From positions 1-64,000 of the forward strand of contig JAUILL010000014.1 of assembly GCA_030433335.1 (NCBI GenBank): a stretch of DNA of 64,000 nucleotides, read 5' to 3'. Made by a program: the position numbers and the translations under genes. The notes under the pieces were generated by a model, which saw nothing but the letters and a program-made list of their open reading frames with translations, ran no database searches and was not told the origin of the DNA. How positions within the stretch are numbered: the stretch's first letter is position 1; each line of letters opens with the position of its first letter. Shown here piece after piece: positions 1 through 64,000 of the stretch. This stretch comes from Alphaproteobacteria bacterium (lineage in GTDB: Bacteria; Pseudomonadota; Alphaproteobacteria; Rhodobacterales; Rhodobacteraceae).

Positions 1-111
1 AGTTTCGCTCGCCTCAAGGATTGGCGGCGGGTCGCAACACGCTACGACAGGTGTCCGAAGGTCTTCCTGTCAGCATGCGCATTAGCGGCAGTCGTCATGT
101 TCTGGTTATGA
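1..111 (+). mobile_element. IS5-family transposase, C-terminal fragment at window edge
   Basis: Reading frame 1 from the first base is open for 36 codons and stops with TGA at 109-111. The translation contains DWRRVATRYDRCPKVFLSA and ends in FWL, the typical C-terminus of IS5-family DDE transposases. The rest of the gene lies left of the window, so it cannot be told whether the element is intact. The right end of the element should fall shortly after the stop, roughly within 112-130. The element reads toward aspA, only about 105 bp away. Confidence 0.8.
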
Positions 112-216
112 ATCCTGACCCTAGCGCCAAAACGGCCAATTCCCCGAAATCAGAAGTTGCAGCGTCACACCCGCGGCTTATGTGCCGCGGCGTCTGATCT
201 AAGGGGAGACTGCGCA

Positions 217-1569
217 ATGCGCACAGAACAGGACTCACTCGGCGACATGCAGATACCGGAGGATGCCCTTTATGGCATTCACACCCTGCGCGCCTACAAC
301 AACTTCCGCATTTCCTACGTGCCGGTCTCGGATTTTCCCGAACTCGTCCGCGCTATGGCGATGGTCAAGAAAGCGGCAGCGATTGCGAACCGCAAGCTAG
401 GCGCGCTGCCCGTGTCCAAAGCTGCACCGATCGAAGCTGCTTGCGATGAGCTGATTGCGGGCAAGCATCACGACGCCTTTATCGTGGACATGATTCAGGG
501 CGGGGCGGGCACCTCGACCAACATGAACGCGAACGAGGTGATCGCCAATCTGGCGCTCCAGCGCATGGGGCACGGGCTGGCCGACTATGATCACCTGCAC
601 CCCAATGACGACGTGAACAAGTCCCAGTCCACCAACGACGTCTATCCGACGGCTCTGCGTCTGGCGATCCTGCTGAACATGCAGAGCCTGACCGCCGAAC
701 ACCGCCGCCTCTGCGAGGCGTTCGAGGCCAAAGCCACCGAATTCGACGGTATCCCCAAGGTCGGGCGCACCCAGCTGCAAGACGCGGTTCCGATGACACT
801 GGGCCAAGAATTCCGTTCCTTTGCCAACACCATCGAAGAGGACATCGACCGCCTGCAAGACGTCTCCAAGCTGCTGCTCGAGGTGAACCTCGGTGGCACC
901 GCGATTGGCACCGGCGTGAACACCCCCGCCAACTACACCGATGTGGCTGTGGCGCAGCTGATGCAGGTCTCGGGCTTCCCCGTCCGCGCGGCGCGCAATT
1001 TGGTCGAGGCCTCGTCGGATCTAGGGGCCTTCGTGGCCTTCTCGGGTATCCTGAAACGGGTCGCGGTGAAGCTGTCCAAGATCTGCAACGACCTGCGCCT
1101 GCTGTCCTCTGGCCCACGTTCCGGCATTGGCGAAATCAAGCTGCCCGCGGTTCAGGCCGGATCGTCGATCATGCCGGGCAAGGTGAACCCCGTGATCCCC
1201 GAGGTTGTGAACCAAGTCGCCTATCAGGTGATCGGTAACGACCTGACCGTGACCATGGCCGCCGAGGCGGGCCAGCTCCAGCTGAACGCAATGGAACCTG
1301 TGGCGATCTTTAACATCCTCCAGTCGATCCGCATCCTGAAACGCGCGATGGCCTGTCTGACTGACCGCTGCGTTGTGGGCATCGAGGCGGACCAAGACCG
1401 CTGCACGTATCTGTTGGAAAACAGCCTCGCGCTGGCGACCTCTCTGGTGCCCCAGCTCGGCTACGAGAAAGCCGCCAAGGTTGCCAAGCACGCCCTGAAT
1501 AACGGCCTGTCCGTTCCCGAAGCGCTAGAGGCGCTGGGGATCACGGCCGATCTGACATCTGCCGCGTAA
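217..1569 (+). CDS. aspA: Aspartate ammonia-lyase (aspartase)
   Basis: Cytosolic enzyme of the fumarase/aspartase superfamily that converts L-aspartate to fumarate and ammonia. It is 450 aa, slightly shorter than E. coli AspA (about 478). The superfamily signature GSSIMPGKVNP lies near residues 315-325, and the N-terminal half carries GTSTNMNANEV and the SQSTND stretch typical of the active site. The start at ATG 217 is chosen because AAGGGGAG sits just upstream at 201-208; an upstream in-frame start at 157 lacks this. An IS5 remnant ends about 100 bp upstream, so the native promoter may be displaced or replaced. Aspartase is preferred over fumarase C because of the DALYGIHTLRAYNNF N-terminus, but a fumarase-like activity is not excluded from sequence alone. 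Confidence 0.9.
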   Translation: MRTEQDSLGDMQIPEDALYGIHTLRAYNNFRISYVPVSDFPELVRAMAMVKKAAAIANRKLGALPVSKAAPIEAACDELIAGKHHDAFIVDMIQGGAGTSTNMNANEVIANLALQRMGHGLADYDHLHPNDDVNKSQSTNDVYPTALRLAILLNMQSLTAEHRRLCEAFEAKATEFDGIPKVGRTQLQDAVPMTLGQEFRSFANTIEEDIDRLQDVSKLLLEVNLGGTAIGTGVNTPANYTDVAVAQLMQVSGFPVRAARNLVEASSDLGAFVAFSGILKRVAVKLSKICNDLRLLSSGPRSGIGEIKLPAVQAGSSIMPGKVNPVIPEVVNQVAYQVIGNDLTVTMAAEAGQLQLNAMEPVAIFNILQSIRILKRAMACLTDRCVVGIEADQDRCTYLLENSLALATSLVPQLGYEKAAKVAKHALNNGLSVPEALEALGITADLTSAA

Positions 1570-1605
1570 CTGCGGCATCCGCTCCCCCTCCCGGCTTCGG
1601 CCGGT

Positions 1606-1637
1606 AATAGGGCGTGGCCTTCGGGCTGCGCCCTATT
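1606..1637. terminator. Bidirectional hairpin between convergent aspA and lysR genes
   Basis: AATAGGGCG and CGCCCTATT form a near-perfect stem over 1606-1637, directly after a smaller CCGG-TTC-CCGG hairpin at 1591-1604. The AT base pairs at the foot supply short A/T tracts on both strands. It lies in the 63 bp between two convergent genes and overlaps the last codons of the minus-strand gene. Confidence 0.5.
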
Positions 1638-2496
1638 GCATTGCGGCGTCGCGAACGCATTCCTCGCGAAAGCGGGCGGTGATTTCGGACTCTCGCAGGG
1701 GGGTGATCACGCCAATCTCGCGCCGGAAATCGGTGTCGCCTAGGGGCAGGCAGTGGACGTTGGCGAACTTGGCCGCATAAGCCTCGGCCTGCGGCAGGAT
1801 CGACACCCCCAGACCGTCCGCCACCATCGCCAAGATTGCCGGAATATCGTCCAGTTCGGCCCAGTCGGCCACGTCCAGCCCCTGCGCTTCCAGATAGCGC
1901 TCCACCTGACGCCCGCCGAAGGATTTGCGGTTGTAGCGGATGAACGGCTGGCTCTGCACAGCCTCGCGCCAGTCGGAGATGCTGCCGTCCTGCGTCGCCA
2001 CCACAAAGGGCTCGGTCAGCAAGGGCTGCCATTTCAGAGCGGGCGGCAGGCCAAAGGCGGGCTTGATCACCACGGCCATGTCCAATTGCCCCGCATCCAA
2101 CTTGTCCAGCAGTTCCATCGAGGTGCCCGGCATCACCTCGATCCGCACGCGGGGCAGGGCGGCGTGGTACCGCGCCATCACCCGCCGCAGCATCGTCGGC
2201 TGGACTGAATTGATCGCCCCTACCCGCAAGCGCCCCGTCTGGTGCGTCAGGTCCAAGGGTTCGGTCAAGGTGTCAGCCAAAGCCACCAGCGCTTCGGCCC
2301 GCGCCAGCACCGTCCGCCCCATCCCGTTCAGGATCGCGGCCCGCCCCGTCCGGTCAAACAGGCTGTGCCCCAACTGATCCTCCAGCCGCTTGATGTGGCC
2401 GCTGACGGCGGCTTGGGTCAGGCCGATCCGATCCCCCGCGGCGGCAAAGGTGCCATGGCGGGCGACGGCGATCAGGGTGCGCAGTTCGGTCAACAT
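1633..2496 (-). CDS. LysR-family transcriptional regulator
   Basis: 287 aa, the normal length for LysR-type regulators. Residues 1-60 hold the winged helix-turn-helix (MLTELRTLIAVARHGTFAAA, then ALTQAAVSGHIKRLE-type pattern), followed by an effector-binding domain of the periplasmic-binding-protein type from about residue 90. It is transcribed away from the VOC-family gene at 2593 with about 96 bp between them, the usual arrangement for a LysR regulator and its target. The effector cannot be read from the sequence. The stop lies inside the hairpin shared with aspA. Confidence 0.9.
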   Translation of the reverse strand: MLTELRTLIAVARHGTFAAAGDRIGLTQAAVSGHIKRLEDQLGHSLFDRTGRAAILNGMGRTVLARAEALVALADTLTEPLDLTHQTGRLRVGAINSVQPTMLRRVMARYHAALPRVRIEVMPGTSMELLDKLDAGQLDMAVVIKPAFGLPPALKWQPLLTEPFVVATQDGSISDWREAVQSQPFIRYNRKSFGGRQVERYLEAQGLDVADWAELDDIPAILAMVADGLGVSILPQAEAYAAKFANVHCLPLGDTDFRREIGVITPLRESEITARFREECVRDAAMQ

Positions 2497-2592
2497 TCAT
2501 AACGATCCGTTTTGCTCAGGTCGATAACATACAGTTTTTCATGTTCAATGGTCAAAGCTATGGTCGGAACAAATCTTCAAACCGGAGGCACC

Positions 2593-3021
2593 ATGTCCGC
2601 ACGTCAAATCCCGCCCTTCCATCTGGCTTTCCCCGTCAACGATCTGGAAAAGGCCCGCGAATTCTACAAAGGCCTGCTGGGGTGTGGCGAAGGCCGCAGC
2701 TCGCCCGACTGGGTGGATTTCGATTTCTACGGCCACCAGATCGTCGCGCACCTAGCCCCGTCCGAGTGCGGCGAGGCGCAGCGCAACGCGGTGGACGGCC
2801 ACGGCGTGCCGGTCCGCCACTTTGGCGCGGTGCTTCCGATGGACGAATGGCAGGCGCTGGCCGACCGCCTGACCGCAGCGGGCGTCGAGTTCGTGATCAA
2901 ACCCTACATCCGCTTCAAGGGCGAGCCGGGCGAGCAAGCCACCATGTTCTTCAACGATCCCTCGGGCAACGCGGTCGAGCTGAAGTCCTTTGCCGACATG
3001 AACAATCTCTTTGCGAAATAA
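2593..3021 (+). CDS. VOC-family (glyoxalase/bleomycin-resistance/dioxygenase) protein
   Basis: 142 aa single-chain vicinal-oxygen-chelate protein. The N-terminus reads [19 protein letters not shown], where the His is the usual first metal ligand. The C-terminus reads [15 protein letters not shown], where the Glu is the usual last ligand. The start at ATG 2593 follows CCGGAGG at 2582-2588; the longer upstream extension is rejected. The fold covers glyoxalases, ring-cleavage dioxygenases and resistance proteins, and the substrate is unknown. It is divergent from a LysR gene that probably controls it. Confidence 0.85.
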
Positions 3022-3084
3022 CAGCCGCTTGAGCTGTTATCTCAATCGCGCATATTGGGGGCGATCAGAGCAGGAGCGCCCCCG

Positions 3085-4338
3085 ATGACCCATCCCGCCC
3101 CCGGCCCCGAAGTTACGGGATATTGGCTGAACACCGAAGAACACCGTAACTGGCTGCGGGCGGAAGCCCAGCGTCAGTTCGACTTCTTTCGCCCTTCGGT
3201 TCGCAAGGGCGGCGGGTTCCACGTGCTGGGATATGACGGCGCGCCTCTGCCGAATACGTTGCAAGAACTGCATTCGACCACTCGCTTGGTCCATTCCTAT
3301 GCGATGGGCCAATTGGCGGGGCAGGCGGACTGTCAGCCAATCATCGATCAGGGTATGGCCTACCTGTGGAAAGCCCATCGGGACGAGGATTACGGCGGCT
3401 ATGTCTGGGGCGTGAAGGATGGTGAGATCGCGGACGGTCGCAAGCTGGCCTATGGGCATGTCTTTGTTCTGCTGGCGGGCGCGTCGGCGAAAATGGCGGG
3501 CCACCCCGATGCAGACCGGCTGATTGAGGATGCGACCTCGGTCCTCGATTTCCAGTTTTGGCAAGACGACTATGGGCTGTTCTTGGATGAGTGGAACCGC
3601 GACTGGACGCCCTTTTCCAAGTATCGCGGCATGAACGCCAACATGCACGGGGTCGAGGCTCTGCTGGCGGCCTATGAGGCGACCGGACGCGAGGTCTATC
3701 TGAAACGCGCGGGCCGCATCCTCGATTTCTTTATGCGCAAGATCGCGGGTCAGAACGGCTGGCGCATTCCCGAACACTACACCGCGAACTGGCAGATTGA
3801 TCGCGCCTATGACGGCGATCCGATGTTCCGCCCCAAGGGCACGACCCCCGGTCACTCAGTCGAGTGGTCACGGCTCTTGCTGCAATACTGGGACCTGATG
3901 GGGCGTCCGGACGATGGGACGCTCGGGATCGCGCGGCAAGTGGTGCATCGGGCATTGGAGGACGCGTGGGATCAGGACAAGGGCGGACTGGCCTACACCC
4001 TGCATTTCGACGGAACGCCCGATATCGCGGACCGCTACTGGTGGCCCGTGACCGAGGCAATTGGCGTGCTGGCCAGTTTGATCAAGATCGACCCGACCAA
4101 ATCCGAAGAGGACTGGTATCGCCGCTTGTGGCAATTCGCTGACCAGCATTTCATCGACCACGACAAGGGCGGCTGGTTCCCTGAAATTGACGCAGACGGT
4201 AAACCCATGGCGACCCAGTTCGCGGGCAAACCGGATATCTACCACGCGCTACAGGCGACGATTTTCCCGTTGGCGGACGGGGTGTCGCGCTATGCCGAAG
4301 CTTTCGCACGCACCCCGATCTGGTCTGCCGATCAGTAG
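3085..4338 (+). CDS. AGE-family (N-acylglucosamine 2-epimerase) epimerase/isomerase
   Basis: 417 aa, near the typical 390-420 aa of the AGE family, an alpha/alpha6-barrel fold acting on free sugars (N-acylglucosamine 2-epimerase, mannose isomerase YihS, cellobiose 2-epimerase). Recognisable family stretches are NANMHGVEALLAAYE, PGHSVEWSRLLLQY and WWPVTEAIGVLA, which carry the conserved His residues of the barrel centre. The start at ATG 3085 is favoured by AGGAGCG upstream. The 3' end overlaps the 3' end of pobA by 7 bp (convergent). The exact sugar substrate is not determinable; mannose/fructose isomerisation is a reasonable guess. Confidence 0.85.
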   Translation: MTHPAPGPEVTGYWLNTEEHRNWLRAEAQRQFDFFRPSVRKGGGFHVLGYDGAPLPNTLQELHSTTRLVHSYAMGQLAGQADCQPIIDQGMAYLWKAHRDEDYGGYVWGVKDGEIADGRKLAYGHVFVLLAGASAKMAGHPDADRLIEDATSVLDFQFWQDDYGLFLDEWNRDWTPFSKYRGMNANMHGVEALLAAYEATGREVYLKRAGRILDFFMRKIAGQNGWRIPEHYTANWQIDRAYDGDPMFRPKGTTPGHSVEWSRLLLQYWDLMGRPDDGTLGIARQVVHRALEDAWDQDKGGLAYTLHFDGTPDIADRYWWPVTEAIGVLASLIKIDPTKSEEDWYRRLWQFADQHFIDHDKGGWFPEIDADGKPMATQFAGKPDIYHALQATIFPLADGVSRYAEAFARTPIWSADQ

Positions 4339-5501
4339 GGCAGACCGATATAGTTCTCTGCCAGATCGCGGCGGGCCGTTTCCGAGTCCGCCAAGTGCCG
4401 CAGGGTGGATTTGCGCATCTGCTCAGCAAAGCTGTCCTCGCCGTCAAAGCGGTGTAGCATCGTCGTCATCTGCCAGCTAAAGCGCATCGCTTTCCAGATG
4501 CGCTGTAGTGCGCGGGCCGAGTATTCTTCGATCCCTGTGGTGCTGCCGCCTTTGACGGCGTCGATCAGGGCTTGGTGCAGGTAAAACACGTCTGATGCGG
4601 CCAGGTTCAGGCCCTTGGCGCCGGTGGGCGGCACGATGTGCGCAGCGTCCCCGACAAGGAACAGATTCCCCCAGCGCAGGGGCTCCGAGACAAAAGACCG
4701 GAGCGGCGCGATGGATTTTTCGATCGACGGACCCGTGACCAACCGGCTGGCGGCTTCAGAGGGAATGCGGCGGCTGAACTCCTCCCAAAAGCGGTCGTCG
4801 GACCAATCCTCAACCGTGTCGGTCAAGGGCACCTGCACGTAGTAGCGCACCAGATTTTCGTTGCGCATAGAGGCCAGCGCAAAGCCGTGGCGCGAGTTCG
4901 AATAGATCAACTCGTCATGGACGGGGGGCGTGCGGGACAGGATGCCAAGCCAGCCAAAGGGGTAGACCTTCTCGAACTCACTGCGCTTTTCGTCGGGGAT
5001 GGTCTTGCGGCTGACACCATGAAAGCCGTCGCAGCCAGCCACGAACAGACAGTCTAGGCGTTTTTCCTCGCCCTCGTGGCGGAAGGTCACATAGGATTGG
5101 CTCTGGTCCAGATCGTGGATCGACACGTCTTCGACCCCGTGTAGGATTTGCGTGCCGACCTTGTCCTGAGCGGCATAGAGATCGGTGGTGACTTCGGTCT
5201 GCCCGTAGACCATCACCTGCTTGCCGGTCAGTTCTTTGAAGTCGATGTGTACCATCAGATCTTCATCGGTCAAATAGCAGCCATCGTGCGGGATGCCCTC
5301 GGTGCCCATGCGGTCGCCAACGCCCGCCTCGCGCAGCAGGTCAACCGCGCCCCATTCCAGAATACCCGCACGGATGCGCGACAACACATGATCGCGGGTG
5401 GACCGCTCTAGAATAACAGTCTCAACCCCTGCTTTGTTCAGCAGTTGTGAGAGCAGCAAGCCCGACGGTCCGCCACCGATAATCGCAACCTGTGTTTTCA
5501 T
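4332..5501 (-). CDS. pobA: 4-hydroxybenzoate 3-monooxygenase
   Basis: 389 aa, the usual length of p-hydroxybenzoate hydroxylase, an NAD(P)H- and FAD-dependent class A flavoprotein monooxygenase that makes protocatechuate. The Rossmann motif GGGPSG is at residues 8-13, the DG motif appears as FVAGCDGFHG, and the GD motif as LFLVGDAAHIVPPTGAKG near residue 280. The C-terminus ends NYIGLPY, matching the conserved Tyr that contacts the substrate hydroxyl. The start has an excellent ribosome site (reverse complement of 5502-5518 contains GGGGAGGA). It is the last gene of a minus-strand set with the TIM-barrel protein and the flavoprotein, 106 bp downstream of the former. No pca ring-cleavage genes are in the window. 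Confidence 0.93.
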   Translation of the reverse strand: MKTQVAIIGGGPSGLLLSQLLNKAGVETVILERSTRDHVLSRIRAGILEWGAVDLLREAGVGDRMGTEGIPHDGCYLTDEDLMVHIDFKELTGKQVMVYGQTEVTTDLYAAQDKVGTQILHGVEDVSIHDLDQSQSYVTFRHEGEEKRLDCLFVAGCDGFHGVSRKTIPDEKRSEFEKVYPFGWLGILSRTPPVHDELIYSNSRHGFALASMRNENLVRYYVQVPLTDTVEDWSDDRFWEEFSRRIPSEAASRLVTGPSIEKSIAPLRSFVSEPLRWGNLFLVGDAAHIVPPTGAKGLNLAASDVFYLHQALIDAVKGGSTTGIEEYSARALQRIWKAMRFSWQMTTMLHRFDGEDSFAEQMRKSTLRHLADSETARRDLAENYIGLPY

Positions 5502-5607
5502 GGTATTCCTCCCCTGTTCGTGGCGTTGAGTGTGCCCTCGAACAGAGAAGGTGGTAAATGGAGCGCTCCTGCCTGTGCTGGTAGTTTTCGTGCATTTCGC
5601 AGGCAGG

Positions 5608-6420
5608 TTATTCGGCGCCGACCTCTTTCAATAGCGCACGCGTTTTTGCGGCGAAGTCTGCGAAACTTTCGACGTAGCCTTCGGGGCTGAGCGCAGTGGG
5701 GCGCGGAATCTCCAGTCCGATCGGGGCGTTGGGCGCGGCCTTGAGGAAAGCGGCCAGATCGATCTGCCCATCGCCGGGGGCGAACCGTTCGCCCCTTGCG
5801 GTGTGCAGCAGCTCTTCGGTTGTGTAGCTGTCCTGCACCGGCGCATCGCACAGGTGCAAGAAAGGCATCCGCTCTGCGGGGATCTGAGCCAGTAGGTCGT
5901 GGGACGACCTCGAGCGGTCAAAGTGCAGGCTGTCGACGAGCAGGCCCACATCCTCTCCGGCAGCTTGAACGACCTGCCAGCAGGTCTGAAGATCGGGAAC
6001 AGAGGTCCACGGAAAGAATTCCAGCACGACGCCAATGCCGCGCTCCTGCGCAGCCTCGGACAAAGACGCAATCGTGTCAGCCAAACGCGACAGGTCATCG
6101 TCATAGGGCGCGAGGATCGCGGTTTTTGCCCCAAGCTCTGCCCCGCAATCAAAGAAGGGCAGCAGGCTCTCGGCGGTGGTGTCCTCGGTCACTTTGACGA
6201 ACTCGATGTCGTTCACGCGCAGGCCAGTGTTTTGCAACGCGCTCTTGGTGTCGCGCATCATCTGCGCGTCCTGCCACAGGGGGTAGCCGGGGGAGTCCGG
6301 TGTGACTTTGATCAGACGCAGGCCGACTGCGTCTAGACCGGCCTTCGCGACGGTTTCGATCAGGGTCGGCGGGGTGAGGTCAATGGCGCTGAGATGCGCG
6401 ATGGACAGAGGTCGGGTCAT
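5608..6420 (-). CDS. Sugar phosphate isomerase/epimerase-like TIM-barrel protein (possible dehydroshikimate-dehydratase type)
   Basis: 270 aa protein of the AP_endonuc_2/xylose-isomerase-like TIM-barrel superfamily. Metal-binding-type acidic and His residues are seen in VVLEFFPWTSVPD, GLLVDSLHFDRS, FLHLCDAPV and IGLEIPRP. The superfamily includes sugar isomerases, inosose dehydratases and 3-dehydroshikimate dehydratases of the AsbF type. Its start overlaps the end of the flavoprotein gene by 4 bp (6417-6420), so the two are translationally coupled. With pobA downstream, a role in making or processing an aromatic or hydroaromatic acid is inferred; the substrate is not known. Confidence 0.75.
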   Translation of the reverse strand: MTRPLSIAHLSAIDLTPPTLIETVAKAGLDAVGLRLIKVTPDSPGYPLWQDAQMMRDTKSALQNTGLRVNDIEFVKVTEDTTAESLLPFFDCGAELGAKTAILAPYDDDLSRLADTIASLSEAAQERGIGVVLEFFPWTSVPDLQTCWQVVQAAGEDVGLLVDSLHFDRSRSSHDLLAQIPAERMPFLHLCDAPVQDSYTTEELLHTARGERFAPGDGQIDLAAFLKAAPNAPIGLEIPRPTALSPEGYVESFADFAAKTRALLKEVGAE

Positions 6421-8153
6421 TGGGTGGTTCCGGTGGTTGCGGCGTGACGGCCTGCGATAAATCCAAAGGTCATTGCGGGGCCAAGGTTAATGCCTCCGGC
6501 TGGATAGAACCCGCCAAAGACCGACGCAGCATCCGTGCCCGCCGCGTAGAGGCCGTCGATGATGGTCCCGTCCGCACGCAAAACTTGCGCATGTTCGTTC
6601 GTCGCGAGGCCCGCAAAGGTGCCAAAGCTACCGGGGATCACCTCGACCGCAAAGAACGGTGCCTTGCGGATGTGGGCGACGTTGGGGTTGGGCTTCTGAT
6701 CGGGGTCGCCTTGCAGGCGCATATAGGGCGTGGTGCCGCGGCCAAAGGCCGGATCTTCGCCGCGATCTGCGTCTGCGTTCCAGTCTTTGATGGTCTGGCT
6801 CAGTCCCGCAGGGTCGATCCCGCAGGCCCGCGCGAGCTCTTCGGGGGTGCGTCCGGTTTTGAGATAGCCACGCTTGACCCACTGACCATAGGGCAGGGGC
6901 TGCGGGCGCACGACTCCGATCCCGAACCGCCGCAAGAACCGATGATCGCAAATCAGCCAACTGCGGGCAGGCGTGCCTTCGGGCGTCGCGCGAAGCAGCG
7001 CCTCAACATAGTCGTGATAGCCAAGCCCTTCGTTGCAGAACCGCTGGCCGTTGGAGAGCACGCCGATCAGGCCGGGCTTGCCGCGATCAATGATGTGCGG
7101 GAACTGCGCGACTCTCCCATCCGGCCAGCGCACAGTCGACACAGGACAGAACGCAGCAGGCCGCGCTAGGTCGGTGCGGACGTGCCCCCCAACCGCTTCG
7201 GCTAGCGCAAGGCCCGCACCGTTCGCGCTTTCAACGGCCAAGGTGCGGTGCTCGTCGTCGCGAGGGAAGGTGTCCGCGCGGCGCTTGTCGTCGTGGGGAT
7301 AGCCGCCGCACGCTAAAATGACCCGGGGGCCTGTGATCTGGGTGCCATCGGACAGCGCTACGCCAGAAACGCGCCCCTCGGTGACCAGCAAGCGATCCAC
7401 AGTCTGACCGACGCGAATATCCACGCCAGCCACACGGGCCGATTTCAGCAGGCGTCCGACCAGAGCAATCCCGTTCCGCAGGTCCATGCCCCGCCGATAC
7501 AGCGTGAGATCGCGGAAATGGCGCAAGGTGCGCTTGGTCACATAGGCAAAGGATTTGACCGACCGCGTCACGGTCATAAAGGCGCGCAGGTCTGCGCCCG
7601 CCTGAATGGTCATACCCAGAAAGGTCGTTTCTCGCACAGGTTCGCGCAGCAGTTTGAGGTCATCGCCAAGATCGCGGGCATCATAGGGGCGGGCGATGAC
7701 GGACCGGCCGCCTGTGCCCGCGCCTTCGACATGGCCGTAGGTATCCGGAATAGGGAAGCCACCGTCGAACTGCAGGGCGGTGCCGGTTTCAAAGAAGTTT
7801 ACCATCTCCGGTGCGGCTTCAAGGAAGGCATCCACGCGCTTGGCGTCAAAGTAATTGCCCAGAACGCCCTTCAGGTAGGTGCGCGGGGCGTCAATATCTT
7901 CGTCAATTCCAGCGCGTTTTGCAGGGCCGTTGCGTGGGCTCCAGATCCAGCCGCCGGACCAGGCGGTCGTGCCGCCGACGACAGGTTCTTTTTCAATCAG
8001 GACAACGCGCGCGCCGTGCCCCGCCGCTGTGACCGCCGCAGACAAACCCGCCGCTCCAGAGCCAAGGACGATCACGTCAAAGCTATATTTTTCAGGTGTA
8101 TTTGCTGTCACAGCGCTGTCCCCTATCCCCTCGATGGCGCTCATTTCGGGCAT
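6417..8153 (-). CDS. FAD-dependent oxidoreductase of the fumarate reductase / 3-ketosteroid-1-dehydrogenase type
   Basis: About 578 aa. The N-terminal dinucleotide fold reads DVIVLGSGAAGLSAAVTAA followed by VLIEKEPVVGGTTAWSGG, and the C-terminus reads GLYAAGTDAASVFGGFYP then GGINLGPAMTFGFIAG, the family's FAD-closing motif. Members dehydrogenate ring ketones (KSTD), reduce enoates or oxidise succinate-like compounds. The start is uncertain: ATG 8153 is preferred, with ATG 8144 and TTG 8171 as alternatives. It leads a minus-strand unit with the TIM-barrel gene and pobA, and is divergent from a LysR gene about 77 bp away. Aromatisation of a hydroaromatic keto acid is a plausible but untested role. 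Confidence 0.82.
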   Translation of the reverse strand: MPEMSAIEGIGDSAVTANTPEKYSFDVIVLGSGAAGLSAAVTAAGHGARVVLIEKEPVVGGTTAWSGGWIWSPRNGPAKRAGIDEDIDAPRTYLKGVLGNYFDAKRVDAFLEAAPEMVNFFETGTALQFDGGFPIPDTYGHVEGAGTGGRSVIARPYDARDLGDDLKLLREPVRETTFLGMTIQAGADLRAFMTVTRSVKSFAYVTKRTLRHFRDLTLYRRGMDLRNGIALVGRLLKSARVAGVDIRVGQTVDRLLVTEGRVSGVALSDGTQITGPRVILACGGYPHDDKRRADTFPRDDEHRTLAVESANGAGLALAEAVGGHVRTDLARPAAFCPVSTVRWPDGRVAQFPHIIDRGKPGLIGVLSNGQRFCNEGLGYHDYVEALLRATPEGTPARSWLICDHRFLRRFGIGVVRPQPLPYGQWVKRGYLKTGRTPEELARACGIDPAGLSQTIKDWNADADRGEDPAFGRGTTPYMRLQGDPDQKPNPNVAHIRKAPFFAVEVIPGSFGTFAGLATNEHAQVLRADGTIIDGLYAAGTDAASVFGGFYPAGGINLGPAMTFGFIAGRHAATTGTTQ

Positions 8154-8161
8154 TCCGTGGC

Positions 8162-8175
8162 GTAACGTCAATTAC
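8162..8175. promoter_or_regulatory. Candidate LysR-type operator between flavoprotein and lysR genes
   Basis: GTAA-N6-TTAC dyad in the short divergent intergenic region, just ahead of the probable flavoprotein start and about 55 bp from the lysR start at 8231. LysR proteins commonly bind an imperfect dyad (T-N11-A) between themselves and a divergent target. It resembles the TAAC/GTTA dyads found upstream of tctC, which supports one regulator acting on both arms. Confidence 0.35.
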
Positions 8176-8230
8176 AACTATATCGATTTGCGGAACATCG
8201 TGTTAACCCCCTCGGCAGGAGGAGACGGAC

Positions 8231-9139
8231 ATGAAAGAAATAACCCTTCGCCAGATTGAAGTGATCCGCGCTGTGATGCTGCGCGGGACGATTAGTGGCG
8301 CAGCGGACCATCTGGGGGTTTCTGCACCGGGGATAAGCCGGTTGATCAAGCACACCGAGGAAAGCCTTGGCATCCGACTCTTCGAACGCCGCGCCGGTCT
8401 CTTTATTCCTGCGGTTGAGGCCAGCGCCGTGTTCGACCAAATCCGCGAGGTCTATAAGGGCGTCGAAAACCTGCAGCTCGCTCTCGACTCCTTGCAAAAG
8501 GGTGAGGACGTGCGGCTGGCGTTTGCCTCGGCTCCATCTGTGGCGCAGTTCATCGCAACGCGCGCAATCCGCGATCTGCGAGGGCGCTATCCGGACCTCT
8601 ATATCGACCTAAACATTCTGAAGATCGAAGAGACCGTCGACTACCTGCTGCTGGAGCGTGGTGAGTTCGTGATCATGAGCTCCCCTGTCCAGAACGCCGG
8701 TATCGAAAACACCAAGATTGCCGAGGGCCGAATCGTGGTGATCGTGCCAGAGGGGCACCGGCTGGCCGAGCAGGACGAGATATCCATCTATGATCTGGAG
8801 CACGAACCTTTGATCGGGATCGACCCTGCGGATCCCTACGGGCAAATCCTTGCCAAACCATTCATCGATGCGGGCCTGACGATGCAGCACTCGATCCGTG
8901 GCCGCTTTGCCCAAACACTGGTGAGCTTTGTGCGGCACGGGCTGGGTGTGGCCTTGATCGACGAATTTTCTGTGGCCGAGGTGTACATGCCCGGGCTGGT
9001 GCGTAAGCCTTTGAAAGAGAAGGTTGTTGTTCAGTCCTATGTGGTGCAGAAGAAGGGGCGCAACCTCTCTGCCTTTGCCGAAGATGCGATCCGTCTTTTG
9101 ACCAAAGAACTGACGGATGCCGCCAAGCATTGGCGCTAG
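8231..9139 (+). CDS. LysR-family transcriptional regulator of the hydroaromatic/TTT cluster
   Basis: 302 aa. The N-terminal winged HTH reads ITLRQIEVIRAVMLRGTISG and GVSAPGISRLIKHTE; the rest is a LysR effector domain. AGGAGGAG lies a few bases before ATG 8231, so the start is secure. It is divergent from the FAD oxidoreductase and co-directional with tctC-tctB-tctA-aroE-quiC, from which it is separated by a 140-bp regulatory region with two TAAC/GTTA dyads. The inferred role is sensing a hydroaromatic acid (for example shikimate, quinate or dehydroshikimate) and switching on transport and catabolism. The ligand is not known. Confidence 0.9.
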   Translation: MKEITLRQIEVIRAVMLRGTISGAADHLGVSAPGISRLIKHTEESLGIRLFERRAGLFIPAVEASAVFDQIREVYKGVENLQLALDSLQKGEDVRLAFASAPSVAQFIATRAIRDLRGRYPDLYIDLNILKIEETVDYLLLERGEFVIMSSPVQNAGIENTKIAEGRIVVIVPEGHRLAEQDEISIYDLEHEPLIGIDPADPYGQILAKPFIDAGLTMQHSIRGRFAQTLVSFVRHGLGVALIDEFSVAEVYMPGLVRKPLKEKVVVQSYVVQKKGRNLSAFAEDAIRLLTKELTDAAKHWR

Positions 9140-9156
9140 GGTGCCTCACTCGATAA

Positions 9157-9201
9157 TAACTTCAAGTTAATGAGAGATAACTTTAGGTATTTGACGTTAT
9201 C
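9157..9201 (+). promoter_or_regulatory. Candidate operator/promoter region upstream of tctC
   Basis: Two dyads are visible. TAACTT-C-AAGTTA at 9157-9169 is perfect. GATAAC-N14-GTTATC at 9176-9201 is also perfect in its 6-bp arms. A TTGACG at 9191-9196 could be a -35 element inside the second dyad, but no convincing -10 follows at the right distance. The arrangement of a distal recognition site and a site near -35 fits LysR-type activation by the regulator encoded at 8231. Confidence 0.45.
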
Positions 9202-9279
9202 CCTTGGCTTCGTCACTCTCTGGGCGTAACGGATGGTCCTGCAAGCTATCCCGACATGATCTCATTGGGAGGAGATACT

Positions 9280-10284
9280 ATGAAACGTTTCGCTTTCGGC
9301 GCCGTCTCGGCGCTTGTTCTTTCTGCAACCGGTGTACTGGCGGCTGACTACCCCGCCAAAGAAATCCAAGGCATCATCCAGTGGGGTGCCGGTGGATCGA
9401 CCGACACCGTGATGCGTTCGGTCACCCCCCACGCCGAAGACGTTCTGGGCGGCACTGTCGTCATGCAGAACATGACCGGCGGCGTTGGCGCAATCGCTCT
9501 GAACTACGTCGCTACCCAGTCGACCGATGGCTACACCCTGCTGATGGGCGCGGAAAACCCGCTGCTCTACAAAGTCATGGGTCTGGGCAAGAAAGACTAC
9601 ACCGACTTCACCCCCATCAACCTGCTGGCACGTGGCACCCCGATCCTGGTGGCGAGCCCCGACGCGCCCTTTGACGATTACGCGGGCATGATGGCCTACA
9701 TCAAAGAGCACCCCGGTGAGGTTCGCTTTGGCGCGACCGGCCCCGGCGGCCTGCCTTCGGTTGTCACCGCGATGATCGAAACTGTTGAAGGCGAGCTGGA
9801 CGTGATCTCGGTTCCCTACGATGGCGACGGCCCCGCGCTGACCGCTCTGCAGGGTGGCGCAATCGACGTGATGCCCGCCGTTCTGGGCGCAGCGATCGAA
9901 GGCATCCGCGCAGGCAACATGAAGCCCCTGGCACTGTTTGACGTTGCAGCAAACGAAAAGCTGCCCGAAGCGCCCGCAGTCACCACCTTCAACGAGACCT
10001 ACAACGACTTCCTGCCTTGGGGTCCGTTCTTTGGTGTGTTCGTTGCCAAAGGCACCCCCGATGAAGTCGTCGAGAAGCTGTCGGCTGCCTATGCCGAAGC
10101 CGCAACCAACGAAGACTTCATTCAGCTGATGGACAACCGTGGTTTCACCATGATGAACATCTCGGGTGCAGAAGCCGAAGACTTCCTGTCGACCTGGCAG
10201 CAGAACACCACTTGGCTGCTGCAGGACGCTGGCCTGACCAAGAGCTCGCCCGAAGAGTTCGGCATCGCGCGTCCCGGCGAATAA
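9280..10284 (+). CDS. tctC: Tripartite tricarboxylate transporter substrate-binding protein (TctC/Bug family)
   Basis: 334 aa periplasmic binding protein. The signal peptide is MKRFAFGAVSALVLSATGVLA with a likely cut after ALA; the mature start DYPAKEIQGIIQWGAGGSTD is the Bug-family beginning. GGAGGAG precedes ATG 9280. It is the first gene of the tctC-tctB-tctA-aroE-quiC run, so its substrate is probably a hydroaromatic or aromatic acid rather than citrate. An 8-bp hairpin after the gene may stabilise its message relative to the membrane genes. Confidence 0.9.
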   Translation: MKRFAFGAVSALVLSATGVLAADYPAKEIQGIIQWGAGGSTDTVMRSVTPHAEDVLGGTVVMQNMTGGVGAIALNYVATQSTDGYTLLMGAENPLLYKVMGLGKKDYTDFTPINLLARGTPILVASPDAPFDDYAGMMAYIKEHPGEVRFGATGPGGLPSVVTAMIETVEGELDVISVPYDGDGPALTALQGGAIDVMPAVLGAAIEGIRAGNMKPLALFDVAANEKLPEAPAVTTFNETYNDFLPWGPFFGVFVAKGTPDEVVEKLSAAYAEAATNEDFIQLMDNRGFTMMNISGAEAEDFLSTWQQNTTWLLQDAGLTKSSPEEFGIARPGE

Positions 10285-10298
10285 TCTAAACCGACAGA

Positions 10299-10317
10299 TC
10301 GCCCGCTTGGCGGGCGA
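10299..10317 (+). other. Intercistronic hairpin between tctC and tctB
   Basis: TCGCCCGC-TTG-GCGGGCGA forms a perfect 8-bp GC-rich stem with a 3-nt loop, with no U-tract after it. Such structures after binding-protein genes often protect the upstream message from 3' decay or cause partial termination, giving more binding protein than permease. Confidence 0.55.
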
Positions 10318-10410
10318 AGCTGCTATACTGGCGCCGCTCGTCCCTAGATGGGCGGCGTCTATCGTTCCGCAGGGCGGGCCTCGCCTTGCACTAGGCTGAT
10401 GGAGGAAGCC

Positions 10411-10989
10411 ATGGAACCCGATTTTCGCGGTGACGCTGATCACCACGATGGTACGTCCGACGCCACTCCGGGTGGCTACGCAGACAGCCGTCGCCCCGGT
10501 GAACTGGTTTTCACCATTCTCATGACATTGGGCAGCGCGGCCCTTTTGTGGAATGCCTATGGCATCGCGGGTTTCGAGGCGCTGTCCTCGCCCGGTGCGA
10601 TCCCCATGGCGACTGCAGCCGTGATGCTAATTTCTTCGATTGTAATCTTTGTTAAGACCATCGGCCTGAAGAAGGTCGAGGGCGAGACCCTGACCAAAGA
10701 CATTCTGCCGTGGATCGTTCTGATCATGTTCGCCCTATTGGTGGCGTTCGGCATCGCATTGAAGCCGCTGGGCTTTATCCCGACGGCTGCGATTTTCCTT
10801 GTTCTGTCGATGAAGCTGATGGCCCGCCGCAGCTGGCCCCTGACCATTCTGATCGCCTTGGGGTCGTTGGTCATGATCTGGCTGATCTTCCGCATCGTGT
10901 TCACGGTGCTGTTGCCCTCTGGCGTCGTGCCCGAAGCAGAGTTCATCCAGATGTTCCGCGACCTATTCTCTGCCGGAGGTGACGCATGA
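10411..10989 (+). CDS. tctB: TTT family small permease subunit TctB
   Basis: 192 aa integral membrane protein with about four hydrophobic helices (near residues 30-52, 63-85, 100-140 and 145-175), matching the TctB family of tripartite tricarboxylate transporters. ATG 10411 is preferred because GGAGGAA lies 5-11 bases upstream; the longer upstream reading frame has no comparable site. Its stop overlaps the tctA start by 4 bp (ATGA), so translation is coupled. It works with TctA and the TctC binding protein as a sodium- or proton-driven importer. Confidence 0.85.
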   Translation: MEPDFRGDADHHDGTSDATPGGYADSRRPGELVFTILMTLGSAALLWNAYGIAGFEALSSPGAIPMATAAVMLISSIVIFVKTIGLKKVEGETLTKDILPWIVLIMFALLVAFGIALKPLGFIPTAAIFLVLSMKLMARRSWPLTILIALGSLVMIWLIFRIVFTVLLPSGVVPEAEFIQMFRDLFSAGGDA

Positions 10990-12503
10990 CCGCGCTGATG
11001 GATATGCTGACAATCTTTACCCACCCCGAGCTTTTGCTGCTCGTTGGTCTGGGCACCTTTGCTGGCGTCTACGTGGGCGCCATCCCGGGTCTGTCGGTCA
11101 CGATGGCTGTTTCGATCCTGATCTCGTTCACCTTTTCATGGGACGTTCTGCCCGCGATCTCGCTGATGATCGGCATCTACATGGGCGGCGTTTATGGCGG
11201 CTCGCGGACGGCGATCCTTCTGAACATTCCCGGTGCGCCCTCGGCGATTGCGACGGCAATGGACGGCTATCCTATGGCCAAACGCGGCGAGGCAGGGACT
11301 GCCATCGGCGTGACCACCGTGATGTCCTTCTTCGGCGGCTTTATCGGCATTGGCGTGCTGGCTCTGGCTGCGCCGCTTGTGTCGGACTTCGCCCTGAAAT
11401 TCCAGCCCCGTGACTACATGCTACTGGCTGTTCTGGGCATTCTGCTGGTCGGCTCTCTGTCGTCCGGTTCGCTGGTCAAAGGTATCTTCTCGGGCGCACT
11501 GGGCATCGGGATCGGCGCTGTGGGCATGGACCCACTGACCTTTACCGAGCGTTTCACCTTTGACATCCCGCTCCTGACCCAAGGCATTTCGTTCATCGCC
11601 GTGATGATCGGTATGTTTGGTGTGTCCGAAGCGCTGCTGCAGTTGCACCACATCGACCTGCCCGCTGTGCGTCAGAAGATTGACCGCATCGTTCCGTCCT
11701 TCAGCACAATCAAGAAGCACCTGCCGCTGTCGATCCAGACCTCATCAATCGGCGTGATCATCGGTGCTCTGCCCGGCACGGGCGGCGACATCGCAGCGCT
11801 GATGGCCTATGACCACGCCAAGCGCGTGACCAAGAACCCCGAGCGTGAATTCGGCGATGGTGCAATCGAAGGTCTGGTTGCCCCTGAAACCGCGAACAAC
11901 GCGGCGGTGGGTGGCGCGTTCATTCCGATGATGACGCTCGGTATCCCCGGCGACGCGGTGACCGCGATCATGATCGGCGCGCTTTATATCCACGGTCTGA
12001 ACCCAGGCCCGATGCTGATGATCGACCAGCCGCATATGTTCTGGTTCATCGTGGGTGCTTTGATCACCGCGAACTTCTTTATGCTGCTGTTTGGCCTGAC
12101 CGGCATCAAGCTGTTCACCAAAATCGTGGAAATCCCCCGCGCGTTCCTGATCCCGCTGATCATGCTCCTATCCATCGTCGGCGCTTATGCGGTGAACAAC
12201 TCGATCACCGACGTTTACTGGATGCTTGGCTTTGGTGTGTTCGGCTACTTCATGCGCCACTACGGCTACCCCTTGGGGCCGGTCATCCTGGGTGTGATCC
12301 TCAGCCGCCTCTTGGACGATAACTGGCGCCGTGCCATCATCTCCGAGCGAGAGGACTTGGGCCGCTTCTTTGGTGGACTCTTTTCCAGCCCCCTCTCGAC
12401 CGTGCTGTTCGTTGCCGTGGTGCTGATTTTCGTGTCGCAAACCCCGCTGTGGACCAAAGGCAAAGAGATGATCTTTGGCCGTAGCAACCGGAGTGCATCG
12501 TAA
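10986..12503 (+). CDS. tctA: TTT family large permease subunit TctA
   Basis: 505 aa, the standard TctA length, with 10-12 hydrophobic helices. The family's repeated glycine-rich motifs are seen as GAIPGLSVTMAVS near the N-terminus and GALPGTGGDIAALMAYDHAK in the middle. The gene overlaps tctB by 4 bp and touches the dehydrogenase start (TAATG). It forms the membrane pore of the uptake system. Its position ahead of aroE and quiC makes shikimate, quinate or a related acid the likely cargo. Confidence 0.92.
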   Translation: MTALMDMLTIFTHPELLLLVGLGTFAGVYVGAIPGLSVTMAVSILISFTFSWDVLPAISLMIGIYMGGVYGGSRTAILLNIPGAPSAIATAMDGYPMAKRGEAGTAIGVTTVMSFFGGFIGIGVLALAAPLVSDFALKFQPRDYMLLAVLGILLVGSLSSGSLVKGIFSGALGIGIGAVGMDPLTFTERFTFDIPLLTQGISFIAVMIGMFGVSEALLQLHHIDLPAVRQKIDRIVPSFSTIKKHLPLSIQTSSIGVIIGALPGTGGDIAALMAYDHAKRVTKNPEREFGDGAIEGLVAPETANNAAVGGAFIPMMTLGIPGDAVTAIMIGALYIHGLNPGPMLMIDQPHMFWFIVGALITANFFMLLFGLTGIKLFTKIVEIPRAFLIPLIMLLSIVGAYAVNNSITDVYWMLGFGVFGYFMRHYGYPLGPVILGVILSRLLDDNWRRAIISEREDLGRFFGGLFSSPLSTVLFVAVVLIFVSQTPLWTKGKEMIFGRSNRSAS

Positions 12504-13354
12504 TGCAAGACCTGCCCGCTTCTCTTCAGCTTGGCCTGATCGGTGACAACATTGCCGCCTCGCGCTCGCCTCTTCTGCACAAGATCGCAGGCGAGCAAAA
12601 CGGGATGGACGTCAGCTATCTGCGTCTGGTCCCCCGCGAGATGGAACAGGACTTTGACGGCGTGTTCCAATACGCCAAAGACAACGGTTACCGTGGGATC
12701 AACGTCACCTATCCCTACAAGGAATACGTGACCAAGTTCCTGCAAGTGGACGATCCGCTGGTGCGTGGCATCGGCGCCGTTAACACCGTGATCTTTGGCG
12801 AGGGCACCCCCAAGGGCCACAACACCGATTACTCGGGCTTTATGTCGGCCTACCGGAACGTGCGGGGGGATCGTGCCCCCGGTGCGGTCCTGATGATCGG
12901 AACAGGCGGAGTGGGGCGGGCGATTGCCTTCGGTCTGGTGGGTCTGGGCTGCACCGAACTACGTCTGGTGGATCGCGATACCGCCAAGGCAGAGGCGCTT
13001 GCTGCCGACGTCCGCAAAACCGCGCCCGAGGTGACAGTGATCTGCGGCTCGAACGCCGAGGCGTTGGCTGATGGCGCGCAGGGCATCGTGAACTGCACCC
13101 CCGTCGGCATGGTCGGCTATGACGGCACCCCGCTGGCGGAATGGGCGATGTCCGGTGCGGCTTGGGCGTTCGATGCGGTCTACACGCCGCCAAACACCCA
13201 GTTCCTGACCGACGCCAAGGCCAACGGCCTCGACATCATTTCGGGGTGGGAGCTGTTCTTCTTCCAAGGGGTGCACGCGTGGAATTTCTTCTGCGGCGCG
13301 CCTCTGGACGAAGCGGCCCTCCGCGCGGAACTCATGACCGAAAGGACCTACTAA
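12503..13354 (+). CDS. aroE: Shikimate/quinate dehydrogenase, probably catabolic and NAD-dependent
   Basis: 283 aa AroE-family protein. The substrate domain shows ASRSPLLH and INVTYPYKEYV, holding the catalytic Lys, with GAVNTV and HNTDYSGF (substrate Asp) following. The dinucleotide motif is GTGGVGRAIA. The second strand ends LRLVDRDTAKAEAL: an Asp stands where NADP-dependent biosynthetic AroE proteins usually have an NRT-type basic patch, which favours NAD(H) as in catabolic quinate/shikimate dehydrogenases. The gene lies between tctA and quiC, with overlapping or touching ends, so oxidation of imported shikimate/quinate to 3-dehydro acids is inferred rather than chorismate biosynthesis. 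Confidence 0.87.
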   Translation: MQDLPASLQLGLIGDNIAASRSPLLHKIAGEQNGMDVSYLRLVPREMEQDFDGVFQYAKDNGYRGINVTYPYKEYVTKFLQVDDPLVRGIGAVNTVIFGEGTPKGHNTDYSGFMSAYRNVRGDRAPGAVLMIGTGGVGRAIAFGLVGLGCTELRLVDRDTAKAEALAADVRKTAPEVTVICGSNAEALADGAQGIVNCTPVGMVGYDGTPLAEWAMSGAAWAFDAVYTPPNTQFLTDAKANGLDIISGWELFFFQGVHAWNFFCGAPLDEAALRAELMTERTY

Positions 13355-15240
13355 TGAAGACCTCGATCGCCACCGTATCGGTCTCTGGCAACCTGCGCGA
13401 AAAGCTCGAAGCAATCGCTGCCGCAGGCTTCTCGGCGATCGAGATTTTCGAACAGGACTTTATCGCGGACGAAGGCACCCCGCGCGATGTGGGGCGCATT
13501 GTCCGCGACCACGGGCTGGAGATTGCGCTGTTCCAACCCTTCCGCGATTTCGAAGGCCTGCCCGGTGCCCTGCGCACCAAGGCCTTTGACCGCGCCGAGC
13601 GCAAGTTCGACCTGATGCAGGAACTGGGCACCGATCTGGTGCTTTTCTGCTCGTCCGTGCATCCGCAGGCTTTGGGCGGTATCGACCGCGCGGCCGAGGA
13701 TTTCGCTGAACTGGGGGAACGCGCCGCCAAACGCGGTATCCGCGTCGGTTACGAGGCGTTGGCGTGGGGCACCCACGTGAACGACCACCGCGATGCTTGG
13801 GAAATCGTGCGCCGTGCGGATCACCCGAACATCGGTCTGATCGTGGACAGCTTCCACACCTTGGGCCGCAAGATCGACCCGAACACCATCCGCCGCATCC
13901 CCGGGGACAAGATCTTCTTTGTTCAGCTGGCCGACGCGCCGATGATCGAGATGGACCTGCTGTACTGGTCACGCCACTTCCGCAACATGCCGGGCGAAGG
14001 CGATCTGGCCGTCACCGATTTTATGCGTGCTGTGGTGGCGACGGGCTACAACGGCCCCGTCAGCCTTGAGATTTTCAACGACCAGTTCCGTCAAGGCAAC
14101 CCGCGCACCGTGGCCCGCGACGGGTATCGTTCGCTGATCAACCTGATGGACGACGTGCGCCGGAACGAGCCCGAAGTCGCGATGCCCCTGCCGAACCTGC
14201 CCCCCAAGGTCGAGGTCACCGGCACATCGTTCATCGAGTTCGCCTCGCGCGGGGACGACGCCGAGAAGCTGCGCAAACAGCTCGAAGTTCTAGGCTTTGC
14301 CAAGACTGGCCAGCACGTCGACAAGAAGGTCGCGCTTTGGCAGCAGGGCGATATCCGCGTGATCATCAACGAGCAGCCTCACGATTTCGCAGGCTCGGCC
14401 TATAACATGCACGGCACCTGCGTGTGTGATTTCGGTCTGGACGTTGGATCGGCCGCTGACACCGTGACCCGCGCCAAAGCGCTGGGGGCGACCATGTTCT
14501 CGCAGCCCCTGTCCGAGGGGCAGATCGACATTCCGGTGATCCGCGGTCTGGGGGGTAGCCTGCTGCACTTCCTGGATCAGTCGGAAAAGCTGGCCCCCGT
14601 TTGGGAAACCGAATTCGCACCGGTCGAGGCTGATACCACCGGCGTTGGCCTGAAGCATGTGGACCACGTGGCGCAGACCATGACCTATGACGACATGCTG
14701 TCTTGGTCGCTGTTCTACACCTCGCTCTTTGACATGAAGCAGTCCCCGATGTTCGACGTGACCGACCCCGATGGTCTGGTCCGTTCCCGCGCGATGGAGG
14801 CGAAGTCGGGCAAGTTCCGGATCACCCTGAACGGTGCTGAGACCCACCGCACGCTGGCGGGTGCTTTCCTTGCAGATAGCTTTGGCGCTCCGGTCCAGCA
14901 CATCGCACTGGCGACCGACGATATCTTTGCTACTGCGCAGAAGCTGGCCGATCGCGGGCTGGCAACTCTGCCGATCTCGGGCAACTACTATGACGACCTT
15001 GCGGCCCGCTTTGACATCGACCCCGACCAGCTGGCGATCATGAAAAAGCTGAACATCCTCTACGATCGGGATGACCAAGGCGAGTTCTTTCAAGTCTACA
15101 GCCAAGCGATTCCCGGCGGCCTGTTTGTCGAGGTGCTGGAGCGCCGCGACGGATACGGCGGATACGGTGCTCCGAACGCCCCCATGCGCATCGCCGCCCA
15201 AAAGCGTCTGGCGCGGGCCAAGGATATGCCCAGAAACTAA
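13354..15240 (+). CDS. quiC: Bifunctional sugar phosphate isomerase / HPPD-like protein, 3-dehydroshikimate dehydratase type
   Basis: 628 aa in two parts. Residues 1 to about 275 form an AP_endonuc_2 TIM barrel (AIEIFEQDFIADEGTP, VGYEALAWGTHVNDH, IGLIVDSFHTLG, VSLEIFND). The remainder is a 4-hydroxyphenylpyruvate-dioxygenase-like VOC module with HVDHVAQTM, VQHIALATDDIF and GLFVEVLERRDGYGGYG as likely metal-ligand stretches. This architecture is known for QuiC1-type 3-dehydroshikimate dehydratases, which make protocatechuate. The start at ATG 13354 directly follows the aroE stop. A terminator follows at 15267. It completes a transport, oxidation and dehydration sequence. Confidence 0.88.
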   Translation: MKTSIATVSVSGNLREKLEAIAAAGFSAIEIFEQDFIADEGTPRDVGRIVRDHGLEIALFQPFRDFEGLPGALRTKAFDRAERKFDLMQELGTDLVLFCSSVHPQALGGIDRAAEDFAELGERAAKRGIRVGYEALAWGTHVNDHRDAWEIVRRADHPNIGLIVDSFHTLGRKIDPNTIRRIPGDKIFFVQLADAPMIEMDLLYWSRHFRNMPGEGDLAVTDFMRAVVATGYNGPVSLEIFNDQFRQGNPRTVARDGYRSLINLMDDVRRNEPEVAMPLPNLPPKVEVTGTSFIEFASRGDDAEKLRKQLEVLGFAKTGQHVDKKVALWQQGDIRVIINEQPHDFAGSAYNMHGTCVCDFGLDVGSAADTVTRAKALGATMFSQPLSEGQIDIPVIRGLGGSLLHFLDQSEKLAPVWETEFAPVEADTTGVGLKHVDHVAQTMTYDDMLSWSLFYTSLFDMKQSPMFDVTDPDGLVRSRAMEAKSGKFRITLNGAETHRTLAGAFLADSFGAPVQHIALATDDIFATAQKLADRGLATLPISGNYYDDLAARFDIDPDQLAIMKKLNILYDRDDQGEFFQVYSQAIPGGLFVEVLERRDGYGGYGAPNAPMRIAAQKRLARAKDMPRN

Positions 15241-15266
15241 AGCACTGTGACTGGTCTACCAAAAGA

Positions 15267-15296
15267 ACAGGTGCCGAAAGGCGCCTGTTTTTCTTT
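15267..15296 (+). terminator. Rho-independent terminator after quiC
   Basis: ACAGGTGCC-GAAA-GGCGCCTGT stem with one G-U pair and a GAAA tetraloop, followed by TTTTTCTTTT. It ends the tctC-to-quiC operon. Confidence 0.85.
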
Positions 15297-15433
15297 TGTT
15301 TTCAGGGGTCGCGGTCCTAATGGGGATGTTGGGACAGCAACTTGGACAGTGCATTCTAACCCGATTGGATGAGGCCCCGGCGCATAAGTCTGGACCCGAT
15401 TGATCGCATTGAAGCGTGCAGTAAACAGGCTAT

Positions 15434-15742
15434 ATGCGAAACCTTCATCCTGCGCCACTCATAGCTCTTGGACTGATCGCCATTCTCTTTGCAGAACTGG
15501 CGAGCGTTGCCGTGGCTGCGGTGCCGGATGATGCGGATCTGGTCCTTGTGGTCGCCCCCCCTTGGCATGGCGGGCCCGAGGCCATAGTCGCCGCTGCTGG
15601 CGGTTCAGTCGTTGGTCCCTCCAACGCACCGCTCGCTGTGGTGGCGACTGACGCGACGCCGGCTGCGTTCAAAGACGCAGGCGCATGGTTTCTGCTCGAT
15701 CCTAAAAACGTTCCATTCCTCTGCGCAACGGAAACACCCTGA
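15434..15742 (+). CDS. Small exported or membrane-anchored hypothetical protein
   Basis: 102 aa. Residues 1-29 form a hydrophobic signal or anchor segment ([22 protein letters not shown]). The remainder has a [14 protein letters not shown] stretch and an [22 protein letters not shown] tail. No known domain is recognised. Its stop overlaps the chemoreceptor start (TGATG), so the two are probably co-translated. A role tied to the chemoreceptor is inferred from coupling only. Confidence 0.6.
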
Positions 15743-16983
15743 TGAGTACTGACGACACCACCTCCTCCAAGGCGAGCGCCATCGCGCTAACCCGAAATGT
15801 GGCCATGGGGCTGACCCCCATTGCGCCGATCTCTGCCTTTCTGGTCGGTGGCAACCTGACCGCCGAACTGATTGCATCCTTGGTTTTGCTGGCGGTGGCC
15901 TTTGCGTCGAACCGCGTGGCTGTGAAGTCTCAGGCTGTGGTTCTGGCGACTGTCCTGATCGGCCAGTGTGTGGCGTTCACCTCGGCATTTGCGGGCCATC
16001 CTTGGCAGCTTGACACGCACATGATGTTCTTTGCTGTTCTCGCGATCATTGCGACCATGGGAAGCATTCCCGCACTGCTGGCAGGTGTTGCTGTCACGGC
16101 TGTCCACCACCTCGCCTTCGGTCTCCTGGCGCCTTCGTTGGTGTTCCCGAGCCTCGAGATGATGGACGCTCTGGGTCGTGTGGTCTTCCACGCGGTCATC
16201 GTCATCTTCGAAGCGGCGATCCTGTTGTGGTCGATGATCCGCTCGCAAAAGGCCGAGGCACTTATCATCTCTGGCCGCGAAGAACTGAGCAAGTCGGCCG
16301 CTGCCGCCGAAGAGGCGCAGGTCGAAGCTGAAGCTGCGCGTGAACAGGCGCTCGAAGTTGCTGCCCGCACCCGTAAGGAAGGCCAGAAGGCCGCAGTCGC
16401 AGTCGAGGAAATCTCTGCCGCGGCCAGTTCCGCCGCCGAAACCGCAGGCAATGCACGCACTGTCGTAGAGCAGACCCGCTCCTATGCGCAGGGCTCTGGT
16501 GACGTTGTGAACCGTGCCATGGATGCGATGGCGGCGATCAAGACCTCGTCCGCAGAGATTGATACCATCATCACCGTGATTGATGAAATTGCACGCCAGA
16601 CCGACCTGCTGGCTCTGAACGCCGCTGTTGAATCGGCGCGTGCCGGTGAAGCGGGCCGAGGCTTCGCAGTCGTTGCCCAAGAAGTCCGCAAGCTGGCCCA
16701 GCGCTCGGCGGATGCCAGCCAGCAGATCCGCAATCTGGTGACAACATCGTCCGAGCAGGTTTCCGAAGGCGTAGAACTGGTCGGCGAAACCGGCGAGGCC
16801 CTGAACCAGATCCTTGGTGCAGTTTCGGAACTGGCTGAACTGATGAGTGGCATCGCAGAGAATGCCAAGCAGCAGTCGGAAGGCTTGAACCAGGTCAGCG
16901 TCGCGATCTCTCAGATCGACACTATTTCCGAGGATGACACTCGTCAGACCATCACGTCGCGTCCGTCGCTCGCTCTGGCATAA
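15742..16983 (+). CDS. Methyl-accepting chemotaxis protein with multi-helix membrane domain
   Basis: 413 aa. Residues about 15-160 contain five or six hydrophobic helices with no large periplasmic sensor. A coiled coil follows (about 170-220), then the MCP signalling domain. The hairpin tip is intact: [20 protein letters not shown] and [20 protein letters not shown]. The last 17 residues (from EDDTRQT) do not resemble a normal MCP end, so the C-terminal methylation helix is short or altered. It has no cheW or cheA neighbour. The sensory input is probably within the membrane domain. Its start overlaps the small upstream gene. Confidence 0.88.
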
Positions 16984-17008
16984 TCCGACTGATTCACCCT
17001 GAATTCTG

Positions 17009-17039
17009 AAAGCGTCCGTGCAACCGCACGGACGCTTTT
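17009..17039 (+). terminator. Rho-independent terminator after the chemoreceptor gene
   Basis: AAAGCGTCCGTGC-AACC-GCACGGACGCTTT is a perfect 13-bp stem followed by a short T tract. It separates the chemoreceptor unit from the Pho-box region. Confidence 0.85.
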
Positions 17040-17287
17040 GCATTTCAAGCAAGTAAGGCGTTAGAGACCCGTGGTAATATTGCCGCAGGCGACGTTTCAG
17101 TCCCGCGACCTTGCCAAAAGTTTAGTCTGAAATTTCCATTAAGCGGCGGGCGATTAGGCAAGATGCCGTTTCGATAGGCGTTCACGGAATGCCAATAATT
17201 TCACCGAAATTTGAACGTTGTTGCACTTTTGGGTTGCAAAGAAAGAATCTGTCGCCATGCTTCGGGTCAAGGAAACTAAGCATTTTC

Positions 17288-17305
17288 CTGTCGTAAAACT
17301 GTAAT
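17288..17305 (+). promoter_or_regulatory. Pho box (PhoB-binding direct repeat)
   Basis: CTGTCGTAAAACTGTAAT matches the 7-4-7 Pho-box plan: CTGTCGT, an AAAA spacer, then CTGTAAT, with repeats exactly 11 bp apart. About 16 of 18 positions agree with CTGTCAT-A(A/T)A(A/T)-CTGTCAT. It lies 141 bp upstream of ATG 17447, whose product has a phosphate-binding-protein-like domain, which fits PhoB activation during phosphate starvation. Confidence 0.65.
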
Positions 17306-17364
17306 AATTTATTGGGATTTGTCGGGGGAATTCCTAGGGCGGCGGCACTATCTTGGCCCGCGAC

Positions 17365-17383
17365 CTGCAATTTTAAGTTGCAG
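17365..17383. repeat. Inverted repeat in the leader of the fusion gene
   Basis: CTGCAA-TTTTAAG-TTGCAG is a perfect 6-bp dyad about 64 bp before the start codon. It could be a second operator or a small leader hairpin; nothing decides between them. Confidence 0.4.
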
Positions 17384-17446
17384 GCGGCGGTATCGCTTTG
17401 CCTGTCGTCTGGATTGTCTTGCCGCAAAAATGTCAAAGGACTTTTG

Positions 17447-19816
17447 ATGTTTAAGACTATCGCTATCGGTTTCACGTGTTCGCTGGTTGCCGCGCTGCTC
17501 GCATCAACCGCCGCTGTGGCTCAGGATAAAATGACGTTCGCGACCAGCCAGCCGTACGGCCTGATTTCCGGTTCTGACCTGCCTGATGGCGGCGTGGGCA
17601 CTTTGGTTTTCAAGCACATTCTGGACAAAGCCGGAATTGCTGCGGACGTGACCTTTGCCCCAACTTGGGGAGAGGCCGAAGAAGGGGCCCGCCAAGCCGA
17701 CTATGACGGCGCGTTCCCGTACTACTACACCCTGAGCCGGTCGCTCGATTTCCGTTACACCGACGCCGTTCTGGCGGTTGGCGAGCGTCTGTACTCCAAC
17801 GACACGCGTCTTACGTCTCTGGATGATCTGAAGGGGCACGACCTGTGCTATCCTGCGGGCTATGATCTGGCGACGTCGTTGCAGCTGCGCGTCGATGCCG
17901 GTGACTTCACCCGTGTCACCGCAGAAGACATGAACGCCTGCTTTGAAATGCTGGCCAACAAGAACGTCTTTGCCGTGTTGGCCGACCAGAGCGAGGCGGG
18001 TTTCGTTTTGAACTTCGCCGAATATGACGTCTCTTCGGTGCGCGAAAGCTCTTTTGATCTGGCGCGCCGCACCTTGCACCTGATGCTGCCCTTCGATGCG
18101 CCCAATGCCGAAGAAGTCGTCACGGCGTTCAACGCAGCGCTTGTCGAAGCCCGCGAGAGCGGCGAGTTGGAAGCATTGATTAAAGACCGGATCGACGTGG
18201 ACCTGATGCCCGTTAGTGCGACGGACTACCGTCTGAAATCTGCGGTCGACGCTACGCTGAAGCTGCATGACGGTTCGCGCCAGACTGGCCGCGTTCTGGA
18301 GTCTGCGCCCGGCCGCTACGACGTGAACACCCAGTATGGTCCGATCACCTATCCGCGCAGCATCATCGCAGACATCTGCCCGGTGAACGCTTGCCCCGGC
18401 GACGAGGTGGTTGCCGCAGCCCCTGCCGAGACTGCTCCGATCGAAGTGGCCGAAGCAGTGGCCGAGGATGTCGCCGAAGCAACTGTGACCGAAGATGTTG
18501 TCGCAAGCATCCAGCCGACCGCGCTGCGCTTGCAGGGGTCGAACACCATCGGCGCACAGCTCGCACCAGCGCTGCTCGAAGCGTGGGTTGCCAAAGAGGG
18601 CGCCGATATGGGTGCTTGGGTTCTGGGTGAAGAAAACGAGCGTGCTGCAGAAATCGAAGGCGACTTGCCCGGCGGCGTCAGCGAAGTCACCTTGGCCGCC
18701 CATGGCAGCTCGACCGGTTTCCGCGCGATGCTCGAAGGTAACGCGGACATCGCAATGGCCTCGCGTCGGATCAAAGAGGAAGAGCGCAACGACCTGATGG
18801 TGGCGGGCTATCCTGACCTTCTGGCTGATGATGTCGAGGGCGAGGTGATCGTGGGTCTGGATGGCGTCGCCGTCATCGTCCACCCCGAGAACCAGATCCG
18901 AGAGTTGAGTATTGATCAGGTCCGAGACATCTTTGCGGGCACCATCACCAACTGGTCCGAGCTTGGTGGCCAGAATTTGCCGATCGTTGTGCATACCCGC
19001 GACGGCAAGTCTGGCACCTTTGACACCTTTGAATCGCTGGTGATGAATGACCTGCCGATGGTCGGCTCCGCTCGGGAGTTCGAGTCGAATGCGAACCTGT
19101 CTGACGCTGTTCGCGCGGAGCCGGGCGCAATTGGCTTTACCGGTCTGTCCTATGTGCGTAACGCAAAAGCCTTGCCTCTGAAGGTCTGCGACGCGATCCA
19201 CAGCCCCACTGGCTTCTCGGTCAAGACCGAGGAATACCCGCTCAGCCGTCGCCTCTATATGTACAAGAACACCCAAAGCGATGCGGCGGACGTAAATGCA
19301 TTTGCCGACTTTGTTTTGGATGAAGGCCAGAAGATTGTGTCTGAAAACGGGTTCGTCGACCTGAACCTCGGTGTCCGCACTGGTTGGGAGTCCGTCGATG
19401 CTCTGGCGAACATCCAGTTCATGGCTCACCAGAATGGGCCTGTTGTGCGCGACTACGTTCTGACCGTGCGTGACATGGACCGCCTGAGCTCGACCTTCCA
19501 CTTCATCACTGGTCAGTCTGCGCTGGACGCACGTTCGGTCAGCGATCTGTCGCGTTTGGCAGAGTGGGTCAAGCAACCTGAAAACGAGGGCCGCAAGCTG
19601 CTCTTCGTCGGGTTCGCGGACAACCGCGGTGGCTACGAAATCAACCTCGAGATTTCGCGCAAACGTGCCGAGAGCGTTGCAGAAGCATTGCGTCAACAGT
19701 TGGACCGCGACGTGGAAATCGAAGTGATCGCAGTGGGTGAAGATGCGCCCGTCGCGTGCAACGACGAGAATGGCTACGACAAGAACCGTCGCGTCGAAGT
19801 CTGGGCCTCTCGCTAA
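17447..19816 (+). CDS. Triple-domain periplasmic protein: SBP_bac_3-like, PstS-like and OmpA domains
   Basis: 789 aa. The signal peptide is MFKTIAIGFTCSLVAALLAS to VAQ (residues 1-26). Residues about 27-250 resemble an amino-acid-type (SBP_bac_3) binding domain. A small module (about 262-311) with YGPITYPRSIIADICP follows, then an Ala/Glu/Val-rich linker. Residues about 357-640 are a PstS-like phosphate-binding fold (LRLQGSNTIG, SSTGFRAMLEGNADIAMASR, FAGTITNWSELGG, TRDGKSGTFDTFE). Residues about 680-789 are an OmpA peptidoglycan-binding domain (GFADNRGGYEINLEISRKRA, NRRVEVW). ATG 17447 is chosen because the signal peptide begins there. It lies downstream of a Pho box and 21 bp ahead of a secreted partner gene. 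A cell-wall-tethered phosphate-responsive sensor or scavenger is inferred; no ABC permease is adjacent. Confidence 0.85.
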   Translation: MFKTIAIGFTCSLVAALLASTAAVAQDKMTFATSQPYGLISGSDLPDGGVGTLVFKHILDKAGIAADVTFAPTWGEAEEGARQADYDGAFPYYYTLSRSLDFRYTDAVLAVGERLYSNDTRLTSLDDLKGHDLCYPAGYDLATSLQLRVDAGDFTRVTAEDMNACFEMLANKNVFAVLADQSEAGFVLNFAEYDVSSVRESSFDLARRTLHLMLPFDAPNAEEVVTAFNAALVEARESGELEALIKDRIDVDLMPVSATDYRLKSAVDATLKLHDGSRQTGRVLESAPGRYDVNTQYGPITYPRSIIADICPVNACPGDEVVAAAPAETAPIEVAEAVAEDVAEATVTEDVVASIQPTALRLQGSNTIGAQLAPALLEAWVAKEGADMGAWVLGEENERAAEIEGDLPGGVSEVTLAAHGSSTGFRAMLEGNADIAMASRRIKEEERNDLMVAGYPDLLADDVEGEVIVGLDGVAVIVHPENQIRELSIDQVRDIFAGTITNWSELGGQNLPIVVHTRDGKSGTFDTFESLVMNDLPMVGSAREFESNANLSDAVRAEPGAIGFTGLSYVRNAKALPLKVCDAIHSPTGFSVKTEEYPLSRRLYMYKNTQSDAADVNAFADFVLDEGQKIVSENGFVDLNLGVRTGWESVDALANIQFMAHQNGPVVRDYVLTVRDMDRLSSTFHFITGQSALDARSVSDLSRLAEWVKQPENEGRKLLFVGFADNRGGYEINLEISRKRAESVAEALRQQLDRDVEIEVIAVGEDAPVACNDENGYDKNRRVEVWASR

Positions 19817-19837
19817 GAGCAGAAAGGGGAGTGTGTA

Positions 19838-21121
19838 ATGCGTGTTCTGTTAAAAACAGCCTGTGTGGTGGCGCTCTGTGGAATGATGCAACAGGCTGCG
19901 GCCCAAGCGTCGACCGATCCGGCAGAGGAGGGCGAAGTTCGTCAGGCGGTGCGCATTGATGCTCCGTCCGAACTGCCCCAACAGGCGACGGCCCCTGCGT
20001 CGCCCGTGACAGACGGGGGGGCCGGTCTGGCCCTTCCCAACGGCTTTGACGAGCCCACACTTGACGAAAAGGCGGTCGCTCAAGCGCCTGCACCGGCACC
20101 GGTTCCTGCTGCAGAAACCTCGCCCGAGCCAGTGATGCCGGCTTGTGATGATCCGCAGACTGTTCAGATGGTCGAAGCAAACGGCGGTCTGCAGGTGCTG
20201 GTTTCTCCGGTTTGTGCAGAGCAGGTGCGGTTGTCGCTGACTGATCGTGACGGGGCGATCGCGAAGCCTGCGTTTGAAGTGATTGACCGCACCTTGCGTG
20301 TGGATTTGCCCTGTGGTCGCAGGTTCAAAACACTGAAATTGCTTGCGGGGTATCAGCCCGCTTCCATCGCGCTGTCTCCGCGCGAGGTGCCATGCACTGA
20401 AGAGGTGGTTCATGTGGCGCAACCCGCAGCCCCGACCGCTCCGGTTCAAGCAAGTGCTTGCGGAAATTCCTTTGATGCCACAATCGACAAAGGCATCCTG
20501 TCCGCCGCATTCACGGGATGCACCGCAGGGGAAACGATCGCGCTGTCCTATCGCGGCCTGAGCTTCGAAACACGCGCTGCCGAGGACGGGAACGCGACCC
20601 TTCGACTGCCGTTGCTGGCGTCAAAGTCGCAGGTTCAGACTGCCGATGGGGTGGATCATGATGTCACTTGGCCCGAAGCCAATCAGACCATCCGCGTTGT
20701 TCTGACGTGGGACAGTGCCGTCGATCTGGACCTGTATGTTCTGGAACCCGGTCTCAGCTACGATACATTTGAAACAGAGCCGCACACCGCGCGCTCCGAG
20801 GCTGCCTTCGGAGCTGCTGGGCAGATGGTCGTGACATCGGACGGAACGGATGCCACCCGTTTCGAAGTCTACGACAGCCCGCAGAACAGCGGCTTGCAGG
20901 GCATGGGCGCAGTGGTTGTGGCCGACGTCAGCCGTGGCATGACCCCGACAGGCGCGTTTTGCAAAGGCGGCGATCTGGCAGGACCGGAATTTCGTGTCCT
21001 GGCCGGCGGAGCCGAAACGCCTGACGAAGCGCGCTTTGCTTTTGAGAAAGCGGAATGTGGCAGTAGCCTGACACGCGGACAGTACTATCGCCGCGTCAAT
21101 GACATCCGCCCCTTCTGGTAG
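19838..21121 (+). CDS. Secreted YfaP/DUF2135-like protein
   Basis: 427 aa. The signal peptide is MRVLLKTACVVALCGMMQQAAAQ. A Pro/Ala-rich linker runs to about residue 100. Two similar Cys-containing segments follow (about 104-190 and 206-275), each starting with a Cys-containing PACDD- or SACGN-like turn. The C-terminal part contains IRVVLTWDSAVDLDLYVLEP, the hallmark of YfaP/DUF2135 domains, plus several Cys residues likely to form disulfides. AAAGGGGAG precedes ATG 19838 and the gap to the upstream fusion gene is 21 bp, so they are co-transcribed. Function is unknown. It ends ahead of a clear terminator. Confidence 0.75.
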   Translation: MRVLLKTACVVALCGMMQQAAAQASTDPAEEGEVRQAVRIDAPSELPQQATAPASPVTDGGAGLALPNGFDEPTLDEKAVAQAPAPAPVPAAETSPEPVMPACDDPQTVQMVEANGGLQVLVSPVCAEQVRLSLTDRDGAIAKPAFEVIDRTLRVDLPCGRRFKTLKLLAGYQPASIALSPREVPCTEEVVHVAQPAAPTAPVQASACGNSFDATIDKGILSAAFTGCTAGETIALSYRGLSFETRAAEDGNATLRLPLLASKSQVQTADGVDHDVTWPEANQTIRVVLTWDSAVDLDLYVLEPGLSYDTFETEPHTARSEAAFGAAGQMVVTSDGTDATRFEVYDSPQNSGLQGMGAVVVADVSRGMTPTGAFCKGGDLAGPEFRVLAGGAETPDEARFAFEKAECGSSLTRGQYYRRVNDIRPFW

Positions 21122-21144
21122 GGGTGTTCTAGATTGATGGGTTC

Positions 21145-21169
21145 AGGGCGGCCACCGAGCCGCCCTTTT
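21145..21169 (+). terminator. Rho-independent terminator after the DUF2135-like gene
   Basis: AGGGCGGC-CACCGA-GCCGCCCT stem followed by TTTTCTTT. It isolates the Pho-box operon from the thi operon. Confidence 0.85.
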
Positions 21170-21228
21170 CTTTGCCCTGATCTTTACCACAAAAATTGAC
21201 AGCACGAAGCGAACCCGCAATGGTGCCC

Positions 21229-21342
21229 ACACGTCAGGGGAGTCCCGCCTAGGGGACTGAGAGGCTGACAGCGGGGCACTGTTCCCGCGGTGAAGCGACC
21301 CTTTGAACCTGACCCAGTTGATGCTGGCGTAGGAAGACCGAA
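21229..21342 (+). promoter_or_regulatory. TPP riboswitch (THI element)
   Basis: The conserved core is present in order: CAGGGGAGTCCC at 21236 onward, ACTGAGAGGCTGACA near 21257-21271 (the CUGAGA element binding the pyrimidine), then GACCCTTTGAACCTGACC and AGTTGATGCTGGCGTAGGAA to about 21335. It lies 5' of thiC on the same strand. Downstream, hairpins at 21370-21387 (GCGGTCC/GGGCCGC) and 21411-21427 (GCGCGG/CCGCGC) may form the expression platform; no U-rich intrinsic terminator is obvious, so control of translation or by Rho is possible. Confidence 0.95.
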
Positions 21343-21488
21343 GGGTATCCCGATTTCGCGATTTTGCGGGCGGTCCTTTCGGGCCGCTGATGGCCCATTT
21401 GCGCATGCGTGCGCGGCGGGCCCGCGCGGTCCCTTTCTGCCACCTGTTTCACTTGGGTCTTTTTGAGATTGTCTTGAGGAGACCATAG

Positions 21489-23287
<1,799 letters not shown>

Positions 23288-23288
<1 letters not shown>

Positions 23289-24214
23289 TGTACTCTGTCC
23301 TTGGGGCAGGGGTGGCGGGGCTGTGCGTTGCCACAGCCCTGTCCGAACGCGGCTTGCCCGTGGAACTGGTTGCGGGGCCGGACATTCCGGCCTCTCACTG
23401 GGCTGGTGGAATGCTGGCCCCCATGTGCGAAGGCGAAAGCGCCCCGCCCGAAGTCGTCCACATGGGCAAACACGCCGCCGACTGGTGGAGCGCCCGTTTC
23501 GACGGCGTGCATTGGCGCGGCACTTTGGTGGTGGCGTCCCCCCGTGATCAAGCTGAACTGCAGCGGTTCGCCCGCGCCACGCGAGGGCACCACACGGTCG
23601 ATCCGGCGGACTATGAGGCTGACCTGAAGGGCCGGTTCAGTCGCGCGCTCTACTTCCCCGAAGAGGCGCACATGGACCCCCGCGCCGCGATGGCCTGCCT
23701 GCGTCAGCGGCTGGCGGATCGGGGCGTCGCCACGGTGAAAACCCCCAAGGGGCAGATCATCGACTGCCGCGGTTTAGCCGCCCGCGACCAGCTGCCCGAC
23801 CTGCGTGCAGTGCGCGGCGAAATGCTGGTGGTTCGCGCCGCCGATGTCAACTTGACCCGCACCGTCCGCCTGCTGCACCCGCGCTTTCCCTGCTATGTCG
23901 TTCCCCGTGGGCAGGGCATCTATATGATTGGCGCGACCATGGTGGAAAGCGACGATGACGGCCCCATCACCGCCCGTGCGCTGATGGAAATGCTGTCCGC
24001 CGTCTACACGATCCACCCCGCCTTTGCCGAGGCGCAGTTGCTGGAGACAGGCACAGGCCTGCGCCCTAGCTTTCCCGACAACATTCCCTGCATCCGCGAA
24101 GCCGGTGGCCGGATCCACGTGAACGGCATGTACCGCCACGGATATCTGGCCGCGCCATATCTGGCCGAAGAGCTCGCGGATCGCCTGACCAACGAGATCC
24201 AACATGCAAGTTGA
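23288..24214 (+). CDS. thiO: Glycine oxidase ThiO (FAD-dependent)
   Basis: 308 aa FAD oxidoreductase of the DAO family. The N-terminus reads YSVLGAGVAGLCVATALSERG (dinucleotide-binding), and the C-terminal part reads TGLRPSFPDNIPCI and NGMYRHGYLAAPYLAE. It makes dehydroglycine for thiazole formation in aerobic bacteria in place of ThiH. ATG 23288 overlaps the thiC stop (TGATG), and its end overlaps thiS by 11 bp. Confidence 0.9.
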
Positions 24215-24401
24215 ACTGAACGGCAAACCGTTTGAAACAGACGCCGCGACCCTCGCAGACCTGATCGATGCCGAAGGGTTCGAGGCCCCGTGCGTCGCCA
24301 CGGCCGTCGACGGCATCTTTGTCCCTCGCGCCACCCGCGCTTCTGTGTCCCTGACCGAAGGGCTGCGGATCGAGGTGCTCTCGCCGATGCAGGGGGGCTG
24401 A
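24204..24401 (+). CDS. thiS: Sulfur carrier protein ThiS
   Basis: 65 aa ubiquitin-like protein that ends in Gly-Gly (SPMQGG), the residues adenylated and thiocarboxylated for thiazole synthesis. It starts inside the 3' end of thiO and is 3 bp from thiG. The activating enzyme ThiF is not in this operon and must be supplied elsewhere, for example by a MoeB-like protein. Confidence 0.93.
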   Translation: MQVELNGKPFETDAATLADLIDAEGFEAPCVATAVDGIFVPRATRASVSLTEGLRIEVLSPMQGG

Positions 24402-24404
24402 GCG

Positions 24405-25163
24405 ATGTTCTATGGCGTTAACCTAAAGAGCCGCCTGATGCTGGGCACCGCGCAATATCCGTCTCCCGCCATTTTGGCCGAAGCCATCGCCGCCAGCGGG
24501 ACCGAAGTCATCACCGTCAGCCTACGCCGCGAAGGCACCGGCGGCACAGCCTTCCGCGACCTCATCCGCGCGAGTGGCTGCCGCATTCTGCCCAACACCG
24601 CCGGATGCCACACTGCCAAAGAGGCGATCACCACCGCCCACATGGCCCGAGAGGTCTTTGGCACCAACTGGATCAAACTTGAGGTCATTGGCCACGCGGA
24701 CACTTTACAGCCTGATCCCTTTGCACTGGTCGAGGCCGCGCGCGTCCTCTGCGCAGATGGGTTCGACGTATTTCCCTACACGACCGAAGACCTGATCGTT
24801 GGGGAGAAATTGCTGGAGGCCGGATGCCAAGTGCTGATGCCATGGGGCGCGCCGATTGGGTCAGGGCAGGGGCTGCGCAACGCGGCGGGTTTGGAAACCA
24901 TGCGCGCGCATTTCAACGGTGTGCCCTTGGTGGTGGACGCCGGCATTGGTGCCCCGAGCCAAGCTGCGCGGGCCATGGAGATGGGGTTCGACGCGGTGCT
25001 CTTGAACACCGCCGTGGCCAAAGCGGTTGATCCGGTAGGGATGGCCCGAGCCTTTGGCAACGCGGTGGAGGCAGGGCAGATGGCCTACTCCGCAGGGTTA
25101 ATGCCGCCCCGCGACATGGCCTCTGCCTCTACGCCCATTTTCGGAATGGCGGAGCTGGCTTGA
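24405..25163 (+). CDS. thiG: Thiazole synthase
   Basis: 252 aa TIM barrel that condenses deoxyxylulose phosphate, dehydroglycine and ThiS-thiocarboxylate. Recognisable stretches are [30 protein letters not shown] (probable Schiff-base Lys), [13 protein letters not shown] and [19 protein letters not shown]. The gene lies between thiS and thiE with near-touching ends (its stop overlaps the thiE ATG). Confidence 0.95.
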
Positions 25164-25762
25164 TGGAGAAGTTCTACCTGATCACGGGCACCGCTGACCT
25201 GCTGGAGCGTCTCGTCCCGTCGGGCGTAAAACTCGTGCAACTGCGGGTCAAGGATGCCGCGCCCGACGACTTGCGCGCCCAAGCCATCCGCGCCCGCGAT
25301 TGCTGTGCCGCGCATGGGGCGCAACTGATCCTGAACGACTATTGGGAATTGGCGCTAGAGCTAGGCATCGACTTTGTGCATCTGGGGCAAGAGGACATGG
25401 ATAGGGCAGACTTTGACGCTCTACGAAAGGCCGGAGTGCGCTACGGCCTCTCGACCCATGACGGTGCGGAACTGGATCGGGCGTTGGCGCTGGAGCCAGC
25501 CTATGTCGCTCTTGGGCCCGTCTACCCGACCCTGCTGAAACAGATGAAATGGGCGCCCCAAGGGCTGGATCGCGTGCGGGACTGGAAGCAGCGCGTGGGG
25601 CAAACGCCTCTGGTCGCGATCGGTGGGCTGACGCCGGAGCGTGCTTTGGGAGTGCTGGAGGCGGGTGCCGACAGTGCCGCTGTCGTGACAGATATTCAGC
25701 AGGCAGACAGCCCCGAAGCGCGCACGGGTGAATGGCTCGCTTCAGTCTCTCAGGCCAACTAG
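25163..25762 (+). CDS. thiE: Thiamine-phosphate synthase
   Basis: 199 aa TIM barrel joining HMP-pyrophosphate and thiazole phosphate. QLRVKDA, LNDYWELALELGIDFVHLGQ, GLSTHDGAELDRAL, YVALGPVYPTLLKQM and VAIGGLTPERA follow the family order. The usual TK of the GPIFPT-xTK motif is shifted to LLKQMK, a modest divergence. ATG 25163 overlaps the thiG stop. Confidence 0.9.
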   Translation: MEKFYLITGTADLLERLVPSGVKLVQLRVKDAAPDDLRAQAIRARDCCAAHGAQLILNDYWELALELGIDFVHLGQEDMDRADFDALRKAGVRYGLSTHDGAELDRALALEPAYVALGPVYPTLLKQMKWAPQGLDRVRDWKQRVGQTPLVAIGGLTPERALGVLEAGADSAAVVTDIQQADSPEARTGEWLASVSQAN

Positions 25763-25763
25763 C

Positions 25764-26480
25764 ATGAAGCAAGTGTTGGCGATCGGGGGATTGGACTCGA
25801 GCTGTGGTGCGGGTGTCATTCGAGATGCTGCAACGATCCAATCTCTTGGCAAGCAGCCGCGCGTGGCTGTGACAGCGGTGACGGCGCAGTCCGCAACCGG
25901 GGTGCGAGATATCCATCCCGTTCCGAGTCAAACGCTGGATGCGCAGATTGTACCGGCACACGCCATCAAGATCGGGATGCTCTGCGATGACGTTCGTGTG
26001 CGCACTGTGTGCCGCGCTTTGGAGAAGGTGTCGCCGTGCCCCATCGTGCTTGATCCGGTGCTCTCCGCGTCCTCTGGGGGGCGTTTGCTGTCGGATGCGG
26101 GTGCTGGGTGGCTTTTGACGGAGCTCATTCAGAAGGTCACGCTCATCACCCCCAATCTGCAGGAATTGTCTCTGCTGGCCGATTGGTGTGGCGAGCCCAG
26201 CCAAGACCCTCTGAAACAGGCGGACGCCCTACGGCGGGCAGGAGCCCTAGCGGTTTTGATCAAGGATGGTCATGGGACGGGCCGCATCGCCAAAGATCGC
26301 CTGATCACAGACGGAGAGGTTCATGTGTTCGAAGCGCCCCGGCTTGGCGTCAGCCGTCGTGGGACAGGATGCACTCTGGCCAGTGCGATTGCCTGTGGAT
26401 TGGCAGAGGGGCGCAGTCTGCCGAACGCCTGCGAAATGGGGAAGTCCGTGGTCACGGCCTATCTCGCGGAGGAGACGTAG
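25764..26480 (+). CDS. thiD: Hydroxymethylpyrimidine/phosphomethylpyrimidine kinase
   Basis: 238 aa ribokinase-fold kinase giving HMP-pyrophosphate. The anion-hole motif is RRGTGCTLASAIACGLAEG near the C-terminus. The N-terminal substrate loop reads AIGGLDSSCGAGVIRDAATI instead of the usual AGSDxSGGAGIQAD, so it is a divergent member. The start is 1 bp past the thiE stop. It closes the thi operon; no terminator is evident after it. Confidence 0.88.
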   Translation: MKQVLAIGGLDSSCGAGVIRDAATIQSLGKQPRVAVTAVTAQSATGVRDIHPVPSQTLDAQIVPAHAIKIGMLCDDVRVRTVCRALEKVSPCPIVLDPVLSASSGGRLLSDAGAGWLLTELIQKVTLITPNLQELSLLADWCGEPSQDPLKQADALRRAGALAVLIKDGHGTGRIAKDRLITDGEVHVFEAPRLGVSRRGTGCTLASAIACGLAEGRSLPNACEMGKSVVTAYLAEET

Positions 26481-26581
26481 AGCAGGGGTAAGCCTGCATT
26501 TCTGCATTTGCGAAGGTCCGCTTGTGCATTCAAGTTACAGAAAATGCGCTGTCATCTGTTGCAAAAGAAACGGTATGGAGG

Positions 26582-26600
26582 GAACTAAACCGATTAGTTC
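26582..26600. promoter_or_regulatory. TetR-type palindromic operator upstream of the RND pump
   Basis: GAACTAA-ACCGA-TTAGTTC is a perfect 7-bp inverted repeat about 72 bp upstream of the adaptor-protein start. It resembles operators of TetR/AcrR regulators that control RND efflux pumps. No tetR gene is adjacent, so the regulator would be encoded elsewhere. Confidence 0.5.
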
Positions 26601-26671
26601 AGATTCTTTCTGGCTTATCTGGACAGGCCTGTTTTAATGGTCTTGTAAGCGCTCACTTGCAGAGGATCCCC

Positions 26672-27709
26672 ATGCGTAGACTTCACGCTCTTTTCGCCGC
26701 GCTGGCACTGGCCGCGCCTTTGGCCACATCTGTCGGGGCGCAAGAGGTGCCGAAACCCGTAAAGCTCATGACCGTCACGACGCAGCCGCAGACCATCCAG
26801 CGACGCTTCTTTGGTCAGGTGGCAGCGTTGCAGACGGTTGATCTGGCCTTTCAGGTTGGTGGGCAGATCAAGGTTCTGACCGCGCCCGAAGGCCAGGCAA
26901 TCCCCGAAGGTGACGTTATTGCGCAGCTGGATCTGGACGCTTACGAGCGGGCGCGTGCGCAAGCCGAGGTCAACCTGGATAAAGCCAAGCGCGATTTGTC
27001 CCGTCTCGAGTCCCTGAGTGGTGCGGCGGTCAGCGAAGTTTCGATCCGTGACGCGCGGACTCAGGTCGACCTGGCCGAGATTGCCTTGAACGATGCTGCG
27101 GACAATCTGGATCACGCCACGCTGCGTGCGCCGTTCGACGCGCTCGTGGCGCGCCGCGAGGTTGCCAATTACACCACCGTATCGGCGGGCACGCCTGTGG
27201 TCCGTCTGCACGATGTCTCGGAAATGCGGGTGGAGATCGAAGTCCCTGAAGTCCTGTTCCGCGAAGCGGGTCAGAGCCGGAGTGTCACATTCGAAGCTAT
27301 TTTCCCCGGCGAATCCGAACGTTTGCCGCTGGAACCCCGCGAGTTCGAGGCCGAAACCAGTTCCGTAGGTCAGACCTACACGCTGACGCTGGCCTTCGAG
27401 GAAAACCCCGGGGCAGGGGTTTATCCGGGTGCGTCGGTGTCGGTCGCAGCCAGCACAGAGATGCCTGCACAAGATACCGTCTTTCTCCCCGAGACCGCGC
27501 TGGCCTTTGATCCGGCCGGAAAGCCATTGGTCATGGTCTTTGACGAGGCCGGTACAGTCAGCGCAACGCCTGTCGAGATCGAGATTGCCTACGACGGTCG
27601 CGTCCGGTTGCTTGGCGGTGTGGCAGAAGGCGCCGAGATCGTCATGACCGGAGCCTCGCAGTTGCAGGATGGCCAGTCTGTCCGCCGCTTTACCCGCGTC
27701 GGAGAGTAA
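26672..27709 (+). CDS. RND efflux periplasmic adaptor (membrane fusion protein)
   Basis: 345 aa. The signal peptide is MRRLHALFAALALAAPLATS-VGAQ. The remainder shows the adaptor layout: beta-barrel and lipoyl half (AALQTVDLAFQVGGQIKVL, GQAIPEGDVIAQLD), an alpha hairpin (ARAQAEVNLDKAKRDLSRLE), then DNLDHATLRAPFDALVARRE and a membrane-proximal domain. ATG 26672 is preferred because AGAGGA precedes it and the signal peptide starts there. It is 3 bp upstream of the RND permease. No outer-membrane channel gene is present. Confidence 0.9.
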   Translation: MRRLHALFAALALAAPLATSVGAQEVPKPVKLMTVTTQPQTIQRRFFGQVAALQTVDLAFQVGGQIKVLTAPEGQAIPEGDVIAQLDLDAYERARAQAEVNLDKAKRDLSRLESLSGAAVSEVSIRDARTQVDLAEIALNDAADNLDHATLRAPFDALVARREVANYTTVSAGTPVVRLHDVSEMRVEIEVPEVLFREAGQSRSVTFEAIFPGESERLPLEPREFEAETSSVGQTYTLTLAFEENPGAGVYPGASVSVAASTEMPAQDTVFLPETALAFDPAGKPLVMVFDEAGTVSATPVEIEIAYDGRVRLLGGVAEGAEIVMTGASQLQDGQSVRRFTRVGE

Positions 27710-27712
27710 CCC

Positions 27713-30700
27713 ATGTCTATTGCACGCGCGTCTATCGACAAGGCGCTGATCACGTGGCTCCTTATGATCGGGTGTTTGCTCGGCGGGATCTGGGGATTTG
27801 CCACGATCGGCCGATTGGAAGACCCCGCTTTTACAATCAAGCAGGCGGTCATCATCACCCAATATCCCGGTGCAGGTGCGGATCAGGTGGCCCGAGAGGT
27901 CACAGAACCGCTGGAATCCGCTATTCAGAAGATGTCCGAGGTCGAGACGATCACCTCGTCCAACAAGCCCGGCGTGAGCCGGATCGACGTGGAAATCGAG
28001 AGTACCTTTGACGGGACTGAACTTCCCCAGATCTGGGACAAGCTGCGCAAGCGGGTGAACGATGCTCGGGGCAGTCTGCCCTCGGGGGCCGGAACGCCGT
28101 ATGTGAACGACAGTTTCGGGGATGTGTTCGGCGTGTTCTTTGCCATCCAGACCCCCGGCTTTACAGATGCAGAAACCCACGAGATTGCGGAATTCCTGCG
28201 ACGTGAGCTTCTGACCGTCGAAGGCGTGGCCGACGTGGACCTGCAAGGTCTGCCCGAAGAAGCGGTGTATGTAACGCCTGATATGGCGATTGCCCGAAAT
28301 CTGGGTGTTGCGCCGACGGCCATCGCCAGCGCTATCGCGAATTCCAACGCTGTCGCCAGTGCGGGCAGTGTCACGATGAACGGACAGGATATCCGCATCG
28401 AGGCACCCCAGGGCTCGAACACGGTCGACGAAATCGCACGCCTGACCATCGGTGTCGGCGGCGAGATCATTGACCTTCTCGATCTGGCAACCGTCAGCCG
28501 CGAGCGCGTCAGCGATCCGGACATGATCATTCGCTTCAACGGCAAAGAAGCCTTTACCATGGGGGTGTCCGGCAAGTCTGGCCAGAACATCGTGGATATC
28601 GGTCATCGGATTGATGACCGGCTTGCAGCGCTATCGCAGGATTTGCCTGCCGGTGTTGAAATCCACCCTGTCTACCAGCAGCACGTGGTGGTCGAAGAAG
28701 CCTCGAATGCCTTCCTCGTGAACCTTGCGATGTCGGTGGCGATCGTGGTGATAGTTCTGGCGCTGTTCATGGGCTGGCGTGCCGCGGTGGTCGTGGGGGC
28801 AACTCTGCTCCTGACCGTGGTTGGCACGGTGTTCTTTATGGCGATCTTTGGCATCGAGATGGAACGCATTTCGCTTGGCGCACTCATTATCGCGATGGGG
28901 ATGCTGGTGGATAACGCCATCGTTGTGGCCGAGGGGATGCAGGGCGACATGGCGCAGGGCAAAACTGCCCGCGATGCCGCCGAAGATGTGGCGAGCAAAA
29001 CCCAGACGCCTTTGCTCGGGGCGACGGTGATCGGTATCATGGCCTTTGCGGGCATTGGTCTGTCGCCTGACGCAACTGGCGAATTCCTGTTCTCCCTCTT
29101 CGCGGTGATTGGCATCTCCCTGCTGCTGTCGTGGGTTCTGGCGATTTCGGCGACGCCGCTTCTGGGGCACTACTTCTTTAAGGTCGGTGCAGGGTCTGCA
29201 GAGGGCAACTACAACGGCCCGATCTTCCGTGCCTATCGCCGGACGCTGGACTTGGCGCTGACTCTGCGCTGGCCCGTTCTTGCGGTGTTGGGGGTGGTGA
29301 CAGTGATGTGCTACATCGGATTTGGTCAGGTGAAGCAGCAGTTCTTCCCCGACAGCAACACGCCTCTGTTCTATGTGCACTATAAACTGCCCCAAGGAGG
29401 CAGCATTCACAGCACGGCTGCGGACATGGAACTGCTCGAAGACTGGCTGGCGGAACGCGAGGAAGTCGTCTCGGTGGCGACCTTCGTTGGCGGTGGTGCC
29501 AGCCGCTTCATGCTGACCTATGGCCCCGAAGAGGCTCTGCCGACCTATGGCCACCTGATCATCCGTACGCACACACTGGAGGAAATCCCTCAACTGCGGA
29601 GTGATCTGGAGACCTATGGCCGCGGTCAACTGGTTGCGGGCGAGTTCAGGACGGAACGACTGGCCTTTGGTCCTGGTGGCGGTGCGCCGATTGCGGCGCG
29701 GTTCTCGGGCAGTGATCCGGTGGTCCTGCGGGAGTTGGCCGCCGAAGCCTCTGCGCGCATGGTCGAGGCGTCTGACCTGCTACAAGACCTGCGAACTGAC
29801 TGGCGCGAGCGTGAACTGGTTCTGCAACCTGTCTACGCCGAAGATCGTGCTCAAGCAGTGGGTGTCGCCCGCGAAGATCTGGCCTCGGCCTTCCTGACCG
29901 CCACGGATGGTGTGCAAGCAGGGACCTATCGCGAGGATGATCGACAAATCCCCATCGTGGTCCGCAACGCAATCAACACCGCGACTGGCAATCCCGATCT
30001 GGCGGACCAACTGGTCTATTCCAGCGCGGCGGGGAACTACATCCCGATCGTCCAACTCATCGACGGGTTCGACTACGAGGCTCAAAACACTCTGATCCAG
30101 CGCCGCAACCGCGTGCCAACGATCACGGTCGAAGCGGGTGTCGTCGATGGCGAGAATGCAGCGGCGGTGTTCAACACAATCCGCCCTGTGATCGAAGCGA
30201 TGGAATTGCCCGAAGGCTATATGCTGGAGTGGGGCGGAGAATACGAGAACTCGACCAAAGCCCAGAGCAGCTTGGGTAAACAGTTGCCTCTGTCGCTGTT
30301 GATCATGATCGTGATCTCGATCCTGCTCTTCGGTCGCCTGCGTCAGCCGCTGATCATCTGGCTCTTGGTGCCGATGGCGGTGAATGGTGTGGCTCTTGGT
30401 CTGTTGGGGACAGGACTTCCGTTCAGCTTTACCGCGCTGCTGGGTCTGCTCAGCCTGTCGGGGATGCTGATCAAGAACGGCATCGTGCTGGTCGAGGAAA
30501 TCGATCTGGTCCGAGCCGAAGGCGTCCCCTTCCGCCAAGCTGTGCTGGATGCATCGACCTCGCGTCTGCGTCCGGTGGTGCTGGCGGCGGCAACGACTAT
30601 CCTCGGAATGATTCCGCTGCTCTCGGATGCGTTCTTCGCCTCGATGGCAGTGACGATCATGGGTGGTCTCGGGTTCGCGTCGATCCTGACGCTGATCGCG

Positions 30701-30757
30701 GCCCCAATGTTCTATTACATGTTCTTCTTCCGCGAGCGGCGCGCCGAAGCGGCTTGA
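27713..30757 (+). CDS. RND-family efflux permease
   Basis: 1014 aa, twelve predicted transmembrane helices with two large periplasmic loops, as in AcrB-type pumps. In TM4 the proton-relay motif reads GMLVDNAIVVAEG: D400 is present but the second Asp of the usual DD pair is Asn 401. TM10-11 regions LLGLLSLSGMLIKNGIVLVEE and VLAAATTILGMIPL hold the partner Lys. It forms one unit with the adaptor gene. Substrates cannot be predicted. A terminator follows. Confidence 0.93.
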   Translation: MSIARASIDKALITWLLMIGCLLGGIWGFATIGRLEDPAFTIKQAVIITQYPGAGADQVAREVTEPLESAIQKMSEVETITSSNKPGVSRIDVEIESTFDGTELPQIWDKLRKRVNDARGSLPSGAGTPYVNDSFGDVFGVFFAIQTPGFTDAETHEIAEFLRRELLTVEGVADVDLQGLPEEAVYVTPDMAIARNLGVAPTAIASAIANSNAVASAGSVTMNGQDIRIEAPQGSNTVDEIARLTIGVGGEIIDLLDLATVSRERVSDPDMIIRFNGKEAFTMGVSGKSGQNIVDIGHRIDDRLAALSQDLPAGVEIHPVYQQHVVVEEASNAFLVNLAMSVAIVVIVLALFMGWRAAVVVGATLLLTVVGTVFFMAIFGIEMERISLGALIIAMGMLVDNAIVVAEGMQGDMAQGKTARDAAEDVASKTQTPLLGATVIGIMAFAGIGLSPDATGEFLFSLFAVIGISLLLSWVLAISATPLLGHYFFKVGAGSAEGNYNGPIFRAYRRTLDLALTLRWPVLAVLGVVTVMCYIGFGQVKQQFFPDSNTPLFYVHYKLPQGGSIHSTAADMELLEDWLAEREEVVSVATFVGGGASRFMLTYGPEEALPTYGHLIIRTHTLEEIPQLRSDLETYGRGQLVAGEFRTERLAFGPGGGAPIAARFSGSDPVVLRELAAEASARMVEASDLLQDLRTDWRERELVLQPVYAEDRAQAVGVAREDLASAFLTATDGVQAGTYREDDRQIPIVVRNAINTATGNPDLADQLVYSSAAGNYIPIVQLIDGFDYEAQNTLIQRRNRVPTITVEAGVVDGENAAAVFNTIRPVIEAMELPEGYMLEWGGEYENSTKAQSSLGKQLPLSLLIMIVISILLFGRLRQPLIIWLLVPMAVNGVALGLLGTGLPFSFTALLGLLSLSGMLIKNGIVLVEEIDLVRAEGVPFRQAVLDASTSRLRPVVLAAATTILGMIPLLSDAFFASMAVTIMGGLGFASILTLIAAPMFYYMFFFRERRAEAA

Positions 30758-30780
30758 GGAACTCTCAAAAATCAACAGGA

Positions 30781-30804
30781 AGGGCGCCTTTGGGGCGCCC
30801 TTTT
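30781..30804 (+). terminator. Rho-independent terminator after the RND permease
   Basis: AGGGCGCC-TTTGG-GGCGCCCT stem followed by TTTTCT. Confidence 0.85.
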
Positions 30805-30949
30805 CTATTCTGGCCCGTGGTGAAAGTGTGGCATTTCAGTCGGTCTCGTTGGGAAAACTAACAAAAGCGTGACCGAAGTGACTGGAAAAACAAATTCTCA
30901 GTTTGCTATGGTGGTGTCGTGCCTGGGGGGGCACATCAGTGAGGTCAGC

Positions 30950-31867
30950 ATGCGCGCGATCTATGGGGCAGCCATTGCCCTTTCTCTTTTGGCACCCGCC
31001 TCCCACGCTCAGGACACACAATTCCTTGGGTTTGGCTATCAGATTTCCAACGACTTCATCGGCGACGGTCATGACCGTTACCGGACGGGCTCGACCCAAG
31101 CGAGCATCATGTTCGGTCGTGAGTGGACCGGATCGCTGGGAACGCAGTATTTCGACACGCTCGAACTGCGCGGCAGCACCGAGATCGCGGCCCCTGACAA
31201 TTTGGAAAAGCCCGTGGACGGCGACCGTCCTTACGCAGCAGTGGCACGTTTGGGGGCGCATACCCATTTCGGTGAAACACTGTCGCGCACCGAATTCGAT
31301 ATGGGTGTCGGGGTCGAGATCATCGGTCCCCAAACCAAGCTGGACGAGTTTCAGGCAAACTTCCACCGTTGGATCGGTGCGGATGATGCCAGCAACGAAA
31401 CCCGCAAGGCGATGATTCAGGATAACGTCTTTGGCTATGGCCACATCGAAGCGTCGAAGACCATGGATCTGGGGCGCTCTTCGCGGGTAACTCCCTTTAT
31501 CGAAGGCCACGCGGGTCTGGAATCTTTTGCCCGCATTGGTGCGGATTTCGAATTCGGCGGCCTGATCTCGGATGATCTGAAGGTCCGCGATTACACCACC
31601 GGCCAAACCTATACCGCGATCCGTGGCACGCTGAGTGCAATGACTCTGACGGCGGGTGCGGACTTTGGCTATATGGTCGACTCTGCGATGCTGCCTGAGT
31701 CCAATGACTATGACCTTGTTCAGGAGCGCGCCCGCGCCCGCGCTGGCGTCACATGGGAAGGTCAGCAATCCTCGGCGACTTTTGGTCTGACCTACCTGAG
31801 CAAAGAGTTCGACAATCAGACCAGCGGTCAGGTTCTGGGCTCGTTCAACCTGAAATATAGCTTCTAA
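30950..31867 (+). CDS. LpxR-like outer-membrane lipid A deacylase family protein (DUF2219)
   Basis: 305 aa. The signal peptide is MRAIYGAAIALSLLAPASHA. The mature part has the LpxR pattern: SNDFIGDGHDRYRTG (Asn-Asp and small hydroxyl residue near the start), then GDRPYAAVARLG and FHRWIGADDASNETR, with alternating beta strands to the C-terminal NLKYSF, ending in Phe as outer-membrane proteins do. LpxR removes the 3'-acyloxyacyl chain of lipid A. The segment after GADD diverges from the classical GWDNQL pattern, so catalysis is likely but not certain. Confidence 0.75.
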   Translation: MRAIYGAAIALSLLAPASHAQDTQFLGFGYQISNDFIGDGHDRYRTGSTQASIMFGREWTGSLGTQYFDTLELRGSTEIAAPDNLEKPVDGDRPYAAVARLGAHTHFGETLSRTEFDMGVGVEIIGPQTKLDEFQANFHRWIGADDASNETRKAMIQDNVFGYGHIEASKTMDLGRSSRVTPFIEGHAGLESFARIGADFEFGGLISDDLKVRDYTTGQTYTAIRGTLSAMTLTAGADFGYMVDSAMLPESNDYDLVQERARARAGVTWEGQQSSATFGLTYLSKEFDNQTSGQVLGSFNLKYSF

Positions 31868-31943
31868 AAGAGTCCGCTCGGACGGACCCAACACGGCGGC
31901 ACAGCTGCCAGAGCAGTACCTATAACCAGTGGATGCAGGCACC

Positions 31944-32999
31944 ATGGCGATTGCAGGCACATTTGTGATTCATTGGGCGCAGACGGTCATCGAAGGGGTG
32001 GCTGCCGCGCCTCTGAGCGACCTCGCGGCGGGTGCTTTGTGGCGCTGGAGCGGGGAGCTTACCCGTGTGGACGGGCCGCGCTCGGTGCTACAACTCTCTG
32101 ATGCCATCGGCGAGGCGCATCTGCGCCGTGGCGCAGCGGGCATGGCGCGGCGTCTGATCGGGGACACCTCTGCCGCTCCGCGTGAATCGTCCACCCGTCA
32201 GATGGCCGAGCAGAGCCTGACGGTCTCTGACGGAACGACCAGCCACACCGCGCGAATCGTGCGGAGCCCCGCATCAGGACACTTGCTCTTGTGTTTTGAT
32301 CAGGACCATCCCCGTCCAGATCGGGACTATTGGGTGATCAAGCTTGCCTTGGATGATACAGACCGGACAGCGCTGTCTTCGGTTCTCCCAGATCGGCCCG
32401 CTGGCGTGATCTGTTTCGGTGCGGGAACGCGGATTGATACGCCCAAAGGCCCGAGTCTTGTCGAAGCCTTGCAGCCCGGCGACTTTGTGATGACCCGCGA
32501 TAGTGGCCCGCAAGAAGTGCTTTGGACTGGCAGTCGCCGGATGAGCGGGGCGCGCCTGTTTGCAATGCCCCAGTTGCGACCGGTGCGTATCCATGCCTCT
32601 GCCTTTGGCAAGGACCGCCCTGACGAGACCTTGATCGTTTCGCCCGAACATCGACTCTTGGTGCAGGGGGATGCTGCGCGCGCGCTGTTCAACACACCCG
32701 AAGTCATGGTGCAGGCCCGCGATCTGGTGAACGACCGCACGATCATCTGCGCCCCCGATATGAAAGAGGTCACCTATGTGCATATCCTGCTGGGGCGGCA
32801 CGAGGTGATCTGGGCCAACGGGATCGAATGCGAGAGCTTCCATCCGGCCACCGCGTCGATGGATGCACTGGACCAGGGTGACCGTATGGCGCTAGAGCAG
32901 CTCTTGCCTTGGGTCAGCGATACCCCCATGCGGTACGGCGATTATGCTCGCCGCCCGCTGTCACGCTCCGAAGCTGCCATTCTGGCCTACGATTTCTAA
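31944..32999 (+). CDS. Hint-domain protein
   Basis: 351 aa. Residues 1-150 are of unknown function with many Ala and Arg. From Cys157 the motif ICFGAGTRIDTPKGPSLVEA begins a Hint (intein/hedgehog-like) autoprocessing domain. It continues with LQPGDFVMTRD, LIVSPEHRLLVQGD (block-B-like His) and VTYVHILLGRHEVIWANGIE near the end. The family is common in Rhodobacteraceae, often at the C-end of secreted proteins. ATG 31944 is preferred over GTG 31929; neither has a strong ribosome site. The gene stands alone. Confidence 0.8.
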   Translation: MAIAGTFVIHWAQTVIEGVAAAPLSDLAAGALWRWSGELTRVDGPRSVLQLSDAIGEAHLRRGAAGMARRLIGDTSAAPRESSTRQMAEQSLTVSDGTTSHTARIVRSPASGHLLLCFDQDHPRPDRDYWVIKLALDDTDRTALSSVLPDRPAGVICFGAGTRIDTPKGPSLVEALQPGDFVMTRDSGPQEVLWTGSRRMSGARLFAMPQLRPVRIHASAFGKDRPDETLIVSPEHRLLVQGDAARALFNTPEVMVQARDLVNDRTIICAPDMKEVTYVHILLGRHEVIWANGIECESFHPATASMDALDQGDRMALEQLLPWVSDTPMRYGDYARRPLSRSEAAILAYDF

Positions 33000-33016
33000 A
33001 AAGCCCCTCAACGCTG

Positions 33017-33044
33017 TTGACTCTGCCGTGCGGACCTATATAGG
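33017..33044 (+). promoter_or_regulatory. Probable sigma-70 promoter of rpsD
   Basis: TTGACT at 33017-33022 and the TATATAGG tract at 33037-33044 (16-bp spacing to TATAGG) fit a strong housekeeping promoter, about 100 bp ahead of the rpsD start. Confidence 0.5.
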
Positions 33045-33045
33045 G

Positions 33046-33142
33046 GCGGCTCACATTGGTGTTGGTGGCCCCCGCAAGGGGATGCCTGTCAGGGGAAACC
33101 CAGTAGGACAACGCCCTTCATACTTAACGAAGGAGATCAGCC
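33046..33142 (+). other. Structured 5' leader of rpsD
   Basis: The leader of about 95 nt contains CCCC-GCAA-GGGG (33070-33081), a GNRA-capped hairpin, followed by a second G-rich stretch and AAGGAGATC just before the start codon. Ribosomal protein leaders often carry autoregulatory structures that mimic rRNA; whether this one does is not shown. Confidence 0.35.
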
Positions 33143-33763
33143 GTGACCAAACGCACGTCTGCCAAGTACAAAATTGACCGCCGCATGGGCGAAAACATTT
33201 GGGGTCGCCCCAAGTCGCCCGTCAACCGTCGTGAATATGGCCCCGGCCAGCACGGTCAGCGCCGCAAGGGCAAACTGTCGGACTTCGGTCTGCAGCTGCG
33301 CGCCAAGCAGAAGCTGAAAGGCTACTACGGCGACATGACCGAGAAGCAATTCCGCCGCATCTTCGGTGAAGCAGAGCGTCGTCGCGGTGACACCGGTGAG
33401 ATCCTGATCGGTCTGCTGGAAAGCCGTCTGGACGCAGTTGTTTACCGCGCCAAGTTCGTTCCCACCGTCTTCGCAGCTCGTCAGTTCGTGAACCACGGTC
33501 ACGTTCTGGTCAACGGCAAGCGCGTGAACATCCCCTCGTACCGCGTCAAAGAAGGCGACGTTATCGAGGTTCGCGAGAAGTCGAAGCAAATGGTTGTCCT
33601 GCTGGAAGCTGTTCAGCTGGCAGAGCGCGATGTTCCTGACTACATCGACGCCGACCACAGCAAGATGACTGCAACCTTCGTTCGCATGCCCGGCCTGTCG
33701 GACGTTCCTTACCCCGTCGTAATGGAACCGAACCTGGTTATCGAATTCTACGCACAGAACTAA
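33143..33763 (+). CDS. rpsD: 30S ribosomal protein S4
   Basis: 206 aa, the standard bacterial S4 length. The N-terminus [20 protein letters not shown] is the alphaproteobacterial form, lacking the zinc-binding Cys cluster. The S4 RNA-binding domain is [20 protein letters not shown] and [20 protein letters not shown]. It starts with GTG 33143 behind AAGGAG. It stands alone rather than in the alpha operon, as usual in this group. A terminator follows. Confidence 0.97.
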
Positions 33764-33791
33764 TCCTGATTTCAGGACCAGTTTTGTGCCA

Positions 33792-33827
33792 CAAGCGCCG
33801 TCCCAATGGGGCGGCGCTTTGCTTTTG
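33792..33827 (+). terminator. Rho-independent terminator after rpsD
   Basis: CAAGCGCCGTCCC-AAT-GGGGCGGCGCTTTG stem with a G-U pair, followed by CTTTT. Confidence 0.8.
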
Positions 33828-33923
33828 TGGGCATCTGGCCACTTTCCGGGGGCCATGGGATCAAAGTGCTCTTTCCCAGTCGTCATCTGCGCTATATGCA
33901 AGGCCCGAGTTACGGAGGCCCAG

Positions 33924-35009
33924 ATGAACAAACCCGTCCCCCAGCCCGGCATTATGGAGATTGATCTCTACGTCGGCGGCGCGTCCGGCGCGCCGGGTTC
34001 CAATGTGGTCAAGCTGTCCTCGAACGAGAACCCGTTCGGTCCGTCCGAGGCAGCAGTCAAGGCAGCAGGCGTCGCGGCGCATCAGATGCATCGCTATCCC
34101 GAAATCGACGGGTATTCCCTGCGTGTCGCTCTGGCCGACAAGTACGGGCTCGAGGCGGACAACATCATCCTTGGCGTGGGCTCTGACGAGATCCTGCAGA
34201 TGATCTGCAACGCCTATGCTGGTCCGGGTGACGAGGTGATCTACACCCAGCACGGCTTTGCCATGTACCGCATCTGTGCCCTTGGCGCAGGCGCGACACC
34301 CGTTGAGGTGCCCGAGTGCGAGCGCGTCACCGACGTAGACGCAATTCTGGCCGCTGTCACCGACGCGACCCGCATCGTCTTTATCGCGAACCCCAACAAC
34401 CCCACCAGCACCATGATCGGTCTGGCCGAGGTCACCCGTCTGGCGGACTCTCTGCCGCCCCATGTTGTGCTTGTTCTGGATGGTGCCTACGCAGAGTTCG
34501 TCGAGGAATACGATGGCGGCGCCGAACTGGCGCGCACCCGTCCCAATGTCATCATGACCCGCACCTTCTCCAAGCTGTACGGCTTAGGTGGTCTGCGCGT
34601 GGGCTGGGGCTATGCGCAGCGCGACGTGATCGACGTGTTGAACCGCCTGCGCGCGCCGTTCAACATCTCGACCATCGCATTGGAAGCAGCGAAAGCTGCG
34701 CTGGCCGACACCGCGCACATCGACAAGTCGCTGGCCGAAAACGCCCGCCTGCGTGTCTGGCTGTCCGAAGCGCTGGCTGCCATTGGTGTGCAGTCCGATG
34801 CGTCCATGACCAACTTCATCCTCGCGCGCTTCCACGACCAGGAAGAGGCCGAGGCCTGCAACGAATACCTGAAGGCCCAAGGCCTGATCGTGCGTCCCGT
34901 CTCCAGCTACAACTTGCCGCACTGCCTGCGGATCACCGTCGGGGACGAGCCGTCCTGCCGCCGCGTGGCCCACGCGATTGGCGCGTTCAAAGCAGGAGCC
35001 CGTGCATGA
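33924..35009 (+). CDS. hisC: Histidinol-phosphate/aromatic aminotransferase (HisC family)
   Basis: 361 aa fold-type I PLP aminotransferase. [13 protein letters not shown] is the HisC N-terminal motif, NPNNPTSTM and LDGAYAEF hold the PLP contacts, and [17 protein letters not shown] carries the PLP Lys. ATG 33924 follows a GGAGGCC site. It overlaps a prephenate-dehydrogenase gene by 4 bp, which suggests an aromatic-aminotransferase (tyrosine/phenylalanine) role in addition to or instead of histidine synthesis. Confidence 0.88.
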
Positions 35010-35926
35010 CCCAAGTCTACGACCGTGTGGCGCTGATCGGCCTTGGCCTGATCGCGTCCTCGATGTTCTGGTCGATCAAGCGTGGCGGTTTGGTGGGGGA
35101 AGTCACCGGCTATGCCCGCTCGGCAGAGACCCGAGAAACTGCGCGCGAGATTGGCCTGTGCGATCGCATCTGTGACACCGCTGCCGAGGCTGTCAAAGAC
35201 GCGGATCTGGTTGTGCTCTGCGTACCCGTGGGTGCTATGGGTGCCGTGGCGGCAGAGATCGCCCCGCACCTGAAGCCGGGCGCGACGATCAGCGATGTGG
35301 GCTCGGTCAAGCAGTCCGTGATTGATGCTGTAGGTCCGCATCTGCCCGAAGGCGTGCATTTTGTACCCGCGCACCCGCTGGCAGGGACAGAGCATTCGGG
35401 CCCGCGCTCTGGCTTTGCTGAGCTGTTTGACAACCGCTGGTGCCTGCTCGTGCCCGTCGCGGATTCCGACCCAGAGGCGGTCGCCAAGTTGCGCGCCCTA
35501 TGGGAAGGCATCGGCGCGAATGTCGAGGAAATGGATGCCGAGCACCACGATCTGGTGCTGGCCGTCACCAGCCACACACCGCACCTGATCGCCTACACGA
35601 TGGTGGGCGTGGCGGACGATCTGCGCCGCGTGACCGACAGCGAAGTGATCAAATATTCGGCGGCGGGTTTCCGCGACTTTACGCGGATTGCCGCCAGTGA
35701 CCCGACCATGTGGCGCGACGTCTTCTTGACGAACAAGGACGCGACGTTGGAAATTCTGGGCAGGTTCACCGAAGAGCTTTTTGCGCTTCAGCGGGCCATT
35801 CGCACAGGAGACGGCGATATGCTGCATGCTTACTTCACTCGGACCCGCGCGATCCGCCGCGGCATCCTCGAGGCCGGCCAAGACGTTGACGCCCCCGATT
35901 TCGGGCGCGGAAAGGCTGCAAAATGA
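35006..35926 (+). CDS. tyrA: Prephenate/arogenate dehydrogenase
   Basis: 306 aa TyrA-family NAD(P) enzyme. The Rossmann motif is [12 protein letters not shown], with Ala at the third Gly. [42 protein letters not shown] and [13 protein letters not shown] are the family's substrate and cofactor stretches. It starts with ATGA inside the hisC stop, and its own end overlaps the extensin-like gene. Tyrosine biosynthesis with the adjacent aminotransferase is inferred. Confidence 0.9.
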
Positions 35927-36798
35927 TGCGCGCTGCGGTGCTGGCCGTGTTGCTCGGCGCGACCGCTGTCTCGGCATTTCCGGTCGAAACGTCATTGCGT
36001 CCTGTCGCTCGTCCCGGCTCTGCCGAAGGTCCGGCACTTGTTGCGACCGATGCGTTAGCGTCGGTACTGCGTCCCAAGGCTCGTCCTGCCGCCGAAGAAT
36101 CTACGGTTGTTGCGATCATCGCGCCCGAGGAAACAGAAGTGGCCCCAGAGGCGGTCGCGCAAGAAGCGATCGAGGTTGCTTCCGCGTCCTTTGTTCTGCC
36201 TCAGGCGCTGCGCCCGCTGCCCCGTCCCAAGGCCATCACCGAAAAGGCGATCCAACGTCGCGAGATGCAGCAGCGTGGTGCGGTTTGCGGGGATCCGAGT
36301 ATTCAGGGCGATGACATCGGAGTGGTTCTGGCTTCGACCTTCGGCTGCGGTGTCGACAGCGCGGTGAAGGTGAAATCGGTATCTGGTATCGCGCTGAGCC
36401 AGCCCTCGACCATGGATTGTCAAACCGCTAAGGCTCTGAAAAAGTGGGTAGATAACGGCTTGACCCCCGCGGTGGGAAGCAAGGGCGGCGGTGTCTCGAA
36501 AATTCAGGTTATGGGGCACTATGTTTGCCGCCCACGGAACAATCAGGCGGGCAACAAGATTTCAGAGCACGGACGTGGACGCGCGATTGGTATCGGTGGC
36601 TTTACCCTGAAAGACGGGACGAAAGTCAGCGTTCTGAGCGATTGGCGCACGAAGTCCAATGGCAAGATCCTGAAAGCCGCTTACTCCAAGGCCTGTGGCA
36701 CATTTGGCACGACTTTGGGCCCGAACGCGAACCGATATCATCAGGATCACTTCCATTTTGATACGGCTCGCTATCGCAGCGGGTCCTACTGCAAGTAA
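35923..36798 (+). CDS. Extensin-family protein (periplasmic peptidase-like)
   Basis: 291 aa. The N-terminal signal [18 protein letters not shown] is followed by a Pro/Arg/Ala-rich segment with repeated LRPVARP, LRPKARP and LRPLPRP units. The C-terminal extensin-like domain (about 125-291) has the zinc-type motif DHFHFD near the end. The partner motif reads ISEHGRGRAIGIGGFTL, where an Asp is usual in place of the first Gly after AI. Family members are thought to act on peptidoglycan like LAS/VanY peptidases. It is translationally coupled to tyrA, with no obvious functional link. Confidence 0.8.
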   Translation: MMRAAVLAVLLGATAVSAFPVETSLRPVARPGSAEGPALVATDALASVLRPKARPAAEESTVVAIIAPEETEVAPEAVAQEAIEVASASFVLPQALRPLPRPKAITEKAIQRREMQQRGAVCGDPSIQGDDIGVVLASTFGCGVDSAVKVKSVSGIALSQPSTMDCQTAKALKKWVDNGLTPAVGSKGGGVSKIQVMGHYVCRPRNNQAGNKISEHGRGRAIGIGGFTLKDGTKVSVLSDWRTKSNGKILKAAYSKACGTFGTTLGPNANRYHQDHFHFDTARYRSGSYCK

Positions 36799-36810
36799 CC
36801 TGTCAGCCCC

Positions 36811-37797
36811 TTAGCGGAGGCTGAGGCGGGGTGCCGGGCCAAGCGACAGTTGGCCGATTTTCATCATGCCATCGACAAAGGTTAGCGTGCCGTCGAACTC
36901 TCGTGGATCGCCGCTGCTCGCCGCAAGCATACCGACCATCATTCGGGTCGATTGCGCTTGGGCATGGCTGATCGCGCCAGAGTTCGCGATGTCGCTGATC
37001 ATTTGATCCCAGTTCTGCAATTTGAAATCCAGAGCGCCTGCAGGAACACCTTGGTCGTCAAATTCTAGCGTGCCGCTGGCCGCAACCTGAAGCGAGGCCC
37101 AGTGGATGTCGGCCGACACGATCTCGACCTTGGAGGGCGCGGGCGGCGCGATTGATGCGGTGCTTGCGTTCAGGGGCTCTGCAAATGTCATGCGCGTGTC
37201 GAGCGCCAGTGTTTCAAAGCGGTCCGGCAGGGTAATTCCACCCACGAGAGGCAGCTTCAGGGACATCTGGTCAGCGGAAACTGCGATCTTGTAGTCAGAG
37301 ATTGCGCCCGCTTCACGCTCTGCCGCGAATTTAAAATCCTGAGCAGTCCAAGACCCGCGGTCCGATTTTGCTTCGATCCCTTTGCCCACGAGGGACAAAC
37401 GATTGAGGATGTCACTGTCATCGCTGTCCAGAACAATGCTGGCGCGCAGATCTTCGTGACGCAGTGTTGCGTGGACAAATGGGGTCTGCACAATCTGGCT
37501 CTCTGGCCAAATGGCGATGACGTGCGAGGGGTTATAGACCAGTGAAAGCAGCTGGAAGAAAGGGGCGGACCACTTCACGGTACCCTCTTGATCCGCAAGT
37601 GTAACCTCGTCGAGCGTAGCGTCGACACGGTTGGGGAAGCCTGCGACAGACAGGTCACTGTAGGATGCCTCCCACCCATCTTGCTGCTTGGCAACGAACC
37701 AATTCTCGATCGCTGCTTTCTTTTGGCCAGAAGCAGAAAACCAATATCCGGACCATAATCCGGCTAAAATAACTGTAATCGCAATAAGGCGTTTCAT
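36811..37797 (-). CDS. DUF2125-domain protein
   Basis: 328 aa, single N-terminal membrane or signal segment (MKRLIAITVILAGLWSGYWF). The start of the mature part, GWEASYSDLSVAGFPNRVDATLDEV, is characteristic of DUF2125, a mostly beta family of alphaproteobacteria. It is convergent with the extensin-like gene and divergent from chaC. Function is unknown; a periplasmic or outer-membrane-facing role is likely from the signal. Confidence 0.8.
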   Translation of the reverse strand: MKRLIAITVILAGLWSGYWFSASGQKKAAIENWFVAKQQDGWEASYSDLSVAGFPNRVDATLDEVTLADQEGTVKWSAPFFQLLSLVYNPSHVIAIWPESQIVQTPFVHATLRHEDLRASIVLDSDDSDILNRLSLVGKGIEAKSDRGSWTAQDFKFAAEREAGAISDYKIAVSADQMSLKLPLVGGITLPDRFETLALDTRMTFAEPLNASTASIAPPAPSKVEIVSADIHWASLQVAASGTLEFDDQGVPAGALDFKLQNWDQMISDIANSGAISHAQAQSTRMMVGMLAASSGDPREFDGTLTFVDGMMKIGQLSLGPAPRLSLR

Positions 37798-37860
37798 GCC
37801 CTTACCCTTTCTAAAAATCTGTCCCCTGTTTACAGACGCTAGAAAAAGGAGGCCAGCATC

Positions 37861-38391
37861 ATGAGCATGTGGGTATTCGGATATGGGTCACTTCTGTGGA
37901 ATCCGGGTTTTGAGGTCGCGGAAAAGAGGCTCGCGACCCTAGAGGGATATCACCGGTCATTCAGCATGCGCTCGGTCACCCATCGAGGCAGCCATGATGC
38001 GATGGGGCTGGTGTTGGCTCTGGACGCGGATACCGAGGCTACATGCGACGGGCTAGCACTGCGGGTGGCGCCGGGCACCGAAGAGGCGACGCTAGACTAC
38101 CTGCGCGAACGGGAACTGGTCACAGCAGCCTATCTGGAGCGGCACCTGCCTGTGCATCTGGATGATGGCCGTTTGGTCGAGGCGGTGACCTATATTATCG
38201 ATCCCGATCACAACCAGTATTGCGGCGGTCTGCCCCTAGAGGAGCAGGCCCAGATTATCGCTCGCGCACGGGGCAAGATGGGGCCGAATTGGGAGTACCT
38301 CTATAATACCGCATCGCAACTCCGCGAATTGGGAATTTCAGATGCAGATTTGGACTGGCTCGAGAACCGAGTGCGCGAGATCATTGGATAA
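37861..38391 (+). CDS. ChaC-type gamma-glutamylcyclotransferase
   Basis: 176 aa. VFGYGSLLWNPGFE at the start is the substrate-binding loop of ChaC-type enzymes, which cut glutathione to 5-oxoproline and Cys-Gly. A central RELVTAAYLERHLPV segment supplies conserved acidic residues, and the C-terminal part NWEYLYNTASQLRELGI is the usual ChaC end. AAGGAGGCC precedes ATG 37861. Confidence 0.88.
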   Translation: MSMWVFGYGSLLWNPGFEVAEKRLATLEGYHRSFSMRSVTHRGSHDAMGLVLALDADTEATCDGLALRVAPGTEEATLDYLRERELVTAAYLERHLPVHLDDGRLVEAVTYIIDPDHNQYCGGLPLEEQAQIIARARGKMGPNWEYLYNTASQLRELGISDADLDWLENRVREIIG

Positions 38392-38462
38392 TCCTTTGCG
38401 CTTTGGTGCTTAGTCCCTATGGTGAGGTCGGATTTCAACTACGAGGGCAGGGGGCGTCACGC

Positions 38463-39677
38463 ATGAACCGCGAGTCCGAGCCGCATTTTTCACAGCCGAT
38501 CCGGCAGATTTTCCTGATGGTCGTCGCTCTGGGTTTAACCGGAGCAGGGGCCTCTTTCGCCTATGGTGTGGTGCGTCCTCTGTTCGTCGCGAACCCTTGG
38601 TTGAATGGCACGATTGCGCTGGTCTTCGTCTTCGGCGTGCTGGCCTGTTTCGTTCAGGTTGGGCAGCTCATCGCATCTGTCCGCTGGATCGAAGCCTTTG
38701 CCGGAGATCGCAATGACGGGTCGATCCGCACACCGCGCCTGCTGAAGCCTCTGGCGGCGCTGCTGTCGTCTCGGGGTCACCGGATGAAGATCAGCTCGAC
38801 CGCGGCACAGTCGATTCTGGACAGTCTTGCCACACGGATCGACGAAGCGCGTGAGATTACGCGCTATGTGGTCAACTTGCTCATCTTCCTCGGTCTGCTG
38901 GGGACGTTCTATGGTCTGGCGACCACGGTGCCTGCTGTTGTGGACACGATCCGCAGCCTTGCACCGGCGGACGGTGACAGTGGCTCGGAAATGTTCTCGC
39001 GCCTGATGACCGGCCTTGAGAGCCAACTTGGCGGCATGGGTGTCGCATTCTCCAGCTCGCTGCTGGGCCTGGCAGGGTCGCTTGTTGTTGGCTTGCTCGA
39101 GTTGTTCGCGGGTCACGGCCAGAACCGCTTTTACCGCGAGCTCGAAGAGTGGCTGACCTCGATCACCCGCCTCGGCTACGTCGGTGATAGCGATGGCGCG
39201 AGCCCAGAGCAGGGCGCGATGGTCCACGTTCTGGAACAGATGGCCGACCAGATGGAGCGTATGCACGACGCGCTAACGAACTCTGACAAGCAAAGCCATT
39301 CACTGGACGCCCATTTGGGGCAGCTGACCAGCGCTGTAGATCGGATGAGCGAAAAGTTGGCTGTGATCGACAACAGCGATCTGGCCCACGGACTTCAGCG
39401 GATCGCGCAGGGCCAGCAGCAGGTCGTCGATGCGCTGCACATGGCCATCGCGCAGGGCCAACAGCAACAAAGCGGCGAGAGCGCCCCTGACGAAGAGACA
39501 CGGATGCGCATTCGGTCGATTGACCTTCAGATGCTGCAACTCCTCGAAGATATGAAGGCGGGACGTCAGGAAACCCTGTCGGAGTTGCGGACGGATATCG
39601 CCGCCCTGACCCGTGCAGTTCAGCGTCTTGGGGCCTCGGATGGCGCGGTGTCGCGCCGGATGCGGGACGAGGGGTAG
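38463..39677 (+). CDS. MotA/TolQ/ExbB-type proton-channel family protein with coiled-coil tail
   Basis: 404 aa inner-membrane protein. TM segments lie near residues 15-37, 48-68, 135-155 and 190-215. The third and fourth contain NLLIFLGLLGTFYGLATTVP and GGMGVAFSSSLLGLAGSLVV, the MotA/TolQ/ExbB channel motif with conserved Gly, Pro and Thr. Residues about 255-390 form a cytoplasmic coiled coil. It precedes a MotB/OmpA-like gene by 3 bp, so the two likely build one ion-driven complex. The start at ATG 38463 is chosen because the first helix follows closely. Confidence 0.85.
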   Translation: MNRESEPHFSQPIRQIFLMVVALGLTGAGASFAYGVVRPLFVANPWLNGTIALVFVFGVLACFVQVGQLIASVRWIEAFAGDRNDGSIRTPRLLKPLAALLSSRGHRMKISSTAAQSILDSLATRIDEAREITRYVVNLLIFLGLLGTFYGLATTVPAVVDTIRSLAPADGDSGSEMFSRLMTGLESQLGGMGVAFSSSLLGLAGSLVVGLLELFAGHGQNRFYRELEEWLTSITRLGYVGDSDGASPEQGAMVHVLEQMADQMERMHDALTNSDKQSHSLDAHLGQLTSAVDRMSEKLAVIDNSDLAHGLQRIAQGQQQVVDALHMAIAQGQQQQSGESAPDEETRMRIRSIDLQMLQLLEDMKAGRQETLSELRTDIAALTRAVQRLGASDGAVSRRMRDEG

Positions 39678-39680
39678 GCC

Positions 39681-41636
39681 ATGGCTCTGTCGCGCAGAAC
39701 GGGCCAACGGTTTCAGGGCTCGATCTGGCCGGGTTTCGTGGATGCGATGACCGGCCTTTTGTTGGTGCTTATGTTTGTTTTGACGATCTTTATGGTCGTT
39801 CAATCTGTCCTGCGCGAACAAATCACCGGACAAGAAACCCAGATTCAAGATCAGGAAATCCAGCTTGATGCTTTGGGCACCGAAGTGGCGGCGCTGGCAC
39901 AGGCCTTGGGGTTGGCCGAGAGCAAGTCAGAAGGGCTCGAGACCCGCATCGGCGAGTTGACGGCAACCTTGTCGAACACCCGCGCCGAAATTGCCGCCCG
40001 CACCGAGGAATTGGCCGAAGCGCAGGACGCCATCACTGCCTTCGAGGCACGGGTCGCGTCGTTGCTGTCTGAACAGTCCAATCTCGAGGCTGAACGCGAC
40101 ACCCTGAACGCCTCGCTCCTGAGCGCGCAAGAAGAGTTGGACGCCAAGGCTGAGGCCACAGCGCTAGATGCCGCGAAACGCGCAGCGTTGGAAGCTATGG
40201 TGCAGGACCTAGAGGCCCAATCCGCAGAGCAGGCGGCTGCGCTGAGCGAAGCCGAAGCTGCGCGTCTGACCGAAGCCGAGGCCGCAGCCGCCTTGCGCAA
40301 GCGGTTGGAAGAGGCTGATACAGAACTGACCGCGATGACCTTGGCGCTCGAGGCGCAGCGCAAAGAGGCAGAGGATACTCTGACCAAACTGGCAGCCGCA
40401 AATGCTGTGCAGGACGATCTGAACAAGCGCTTGGCGACGGTCATTCTGGCGCGGGATGCCCTGAAGGACGAGTTGGATACTCTTGCTGCACAAAGCTCGC
40501 AGACCGACGAAGCTCGGGCAGAGCTCGAGAGCCGCCTGCAGGCTGCGATCGCCAACGAGCAGAAGTCCCAAGAGGCTGCTGCACAGGTGGCCAGCCTAGA
40601 GGAACAATTGGCTGCTGCTTTGGCTGCGCGGCAGGACACCGAGGCGGAACTGAAGCGGCTGCGCGAAGCAGGCATTTCGCTCGACGATCAATTGGCAGCG
40701 GCATTGGCCATGCAGGCGCAGGCTGAGGGGCGCGCAGAGGAAGAGGCTTCTCGTGCTGCCGATGCCCAAGCGGCCTCCGACAGGCTGCGAGAGCAACTTG
40801 CCGCTGCGCTTGCAGATCAACAGGCGGCGACGTCTCAGTTGACCGAAGCCGAACAACGCGCCGCATTGCTGGCCACCGCGCAGGAGGCACTGGCAGGGCA
40901 AGAAGCCAAAACCGCCGAAGCCGAAATGAAAGTCGAACTGTTGAACCAGCAACTCTCTGCTCTGCGGGGGCAGTTGGGCCAGCTTCAGGGATTGCTGGAT
41001 GACGCCAAAGAACGGGACGCCGCAGCTCAGATCCAGCTGCAGTCTTTGGGGACTGACCTGAATGCTGCGCTGGCGCGCGCCGCTGCCGAAGAGCGCCGTC
41101 GCCGCGAGTTGGAAGAGGCCGAGAACGCCCGCCTCGCCGAAGAGGCTGCGCGTCTTGCTGCAGAAGCCGAGGAACTGGCGCGCTATCGCTCTGATTTCTT
41201 TGGCCGTCTGCGTGACCTCTTGGGCAGCCAAGAGGGCGTACAGATCAAAGGTGACCGCTTTGTGTTTTCGTCCGAAGTACTGTTCGATCAGGGCGATGCG
41301 ACCCTTTCGGGCGAGGGACGTGCGCAGGTTGGAAATGTGGCGAGCATCCTGAGAACGGTTGCAAGTGACATTCCCGAGGGAATCGACTGGATCCTGCGTG
41401 TGGATGGACACACGGACAACATTCCCCTGTCGGGAACCGGCGAGTTCGCGGATAACTGGGAGCTCAGTCAGGCCCGCGCACTGTCAGTTGTGCGCTATAT
41501 GGTAAATGACTTGGGGATCCCGCCCAATCGCCTTTCGGCCAACGGCTTTGGTGAGTTTCAGCCGATTAATCCCGAGAACTCCGCCGACGCCCGCGCTCAG
41601 AACCGCCGCATCGAGTTGAAATTCACCGAGCGATAA
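39681..41636 (+). CDS. MotB/OmpA-family protein with a long periplasmic coiled coil
   Basis: 651 aa. A single N-terminal TM (about 17-38, GFVDAMTGLLLVLMFVLTIF) contains D21, positioned like the proton-carrying Asp of MotB/TolR. Residues about 40-510 are a very long, Ala/Glu/Gln-rich coiled coil. Residues about 525-651 are an OmpA-type peptidoglycan-binding domain (RVDGHTDNIPLSG, NWELSQARALSVVRYM, NRRIELKF). It pairs with the upstream MotA/TolQ-like protein. It is not a flagellar MotB by length or context. A bidirectional terminator follows. Confidence 0.87.
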   Translation: MALSRRTGQRFQGSIWPGFVDAMTGLLLVLMFVLTIFMVVQSVLREQITGQETQIQDQEIQLDALGTEVAALAQALGLAESKSEGLETRIGELTATLSNTRAEIAARTEELAEAQDAITAFEARVASLLSEQSNLEAERDTLNASLLSAQEELDAKAEATALDAAKRAALEAMVQDLEAQSAEQAAALSEAEAARLTEAEAAAALRKRLEEADTELTAMTLALEAQRKEAEDTLTKLAAANAVQDDLNKRLATVILARDALKDELDTLAAQSSQTDEARAELESRLQAAIANEQKSQEAAAQVASLEEQLAAALAARQDTEAELKRLREAGISLDDQLAAALAMQAQAEGRAEEEASRAADAQAASDRLREQLAAALADQQAATSQLTEAEQRAALLATAQEALAGQEAKTAEAEMKVELLNQQLSALRGQLGQLQGLLDDAKERDAAAQIQLQSLGTDLNAALARAAAEERRRRELEEAENARLAEEAARLAAEAEELARYRSDFFGRLRDLLGSQEGVQIKGDRFVFSSEVLFDQGDATLSGEGRAQVGNVASILRTVASDIPEGIDWILRVDGHTDNIPLSGTGEFADNWELSQARALSVVRYMVNDLGIPPNRLSANGFGEFQPINPENSADARAQNRRIELKFTER

Positions 41637-41637
41637 G

Positions 41638-41662
41638 AAAAGGGCACCAAGCGGTGCCCTTT
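41638..41662. terminator. Bidirectional terminator between convergent genes
   Basis: AAAGGGCACC-AAGC-GGTGCCCTTT is a near-perfect stem with A/T feet, between the OmpA-family gene and the M23 gene. Confidence 0.85.
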
Positions 41663-41666
41663 GTGC

Positions 41667-42623
41667 TTAACGGTGGATTTCGACCTGAGTGACGCGCTTG
41701 TCAATTACTTTGCCGTCCCGGAATAGGGTGATCTGACCGGTATAGCGTCCAGTGGGCCAGCCGCCGTTCGGCGCTTTGCGCCCGCCTGCGCGGAAGTACT
41801 GCGCCTGCTGCTTGTCCAATGTGACCTCTTGATCGAAGACCTCGCCGTAGGGGCCAGTGATAGAAAACGCCATCACGTCGCCTGGTTGAGACCCAAAGGC
41901 ATAGCCCCACAGTACGACAGGGTCGGTGCGGGCGATGTCCGGCTCTGGCAGGCCTTCTTTGATGGCGTCGTAGGCCGGCACCGCATCCGAAAAGCCGAGT
42001 GTGTAGAGGGCAGTCGGTTGATAGCTGATTGGCTCTGCCCATAGAGACAAGCTGCTATCACCGCAGGTCGTGGTGTCCGGAGCGAAGGGATCCACCACCT
42101 CGCCGTTCTGACGAACCGATAGGTGCAAGTGCGGGAATTGCGTGCGCCCGCTGAAACCGACCTGCCCTAAGGGGGTCCCTGCAGTGACGGTGTCCCCAGT
42201 CTTAACCGAGACCGTACCCAAAGCCATGTGGCAGTATTGGGTTTCCCAGCCATTGCCGTGGTCGATGACAACGCCGTTGCCGCAGTCGCGCCCCTCGATA
42301 TCTTCTGAAGGGGTGTCGTCGAGTCCGAGGTCTGGCATGCCATCGCGCACACCGCGCACGGTCCCGCCTGCCGCTGCCAGAACAGCGACACCAGCCCGGC
42401 GATCTTGATGTGTGGGAAGAGCGAAGTCCGTGCCCTTGTGACCGTCATAGCTCAGGCTTCCGCAGGTGAAGTCAGCGGACGCATCGCTTGGGTCACGATC
42501 TGTAAATTGCTGAATGAAGCAGGTTTTGCCTAACGTGCAGTCAATGGGAAGTTGCAGGGAAATATCCTGCGCCAAAAGCGGAGAAGCCCCCGCCGTTATG
42601 GCGAGGGCAATCAAATGTTTCAT
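41667..42623 (-). CDS. M23-family metallopeptidase (periplasmic)
   Basis: 318 aa. The signal peptide is MKHLIALAITAGASPLLAQ. The LytM/M23 zinc site is present as DGHKGTDFALP (His and Asp ligands) and FPHLHLSVRQNG (HxH), with NGWETQYCHMA between. Six or more Cys residues suggest disulfides. A C-terminal beta-rich domain of about 100 aa follows. The start abuts the clpA stop with no gap. Activity against peptidoglycan cross-links or a similar substrate is likely. Confidence 0.88.
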   Translation of the reverse strand: MKHLIALAITAGASPLLAQDISLQLPIDCTLGKTCFIQQFTDRDPSDASADFTCGSLSYDGHKGTDFALPTHQDRRAGVAVLAAAGGTVRGVRDGMPDLGLDDTPSEDIEGRDCGNGVVIDHGNGWETQYCHMALGTVSVKTGDTVTAGTPLGQVGFSGRTQFPHLHLSVRQNGEVVDPFAPDTTTCGDSSLSLWAEPISYQPTALYTLGFSDAVPAYDAIKEGLPEPDIARTDPVVLWGYAFGSQPGDVMAFSITGPYGEVFDQEVTLDKQQAQYFRAGGRKAPNGGWPTGRYTGQITLFRDGKVIDKRVTQVEIHR

Positions 42624-44960
<2,337 letters not shown>

Positions 44961-45115
44961 TGGGGGTGCTCCTCTTGATCGGGGTCAGAGGGGCCCGAGG
45001 CCCCAACCAACCGTGGCCTGCATAAGTTAAAGTTTGGTCGTTCCTCGCAGGTCTTCAAGAGAAAACTTGGAATTATCCGACCAAATAGGAGTACGCGGAT
45101 GATCTTTGTGATGGG

Positions 45116-45886
45116 TTAAAAGGCATCTTTCATCGCGCGGATACGAGCAAACACTGAGGAATCCGCTGCATGAACCATGCCAAGCGCCTCTTTCACATCG
45201 CCGTTACATGCTCGGAGGAATGGATTCGTTTTAAGCTCTGTTTCGAGGGAAACCGGAACGGTGGGTTCATCCTTGGCGCGTTTTTCCGCGATTTCTTCGG
45301 CGCGTTTCTGCAGATCGGGATTCTCTGGCTCGACCGTGAGGGCGAATTTCGCGTTTGATGCGGTGTATTCGTGGCCCGAGTAGACCATGGTTTCGGGGGG
45401 CAGGGCGGCCATCTTTGACAGGCTCTCCCACATCATCTCCGGCGTGCCCTCGAACAGGCGCCCGCATCCCAGCGCCATCAGGCTGTCGGCCGAGAACAGC
45501 GCAGCGCTCTCGGGGAAGTAAAACGCGATGTGCCCGACGGTGTGACCCGACACATCAATCACCCGACCGGTTTCCGTGCCCACTTGGACCACGCTGTTCT
45601 CTTTGACCTTGAGGTCGAGCGGGGGCATTCGGTTCTGGTCAGCCTCGGCCCCGACAACGCGCGCTTGGGCAAACCGTTCCAGCATGTCAGGCACGCCCTG
45701 AACGTGGTCATGGTGATGGTGGGTCAAGAGAATGACGTCCGCCGCCCACCCGCGTGCATCGAGCGCGGCGATGATCGGGGCAGCTTCTGGGACATCGATG
45801 ACTGCGGTTTCGCCCGATTGAGGGTCATGCGCCAAATAAGCGTAATTGTCCGCAAGGCAGGGAACTGTAATGATCTCGAGGGGCAT
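45116..45886 (-). CDS. gloB: Hydroxyacylglutathione hydrolase (glyoxalase II)
   Basis: 256 aa, the standard GloB length. The metallo-beta-lactamase motif is LLTHHHHDHVQG (HxHxDH), followed by DVSGHTVGHIAFYFP and VYSGHEYTASNAKFA. It hydrolyses S-lactoylglutathione to lactate and glutathione. ATG 45886 gives the family's MPLEIITVPCLADNYAYL start. It is divergent from the methyltransferase gene. Confidence 0.93.
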   Translation of the reverse strand: MPLEIITVPCLADNYAYLAHDPQSGETAVIDVPEAAPIIAALDARGWAADVILLTHHHHDHVQGVPDMLERFAQARVVGAEADQNRMPPLDLKVKENSVVQVGTETGRVIDVSGHTVGHIAFYFPESAALFSADSLMALGCGRLFEGTPEMMWESLSKMAALPPETMVYSGHEYTASNAKFALTVEPENPDLQKRAEEIAEKRAKDEPTVPVSLETELKTNPFLRACNGDVKEALGMVHAADSSVFARIRAMKDAF

Positions 45887-45949
45887 GGCGTTTCCTGTCG
45901 CTATTGCTATTGTTCCCCAAGAGACTGACCGAAGGGGCACCAAGGCGCA

Positions 45950-46699
45950 ATGCATCTGGATGTGCAAGATCTGCGAAATTTCTACTATCGCAGCGCTTTG
46001 GGGCGGGCCGCGCAGCGCGTGATCCGCGATGAAGTCGTGCGTTTCTGGCCCGAAGCGCGGGGCCAGTCCGTCCTTGGATACGGTTTCGCTGTCCCTCTTT
46101 TGCGCCCGTATTTGCAGTCTGCGCGCCGTGTGACTGCACTGATGCCGGGCCCCCAAGGGGTGATGTCATGGCCTGCGGGAATGCCAAACGTCTCTGTCCT
46201 CTGTCAGGAAGCGAACTGGCCGATCGAGACAGGTCATGTCGATAAGTTGATCGTCATGCATGGGCTCGAATCCTCTGAGCAGCCTGATCTGGTGCTGGAA
46301 GAGGCCTCGCGGGTGCTCGGGCCGGGCGGCAGCGCGATCTTTATTGTGCCGAACCGGGCAGGGGTTTGGTCCCGTCGGGACACCACGCCTTTCGGCTTTG
46401 GCCGACCGTTCAGTGCCAGTCAGCTCGAAGTGCAGCTTCAGCGCAGCGGGTTCCAGCCAAAGCGGACGAGTTCCTTGCTCCACCAGCCGCCCTCTCATCG
46501 CCGCTTCTGGCTGCGCTCTGGTCCACTGATCGAAAAGATGGCTCGCACGGTCGGTGCAGGTCTGCCGGGCGGGGTCATTCTGCTCGAAGCGCAAAAGTTG
46601 ACTCAGGAACCATCTGGTGGGGGCACGGCGGTCGCGACCCGTCCTCTCAAAGTGCTGGCTGGTCTGGCTGCACCCGAGGCGAAGCCCGCCGGCGCCTGA
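45950..46699 (+). CDS. Class I SAM-dependent methyltransferase-like protein
   Basis: 249 aa. The methyltransferase core is degenerate: [16 protein letters not shown] replaces the usual GxGxG motif I, but [39 protein letters not shown] matches motifs IV-VI of Methyltransf_11. Residues past 200 are Pro/Ala-rich. It is commonly divergent from gloB in Rhodobacteraceae, as here with 63 bp between. The substrate is unknown. Confidence 0.75.
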
Positions 46700-46865
46700 G
46701 GGAATCGCTGCCTGCCTCAAAATGTGTCACGAATGCGGCACAAGGTAGCGGGAGGCGAGATTAATTTGCCCTTCTCAACAAATGCTAGCGCCATCTACGA
46801 CTTTAAAAGTGTGATCCAATGTTGCGAGGTCCGTCACCCTCTGCTAAGTCCTGCGCGATTTCGAT

Positions 46866-46890
46866 GCCCGTAGGGATAGGACCTACGGGC
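46866..46890 (+). other. Leader hairpin ahead of atpH
   Basis: GCCCGTAGG-GATAGGA-CCTACGGGC is a perfect 9-bp stem with a 7-nt loop, about 60 bp upstream of atpH. No U-tract follows, so it is not a classical terminator. It could stabilise the F1 operon message or regulate it. Confidence 0.5.
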
Positions 46891-46949
46891 AATAACGCCC
46901 CCGATACGACATTTCGACGGGTCGGGGCCAAGACATCGGAAGGGTGGAC

Positions 46950-47510
46950 GTGTCCGAACCAGCTTCGATCTCCTTCGGCATCGCGCAACGCTATGCCTCT
47001 GCCGTATTTGATCTCGCCCTCGAGACCAAATCGCTCGACTCCGTTGAAAAGGACGTAGACGCACTGGCTGCCGCATTGGCAGGTAGCGACGATCTTCGTG
47101 AACTGATCAACAACCCCGTTTACACGCGCGAAGAGCAAGGCGCTGCGATTGCAGCCGTTGCAACTCAAATGGGCGTGAGCGACATCGTAAAGAACACTCT
47201 GGCGCTGATGGCGTCCAAGCGTCGTCTCTTTGCCATGCCGCAGCTGATCGCAGCTATGCGCGAGAAGATTGCAGCCTGCAAAGGTGAAGTCACCGCTGAG
47301 GTTGTAAGCGCCACGGCTCTGTCCGACGCGCAAAAGGACAAACTTGCAGCTGCTCTGAAAGAGAGCATCGGCAAGGACGTGAAGATTGACGCCGCCGTTG
47401 ATGAAACCCTCATCGGTGGTCTCGTTGTTAAGGTGGGCTCGAAGATGGTCGACACGTCGATCCGCTCCAAGCTCAACGCCCTACAGAATGCAATGAAAGA
47501 GGTCGGATAA
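46950..47510 (+). CDS. atpH: F1 ATP synthase delta subunit
   Basis: 186 aa. [23 protein letters not shown] at the start and the C-terminal [20 protein letters not shown] are the delta/OSCP signature. GTG 46950 is chosen because GGAAGGG lies 6 bp upstream and orthologues begin with MSEPAS; GTG 46944 is two codons longer. It connects the stator to the catalytic head. It is first in the F1 operon, 0 bp from atpA. Confidence 0.92.
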
Positions 47511-49049
47511 ATGGGTATCCAAGCAGCCGAAATTTCTGCGATCCTAAAGGAGCAGATTAAAAACTTTGGCCAAGACGCCGAAGTGGCCGAGGTTGGCCGC
47601 GTTCTTTCCGTCGGTGACGGTATTGCGCGCGTTCACGGTCTGGACAACGTCCAGGCGGGTGAAATGGTCGAATTCCCCGGTGGCATCCAGGGCATGGCGC
47701 TGAACCTTGAAACCGACAACGTCGGTGTCGTTATCTTTGGTTCGGACCGTGACATTAAAGAAGGTGACACCGTTAAGCGCACCAACTCGATCGTGGACGT
47801 TCCCGCCGGCGAAGGCCTGCTGGGTCGCGTTGTCGACGGTCTGGGTAACCCGCTGGACGGCAAAGGCCCCATCGTATTCTCGGAGCGCCGCATCGCTGAC
47901 TCCAAAGCGCCGGGCATTATCCCCCGTAAATCGGTTCACGAGCCCATGGCGACCGGCCTCAAAGCCGTTGACGCGATGATCCCGATCGGCCGTGGCCAGC
48001 GCGAGCTGATCATTGGCGACCGTCAGACCGGTAAAACTGCCGTTGCTCTGGACGCGATCCTGAACCAGAAGTCGTACAACGACGCAGCTGGCGGCGACGA
48101 AAGCAAGAAGCTGTACTGCATCTACGTTGCGGTTGGCCAGAAGCGTTCGACCGTTGCTCAGCTGGTTAAGAAGCTGGAAGAAACCGGCGCGATTGAATAC
48201 TCGATCGTCGTTGCGGCGACCGCTTCGGACCCCGCACCCATGCAGTTCCTGGCGCCCTACGCCGCGACCGCAATGGCAGAATACTTCCGCGACAACGGCA
48301 AGCACGCCCTGATCATCTACGATGACCTGTCCAAGCAGGCCGTTTCGTACCGTCAGATGTCGCTGCTGCTGCGTCGTCCCCCGGGCCGTGAAGCGTACCC
48401 CGGCGACGTTTTCTACCTCCACTCGCGTCTGCTCGAGCGTTCGGCGAAAATGGGCGACGATCACGGCGCAGGCTCGCTGACCGCTCTGCCGATCATCGAA
48501 ACTCAGGGCGGCGACGTTTCGGCGTTTATTCCGACCAACGTGATCTCGATCACCGACGGTCAGATCTTCCTTGAAACCGACCTGTTCTACCAGGGCATCC
48601 GTCCCGCTGTGAACACCGGTCTGTCGGTTTCGCGTGTGGGTTCGTCCGCTCAGACCAACGCAATGAAAACTGTTGCAGGTCCGGTTAAGCTGGAACTGGC
48701 TCAGTACCGCGAAATGGCAGCATTTGCTCAGTTCGGCTCGGACCTCGACGCCGCAACCCAGAAGCTGCTGAACCGTGGCGCGCGTCTGACCGAGCTGATG
48801 AAACAGCCTCAGTACGCACCGCTGACCAACGCTGAAATCGTTGTCGTGATCTTCGCTGGTACTCAGGGCTACCTGGACAACGTACCGGTCAAAGAAGTCG
48901 GCCGTTACGAAGCTGGTCTGCTGAAGTTCCTCCGCACCCAGAAGAAAGACCTTCTGGACTGGATCACCAACGAAGATCCCAAGATCAAGGGTGATGCAGC
49001 GGACAAGATCAAAGCGGTTCTCGACGAATACGCCAAGACTTTCGCATAA
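47511..49049 (+). CDS. atpA: F1 ATP synthase alpha subunit
   Basis: 512 aa regulatory nucleotide-binding subunit. The P-loop GDRQTGKT is at residues 169-176, and [17 protein letters not shown] is the alpha/beta family signature. It lies between atpH and atpG. It assembles as an alpha3-beta3 ring on the cytoplasmic side of the membrane. Confidence 0.98.
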
Positions 49050-49068
49050 GCTCTGAAAGGACTGGATT

Positions 49069-49941
49069 ATGCCAAGCCTTAAGGACCTTAAAAACCGGAT
49101 CGCGAGCGTGAAATCCACGCGCAAGATCACCAAGGCCATGCAGATGGTGGCCGCCGCAAAACTGCGGCGGGCACAGGATGCAGCCGAGGCAGCGCGCCCC
49201 TACTCGGAGCGTTTCAATGCTGTCATGGCAAGCCTTGCTGCATCGGTTGGTGGTTCTGACACTGCGCCCCGCCTTCTGGCGGGGACTGGGTCGGACCAAG
49301 TGCAACTTCTCATCGTGATGACCGCAGAACGCGGTCTTTGCGGCGGCTTCAACAGCTCGATCGTGAAGCTGGCCCGTCAAAAGGCCAACGAACTGAAAGC
49401 AGCTGGCAAGACGGTTAAAATTCTGACCGTCGGCAAGAAAGGCCGCGAACAGCTCAAGCGTGATCTGGGTGATCTCATGATCGGCCACGTAGACCTCTCC
49501 GAGGTGAAGCGTATCGGTTATGACAACGCACAGGCCATCGCAAAGGACGTGCTGGCGCGTTTCGACGCTGGTGAATTCGACGTAGCGACCATCTTCTACG
49601 CCCAATTCCAGTCGGTGATCTCGCAGATCCCGACCGCACAACAGATCATCCCCGCGCAGTTCGAAGCAACTGCCGAGGAAACCGGTCCGCTCTATGACTA
49701 CGAGCCCAGCGAAGAAGCCATTCTGGCTGACCTGCTGCCGCGCGGCGTCGCGACCCAGATCTTTGCTGCTCTTCTGGAAAACGGTGCATCGGAGCAGGGC
49801 GCTCGTATGTCGGCTATGGACAATGCGACCCGCAACGCGGGCGATATGATCGACCAGCTGACCATCGAATTCAACCGCTCGCGTCAGGCCGTTATTACGA
49901 ACGAGCTGATCGAAATTATCTCGGGCGCTGAGGCGCTCTAA
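49069..49941 (+). CDS. atpG: F1 ATP synthase gamma subunit
   Basis: 290 aa central rotor shaft. It begins [20 protein letters not shown] and ends [20 protein letters not shown], the two conserved coiled-coil helices. The gene is 19 bp downstream of atpA and 21 bp upstream of atpD. Confidence 0.97.
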
Positions 49942-51384
<1,443 letters not shown>

Positions 51385-51406
51385 ACCCTGCGGAAGGAGG
51401 CCCTGA

Positions 51407-51805
51407 ATGGCTGATATGGTTCAATTCGATCTGGTCTGCCCCGAGCGTAGCCTCGCATCGGGCAAAGCCAGCGAAGTACTGATCCCCGGCGCCGAGGGCG
51501 AACTGACCGCGGGCCCCGGCCACGAGCCGATGCTGACCACTCTCCGTCCCGGTTTCCTCCGGGCGGAGCTGGAAGGCGGAGCGCAAGACTTCGTTGTGAC
51601 CCACGGGTTCGTCGAAGTTTCGGCTGAATCGGTTTCGGTGATTGCCGAGCGCGCTTTTGCAGCGGCCGACGTTGCCCGCCCCGATCTGGAAGCGATCCTC
51701 GAAGAGGCACGCGACCGGATGGAGCAGGCCGCCGAGGACGAAGAGCGTCACGGTCTGGAACGCTTTGTTGCCGATCTGGTCCACTTGATCGACCAGATGG
51801 ACTAA
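51407..51805 (+). CDS. atpC: F1 ATP synthase epsilon subunit
   Basis: 132 aa. The N-terminal beta sandwich (DLVCPERSLASGKASEVLIPGAEGELT) is clear. The C-terminal helical part (AADVARPDLEAILEEARDRM) is present. GGAAGGAGG precedes ATG 51407. It is last in the operon. The F0 genes are not in the window, as is normal for this group. Confidence 0.93.
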   Translation: MADMVQFDLVCPERSLASGKASEVLIPGAEGELTAGPGHEPMLTTLRPGFLRAELEGGAQDFVVTHGFVEVSAESVSVIAERAFAAADVARPDLEAILEEARDRMEQAAEDEERHGLERFVADLVHLIDQMD

Positions 51806-51827
51806 AGTCCACCGACACACACTATAC

Positions 51828-51864
51828 AAAAGGCCCGCCTTGCATTCATAAGGCGGGCCTTTTA
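51828..51864 (+). terminator. Rho-independent terminator of the atp operon
   Basis: AAAAGGCCCGCCTT-GCATTCAT-AAGGCGGGCCTTTT is a perfect 14-bp stem with an eight-base loop, followed by AGTTTTT. Confidence 0.92.
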
Positions 51865-51920
51865 GTTTTTCCGGCTAAGGTTAGTTTTATTTAAATAAGT
51901 TACGCGGTATCTGAAGTGAC

Positions 51921-52271
51921 ATGAAGCGTCTGAACACCTTTCAAGTCGGAATCGACAGCGGCGATATCGTGCTCTTTTCGGATTTCGAAGAGGGTGGAGA
52001 GATGTGGCGCGGCTCTGGCCCCCGCGATCGCGTCAAAAAGATTAAGTTTTCCGCGAAATATCAGGATCCGCCGTCGGTGACGGTCGGCTTGTCCCTATGG
52101 GACTTGGACTCGGACACGAACGTGCGTGTCGAGATCACGGCAGAGAATATTACAATTCAGGGATTTGATTTGGTGTTCCGCACTTGGGGAGACACCCGTA
52201 TCGCCCGCGCTCGGGCGTCGTGGCAGGCCATTGGCAGCCTGCCACACGAGGATGACTGGCAGCTCTATTAA
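51921..52271 (+). CDS. H-type lectin domain protein
   Basis: 116 aa single domain. [40 protein letters not shown] and [20 protein letters not shown] follow the discoidin-II-type H-type lectin order, and ARASWQAIG closes it. There is no signal peptide, so it is predicted cytoplasmic or delivered another way. It sits alone between the atp terminator and convergent prs. H-type lectins bind GalNAc-type sugars in eukaryotes; the ligand here is unknown. Confidence 0.82.
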
Positions 52272-53290
52272 CCGCCGTTGCCGTTGTACAGGCCTTCGTA
52301 GATCGGAACCAGGGTATCGGTTTCGAACAGCGAGGACACCGAGGTGCCGTTCCAGATGTTCAGGATACCCTGCGCGAACACAGGCGCTGTCGGCACGATA
52401 CGGATATTCGGGCAGTCGAGAATCGCTTGGGTCGGCTCGATGGTGTCGGTGATCACGAGGCTCTTCATAACCGACTTGCTCACACGCTCGACCGCGGGGC
52501 CGGACATGACGCCGTGGGTGATGTAGCTGTGCACTTCGGTCGCGCCTGCGTCCATCAGCACTTCGGCAGCCTTGCAGAGGGTGCCAGCGGTGTCACAGAG
52601 GTCGTCGACGATGATACACTTCTTACCGGTCACGTCACCGATCACGGTCATTTCTGCGACTTCACCGGGCTTCTCACGGCGCTTGTCGACGATCGCCAGT
52701 GGGGCGTTGATCCGCTTGGCCAGTTCGCGGGCGCGGGCCACACCGCCAACGTCGGGCGAGATCACCATGACGTCTTCCATGCTGCCGAAGTGGTGCTGGA
52801 TATCCAGCGCGAAAATCGGCGCCGCATAGAGGTTGTCTACGGGAATGTCGAAGAAACCCTGAATCTGCGCAGCGTGCAGGTCCATGGTCAGGATGCGCTC
52901 AATCCCAGCGCGGGTCAGCATGTTAGCGACCAGTTTCGCGCTGATGGGGGTGCGAGCCTTAGTGCGGCGGTCCTGACGGGCGTAGCCGAAGTAGGGGATC
53001 ACGGCGGTAATGCGACCAGCCGACGAGCGGCGCAGGGCGTCAGCCATGATCAGCAGTTCCATCAGGTGGTCGTTCGCCGGCTTCGACGTCGACTGGATGA
53101 TGAACATGTCTTCGCCACGGACGTTCTCGAAAACCTCGACAAAGATTTCGGCATCGTTAAAGCGTTCTACACGGGCATCGACCAGACCCACATTCATCCC
53201 GCGATGCATCGACATGCGGCGTGCAATCGATTTCGCGAGGGTCATGTTGGCATTGCCAGAAATCAGCTTAGGTTCGGTGAGAGAGGGCAT
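52268..53290 (-). CDS. prs: Ribose-phosphate pyrophosphokinase
   Basis: 340 aa enzyme making PRPP from ribose 5-phosphate and [41 protein letters not shown], the [12 protein letters not shown] loop and the PRPP-binding [13 protein letters not shown] are all intact. It is slightly longer than the usual 310-320 aa because of a short extra C-terminal segment ([16 protein letters not shown], then NGNGG). It is convergent with the lectin gene, overlapping by 4 bp. Confidence 0.96.
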
Positions 53291-53392
53291 GAGCTGCGTC
53301 CTAGAAGGGGAGTTATGACGGATTCGTGACGTTGGCTTCGCTTAACACGCGGTTACCTTCACGCCAAGCAACGGAAGCACGGGAGGGCTTCA

Positions 53393-53992
53393 ATGCCGCA
53401 TATCGACTACTACTTCTCAACCCTGTCACCTTATGCCTATCTCGCCGGACAACGTCTGGAAGAGATCGCGTCCAAGCATGGGGCCGAGATCACCTACAAG
53501 CCGCTGGATATCATGGTGCTTTTCCCGCGGACGGGGGGCGCAGCGCCCAAGGACCGGCACCCTGCGCGGCTGGAATACCGCGCTCAGGAATTGCCCCGTC
53601 AAGCCAAGAAATCCGGCCTGCCGTTCAATTTCCGTCCGATGTTCTGGCCTACAAATGCGGCCCCGTCGAGCTATGCGATCATCGCTGCGCAAAAAGCGGG
53701 TGGCGGCGATGTCGGTGCGCTGGTCCGGACGATTCTTCGGGCGTCTTGGGCCGAGGAAAAAGACATCGCCGAAGATGCCGTCGTGCGCGCGGCCCTAGAG
53801 GCATGTCGCTTTGATCCAAAGATCGCGGACAGCGGTTTGCTGGTTGGGGCGGAAACCTACGCAGCCAATCTGGAAGAAGCGGTGTCCAAGGGGGTGTTCG
53901 GCTCGCCCTTCTACATCGTGGATGGGACAGAGAAGTTCTGGGGGCAGGATCGGCTTGATGATCTGGACGCATTCCTCTCTGGCGACTTGTGA
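53393..53992 (+). CDS. 2-hydroxychromene-2-carboxylate isomerase-like protein (kappa-GST/DsbA fold)
   Basis: 199 aa. IDYYFSTLSPYAYLAG at the start and GVFGSPFYIVDGTEKFWGQDRLDDL at the end are the HCCA isomerase/kappa-GST hallmarks; the Ser of FSTLSP is the usual glutathione-activating residue. The family isomerises ring-opened naphthalene intermediates, but many members in marine bacteria are general GSH-dependent enzymes. No naphthalene genes are nearby. Confidence 0.85.
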   Translation: MPHIDYYFSTLSPYAYLAGQRLEEIASKHGAEITYKPLDIMVLFPRTGGAAPKDRHPARLEYRAQELPRQAKKSGLPFNFRPMFWPTNAAPSSYAIIAAQKAGGGDVGALVRTILRASWAEEKDIAEDAVVRAALEACRFDPKIADSGLLVGAETYAANLEEAVSKGVFGSPFYIVDGTEKFWGQDRLDDLDAFLSGDL

Positions 53993-54031
53993 GCGAATAT
54001 ATGGTGTGTCCGCGGTTTGCGGGCGCATCAT

Positions 54032-54059
54032 TTAGACTTAAAGCGAATCGTTTTATAAT
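54032..54059 (+). promoter_or_regulatory. Possible promoter upstream of polA
   Basis: A perfect TATAAT at 54054-54059 is preceded by a weak TTAGAC at 54032-54037 (16-bp spacing). It lies about 165 bp before the polA start in a 230-bp AT-richer gap that holds no other supported feature. Confidence 0.35.
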
Positions 54060-54222
54060 TTCTAGAAATAAAGAAATTAGCTTCTGCGCCTATTCATCTG
54101 GCTGATTTCTCGGGAAATCCAGACCCATACACTTGCCAGAAACGCGCCTCCCATGCATCCGCGCTGGAAGAGGCGTTCTGGACGTGGCATTACCGGACCC
54201 AACAGCAGGAAGGAGCGCATTC

Positions 54223-57030
54223 ATGAGCACGACATTCGGCAAAGGCTGCCATCTGCACCTCATCGACGGGTCCGCTTTCATCTTTCGGGCCTACCATGCG
54301 CTTCCGCCCTTGACCCGCAAGTCGGATGGGCTGCCGATCGGAGCGGTCAGTGGCTTCTGCAACATGCTCCAGCGCTATGTCGAGGGGACCAGCGGTGCCG
54401 ATGCACCCACCCACCTTGCTGTGATTTTCGACAAGGGCAGCCACACCTTCCGCAACGACATGTACGACCAGTACAAAGCCAACCGTGAGGCGATGCCCGA
54501 AGACCTGCGCCCGCAGATCCCGCTGACCCGCGAGGCTACCCGTGCGTTCAACATCGCCTGCGAGGAGATGGAGGGCTACGAGGCCGACGACATCATCGCA
54601 ACGCTCTGCCATCAGGCGCGGGATGCGGGCGGGCGTGTGACCATAGTGTCCTCGGACAAAGACTTGATGCAGTTGGTCGGCGACGGCGTGGTGATGTTCG
54701 ACGCCATGAAGAACAAGCTGATCGACCGCGAAGGCGTCGAAGAGAAGTTCGGCGTGGGCCCAGAGCGGGTCGTGGACGTGCAGGCCTTGGCTGGTGACAG
54801 CGTAGATAACGTGCCCGGCGCGCCCGGTATCGGAATCAAGACTGCGGCGTTGCTGATCAACGAATACGGTAGCCTCGAGGATCTGCTGGACCGCGCGGAA
54901 GAGATCAAGCAGCCCAAGCGCCGCCAGACCTTGATCGAGAAGCGGGATCAGATCGAGCTGTCCAAGAAGCTCGTGCAGCTGGACTGCGCGACCCCGCTGG
55001 AGTTCACGCTGGACGATCTGGAAATCCGCGATCCTGATCCTGAAGTGTTGCTCGGCTTCCTCGCCAAGATGGAATTCCGCACGCTGACCAAGCGCATTGC
55101 CGATGCTTTGGACGCCGAGGCGCCGGTGATCGAGGACAAGGCCCCGACCGCCCCTGCAGCAGCCGATTCCGCTCCGGTCGAAGACGTCCCATTCGAGCCT
55201 GAGAATTACACCTGCCTGACCGACGCCGCGCAGCTGGAAGAGTGGATCGCAGTCATCCGCCAGCAGGGCTATGTGGCCATCGATACCGAAACCACCGCAC
55301 TCGACGAGATGGTTGCTGATCTTGTCGGCGTGTCCCTGTCCACCGAGGCGGGCAAGGCGTGCTACATCCCTGTCGGACACACCATCGGCGATGGCGATCT
55401 GTTCGGCGGCGCGGAAAAGGCCGAAGGGCAGATGGATTTCGACACCTGCCTGTCGCTGCTGAAACCGGTGCTCGAGGATGCTTCGGTTCTGAAGATTTTC
55501 CAGAACGCCAAGTACGACATCAAGATTTTCCAGAATTACGGGATCACAGTGCAGGGCATCGCGGACACCATGCTGATGTCCTATGCGCTCTATTCCGGTT
55601 TGCACGGACACGGAATGGACGCCCTGTCTGAACGCTATCTGGGGCACAATCCGATCCCGATCAAAGAGCTGATTGGTAGTGGCAAATCCATGATCACCTT
55701 TGACAAGGTGGATGTGGAGAAGGCGACCCGTTATGCGGCTGAGGATGCGGACATCACGCTTCGCCTCTGGCAGAAGTTCCAGCCCGAGCTACACCGCGAA
55801 AAAGTCACCCGCGTGTACGAACGCCTCGAACGCCCCTTGGTGCCTGTGCTGGCCCAGATGGAGCGCGAAGGCGTGCTGGTGGACCGCGATACACTCAGCC
55901 GGATGTCAAACGCCTTTGCCCAGAAAATGGCGATGCTCGAGGAAGAGATCCACGAGCTTGCGGGCGAAAAGTTCAACGTGGGCAGCCCCAAGCAGCTTGG
56001 CGAAATCATGTTCGACAAGCTTGGATACGAGGGCGGCAAGAAGGGCAAGACGGGGGCCTATGCCACTGGGGCGGATATTCTAGAAGATCTGTCCACCGAG
56101 CATGAACTACCCGGCCGCGTTCTGGACTGGCGCCAGTTGTCCAAGCTGAAATCGACCTACACGGACGCGCTGCAAGACCACATCAACCCCGACACGGGCC
56201 GCGTGCACACGAGCTACATGCAGACCGGCGCGGCAACGGGGCGTTTGTCCTCGACCGATCCGAATCTGCAGAACATCCCGATCCGCAGCGAAGAGGGCCG
56301 CCGTATCCGCGAGGCCTTCATCGCGCCCGAAGGTAAAGTTCTGGTCGCGCTCGACTACAGCCAGATCGAACTGCGCATTCTGGCTCACGTGGCCGGCATC
56401 GACAGCCTGAAAGAGGCCTTCCGTGAAGGGCAAGACATTCACGCTGCAACCGCGTCCGAAATGTTCGGTGTACCGTTGGATGAAATGACGCCTGAAGTCC
56501 GCCGTCAGGCCAAGGCGATTAACTTTGGCGTCATCTACGGGATTTCCGGCTTCGGTCTCGCCCGCAACCTGCGCATCCCTCGGGCCGAGGCTCAGGGCTT
56601 CATCGACCGCTATTTTGAGCGCTTTCCCGGCATCAAAGACTACATGGACGACACCGTGAAGTTCGCTAAAGAGCATCTGTTCGTGGAAACCATGTTCGGC
56701 CGAAAAATCCATACGCCCGAGATCGCGGCCAAGGGTCCCCGCGCCGGCTTTGCCAAACGTGCAGCGATCAACGCGCCGATTCAGGGGACCGCCGCGGACA
56801 TCATCCGCCGTGCGATGATCCGGATGCCTGACGCCATTGCTGATCTGCCTGCGAAAATGCTGCTGCAGGTGCACGACGAATTGCTGTTCGAAGTCGAAGA
56901 AAATGCGGTCGACGATTTGATCAAAACAGCCAAGGATGTGATGGAAGGCTCTGCAATGCCTGCTATCCATTTGGATGTGCCACTGATCGTAGATGCGGGC
57001 CGTGGAAAAAGTTGGGCCGAGGCGCACTAA
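54223..57030 (+). CDS. polA: DNA polymerase I
   Basis: 935 aa with all three parts. The 5'-nuclease domain (about 1-300) has IDGSAFIFRAYHALPP, EADDIIATL and VVDVQALAGDSVDNVPG. The 3'-5' exonuclease domain (about 340-525) keeps AIDTETTALDEM (DxE) and is probably active. The polymerase domain has motif A ALDYSQIELRILAHVAG, motif B RRQAKAINFGVIYGISGFG and motif C LQVHDELLFEVEE. ATG 54223 follows AGGAAGGAG. It has roles in Okazaki-fragment processing and repair. Confidence 0.97.
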   Translation: MSTTFGKGCHLHLIDGSAFIFRAYHALPPLTRKSDGLPIGAVSGFCNMLQRYVEGTSGADAPTHLAVIFDKGSHTFRNDMYDQYKANREAMPEDLRPQIPLTREATRAFNIACEEMEGYEADDIIATLCHQARDAGGRVTIVSSDKDLMQLVGDGVVMFDAMKNKLIDREGVEEKFGVGPERVVDVQALAGDSVDNVPGAPGIGIKTAALLINEYGSLEDLLDRAEEIKQPKRRQTLIEKRDQIELSKKLVQLDCATPLEFTLDDLEIRDPDPEVLLGFLAKMEFRTLTKRIADALDAEAPVIEDKAPTAPAAADSAPVEDVPFEPENYTCLTDAAQLEEWIAVIRQQGYVAIDTETTALDEMVADLVGVSLSTEAGKACYIPVGHTIGDGDLFGGAEKAEGQMDFDTCLSLLKPVLEDASVLKIFQNAKYDIKIFQNYGITVQGIADTMLMSYALYSGLHGHGMDALSERYLGHNPIPIKELIGSGKSMITFDKVDVEKATRYAAEDADITLRLWQKFQPELHREKVTRVYERLERPLVPVLAQMEREGVLVDRDTLSRMSNAFAQKMAMLEEEIHELAGEKFNVGSPKQLGEIMFDKLGYEGGKKGKTGAYATGADILEDLSTEHELPGRVLDWRQLSKLKSTYTDALQDHINPDTGRVHTSYMQTGAATGRLSSTDPNLQNIPIRSEEGRRIREAFIAPEGKVLVALDYSQIELRILAHVAGIDSLKEAFREGQDIHAATASEMFGVPLDEMTPEVRRQAKAINFGVIYGISGFGLARNLRIPRAEAQGFIDRYFERFPGIKDYMDDTVKFAKEHLFVETMFGRKIHTPEIAAKGPRAGFAKRAAINAPIQGTAADIIRRAMIRMPDAIADLPAKMLLQVHDELLFEVEENAVDDLIKTAKDVMEGSAMPAIHLDVPLIVDAGRGKSWAEAH

Positions 57031-57101
57031 TTGAAGAAAGTTCTGGAACAATAACGTGAAATCGGTGTTACCTTTCTGTGATTTCGAGGGGGAGCAAGAT
57101 T

Positions 57102-57893
57102 TTGAAAGTTCCTAAAAGTGTTGAATTTATTCATCGTGACCTGACTATTCGCGGCAGCTTCTATCAGATCCCGGCACCGATCGATTACGTGGTCTTGAAC
57201 CACGGATTTTCAAATAATCGCTACGGGACAGGTCGATTGTTTGTGCAGTTGGCGCGTGCGCTGCACGACGAGGGCTTTGCAGTTGTGACCTTTGATCGTC
57301 TCGGTCACGGGGAAAGCGACGGCGATTTTTCCGAGATTTTTGCCTCTGACGAAGTGCGCCAGCTCGAGGCGGTTCTGGCAACGCTCAAGCGGCGTAGTGG
57401 CAGGCCGGTTCATGTGGTTGGCCATTCGCTCGGCGGGATGGCTGCGGCGGTTCTGGCTGGGGAGAGGCCGGATCTGGTGAAGTCTCTGACACTCTGGGCA
57501 CCTGCTGCCAGCTTTGTGGAGGACATCGCTGCGGGCCACATCATGGGTGATCCGCTCCCTGCGAATCCGGGTGCAGAACTGTTTGACTTCGACGGACAGG
57601 GTGTCGGCGCGGCCTTTATCAGAGATGCAAAAACGTTTGATCCCTATGATGGACTGCTCCGTTTTCATGGCCCCGTGCAGTTGCACCACGCCGAGGATGA
57701 TCCAATTGTGCCCATCTCGGCGTCAGAGCGTTATCTGGACTGTTGGGGGGCTCAAGCGAACCTGCATCGCTACGCAATTGGAGGACATGGGTGGACACAG
57801 CTCGATGCGCGGGCACGTTTGGTGCAGAGCACTGTACGTTACATCGAAGCAGCGTCGAGCATGCTGAACTCGGGATTGCGCCCGGCCTGCTAG
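57102..57893 (+). CDS. Alpha/beta hydrolase
   Basis: 263 aa. The nucleophile elbow is GHSLGGMAAAVLAGERPD (Ser). The oxyanion region is VVLNHGFSNN, the acid is likely in HAEDDPIVPISASERY, and the catalytic His is in GGHGWTQ. VVTFDRLGHGESDGD is the usual hydrolase loop. The start is uncertain: TTG 57102 has GAGGGGGAG 7 bp upstream and is preferred over GTG 57078. Substrate unknown. Confidence 0.82.
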   Translation: MKVPKSVEFIHRDLTIRGSFYQIPAPIDYVVLNHGFSNNRYGTGRLFVQLARALHDEGFAVVTFDRLGHGESDGDFSEIFASDEVRQLEAVLATLKRRSGRPVHVVGHSLGGMAAAVLAGERPDLVKSLTLWAPAASFVEDIAAGHIMGDPLPANPGAELFDFDGQGVGAAFIRDAKTFDPYDGLLRFHGPVQLHHAEDDPIVPISASERYLDCWGAQANLHRYAIGGHGWTQLDARARLVQSTVRYIEAASSMLNSGLRPAC

Positions 57894-57909
57894 GCCGGCG
57901 CGAACAAAA

Positions 57910-58146
57910 TCAGGCGGCGTCGGGGGCGCGAACGACCATAGCGACCATCCGGCGGGCGACTGGGGCGACCATCAGCACAGCAGGGAACGCAACCAGCCAG
58001 CTTGAGCCCCACGCGCCCATCCACTCTGCGCCAAAATTCGGGACAAAGCCCAAGGCGCGGTAGGTCGCGATTCCAGAGACAAGGCAAGACATCATGCCCG
58101 ACAGGAACAGGCTGAACAGGTAGGGGGCATATTTCGGGTGGATCAT
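57910..58146 (-). CDS. DUF2798 small membrane protein
   Basis: 78 aa with two hydrophobic helices (about 9-32 and 46-66, SSWLVAFPAVLMVAPVARRM), the DUF2798 layout. The final region is basic. Function unknown. It is convergent with the alpha/beta hydrolase gene, 16 bp apart. Confidence 0.8.
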   Translation of the reverse strand: MIHPKYAPYLFSLFLSGMMSCLVSGIATYRALGFVPNFGAEWMGAWGSSWLVAFPAVLMVAPVARRMVAMVVRAPDAA

Positions 58147-58239
58147 TGCAGCGCTCCGATCAGATGGACGACAAGGGCACTAGCATACCCTCGGTCCCAA
58201 TGATGTGAAGGCGGCAATGGCGCACAGTCGGGCCTGCGA

Positions 58240-58815
58240 TTATTCCAGTTCTGCCGAAGGAATGATGGGGAAAAACTCTGTGCCAGAGACGACCCCGAAC
58301 CAGCGCATTCCCTCAAAGTCACGATGTTCGCCGCGGTCGATCAAGCGGTAGAAGCTTTTGCGATCGATCAGTGCTTCCAGCTCGTCTCGGACATGAACGT
58401 AGGGGGCAGGCTCGCCCGTGTCCGGATCTCGGACGACGCGGATCGGATGGGAGGCCCCTGCGCTGGTGCGGTCGCCAACATTAGTGACAAAGGTCAACAC
58501 CGGCGCACCCTCCGCCTCGGTGACATCGAAATCCACCGCGACGAATGGGGCATCATCCACTTGAATGCCGACTTTCTCTACAGGAGTGACGAGGAAATAT
58601 TTCCCGTCTTCGCGCTTCAGGATGGTCGAGAACAGCCGAACCAGCGGAGCACGCCCGATCGGGGTGCCGTTGTAGAACCAAGTGCCATCCCGCGCGATGC
58701 GCATATCCAGATCGCCGCAAAAGGGCGGATTCCATTTGTGGATCGGAGGCAGACCGCCTTTGGAAGCAGCACGGGCAGCGGCGGCAATGTCATCGGCGGA
58801 TGGCTTCACGCTCAT
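58240..58815 (-). CDS. DUF1285 protein
   Basis: 191 aa. PPIHKWNPPFCGDLDMRIARDG, TWFYNGTPIGRAPLVRLFS and DRKSFYRLIDRGEHRDFEG match DUF1285, a soluble family of unknown role. It is divergent from the MoxR operon, a conserved neighbourhood in Rhodobacteraceae. The stop is 93 bp from the DUF2798 start. Confidence 0.85.
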   Translation of the reverse strand: MSVKPSADDIAAAARAASKGGLPPIHKWNPPFCGDLDMRIARDGTWFYNGTPIGRAPLVRLFSTILKREDGKYFLVTPVEKVGIQVDDAPFVAVDFDVTEAEGAPVLTFVTNVGDRTSAGASHPIRVVRDPDTGEPAPYVHVRDELEALIDRKSFYRLIDRGEHRDFEGMRWFGVVSGTEFFPIIPSAELE

Positions 58816-58897
58816 GTGTTTTTAGTTCCCTTTTGCCATTTCGGAATCCTGAGATACCCTATCCGTATATAGCATTCCCCAGAGCAGGAGCCACACC

Positions 58898-59905
58898 ATG
58901 ACCGAAACCGCCGATCTGGTGTCCGAAATCGAAACCTTCGAGGAAAAACTGGCTCTTGCCCGCGAGTCGATTACCAAACGGTTCATTGGACAGACGCGTG
59001 TGGTCGATCTGACGCTGACTTCGCTGCTGTGTGGCGGTCACGGTCTGCTGATCGGTTTGCCCGGGTTGGGCAAGACGCGACTGGTTGAAACCCTGTCTAC
59101 GGTGATGGGACTGGACGGCAAGCGCGTTCAGTTCACACCGGATCTGATGCCCGCGGATATTCTGGGCTCCGAAGTGCTAGAGACGGATGCGGACGGGCGT
59201 CGCGCGTTCCGGTTCCTCGAGGGACCGGTGTTCTGCCAGCTTCTCATGGCCGACGAGATCAACCGCGCCAGCCCGCGCACTCAGTCTGCGCTCTTGCAGG
59301 CAATGCAGGAACGCGCAGTGTCTATCGGGGGCGAGACCCGATCGCTGCCCGCCCCGTTCCACGTGCTCGCCACCCAGAACCCTATCGACCAAGAGGGTAC
59401 CTATCCGTTGCCAGAGGCGCAGCTCGACCGTTTCCTCGTGCAAATCAATGTGCGCTATCCCGACCGCGAGACGGAAAAGGCGATCCTGCTGGCGACCACC
59501 GGCGCGACCGAAGAGGAATCGCGGCAGGTCTTCACAGCGGATGAACTGATTGCGGCACAGAAGCTGCTTCGACGGATGCCAGTGGGCGAGAGCGTGGTAG
59601 AGATGATTCTGGATTTGGTGCGGGTGTTCCGGCCCGAGGATCCGACCGCTTTGCCTGAAGTCATGCAGGACGTGTCTTGGGGCCCTGGACCGCGTGCGGC
59701 ACAGGCGCTGATGCTGGGCGTCCGGGCCGAAGCGATGCTGAGTGGTCGTCTTGCTCCGAGCGCCGAGGATGTGGCGCGTATGGCTGACCCAGTGCTGCGA
59801 CACCGGATGCAATTGACCTTTGCCGCACGGGCGCGGGGCCAACAGATCGAGGATGTGATTGCCAGCGGCGTCGCACGCATCACAGGGCACGAGGCCGCCG
59901 CGTGA
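58898..59905 (+). CDS. MoxR-family AAA+ ATPase
   Basis: 335 aa. The Walker A GLPGLGKT is at residues 53-60, Walker B is LLMADEINRASPRTQSALLQ, and sensor 1 is VLATQNPIDQEGTYPLPEAQ. MoxR proteins act as chaperone-like ATPases for cofactor or complex assembly with DUF58/vWA partners. Its stop overlaps the DUF58 gene by 4 bp. Confidence 0.93.
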   Translation: MTETADLVSEIETFEEKLALARESITKRFIGQTRVVDLTLTSLLCGGHGLLIGLPGLGKTRLVETLSTVMGLDGKRVQFTPDLMPADILGSEVLETDADGRRAFRFLEGPVFCQLLMADEINRASPRTQSALLQAMQERAVSIGGETRSLPAPFHVLATQNPIDQEGTYPLPEAQLDRFLVQINVRYPDRETEKAILLATTGATEEESRQVFTADELIAAQKLLRRMPVGESVVEMILDLVRVFRPEDPTALPEVMQDVSWGPGPRAAQALMLGVRAEAMLSGRLAPSAEDVARMADPVLRHRMQLTFAARARGQQIEDVIASGVARITGHEAAA

Positions 59906-60771
59906 CAGAAGCCCCCCATCTTCGCAGTCGCGCAGAGGTTCTGGCGGCCGCCTATCCGCCATTGCTTGCCAGTGCAGAGCGCTTGGCTGCAAACGTCCAA
60001 TTGGGCGATCACGGGCGCAAGCGCTCTGGCGCGGGCGAGGCGTTTTGGCAGTACCGACAGCTCCAGACCGGCGACGATGCGCGCTTGATTGACTGGCGTC
60101 GGTCCGCGCGGGGCGAAGAGCAGTTTATCAAACAGCGCGAATGGCAGATCGCACAAAGCGCCTTGCTCTGGGTGGATCAGGCCAGTTCCATGAATTTTGC
60201 CAGTGCGCAGGAGCTGCAAACTAAAGCCGACCGTGCGCGCCTGATCGGAATGGCCACCGCCGTGCTTTTGGTACGGGGCGGCGAGCGCGTTGCGCTGGGG
60301 GCGGTGCTGCCTCCGCGCCGCGGAGCCGGACAGCTCGAGCGAATTGCTGGTGCCTTGGTGCAGGATCGCCCTGATGACTACGGCGTGCCTGATCTGTCGC
60401 CGATGGTGCCGAACAGCCGTGCGTTGATTGTCTCGGATTTTCTAGGAGATCTTGAGCCGCTGAAAAAAGTGCTGACCCGCGCAGCAGGCCGCGGCATTCG
60501 AGGTGCGCTCTTGCAGGTCCTTGATCCGGCCGAAGAAGAGTTCCCGTTTAGGGGGCGCACGATTTTCGAGAGCGTGAGTGGCGGTGTTTGCCACGAAACC
60601 CTGCGGGCCGACACCCTGAGGGATCGGTATCTGTCGCGCTTGGCAGAGCGCAAAGCGGAACTCGCTGATCTGGCCCTTCAGACCGGCTGGATGGTCGGGC
60701 ATCACCACACGTCTGAGACGGCGCAAGGGGCCTTGTTGTGGGTCTATCAAGCCGTGCAGGGGAGCACGTAA
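59902..60771 (+). CDS. DUF58 protein
   Basis: 289 aa. GEAFWQYRQLQTGDDARLIDWRR and EEQFIKQREWQIAQSALLWVDQASSM are the DUF58 hallmarks; the last part holds a vWA-like MIDAS-type Asp (D-x-x-S-S). GTG start overlapping the MoxR stop. It abuts the next gene with no gap. The usual pairing with MoxR is the basis for a shared function. Confidence 0.88.
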   Translation: MTEAPHLRSRAEVLAAAYPPLLASAERLAANVQLGDHGRKRSGAGEAFWQYRQLQTGDDARLIDWRRSARGEEQFIKQREWQIAQSALLWVDQASSMNFASAQELQTKADRARLIGMATAVLLVRGGERVALGAVLPPRRGAGQLERIAGALVQDRPDDYGVPDLSPMVPNSRALIVSDFLGDLEPLKKVLTRAAGRGIRGALLQVLDPAEEEFPFRGRTIFESVSGGVCHETLRADTLRDRYLSRLAERKAELADLALQTGWMVGHHHTSETAQGALLWVYQAVQGST

Positions 60772-63519
60772 ATGGCAGTTTTCGGAGCTTTGGGATTTGC
60801 GGCGCCGTGGCTATTGGCGGGGCTTCTGGCTCTGCCTGTGCTGTGGTTCCTGCTACGTGCTGTGCCACCTGCGCCTGTCCGGCGCAAGTTTCCGGCGGTC
60901 TCGCTGCTGCTGGGACTCAAGGACGACGAACACCAGAGCGACAAGACCCCATGGTGGCTGCTACTGCTCCGAATGATGGCTGTTGCTGCGGTGATCATCG
61001 GTCTGGCTGGTCCTGTTTTGAACCCCGACTCTCGGCAAAACGGACGGGGGCCGTTGCTGGTTGTGCTGGATGCAACATGGGCGAGCGCGGCAGACTGGCG
61101 TGGACGCATTACACGGCTTGAGCCCATGCTGGCAGAGGCGGGGCGCAATGGTCGGTCTGTGGCCGTGTTGCCCTTGACGGCGCCCGCTCCGGTCACCTTT
61201 CAGGATGCGACCGCGGTGATTGAAGGGTTGCCGGGCTTGGTCCCCGCGCCGTGGTCCCCGCGTTTTGATGTAACATTGCCCGATGGGAATTTCGAGACGT
61301 GGTGGCTGAGCGATGGACTCGAGTATGAAGGCCGCGCCACTTTGGCCGAGACTTTGGCGTCGCGCGGTGATCTGACTGTATTCGAAACGGGTCGAAATCC
61401 GGTTGTGCTTCGGACGCCTTTGGCAGAGGGCGGCGAAGTGGCGCTGACAGCTGAACGTCTCCGGCCCGGAGCCGCCGAGGAGTTGCAGATCTCCGCTCTG
61501 GGTCCAGACCCGTCTGGGGTCGAACGTGTGCTGGGGACTGCTACCGTGCAGTTTGAGGCTGGCGCGACCGAAGCAACGACAAACATGGATTTGCCCACCG
61601 AACTGCGGGCGCGTGTCGGACGATTTACGATTGATGGCCTGCGCAGTGCGGGTGCCGTCACGCTGACGGATGACCGGATGCAGCGCCGCGAAGTCGCTTT
61701 GATTGATGGTGGGCGCGATCGCGAGGCAATCGACCTGCTGTCGCCGCTGCATTATCTGCGGCAAGCGTTGGAACCGACAGCCGATTTGCTCGACGGTAGT
61801 CTCGAAGATATCCTCTTGGCTAATCCTGACAGCGTTATCCTTGCTGACGTGGCGCGCCTTGCTCCGCAAGAAGAAGAGCAACTCTTGGACTGGATCGAGG
61901 GCGGTGGTCAGTTGGTCCGCTTTGCCGGTCCGAGGCTGGCGGCTAGCGATGTGTCGCGTGACGCCGAGGATCCGTTGCTGCCCGTTCGCCTTAGGGCAGG
62001 GGGCCGCAGCGTTGGCGGGGCGATGAGCTGGGGTGATCCTAAAACCCTCGCGCCGTTTCCAGACAATAGCCCCTTTGTTGGCCTGCCGCTGCCGGACGAC
62101 GTGGACGTGACTTCTCAGGTTATGGCGCAACCTGATCCCACGCTCAGCGAACGGGTCATTGCCAGCCTCGCGGATGGGACGCCCTTGGTCACGCGCAAGG
62201 CCCATGGGGCAGGGCAGATCGTTCTCTTCCACGTGACCGCAAATGCGGAATGGAGCTCTTTGCCGCTGTCGGGCCTTTTCGTTCAAATGCTTGAACGGCT
62301 GTCGATTTCGTCGCGCACAGAGCGACCGGATGCGGCGCAACTCGAAGGCACCACATGGCAGCCCGCACAAGTCCTCGATGGGTTTGGACGTCTTCAGAGC
62401 GGGGATGCGATGCCCGGCGTGGCAGGGCCGAACCTGTTCGAACGCCCACTTGGGCCCGATTTGCGCCCCGGGCTCTATGAATCCGAGGATCGCCGTCTCT
62501 CCCGCAACCTGATCGAAGAGGATACGATCCTCGCTCCTGCGGTCTGGCCTGCGTCGGTCTCGGTTCAGCCCTTGGTCGCGCCGGATGCGCAACCCTTGGG
62601 CGGGCTCTTTTTGACGCTCGCAGCGCTCTTGCTCGGAGCGGATTTGCTGGCGTCACTCGCTGTGGGTGGGCGTTTGCGCCGCGGGGTGGCGGCAGGTCTT
62701 GCGAGCCTTGTCATCCTGTCTGCGCCGGTTGAGACCCGCGCGCAAGAAGACACGCCCCCAGTACCTGACGACCAGATTCTTGCTGCGGGCGAGGTGACAT
62801 TCGCCAACATCCTGACTGGGAACACGACGCTGGATGATCTGTCGCTGGCAGCCATGCGCGGCCTGTCTCGCACGTTGTTTGATCGGACCTCTGTCGAGCC
62901 AAGCGAACCACGCTCCGTCGATCTCGAGACGGATGAGCTTGCGTTCTACCCATTGCTTTATTGGCCAATCACGCCAGAGCAACAGCGCCCGTCCGATGCG
63001 GCCTACGCGAAGCTGAACGAATATCTGCGCGGCGGTGGCATGGTTCTGTTCGATACGCGAGACGCAGATACCTCGCGCTTTGGGGCCAATTCGCCCGAGG
63101 GCCAGAAGCTGCGCGAATTGGCGGCACCTCTGGATATCCCGCCCCTCGAACCCATTCCCGAAGATCACGTTTTAACGCGTGCCTTTTACCTGCTGCAGGA
63201 TTTTCCGGGCCGCTATAACAGCCGCGATGTCTGGGTAGAGGCCGCGCCCGAAGATGCCATCCAGATCGAGGGCATGCCGTTCCGTGATCTGAACGATGGC
63301 GTGACCCCTGTGGTTGTTGGCGGCAACGATTGGGCCAGCGCTTGGGCGATTGATGATGCAGGCTATTCTTTGCGCACAGTCGGGCGGGGCTACACGGGCG
63401 AGCGTCAGCGCGAGATGGCATTCCGGTTCGGGGTCAATCTGGTCATGCATGTGCTGACCGGAAATTATAAGTCGGATCAGGTCCACGTGCCTGCGCTGCT
63501 GGACAGGTTGGGTCAATGA
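60772..63519 (+). CDS. BatA-N-terminal / DUF4159 membrane protein
   Basis: 915 aa. The N-terminal BatA-type segment (GFAAPWLLAGLLALPVLWFLLRAVPPAPVRRKFPA) has two membrane helices (about 8-28 and 62-82). A long extra-membrane region follows, with GQIVLFHVTANAEWSSLPLSG in the middle. Two more helices lie near 610-650, followed by a cleavage-like ETRAQED. The C-terminal 200 aa (LAFYPLLYWPITPEQQRPSD, YLRGGGMVLFDTRDAD) are DUF4159. It overlaps the following gene by 4 bp. Confidence 0.87.
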   Translation: MAVFGALGFAAPWLLAGLLALPVLWFLLRAVPPAPVRRKFPAVSLLLGLKDDEHQSDKTPWWLLLLRMMAVAAVIIGLAGPVLNPDSRQNGRGPLLVVLDATWASAADWRGRITRLEPMLAEAGRNGRSVAVLPLTAPAPVTFQDATAVIEGLPGLVPAPWSPRFDVTLPDGNFETWWLSDGLEYEGRATLAETLASRGDLTVFETGRNPVVLRTPLAEGGEVALTAERLRPGAAEELQISALGPDPSGVERVLGTATVQFEAGATEATTNMDLPTELRARVGRFTIDGLRSAGAVTLTDDRMQRREVALIDGGRDREAIDLLSPLHYLRQALEPTADLLDGSLEDILLANPDSVILADVARLAPQEEEQLLDWIEGGGQLVRFAGPRLAASDVSRDAEDPLLPVRLRAGGRSVGGAMSWGDPKTLAPFPDNSPFVGLPLPDDVDVTSQVMAQPDPTLSERVIASLADGTPLVTRKAHGAGQIVLFHVTANAEWSSLPLSGLFVQMLERLSISSRTERPDAAQLEGTTWQPAQVLDGFGRLQSGDAMPGVAGPNLFERPLGPDLRPGLYESEDRRLSRNLIEEDTILAPAVWPASVSVQPLVAPDAQPLGGLFLTLAALLLGADLLASLAVGGRLRRGVAAGLASLVILSAPVETRAQEDTPPVPDDQILAAGEVTFANILTGNTTLDDLSLAAMRGLSRTLFDRTSVEPSEPRSVDLETDELAFYPLLYWPITPEQQRPSDAAYAKLNEYLRGGGMVLFDTRDADTSRFGANSPEGQKLRELAAPLDIPPLEPIPEDHVLTRAFYLLQDFPGRYNSRDVWVEAAPEDAIQIEGMPFRDLNDGVTPVVVGGNDWASAWAIDDAGYSLRTVGRGYTGERQREMAFRFGVNLVMHVLTGNYKSDQVHVPALLDRLGQ

Positions 63520-64000
63520 CATACGAAATCGCATTCGCACCCCTTGTCCCGCTTTGGGTCGTGTTTGGCGTGGCTGCTCTGGCACTTGCTGTCACGGCGC
63601 TCGCGTATGTCCGGCGGCTCTCTGGATGGATTTTGCGGGGGCTCGCCCTTGGCGTCATTGCGGCGGCGTTGGCCGGTCCCGCGCTGCAAGAGGAAACGGC
63701 GGCGCAGCTCTCGGATATCGTGCTCTTGGTCGAAGATCGCAGCGCCAGCCAGCGTCTGTCGGACCGGGCGGTCCAGACCGCCGAAGCAGCCGAAGCGATG
63801 GCACAGCGATTGGCAGAACGCCCGAACACCGAAGTGCGCAGAATTACCGTCGGCGACGGGCCTGACAATGCGGGCACCCAGTTGATGAGCGCCCTTGCCG
63901 AAGCCATCGCCGAAGAGCCGAAAGCCCGCATCGCCGGCGCGATTTTGTTGTCGGATGGCCGCCTGCACGATCTGCCGGCAGCGCCCGATTTACCGGCGCC
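63516..64000 (+). CDS. Membrane protein of the MoxR operon, 5' part (runs off the window)
   Basis: About 161 codons are visible. Two N-terminal helices (PLWVVFGVAALALAVTALAY and GLALGVIAAALAGPALQ) precede a vWA-like segment with IVLLVEDRSASQRLSDRA (D-x-S-x-S) and AGAILLSDGRLHDLPAAP, typical of the large membrane proteins at the end of MoxR/DUF58/DUF4159 operons in this group. The ATGA overlap with the upstream gene supports the start. The 3' end is not in the window. Confidence 0.75.
   Translation, partial: MTYEIAFAPLVPLWVVFGVAALALAVTALAYVRRLSGWILRGLALGVIAAALAGPALQEETAAQLSDIVLLVEDRSASQRLSDRAVQTAEAAEAMAQRLAERPNTEVRRITVGDGPDNAGTQLMSALAEAIAEEPKARIAGAILLSDGRLHDLPAAPDLPA

Follow-up and report, generated by a model that had tools for sequence, protein, structure and literature searches.

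Organization of the locus

The 64,000-nucleotide stretch of marine bacterial DNA analyzed here (the window) contains a two-gene unit preceded by a Pho box (Table 1). The first gene encodes an exported protein in which an SBP_bac_3-like domain, a PstS-like domain and an OmpA-like domain follow one another in a single chain, hereafter the triple-domain protein; the second, which begins 21 bases past the stop codon of the first, encodes an exported partner protein. The sequence-only reading of this DNA had given 17288-19816 as a single span for box and protein. The coding sequence begins at the ATG at 17447, a start site shared with two of the orthologs, and the 141 bases between the box and the ATG form a leader. 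The conserved partner gene had been overlooked in that reading.

Table 1. Features of the two-gene unit and its upstream region, with positions in the window.
Feature	Position	Strand	Basis
Terminator-like hairpin (AGCGTCCGTGC / GCACGGACGCT, then a T run)	17011..17036	+	read from the sequence
Direct repeat GTTGCA-N7-GTTGCA, 5' of the Pho box	17220..17238	+	alignment of four genus promoters
Pho box, 7-4-7, CTGTCGT AAAA CTGTAAT	17288..17305	+	consensus match, family-trained matrix, genome pattern search, ortholog alignment
TATTGGGATT, probable core promoter region just 3' of the box	17310..17319	+	three-species alignment; function inferred
Triple-domain exported protein, 789 aa, CDS including stop	17447..19816	+	open reading frame; start set by AAAGGAC ahead of it and by the signal peptide
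Signal peptide, residues 1-26 (AVA-QD), no lipobox seen	17447..17524	+	read from sequence and ortholog alignment
SBP_bac_3-like domain, residues ~27-250	17525..18196	+	Pfam, ortholog alignment, profile against PDB
Small beta-type domain, residues ~266-318	18242..18400	+	by eye from alignments
Ala/Val/Glu-rich linker	18401..18514	+	sequence, ortholog alignment
PstS-like domain, residues ~357-640; GSNT, GSSTGF, ASRRIK, RDGKSGTFDTF	18515..19366	+	Pfam, NCBIfam, alignment
OmpA-like peptidoglycan-binding domain, residues ~681-787; Asp725 and Arg740 kept	19487..19807	+	Pfam, alignment
Exported partner protein, 427 aa, second gene of the unit	19838..21121	+	open reading frame, synteny, profile comparison

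For comparison within the genus we used four genomes: the window's own (G000), G198, G039 and G199. The genus is Donghicola, judged by one named relative, Donghicola mangrovi. The start site mentioned above is that of the G198 and G039 orthologs.

The terminator-like hairpin stands between the two-gene unit and an upstream gene (15434-16983) for a chemoreceptor-type protein, in which an MCP signalling domain, and no ligand domain, was recognized. This gene lies directly upstream of the triple-domain gene in three species. It is preceded by a gene for a 102-aa protein, and the pair is kept in D. mangrovi and G198 and absent at the G199 locus. We considered the chemoreceptor gene as a member of the unit and rejected it on account of the intervening hairpin and its absence upstream in G199.

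Closer to the gene, the GTTGCA repeat block is partly conserved in all four genus promoters, including that of G199, which has no Pho box, and TATTGGGATT is identical in three species. The leader contains a perfect inverted repeat, CCTGCAA-N7-TTGCAGG (17364-17384); G198 and G039 have weaker inverted repeats at the same position, with changed bases. Unusual folding of the leader was rejected (z -1.3).

Domains and ligand-site residues of the triple-domain protein

Profile searches bore out the three domains named in the sequence-only reading. The PstS-like domain (PF12849, PBP_like_2, 1e-30) and the OmpA domain (PF00691, 8e-10, score 39.3 against a cut-off of 27.2) both exceed their Pfam cut-offs. 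The SBP_bac_3 match (PF00497, E 0.0016) falls short, with a score of 18.6 against a gathering cut-off of 26.4, and the G199 ortholog gives no SBP_bac_3 match up to an E of 0.01. A profile built from the four orthologs nevertheless matches the amino-acid binding-protein structure 4g4p at 6e-6. Arg98 and Asp180 are invariant in the four orthologs and align with an Arg and an Asp of 4g4p; we take these, by the roles of their counterparts in GlnBP, to be positions used by amino-acid binding proteins. The small beta-type domain is, by eye, common to the N-terminus of two-domain PstS-OmpA proteins.

TIGR02136 is the best NCBIfam match of the PstS-like domain, at a score of 178.1 that does not reach the cut-off of 206.6; the canonical PstS of this genome is likewise below it. 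GSNT, GSSTGF, ASR.IK and RD..SGT, presumably the phosphate-site motifs, are kept in all four triple-domain orthologs as judged by sequence alignment. Loss of the phosphate-binding residues, which had been named as grounds for abandoning the phosphate reading, is thus not what the alignment reveals, and together with Arg98 and Asp180 the motifs appear compatible with the two binding sites that had been proposed. The OmpA domain is of the peptidoglycan type, as had also been claimed: PF00691 passes its cut-off and Asp725 and Arg740, which we assume to be the peptidoglycan-binding Asp/Arg pair, are retained. AlphaFold2 models built from two-row alignments had pLDDT values of 31.9 (triple-domain protein) and 39.6 (partner), which is not good enough to search for similar folds.

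No ABC permease gene was found among the adjoining open reading frames inspected by eye, and the neighbors run against Pfam were not permeases, in agreement with the sequence-only reading. There is no linkage to pstCAB at this locus. The canonical system lies on another contig (G000:C46) as a phoR-pstS-pstC-pstA-pstB-phoU-phoB locus, in which phoB (TIGR02154, 351 bits, cut-off 296) and pstS were called by profile and phoR, pstC, pstA, pstB and phoU by eye. Given this separate locus, which has its own Pho box, the triple-domain gene is not the main PstS gene.

The Pho box and its conservation in the genus

The site CTGTCGTAAAACTGTAAT at 17288-17305 (+) agrees at 16 of 18 positions with the E. 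coli consensus, the match that the sequence-only reading had described. It is the sole site with at most three mismatches to that consensus in the 64 kb; 0.07 such sites are expected per shuffled window, and at least one was present in 7 of 100 shuffles. A looser Pho pattern with a free spacer has 27 sites with at most two mismatches in the 4.2 Mb genome, and the box alone is therefore little proof.

A matrix was derived from pstS promoters found across the host's bacterial family (30 loci; 57 of 61 genomes matched). Five of the 30 promoters (L097, L103, L104, L114 and L123) were excluded, their best match being far upstream or out of register, and the remaining 25 served for training; the triple-domain gene was not among them. 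The 30 promoters gave CTGTCATAAAACTGTTAC as the Pho box of the family, in many cases with a third repeat resembling CTGTCAC behind it. Scored with this matrix, the window site (17.8 bits) tops every position on both strands of the 64 kb, the runner-up reaching 11.3 bits. The training sites score 19.3-33.4 bits, so the site ranks below all 25 and is a weak-to-moderate box.

Among the other three species, the box is kept at the same place in G198 (16.0 bits) and G039 (16.8 bits), with distances from box start to ATG of 159 bases in G000, 160 in G198 and 162 in G039. G199, the most divergent species (57% protein identity), has no upstream site above 8.3 bits. Loss of the box in close relatives had been put forward as evidence against Pho control; it has occurred in this one species of three, and the two closer ones retain the site. 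In the three species with the box, 13 of its 18 columns are identical, compared with 150 of 389 (39%) across the rest of about 400 bases. A Pho box at the promoter, as expected of PhoB regulon members, is hence present in three of four genus members. G199 keeps the gene and its partner without the box, and Pho control is therefore not essential to the module.

A genome-wide pattern, written once the ortholog boxes were known, returned this box and the pstS box as the two best sites in both G198 and G039; in G000 the two fall in the class with 0-1 mismatch along with two other sites. At two mismatches or fewer, the numbers of sites and of sites in a reversed control were 11 and 3 in G000, 8 and 8 in G198, 9 and 1 in G039, and 6 and 3 in G199. 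Twenty other pattern sites were inspected, nine of which sit within an open frame of at least 100 aa, and beside them no Pho-regulon gene was recognized except pst and possibly a Pit-like gene. The latter site (L163, G039:C2:83670-83687) is Pho-box-like, lies 79 bases ahead of a gene resembling, by eye, a Pit-type phosphate permease, and is itself in an open frame.

Could the box be a chance match, or a site for another factor, with the gene outside PhoB control? By chance alone the whole genome should contain about 2.3 sites scoring this high, the site is weaker than every training box and lost in G199, and another conserved element, the GTTGCA repeat, lies upstream. Against this, the gene's own intergenic stretch, read on the correct strand, has a probability of about 6e-4 of containing such a score (463 positions at 1.2e-6 each), and in three species the site persists with column identity well above that of its surroundings. 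We consider a chance or foreign site very unlikely, and find the Pho box convincing because of its position, its rank with the family matrix and its conservation in two of the three other genus members. Pho boxes have been predicted at marine plcP clusters (PMC4796936).

A conserved partner gene

The partner gene adjoins the triple-domain gene at all four genus loci, and in G199 the pair sits in different chromosomal surroundings. Neither Pfam nor NCBIfam nor PHROGs places the partner in a family (one sub-threshold Pfam match, E 0.07), and it has no PDB match. Many two-domain PstS-OmpA genes have a gene for an exported-looking protein directly 5'. A profile of the four partner sequences compared with a profile of 13 such neighbors revealed that the two are homologous (hhalign 96%, 2e-9); the link between the partner and its paralog emerged from profile comparison and not from BLASTP. 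Searched against 101 relatives, the partner profile matched in 18 genomes, 14 of them outside the genus, and among the places listed 13 of the 14 non-genus matches adjoin a PstS-OmpA gene, the exception being G037. Gene order is swapped relative to the two-domain loci, the partner lying 3' of the triple-domain gene. The triple-domain gene and its partner thus form a two-gene module, and the partner is homologous to a neighbor found family-wide beside many, not all, PstS-OmpA genes.

Distribution and origin of the triple-domain form

With one genome sampled per species, 196 of the 198 genomes searched in the family gave some match to the PstS-OmpA core, in many cases to the OmpA part only. A match of core strength (best E <1e-12) was counted by hand in 143 of the 198, a figure that includes the window's genome and one genus-mate and for which at most five candidates were scored per genome. 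The two-domain form already has an NCBI name, and the triple-domain protein has the same order of PstS-like and OmpA domains in one exported chain. We therefore rejected the idea that the PstS-OmpA fusion is itself new. The sequence-only reading had called the fusion unusual; what is specific to the genus is only the additional N-terminal binding domain, found in all four genomes.

Among the matches listed in the family search, those spanning the N-terminus were confined to G000 and G039. With the N-terminal domain alone as query, matches at an E of up to 1e-6 came from 32 of the 292 genomes searched in the order, and matches at up to 1e-8 from 18 of the 385 in the class; G000 counts toward both figures and was the one genus member among the matches listed. 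Apart from G000, these matches lie in open frames of 236-427 aa and are therefore not triple fusions; the class relatives listed are stand-alone frames of at most 30% identity. The triple-domain form probably arose within the genus when a stand-alone binding protein was inserted into a common PstS-OmpA protein, behind its signal peptide and ahead of its small beta domain.

The PstS-OmpA tree, built from 36 regions, splits into two supported halves with 18 regions each. The triple-domain proteins form one long-stemmed clade within one half, in which 11 of the 14 other members have SGT or TGT at the phosphate-loop position. The genus's other paralogs fall in the opposite half; these four two-domain proteins lack both GSS.G and RD..SGT. 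The loss of these phosphate-type motifs means that this branch can do without phosphate-type binding. The degeneration of these paralogs is what speaks for a purely structural role in the envelope, in which the binding-protein folds would attach to the wall or to other proteins and have no small-molecule ligand. By contrast, all four triple-domain proteins retain the motifs and the two amino-acid-type residues despite identity down to 57%, and we regard a structural role for the triple-domain protein as unlikely.

One such degenerate paralog lies in the window's own genome (L002 / L093, on G000:C9), near genes resembling secA, radC and dnaJ by eye. It is part of a family-wide uncharacterized pair with its own exported partner. 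At two other two-domain loci, L015 and L017, the PstS-OmpA gene is followed by a gene for a protein with a PilJ sensor domain (PF13675, E ~1e-29).

We also scanned 32 two-domain loci for Pho boxes, comprising 28 of the best family matches and the four genus paralogs; start codons were set by a crude rule that clearly failed at L013, L021 and L034, and where the partner gene sits upstream the scan covered only a few hundred bases ahead of the partner. None of the 32 had an upstream site of at least 10 bits on either strand, the top scores being 8.5 bits on the sense strand and 9.8 on the other, and general Pho control of PstS-OmpA genes was rejected on this count. A search for the architecture and its linkage to Pho boxes had been suggested; the PstS-OmpA core is common (143/198), and no Pho box was found at the two-domain loci scanned. 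The ancestral role may therefore not concern phosphate supply, and Pho control seems to have been gained with or after the triple-domain form, or lost in G199. Among the genomes searched, the two-pocket, apparently phosphate-switched version turned up in a single small genus, and presumably wall-attached single-pocket relatives are common. The triple-domain module is a real, genus-specific variant of a widespread one.

Comparison with characterized and annotated proteins

The annotated protein WP_152441739.1 of Pseudoalteromonas ('phosphate ABC transporter substrate-binding/OmpA family protein') also combines a PstS-like and an OmpA domain in one chain, is 37.7% identical over residues 359-786 of the triple-domain protein, and likewise has no permease annotated alongside. 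It differs in being a two-domain protein of 565 aa without the N-terminal SBP_bac_3 part; no Pho box was found within 500 bases ahead of its gene (top score 8.8 bits), and the next gene encodes a 198-aa hypothetical protein. Canonical PstS (G000:C46; TIGR02136/TIGR00975) shares the superfamily, the GS.T, GSS.G, ASR.IK and GT motifs and a Pho-box promoter. However, it has a single binding domain with neither an OmpA nor a second binding domain, is encoded with the pst permease genes, phoU and phoB, and has a stronger Pho box.

With SBP_bac_3 amino-acid binding proteins (PDB 4g4p) the N-terminal domain shares the fold family, by profile, and the ligand-site Arg and Asp, whereas it has no cognate permease or ATPase alongside and is fused ahead of PstS-OmpA. 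PDB 6h30, also matched by the ortholog profile, likewise has more than one SBP domain per chain; its domains belong, by molecule name, to an ABC permease protein, while the triple-domain protein joins two different binding folds to a wall-binding domain. Narrow full-text searches of one open-access collection returned no study of a PstS-OmpA protein or of the PstS-OmpA/partner pair.

Proposed function

The usual view of a periplasmic binding protein is that it forms the mobile half of a transporter or receptor. Our favored explanation, advanced tentatively and as something short of probable, is that the locus encodes a PhoB-controlled envelope module whose wall-tethered, two-site binder acts as a periplasmic ligand trap. 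Under phosphate limitation PhoB would raise expression of the module from the Pho-box promoter. The OmpA domain would hold the triple-domain protein on the wall, the PstS-like domain may bind phosphate or an anion resembling it, and an amino-acid-type ligand may occupy the N-terminal domain. Lacking its own permease, the protein could serve, speculatively, as an immobile trap or buffer from which the PstSCAB system encoded elsewhere can draw, with the partner as a fixed companion. We favor a trap because no permease lies alongside and no signalling domain was recognized.

The main rival is a sensor whose binding domains report ligand state, via the partner or a chemoreceptor-like protein, to tune chemotaxis, envelope or Pho signalling. 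It is consistent with the lack of a permease and with the chemoreceptor gene directly upstream in three species, and receives some support from related genes: the same-clade two-domain relatives tested (2/2, L015 and L017) adjoin the exported-looking PilJ-domain proteins. The hairpin, however, sets the chemoreceptor gene apart, that gene is not upstream in G199, and neither Pfam nor NCBIfam revealed a signalling domain in the triple-domain protein or the partner. On balance we judge a sensor rather doubtful. We are similarly skeptical of a bolder reading, a receptor module induced by phosphate starvation and lacking a permease, whose single wall-bound chain would read two ligands, phosphate and an amino-acid-like compound, alongside an exported partner of its own; it would be this genus's elaboration of the widespread, uncharacterized PstS-OmpA/partner system.

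If the trap or a sensor is correct, a wall-fixed, Pho-driven, permease-less double binder would allow the cell to retain nutrients in its periplasm or to detect them in concert. The Pho box also gives a regulatory handle on a PstS-OmpA/partner pair that is widespread in the family.

Further upstream in the window (9256-15240), genes for a TctC-type binding protein, two membrane proteins, a shikimate-dehydrogenase-like protein and a two-part isomerase/dioxygenase-like protein were recognized by eye in a row, presumably serving the uptake and breakdown of quinate/shikimate or other aromatic compounds.
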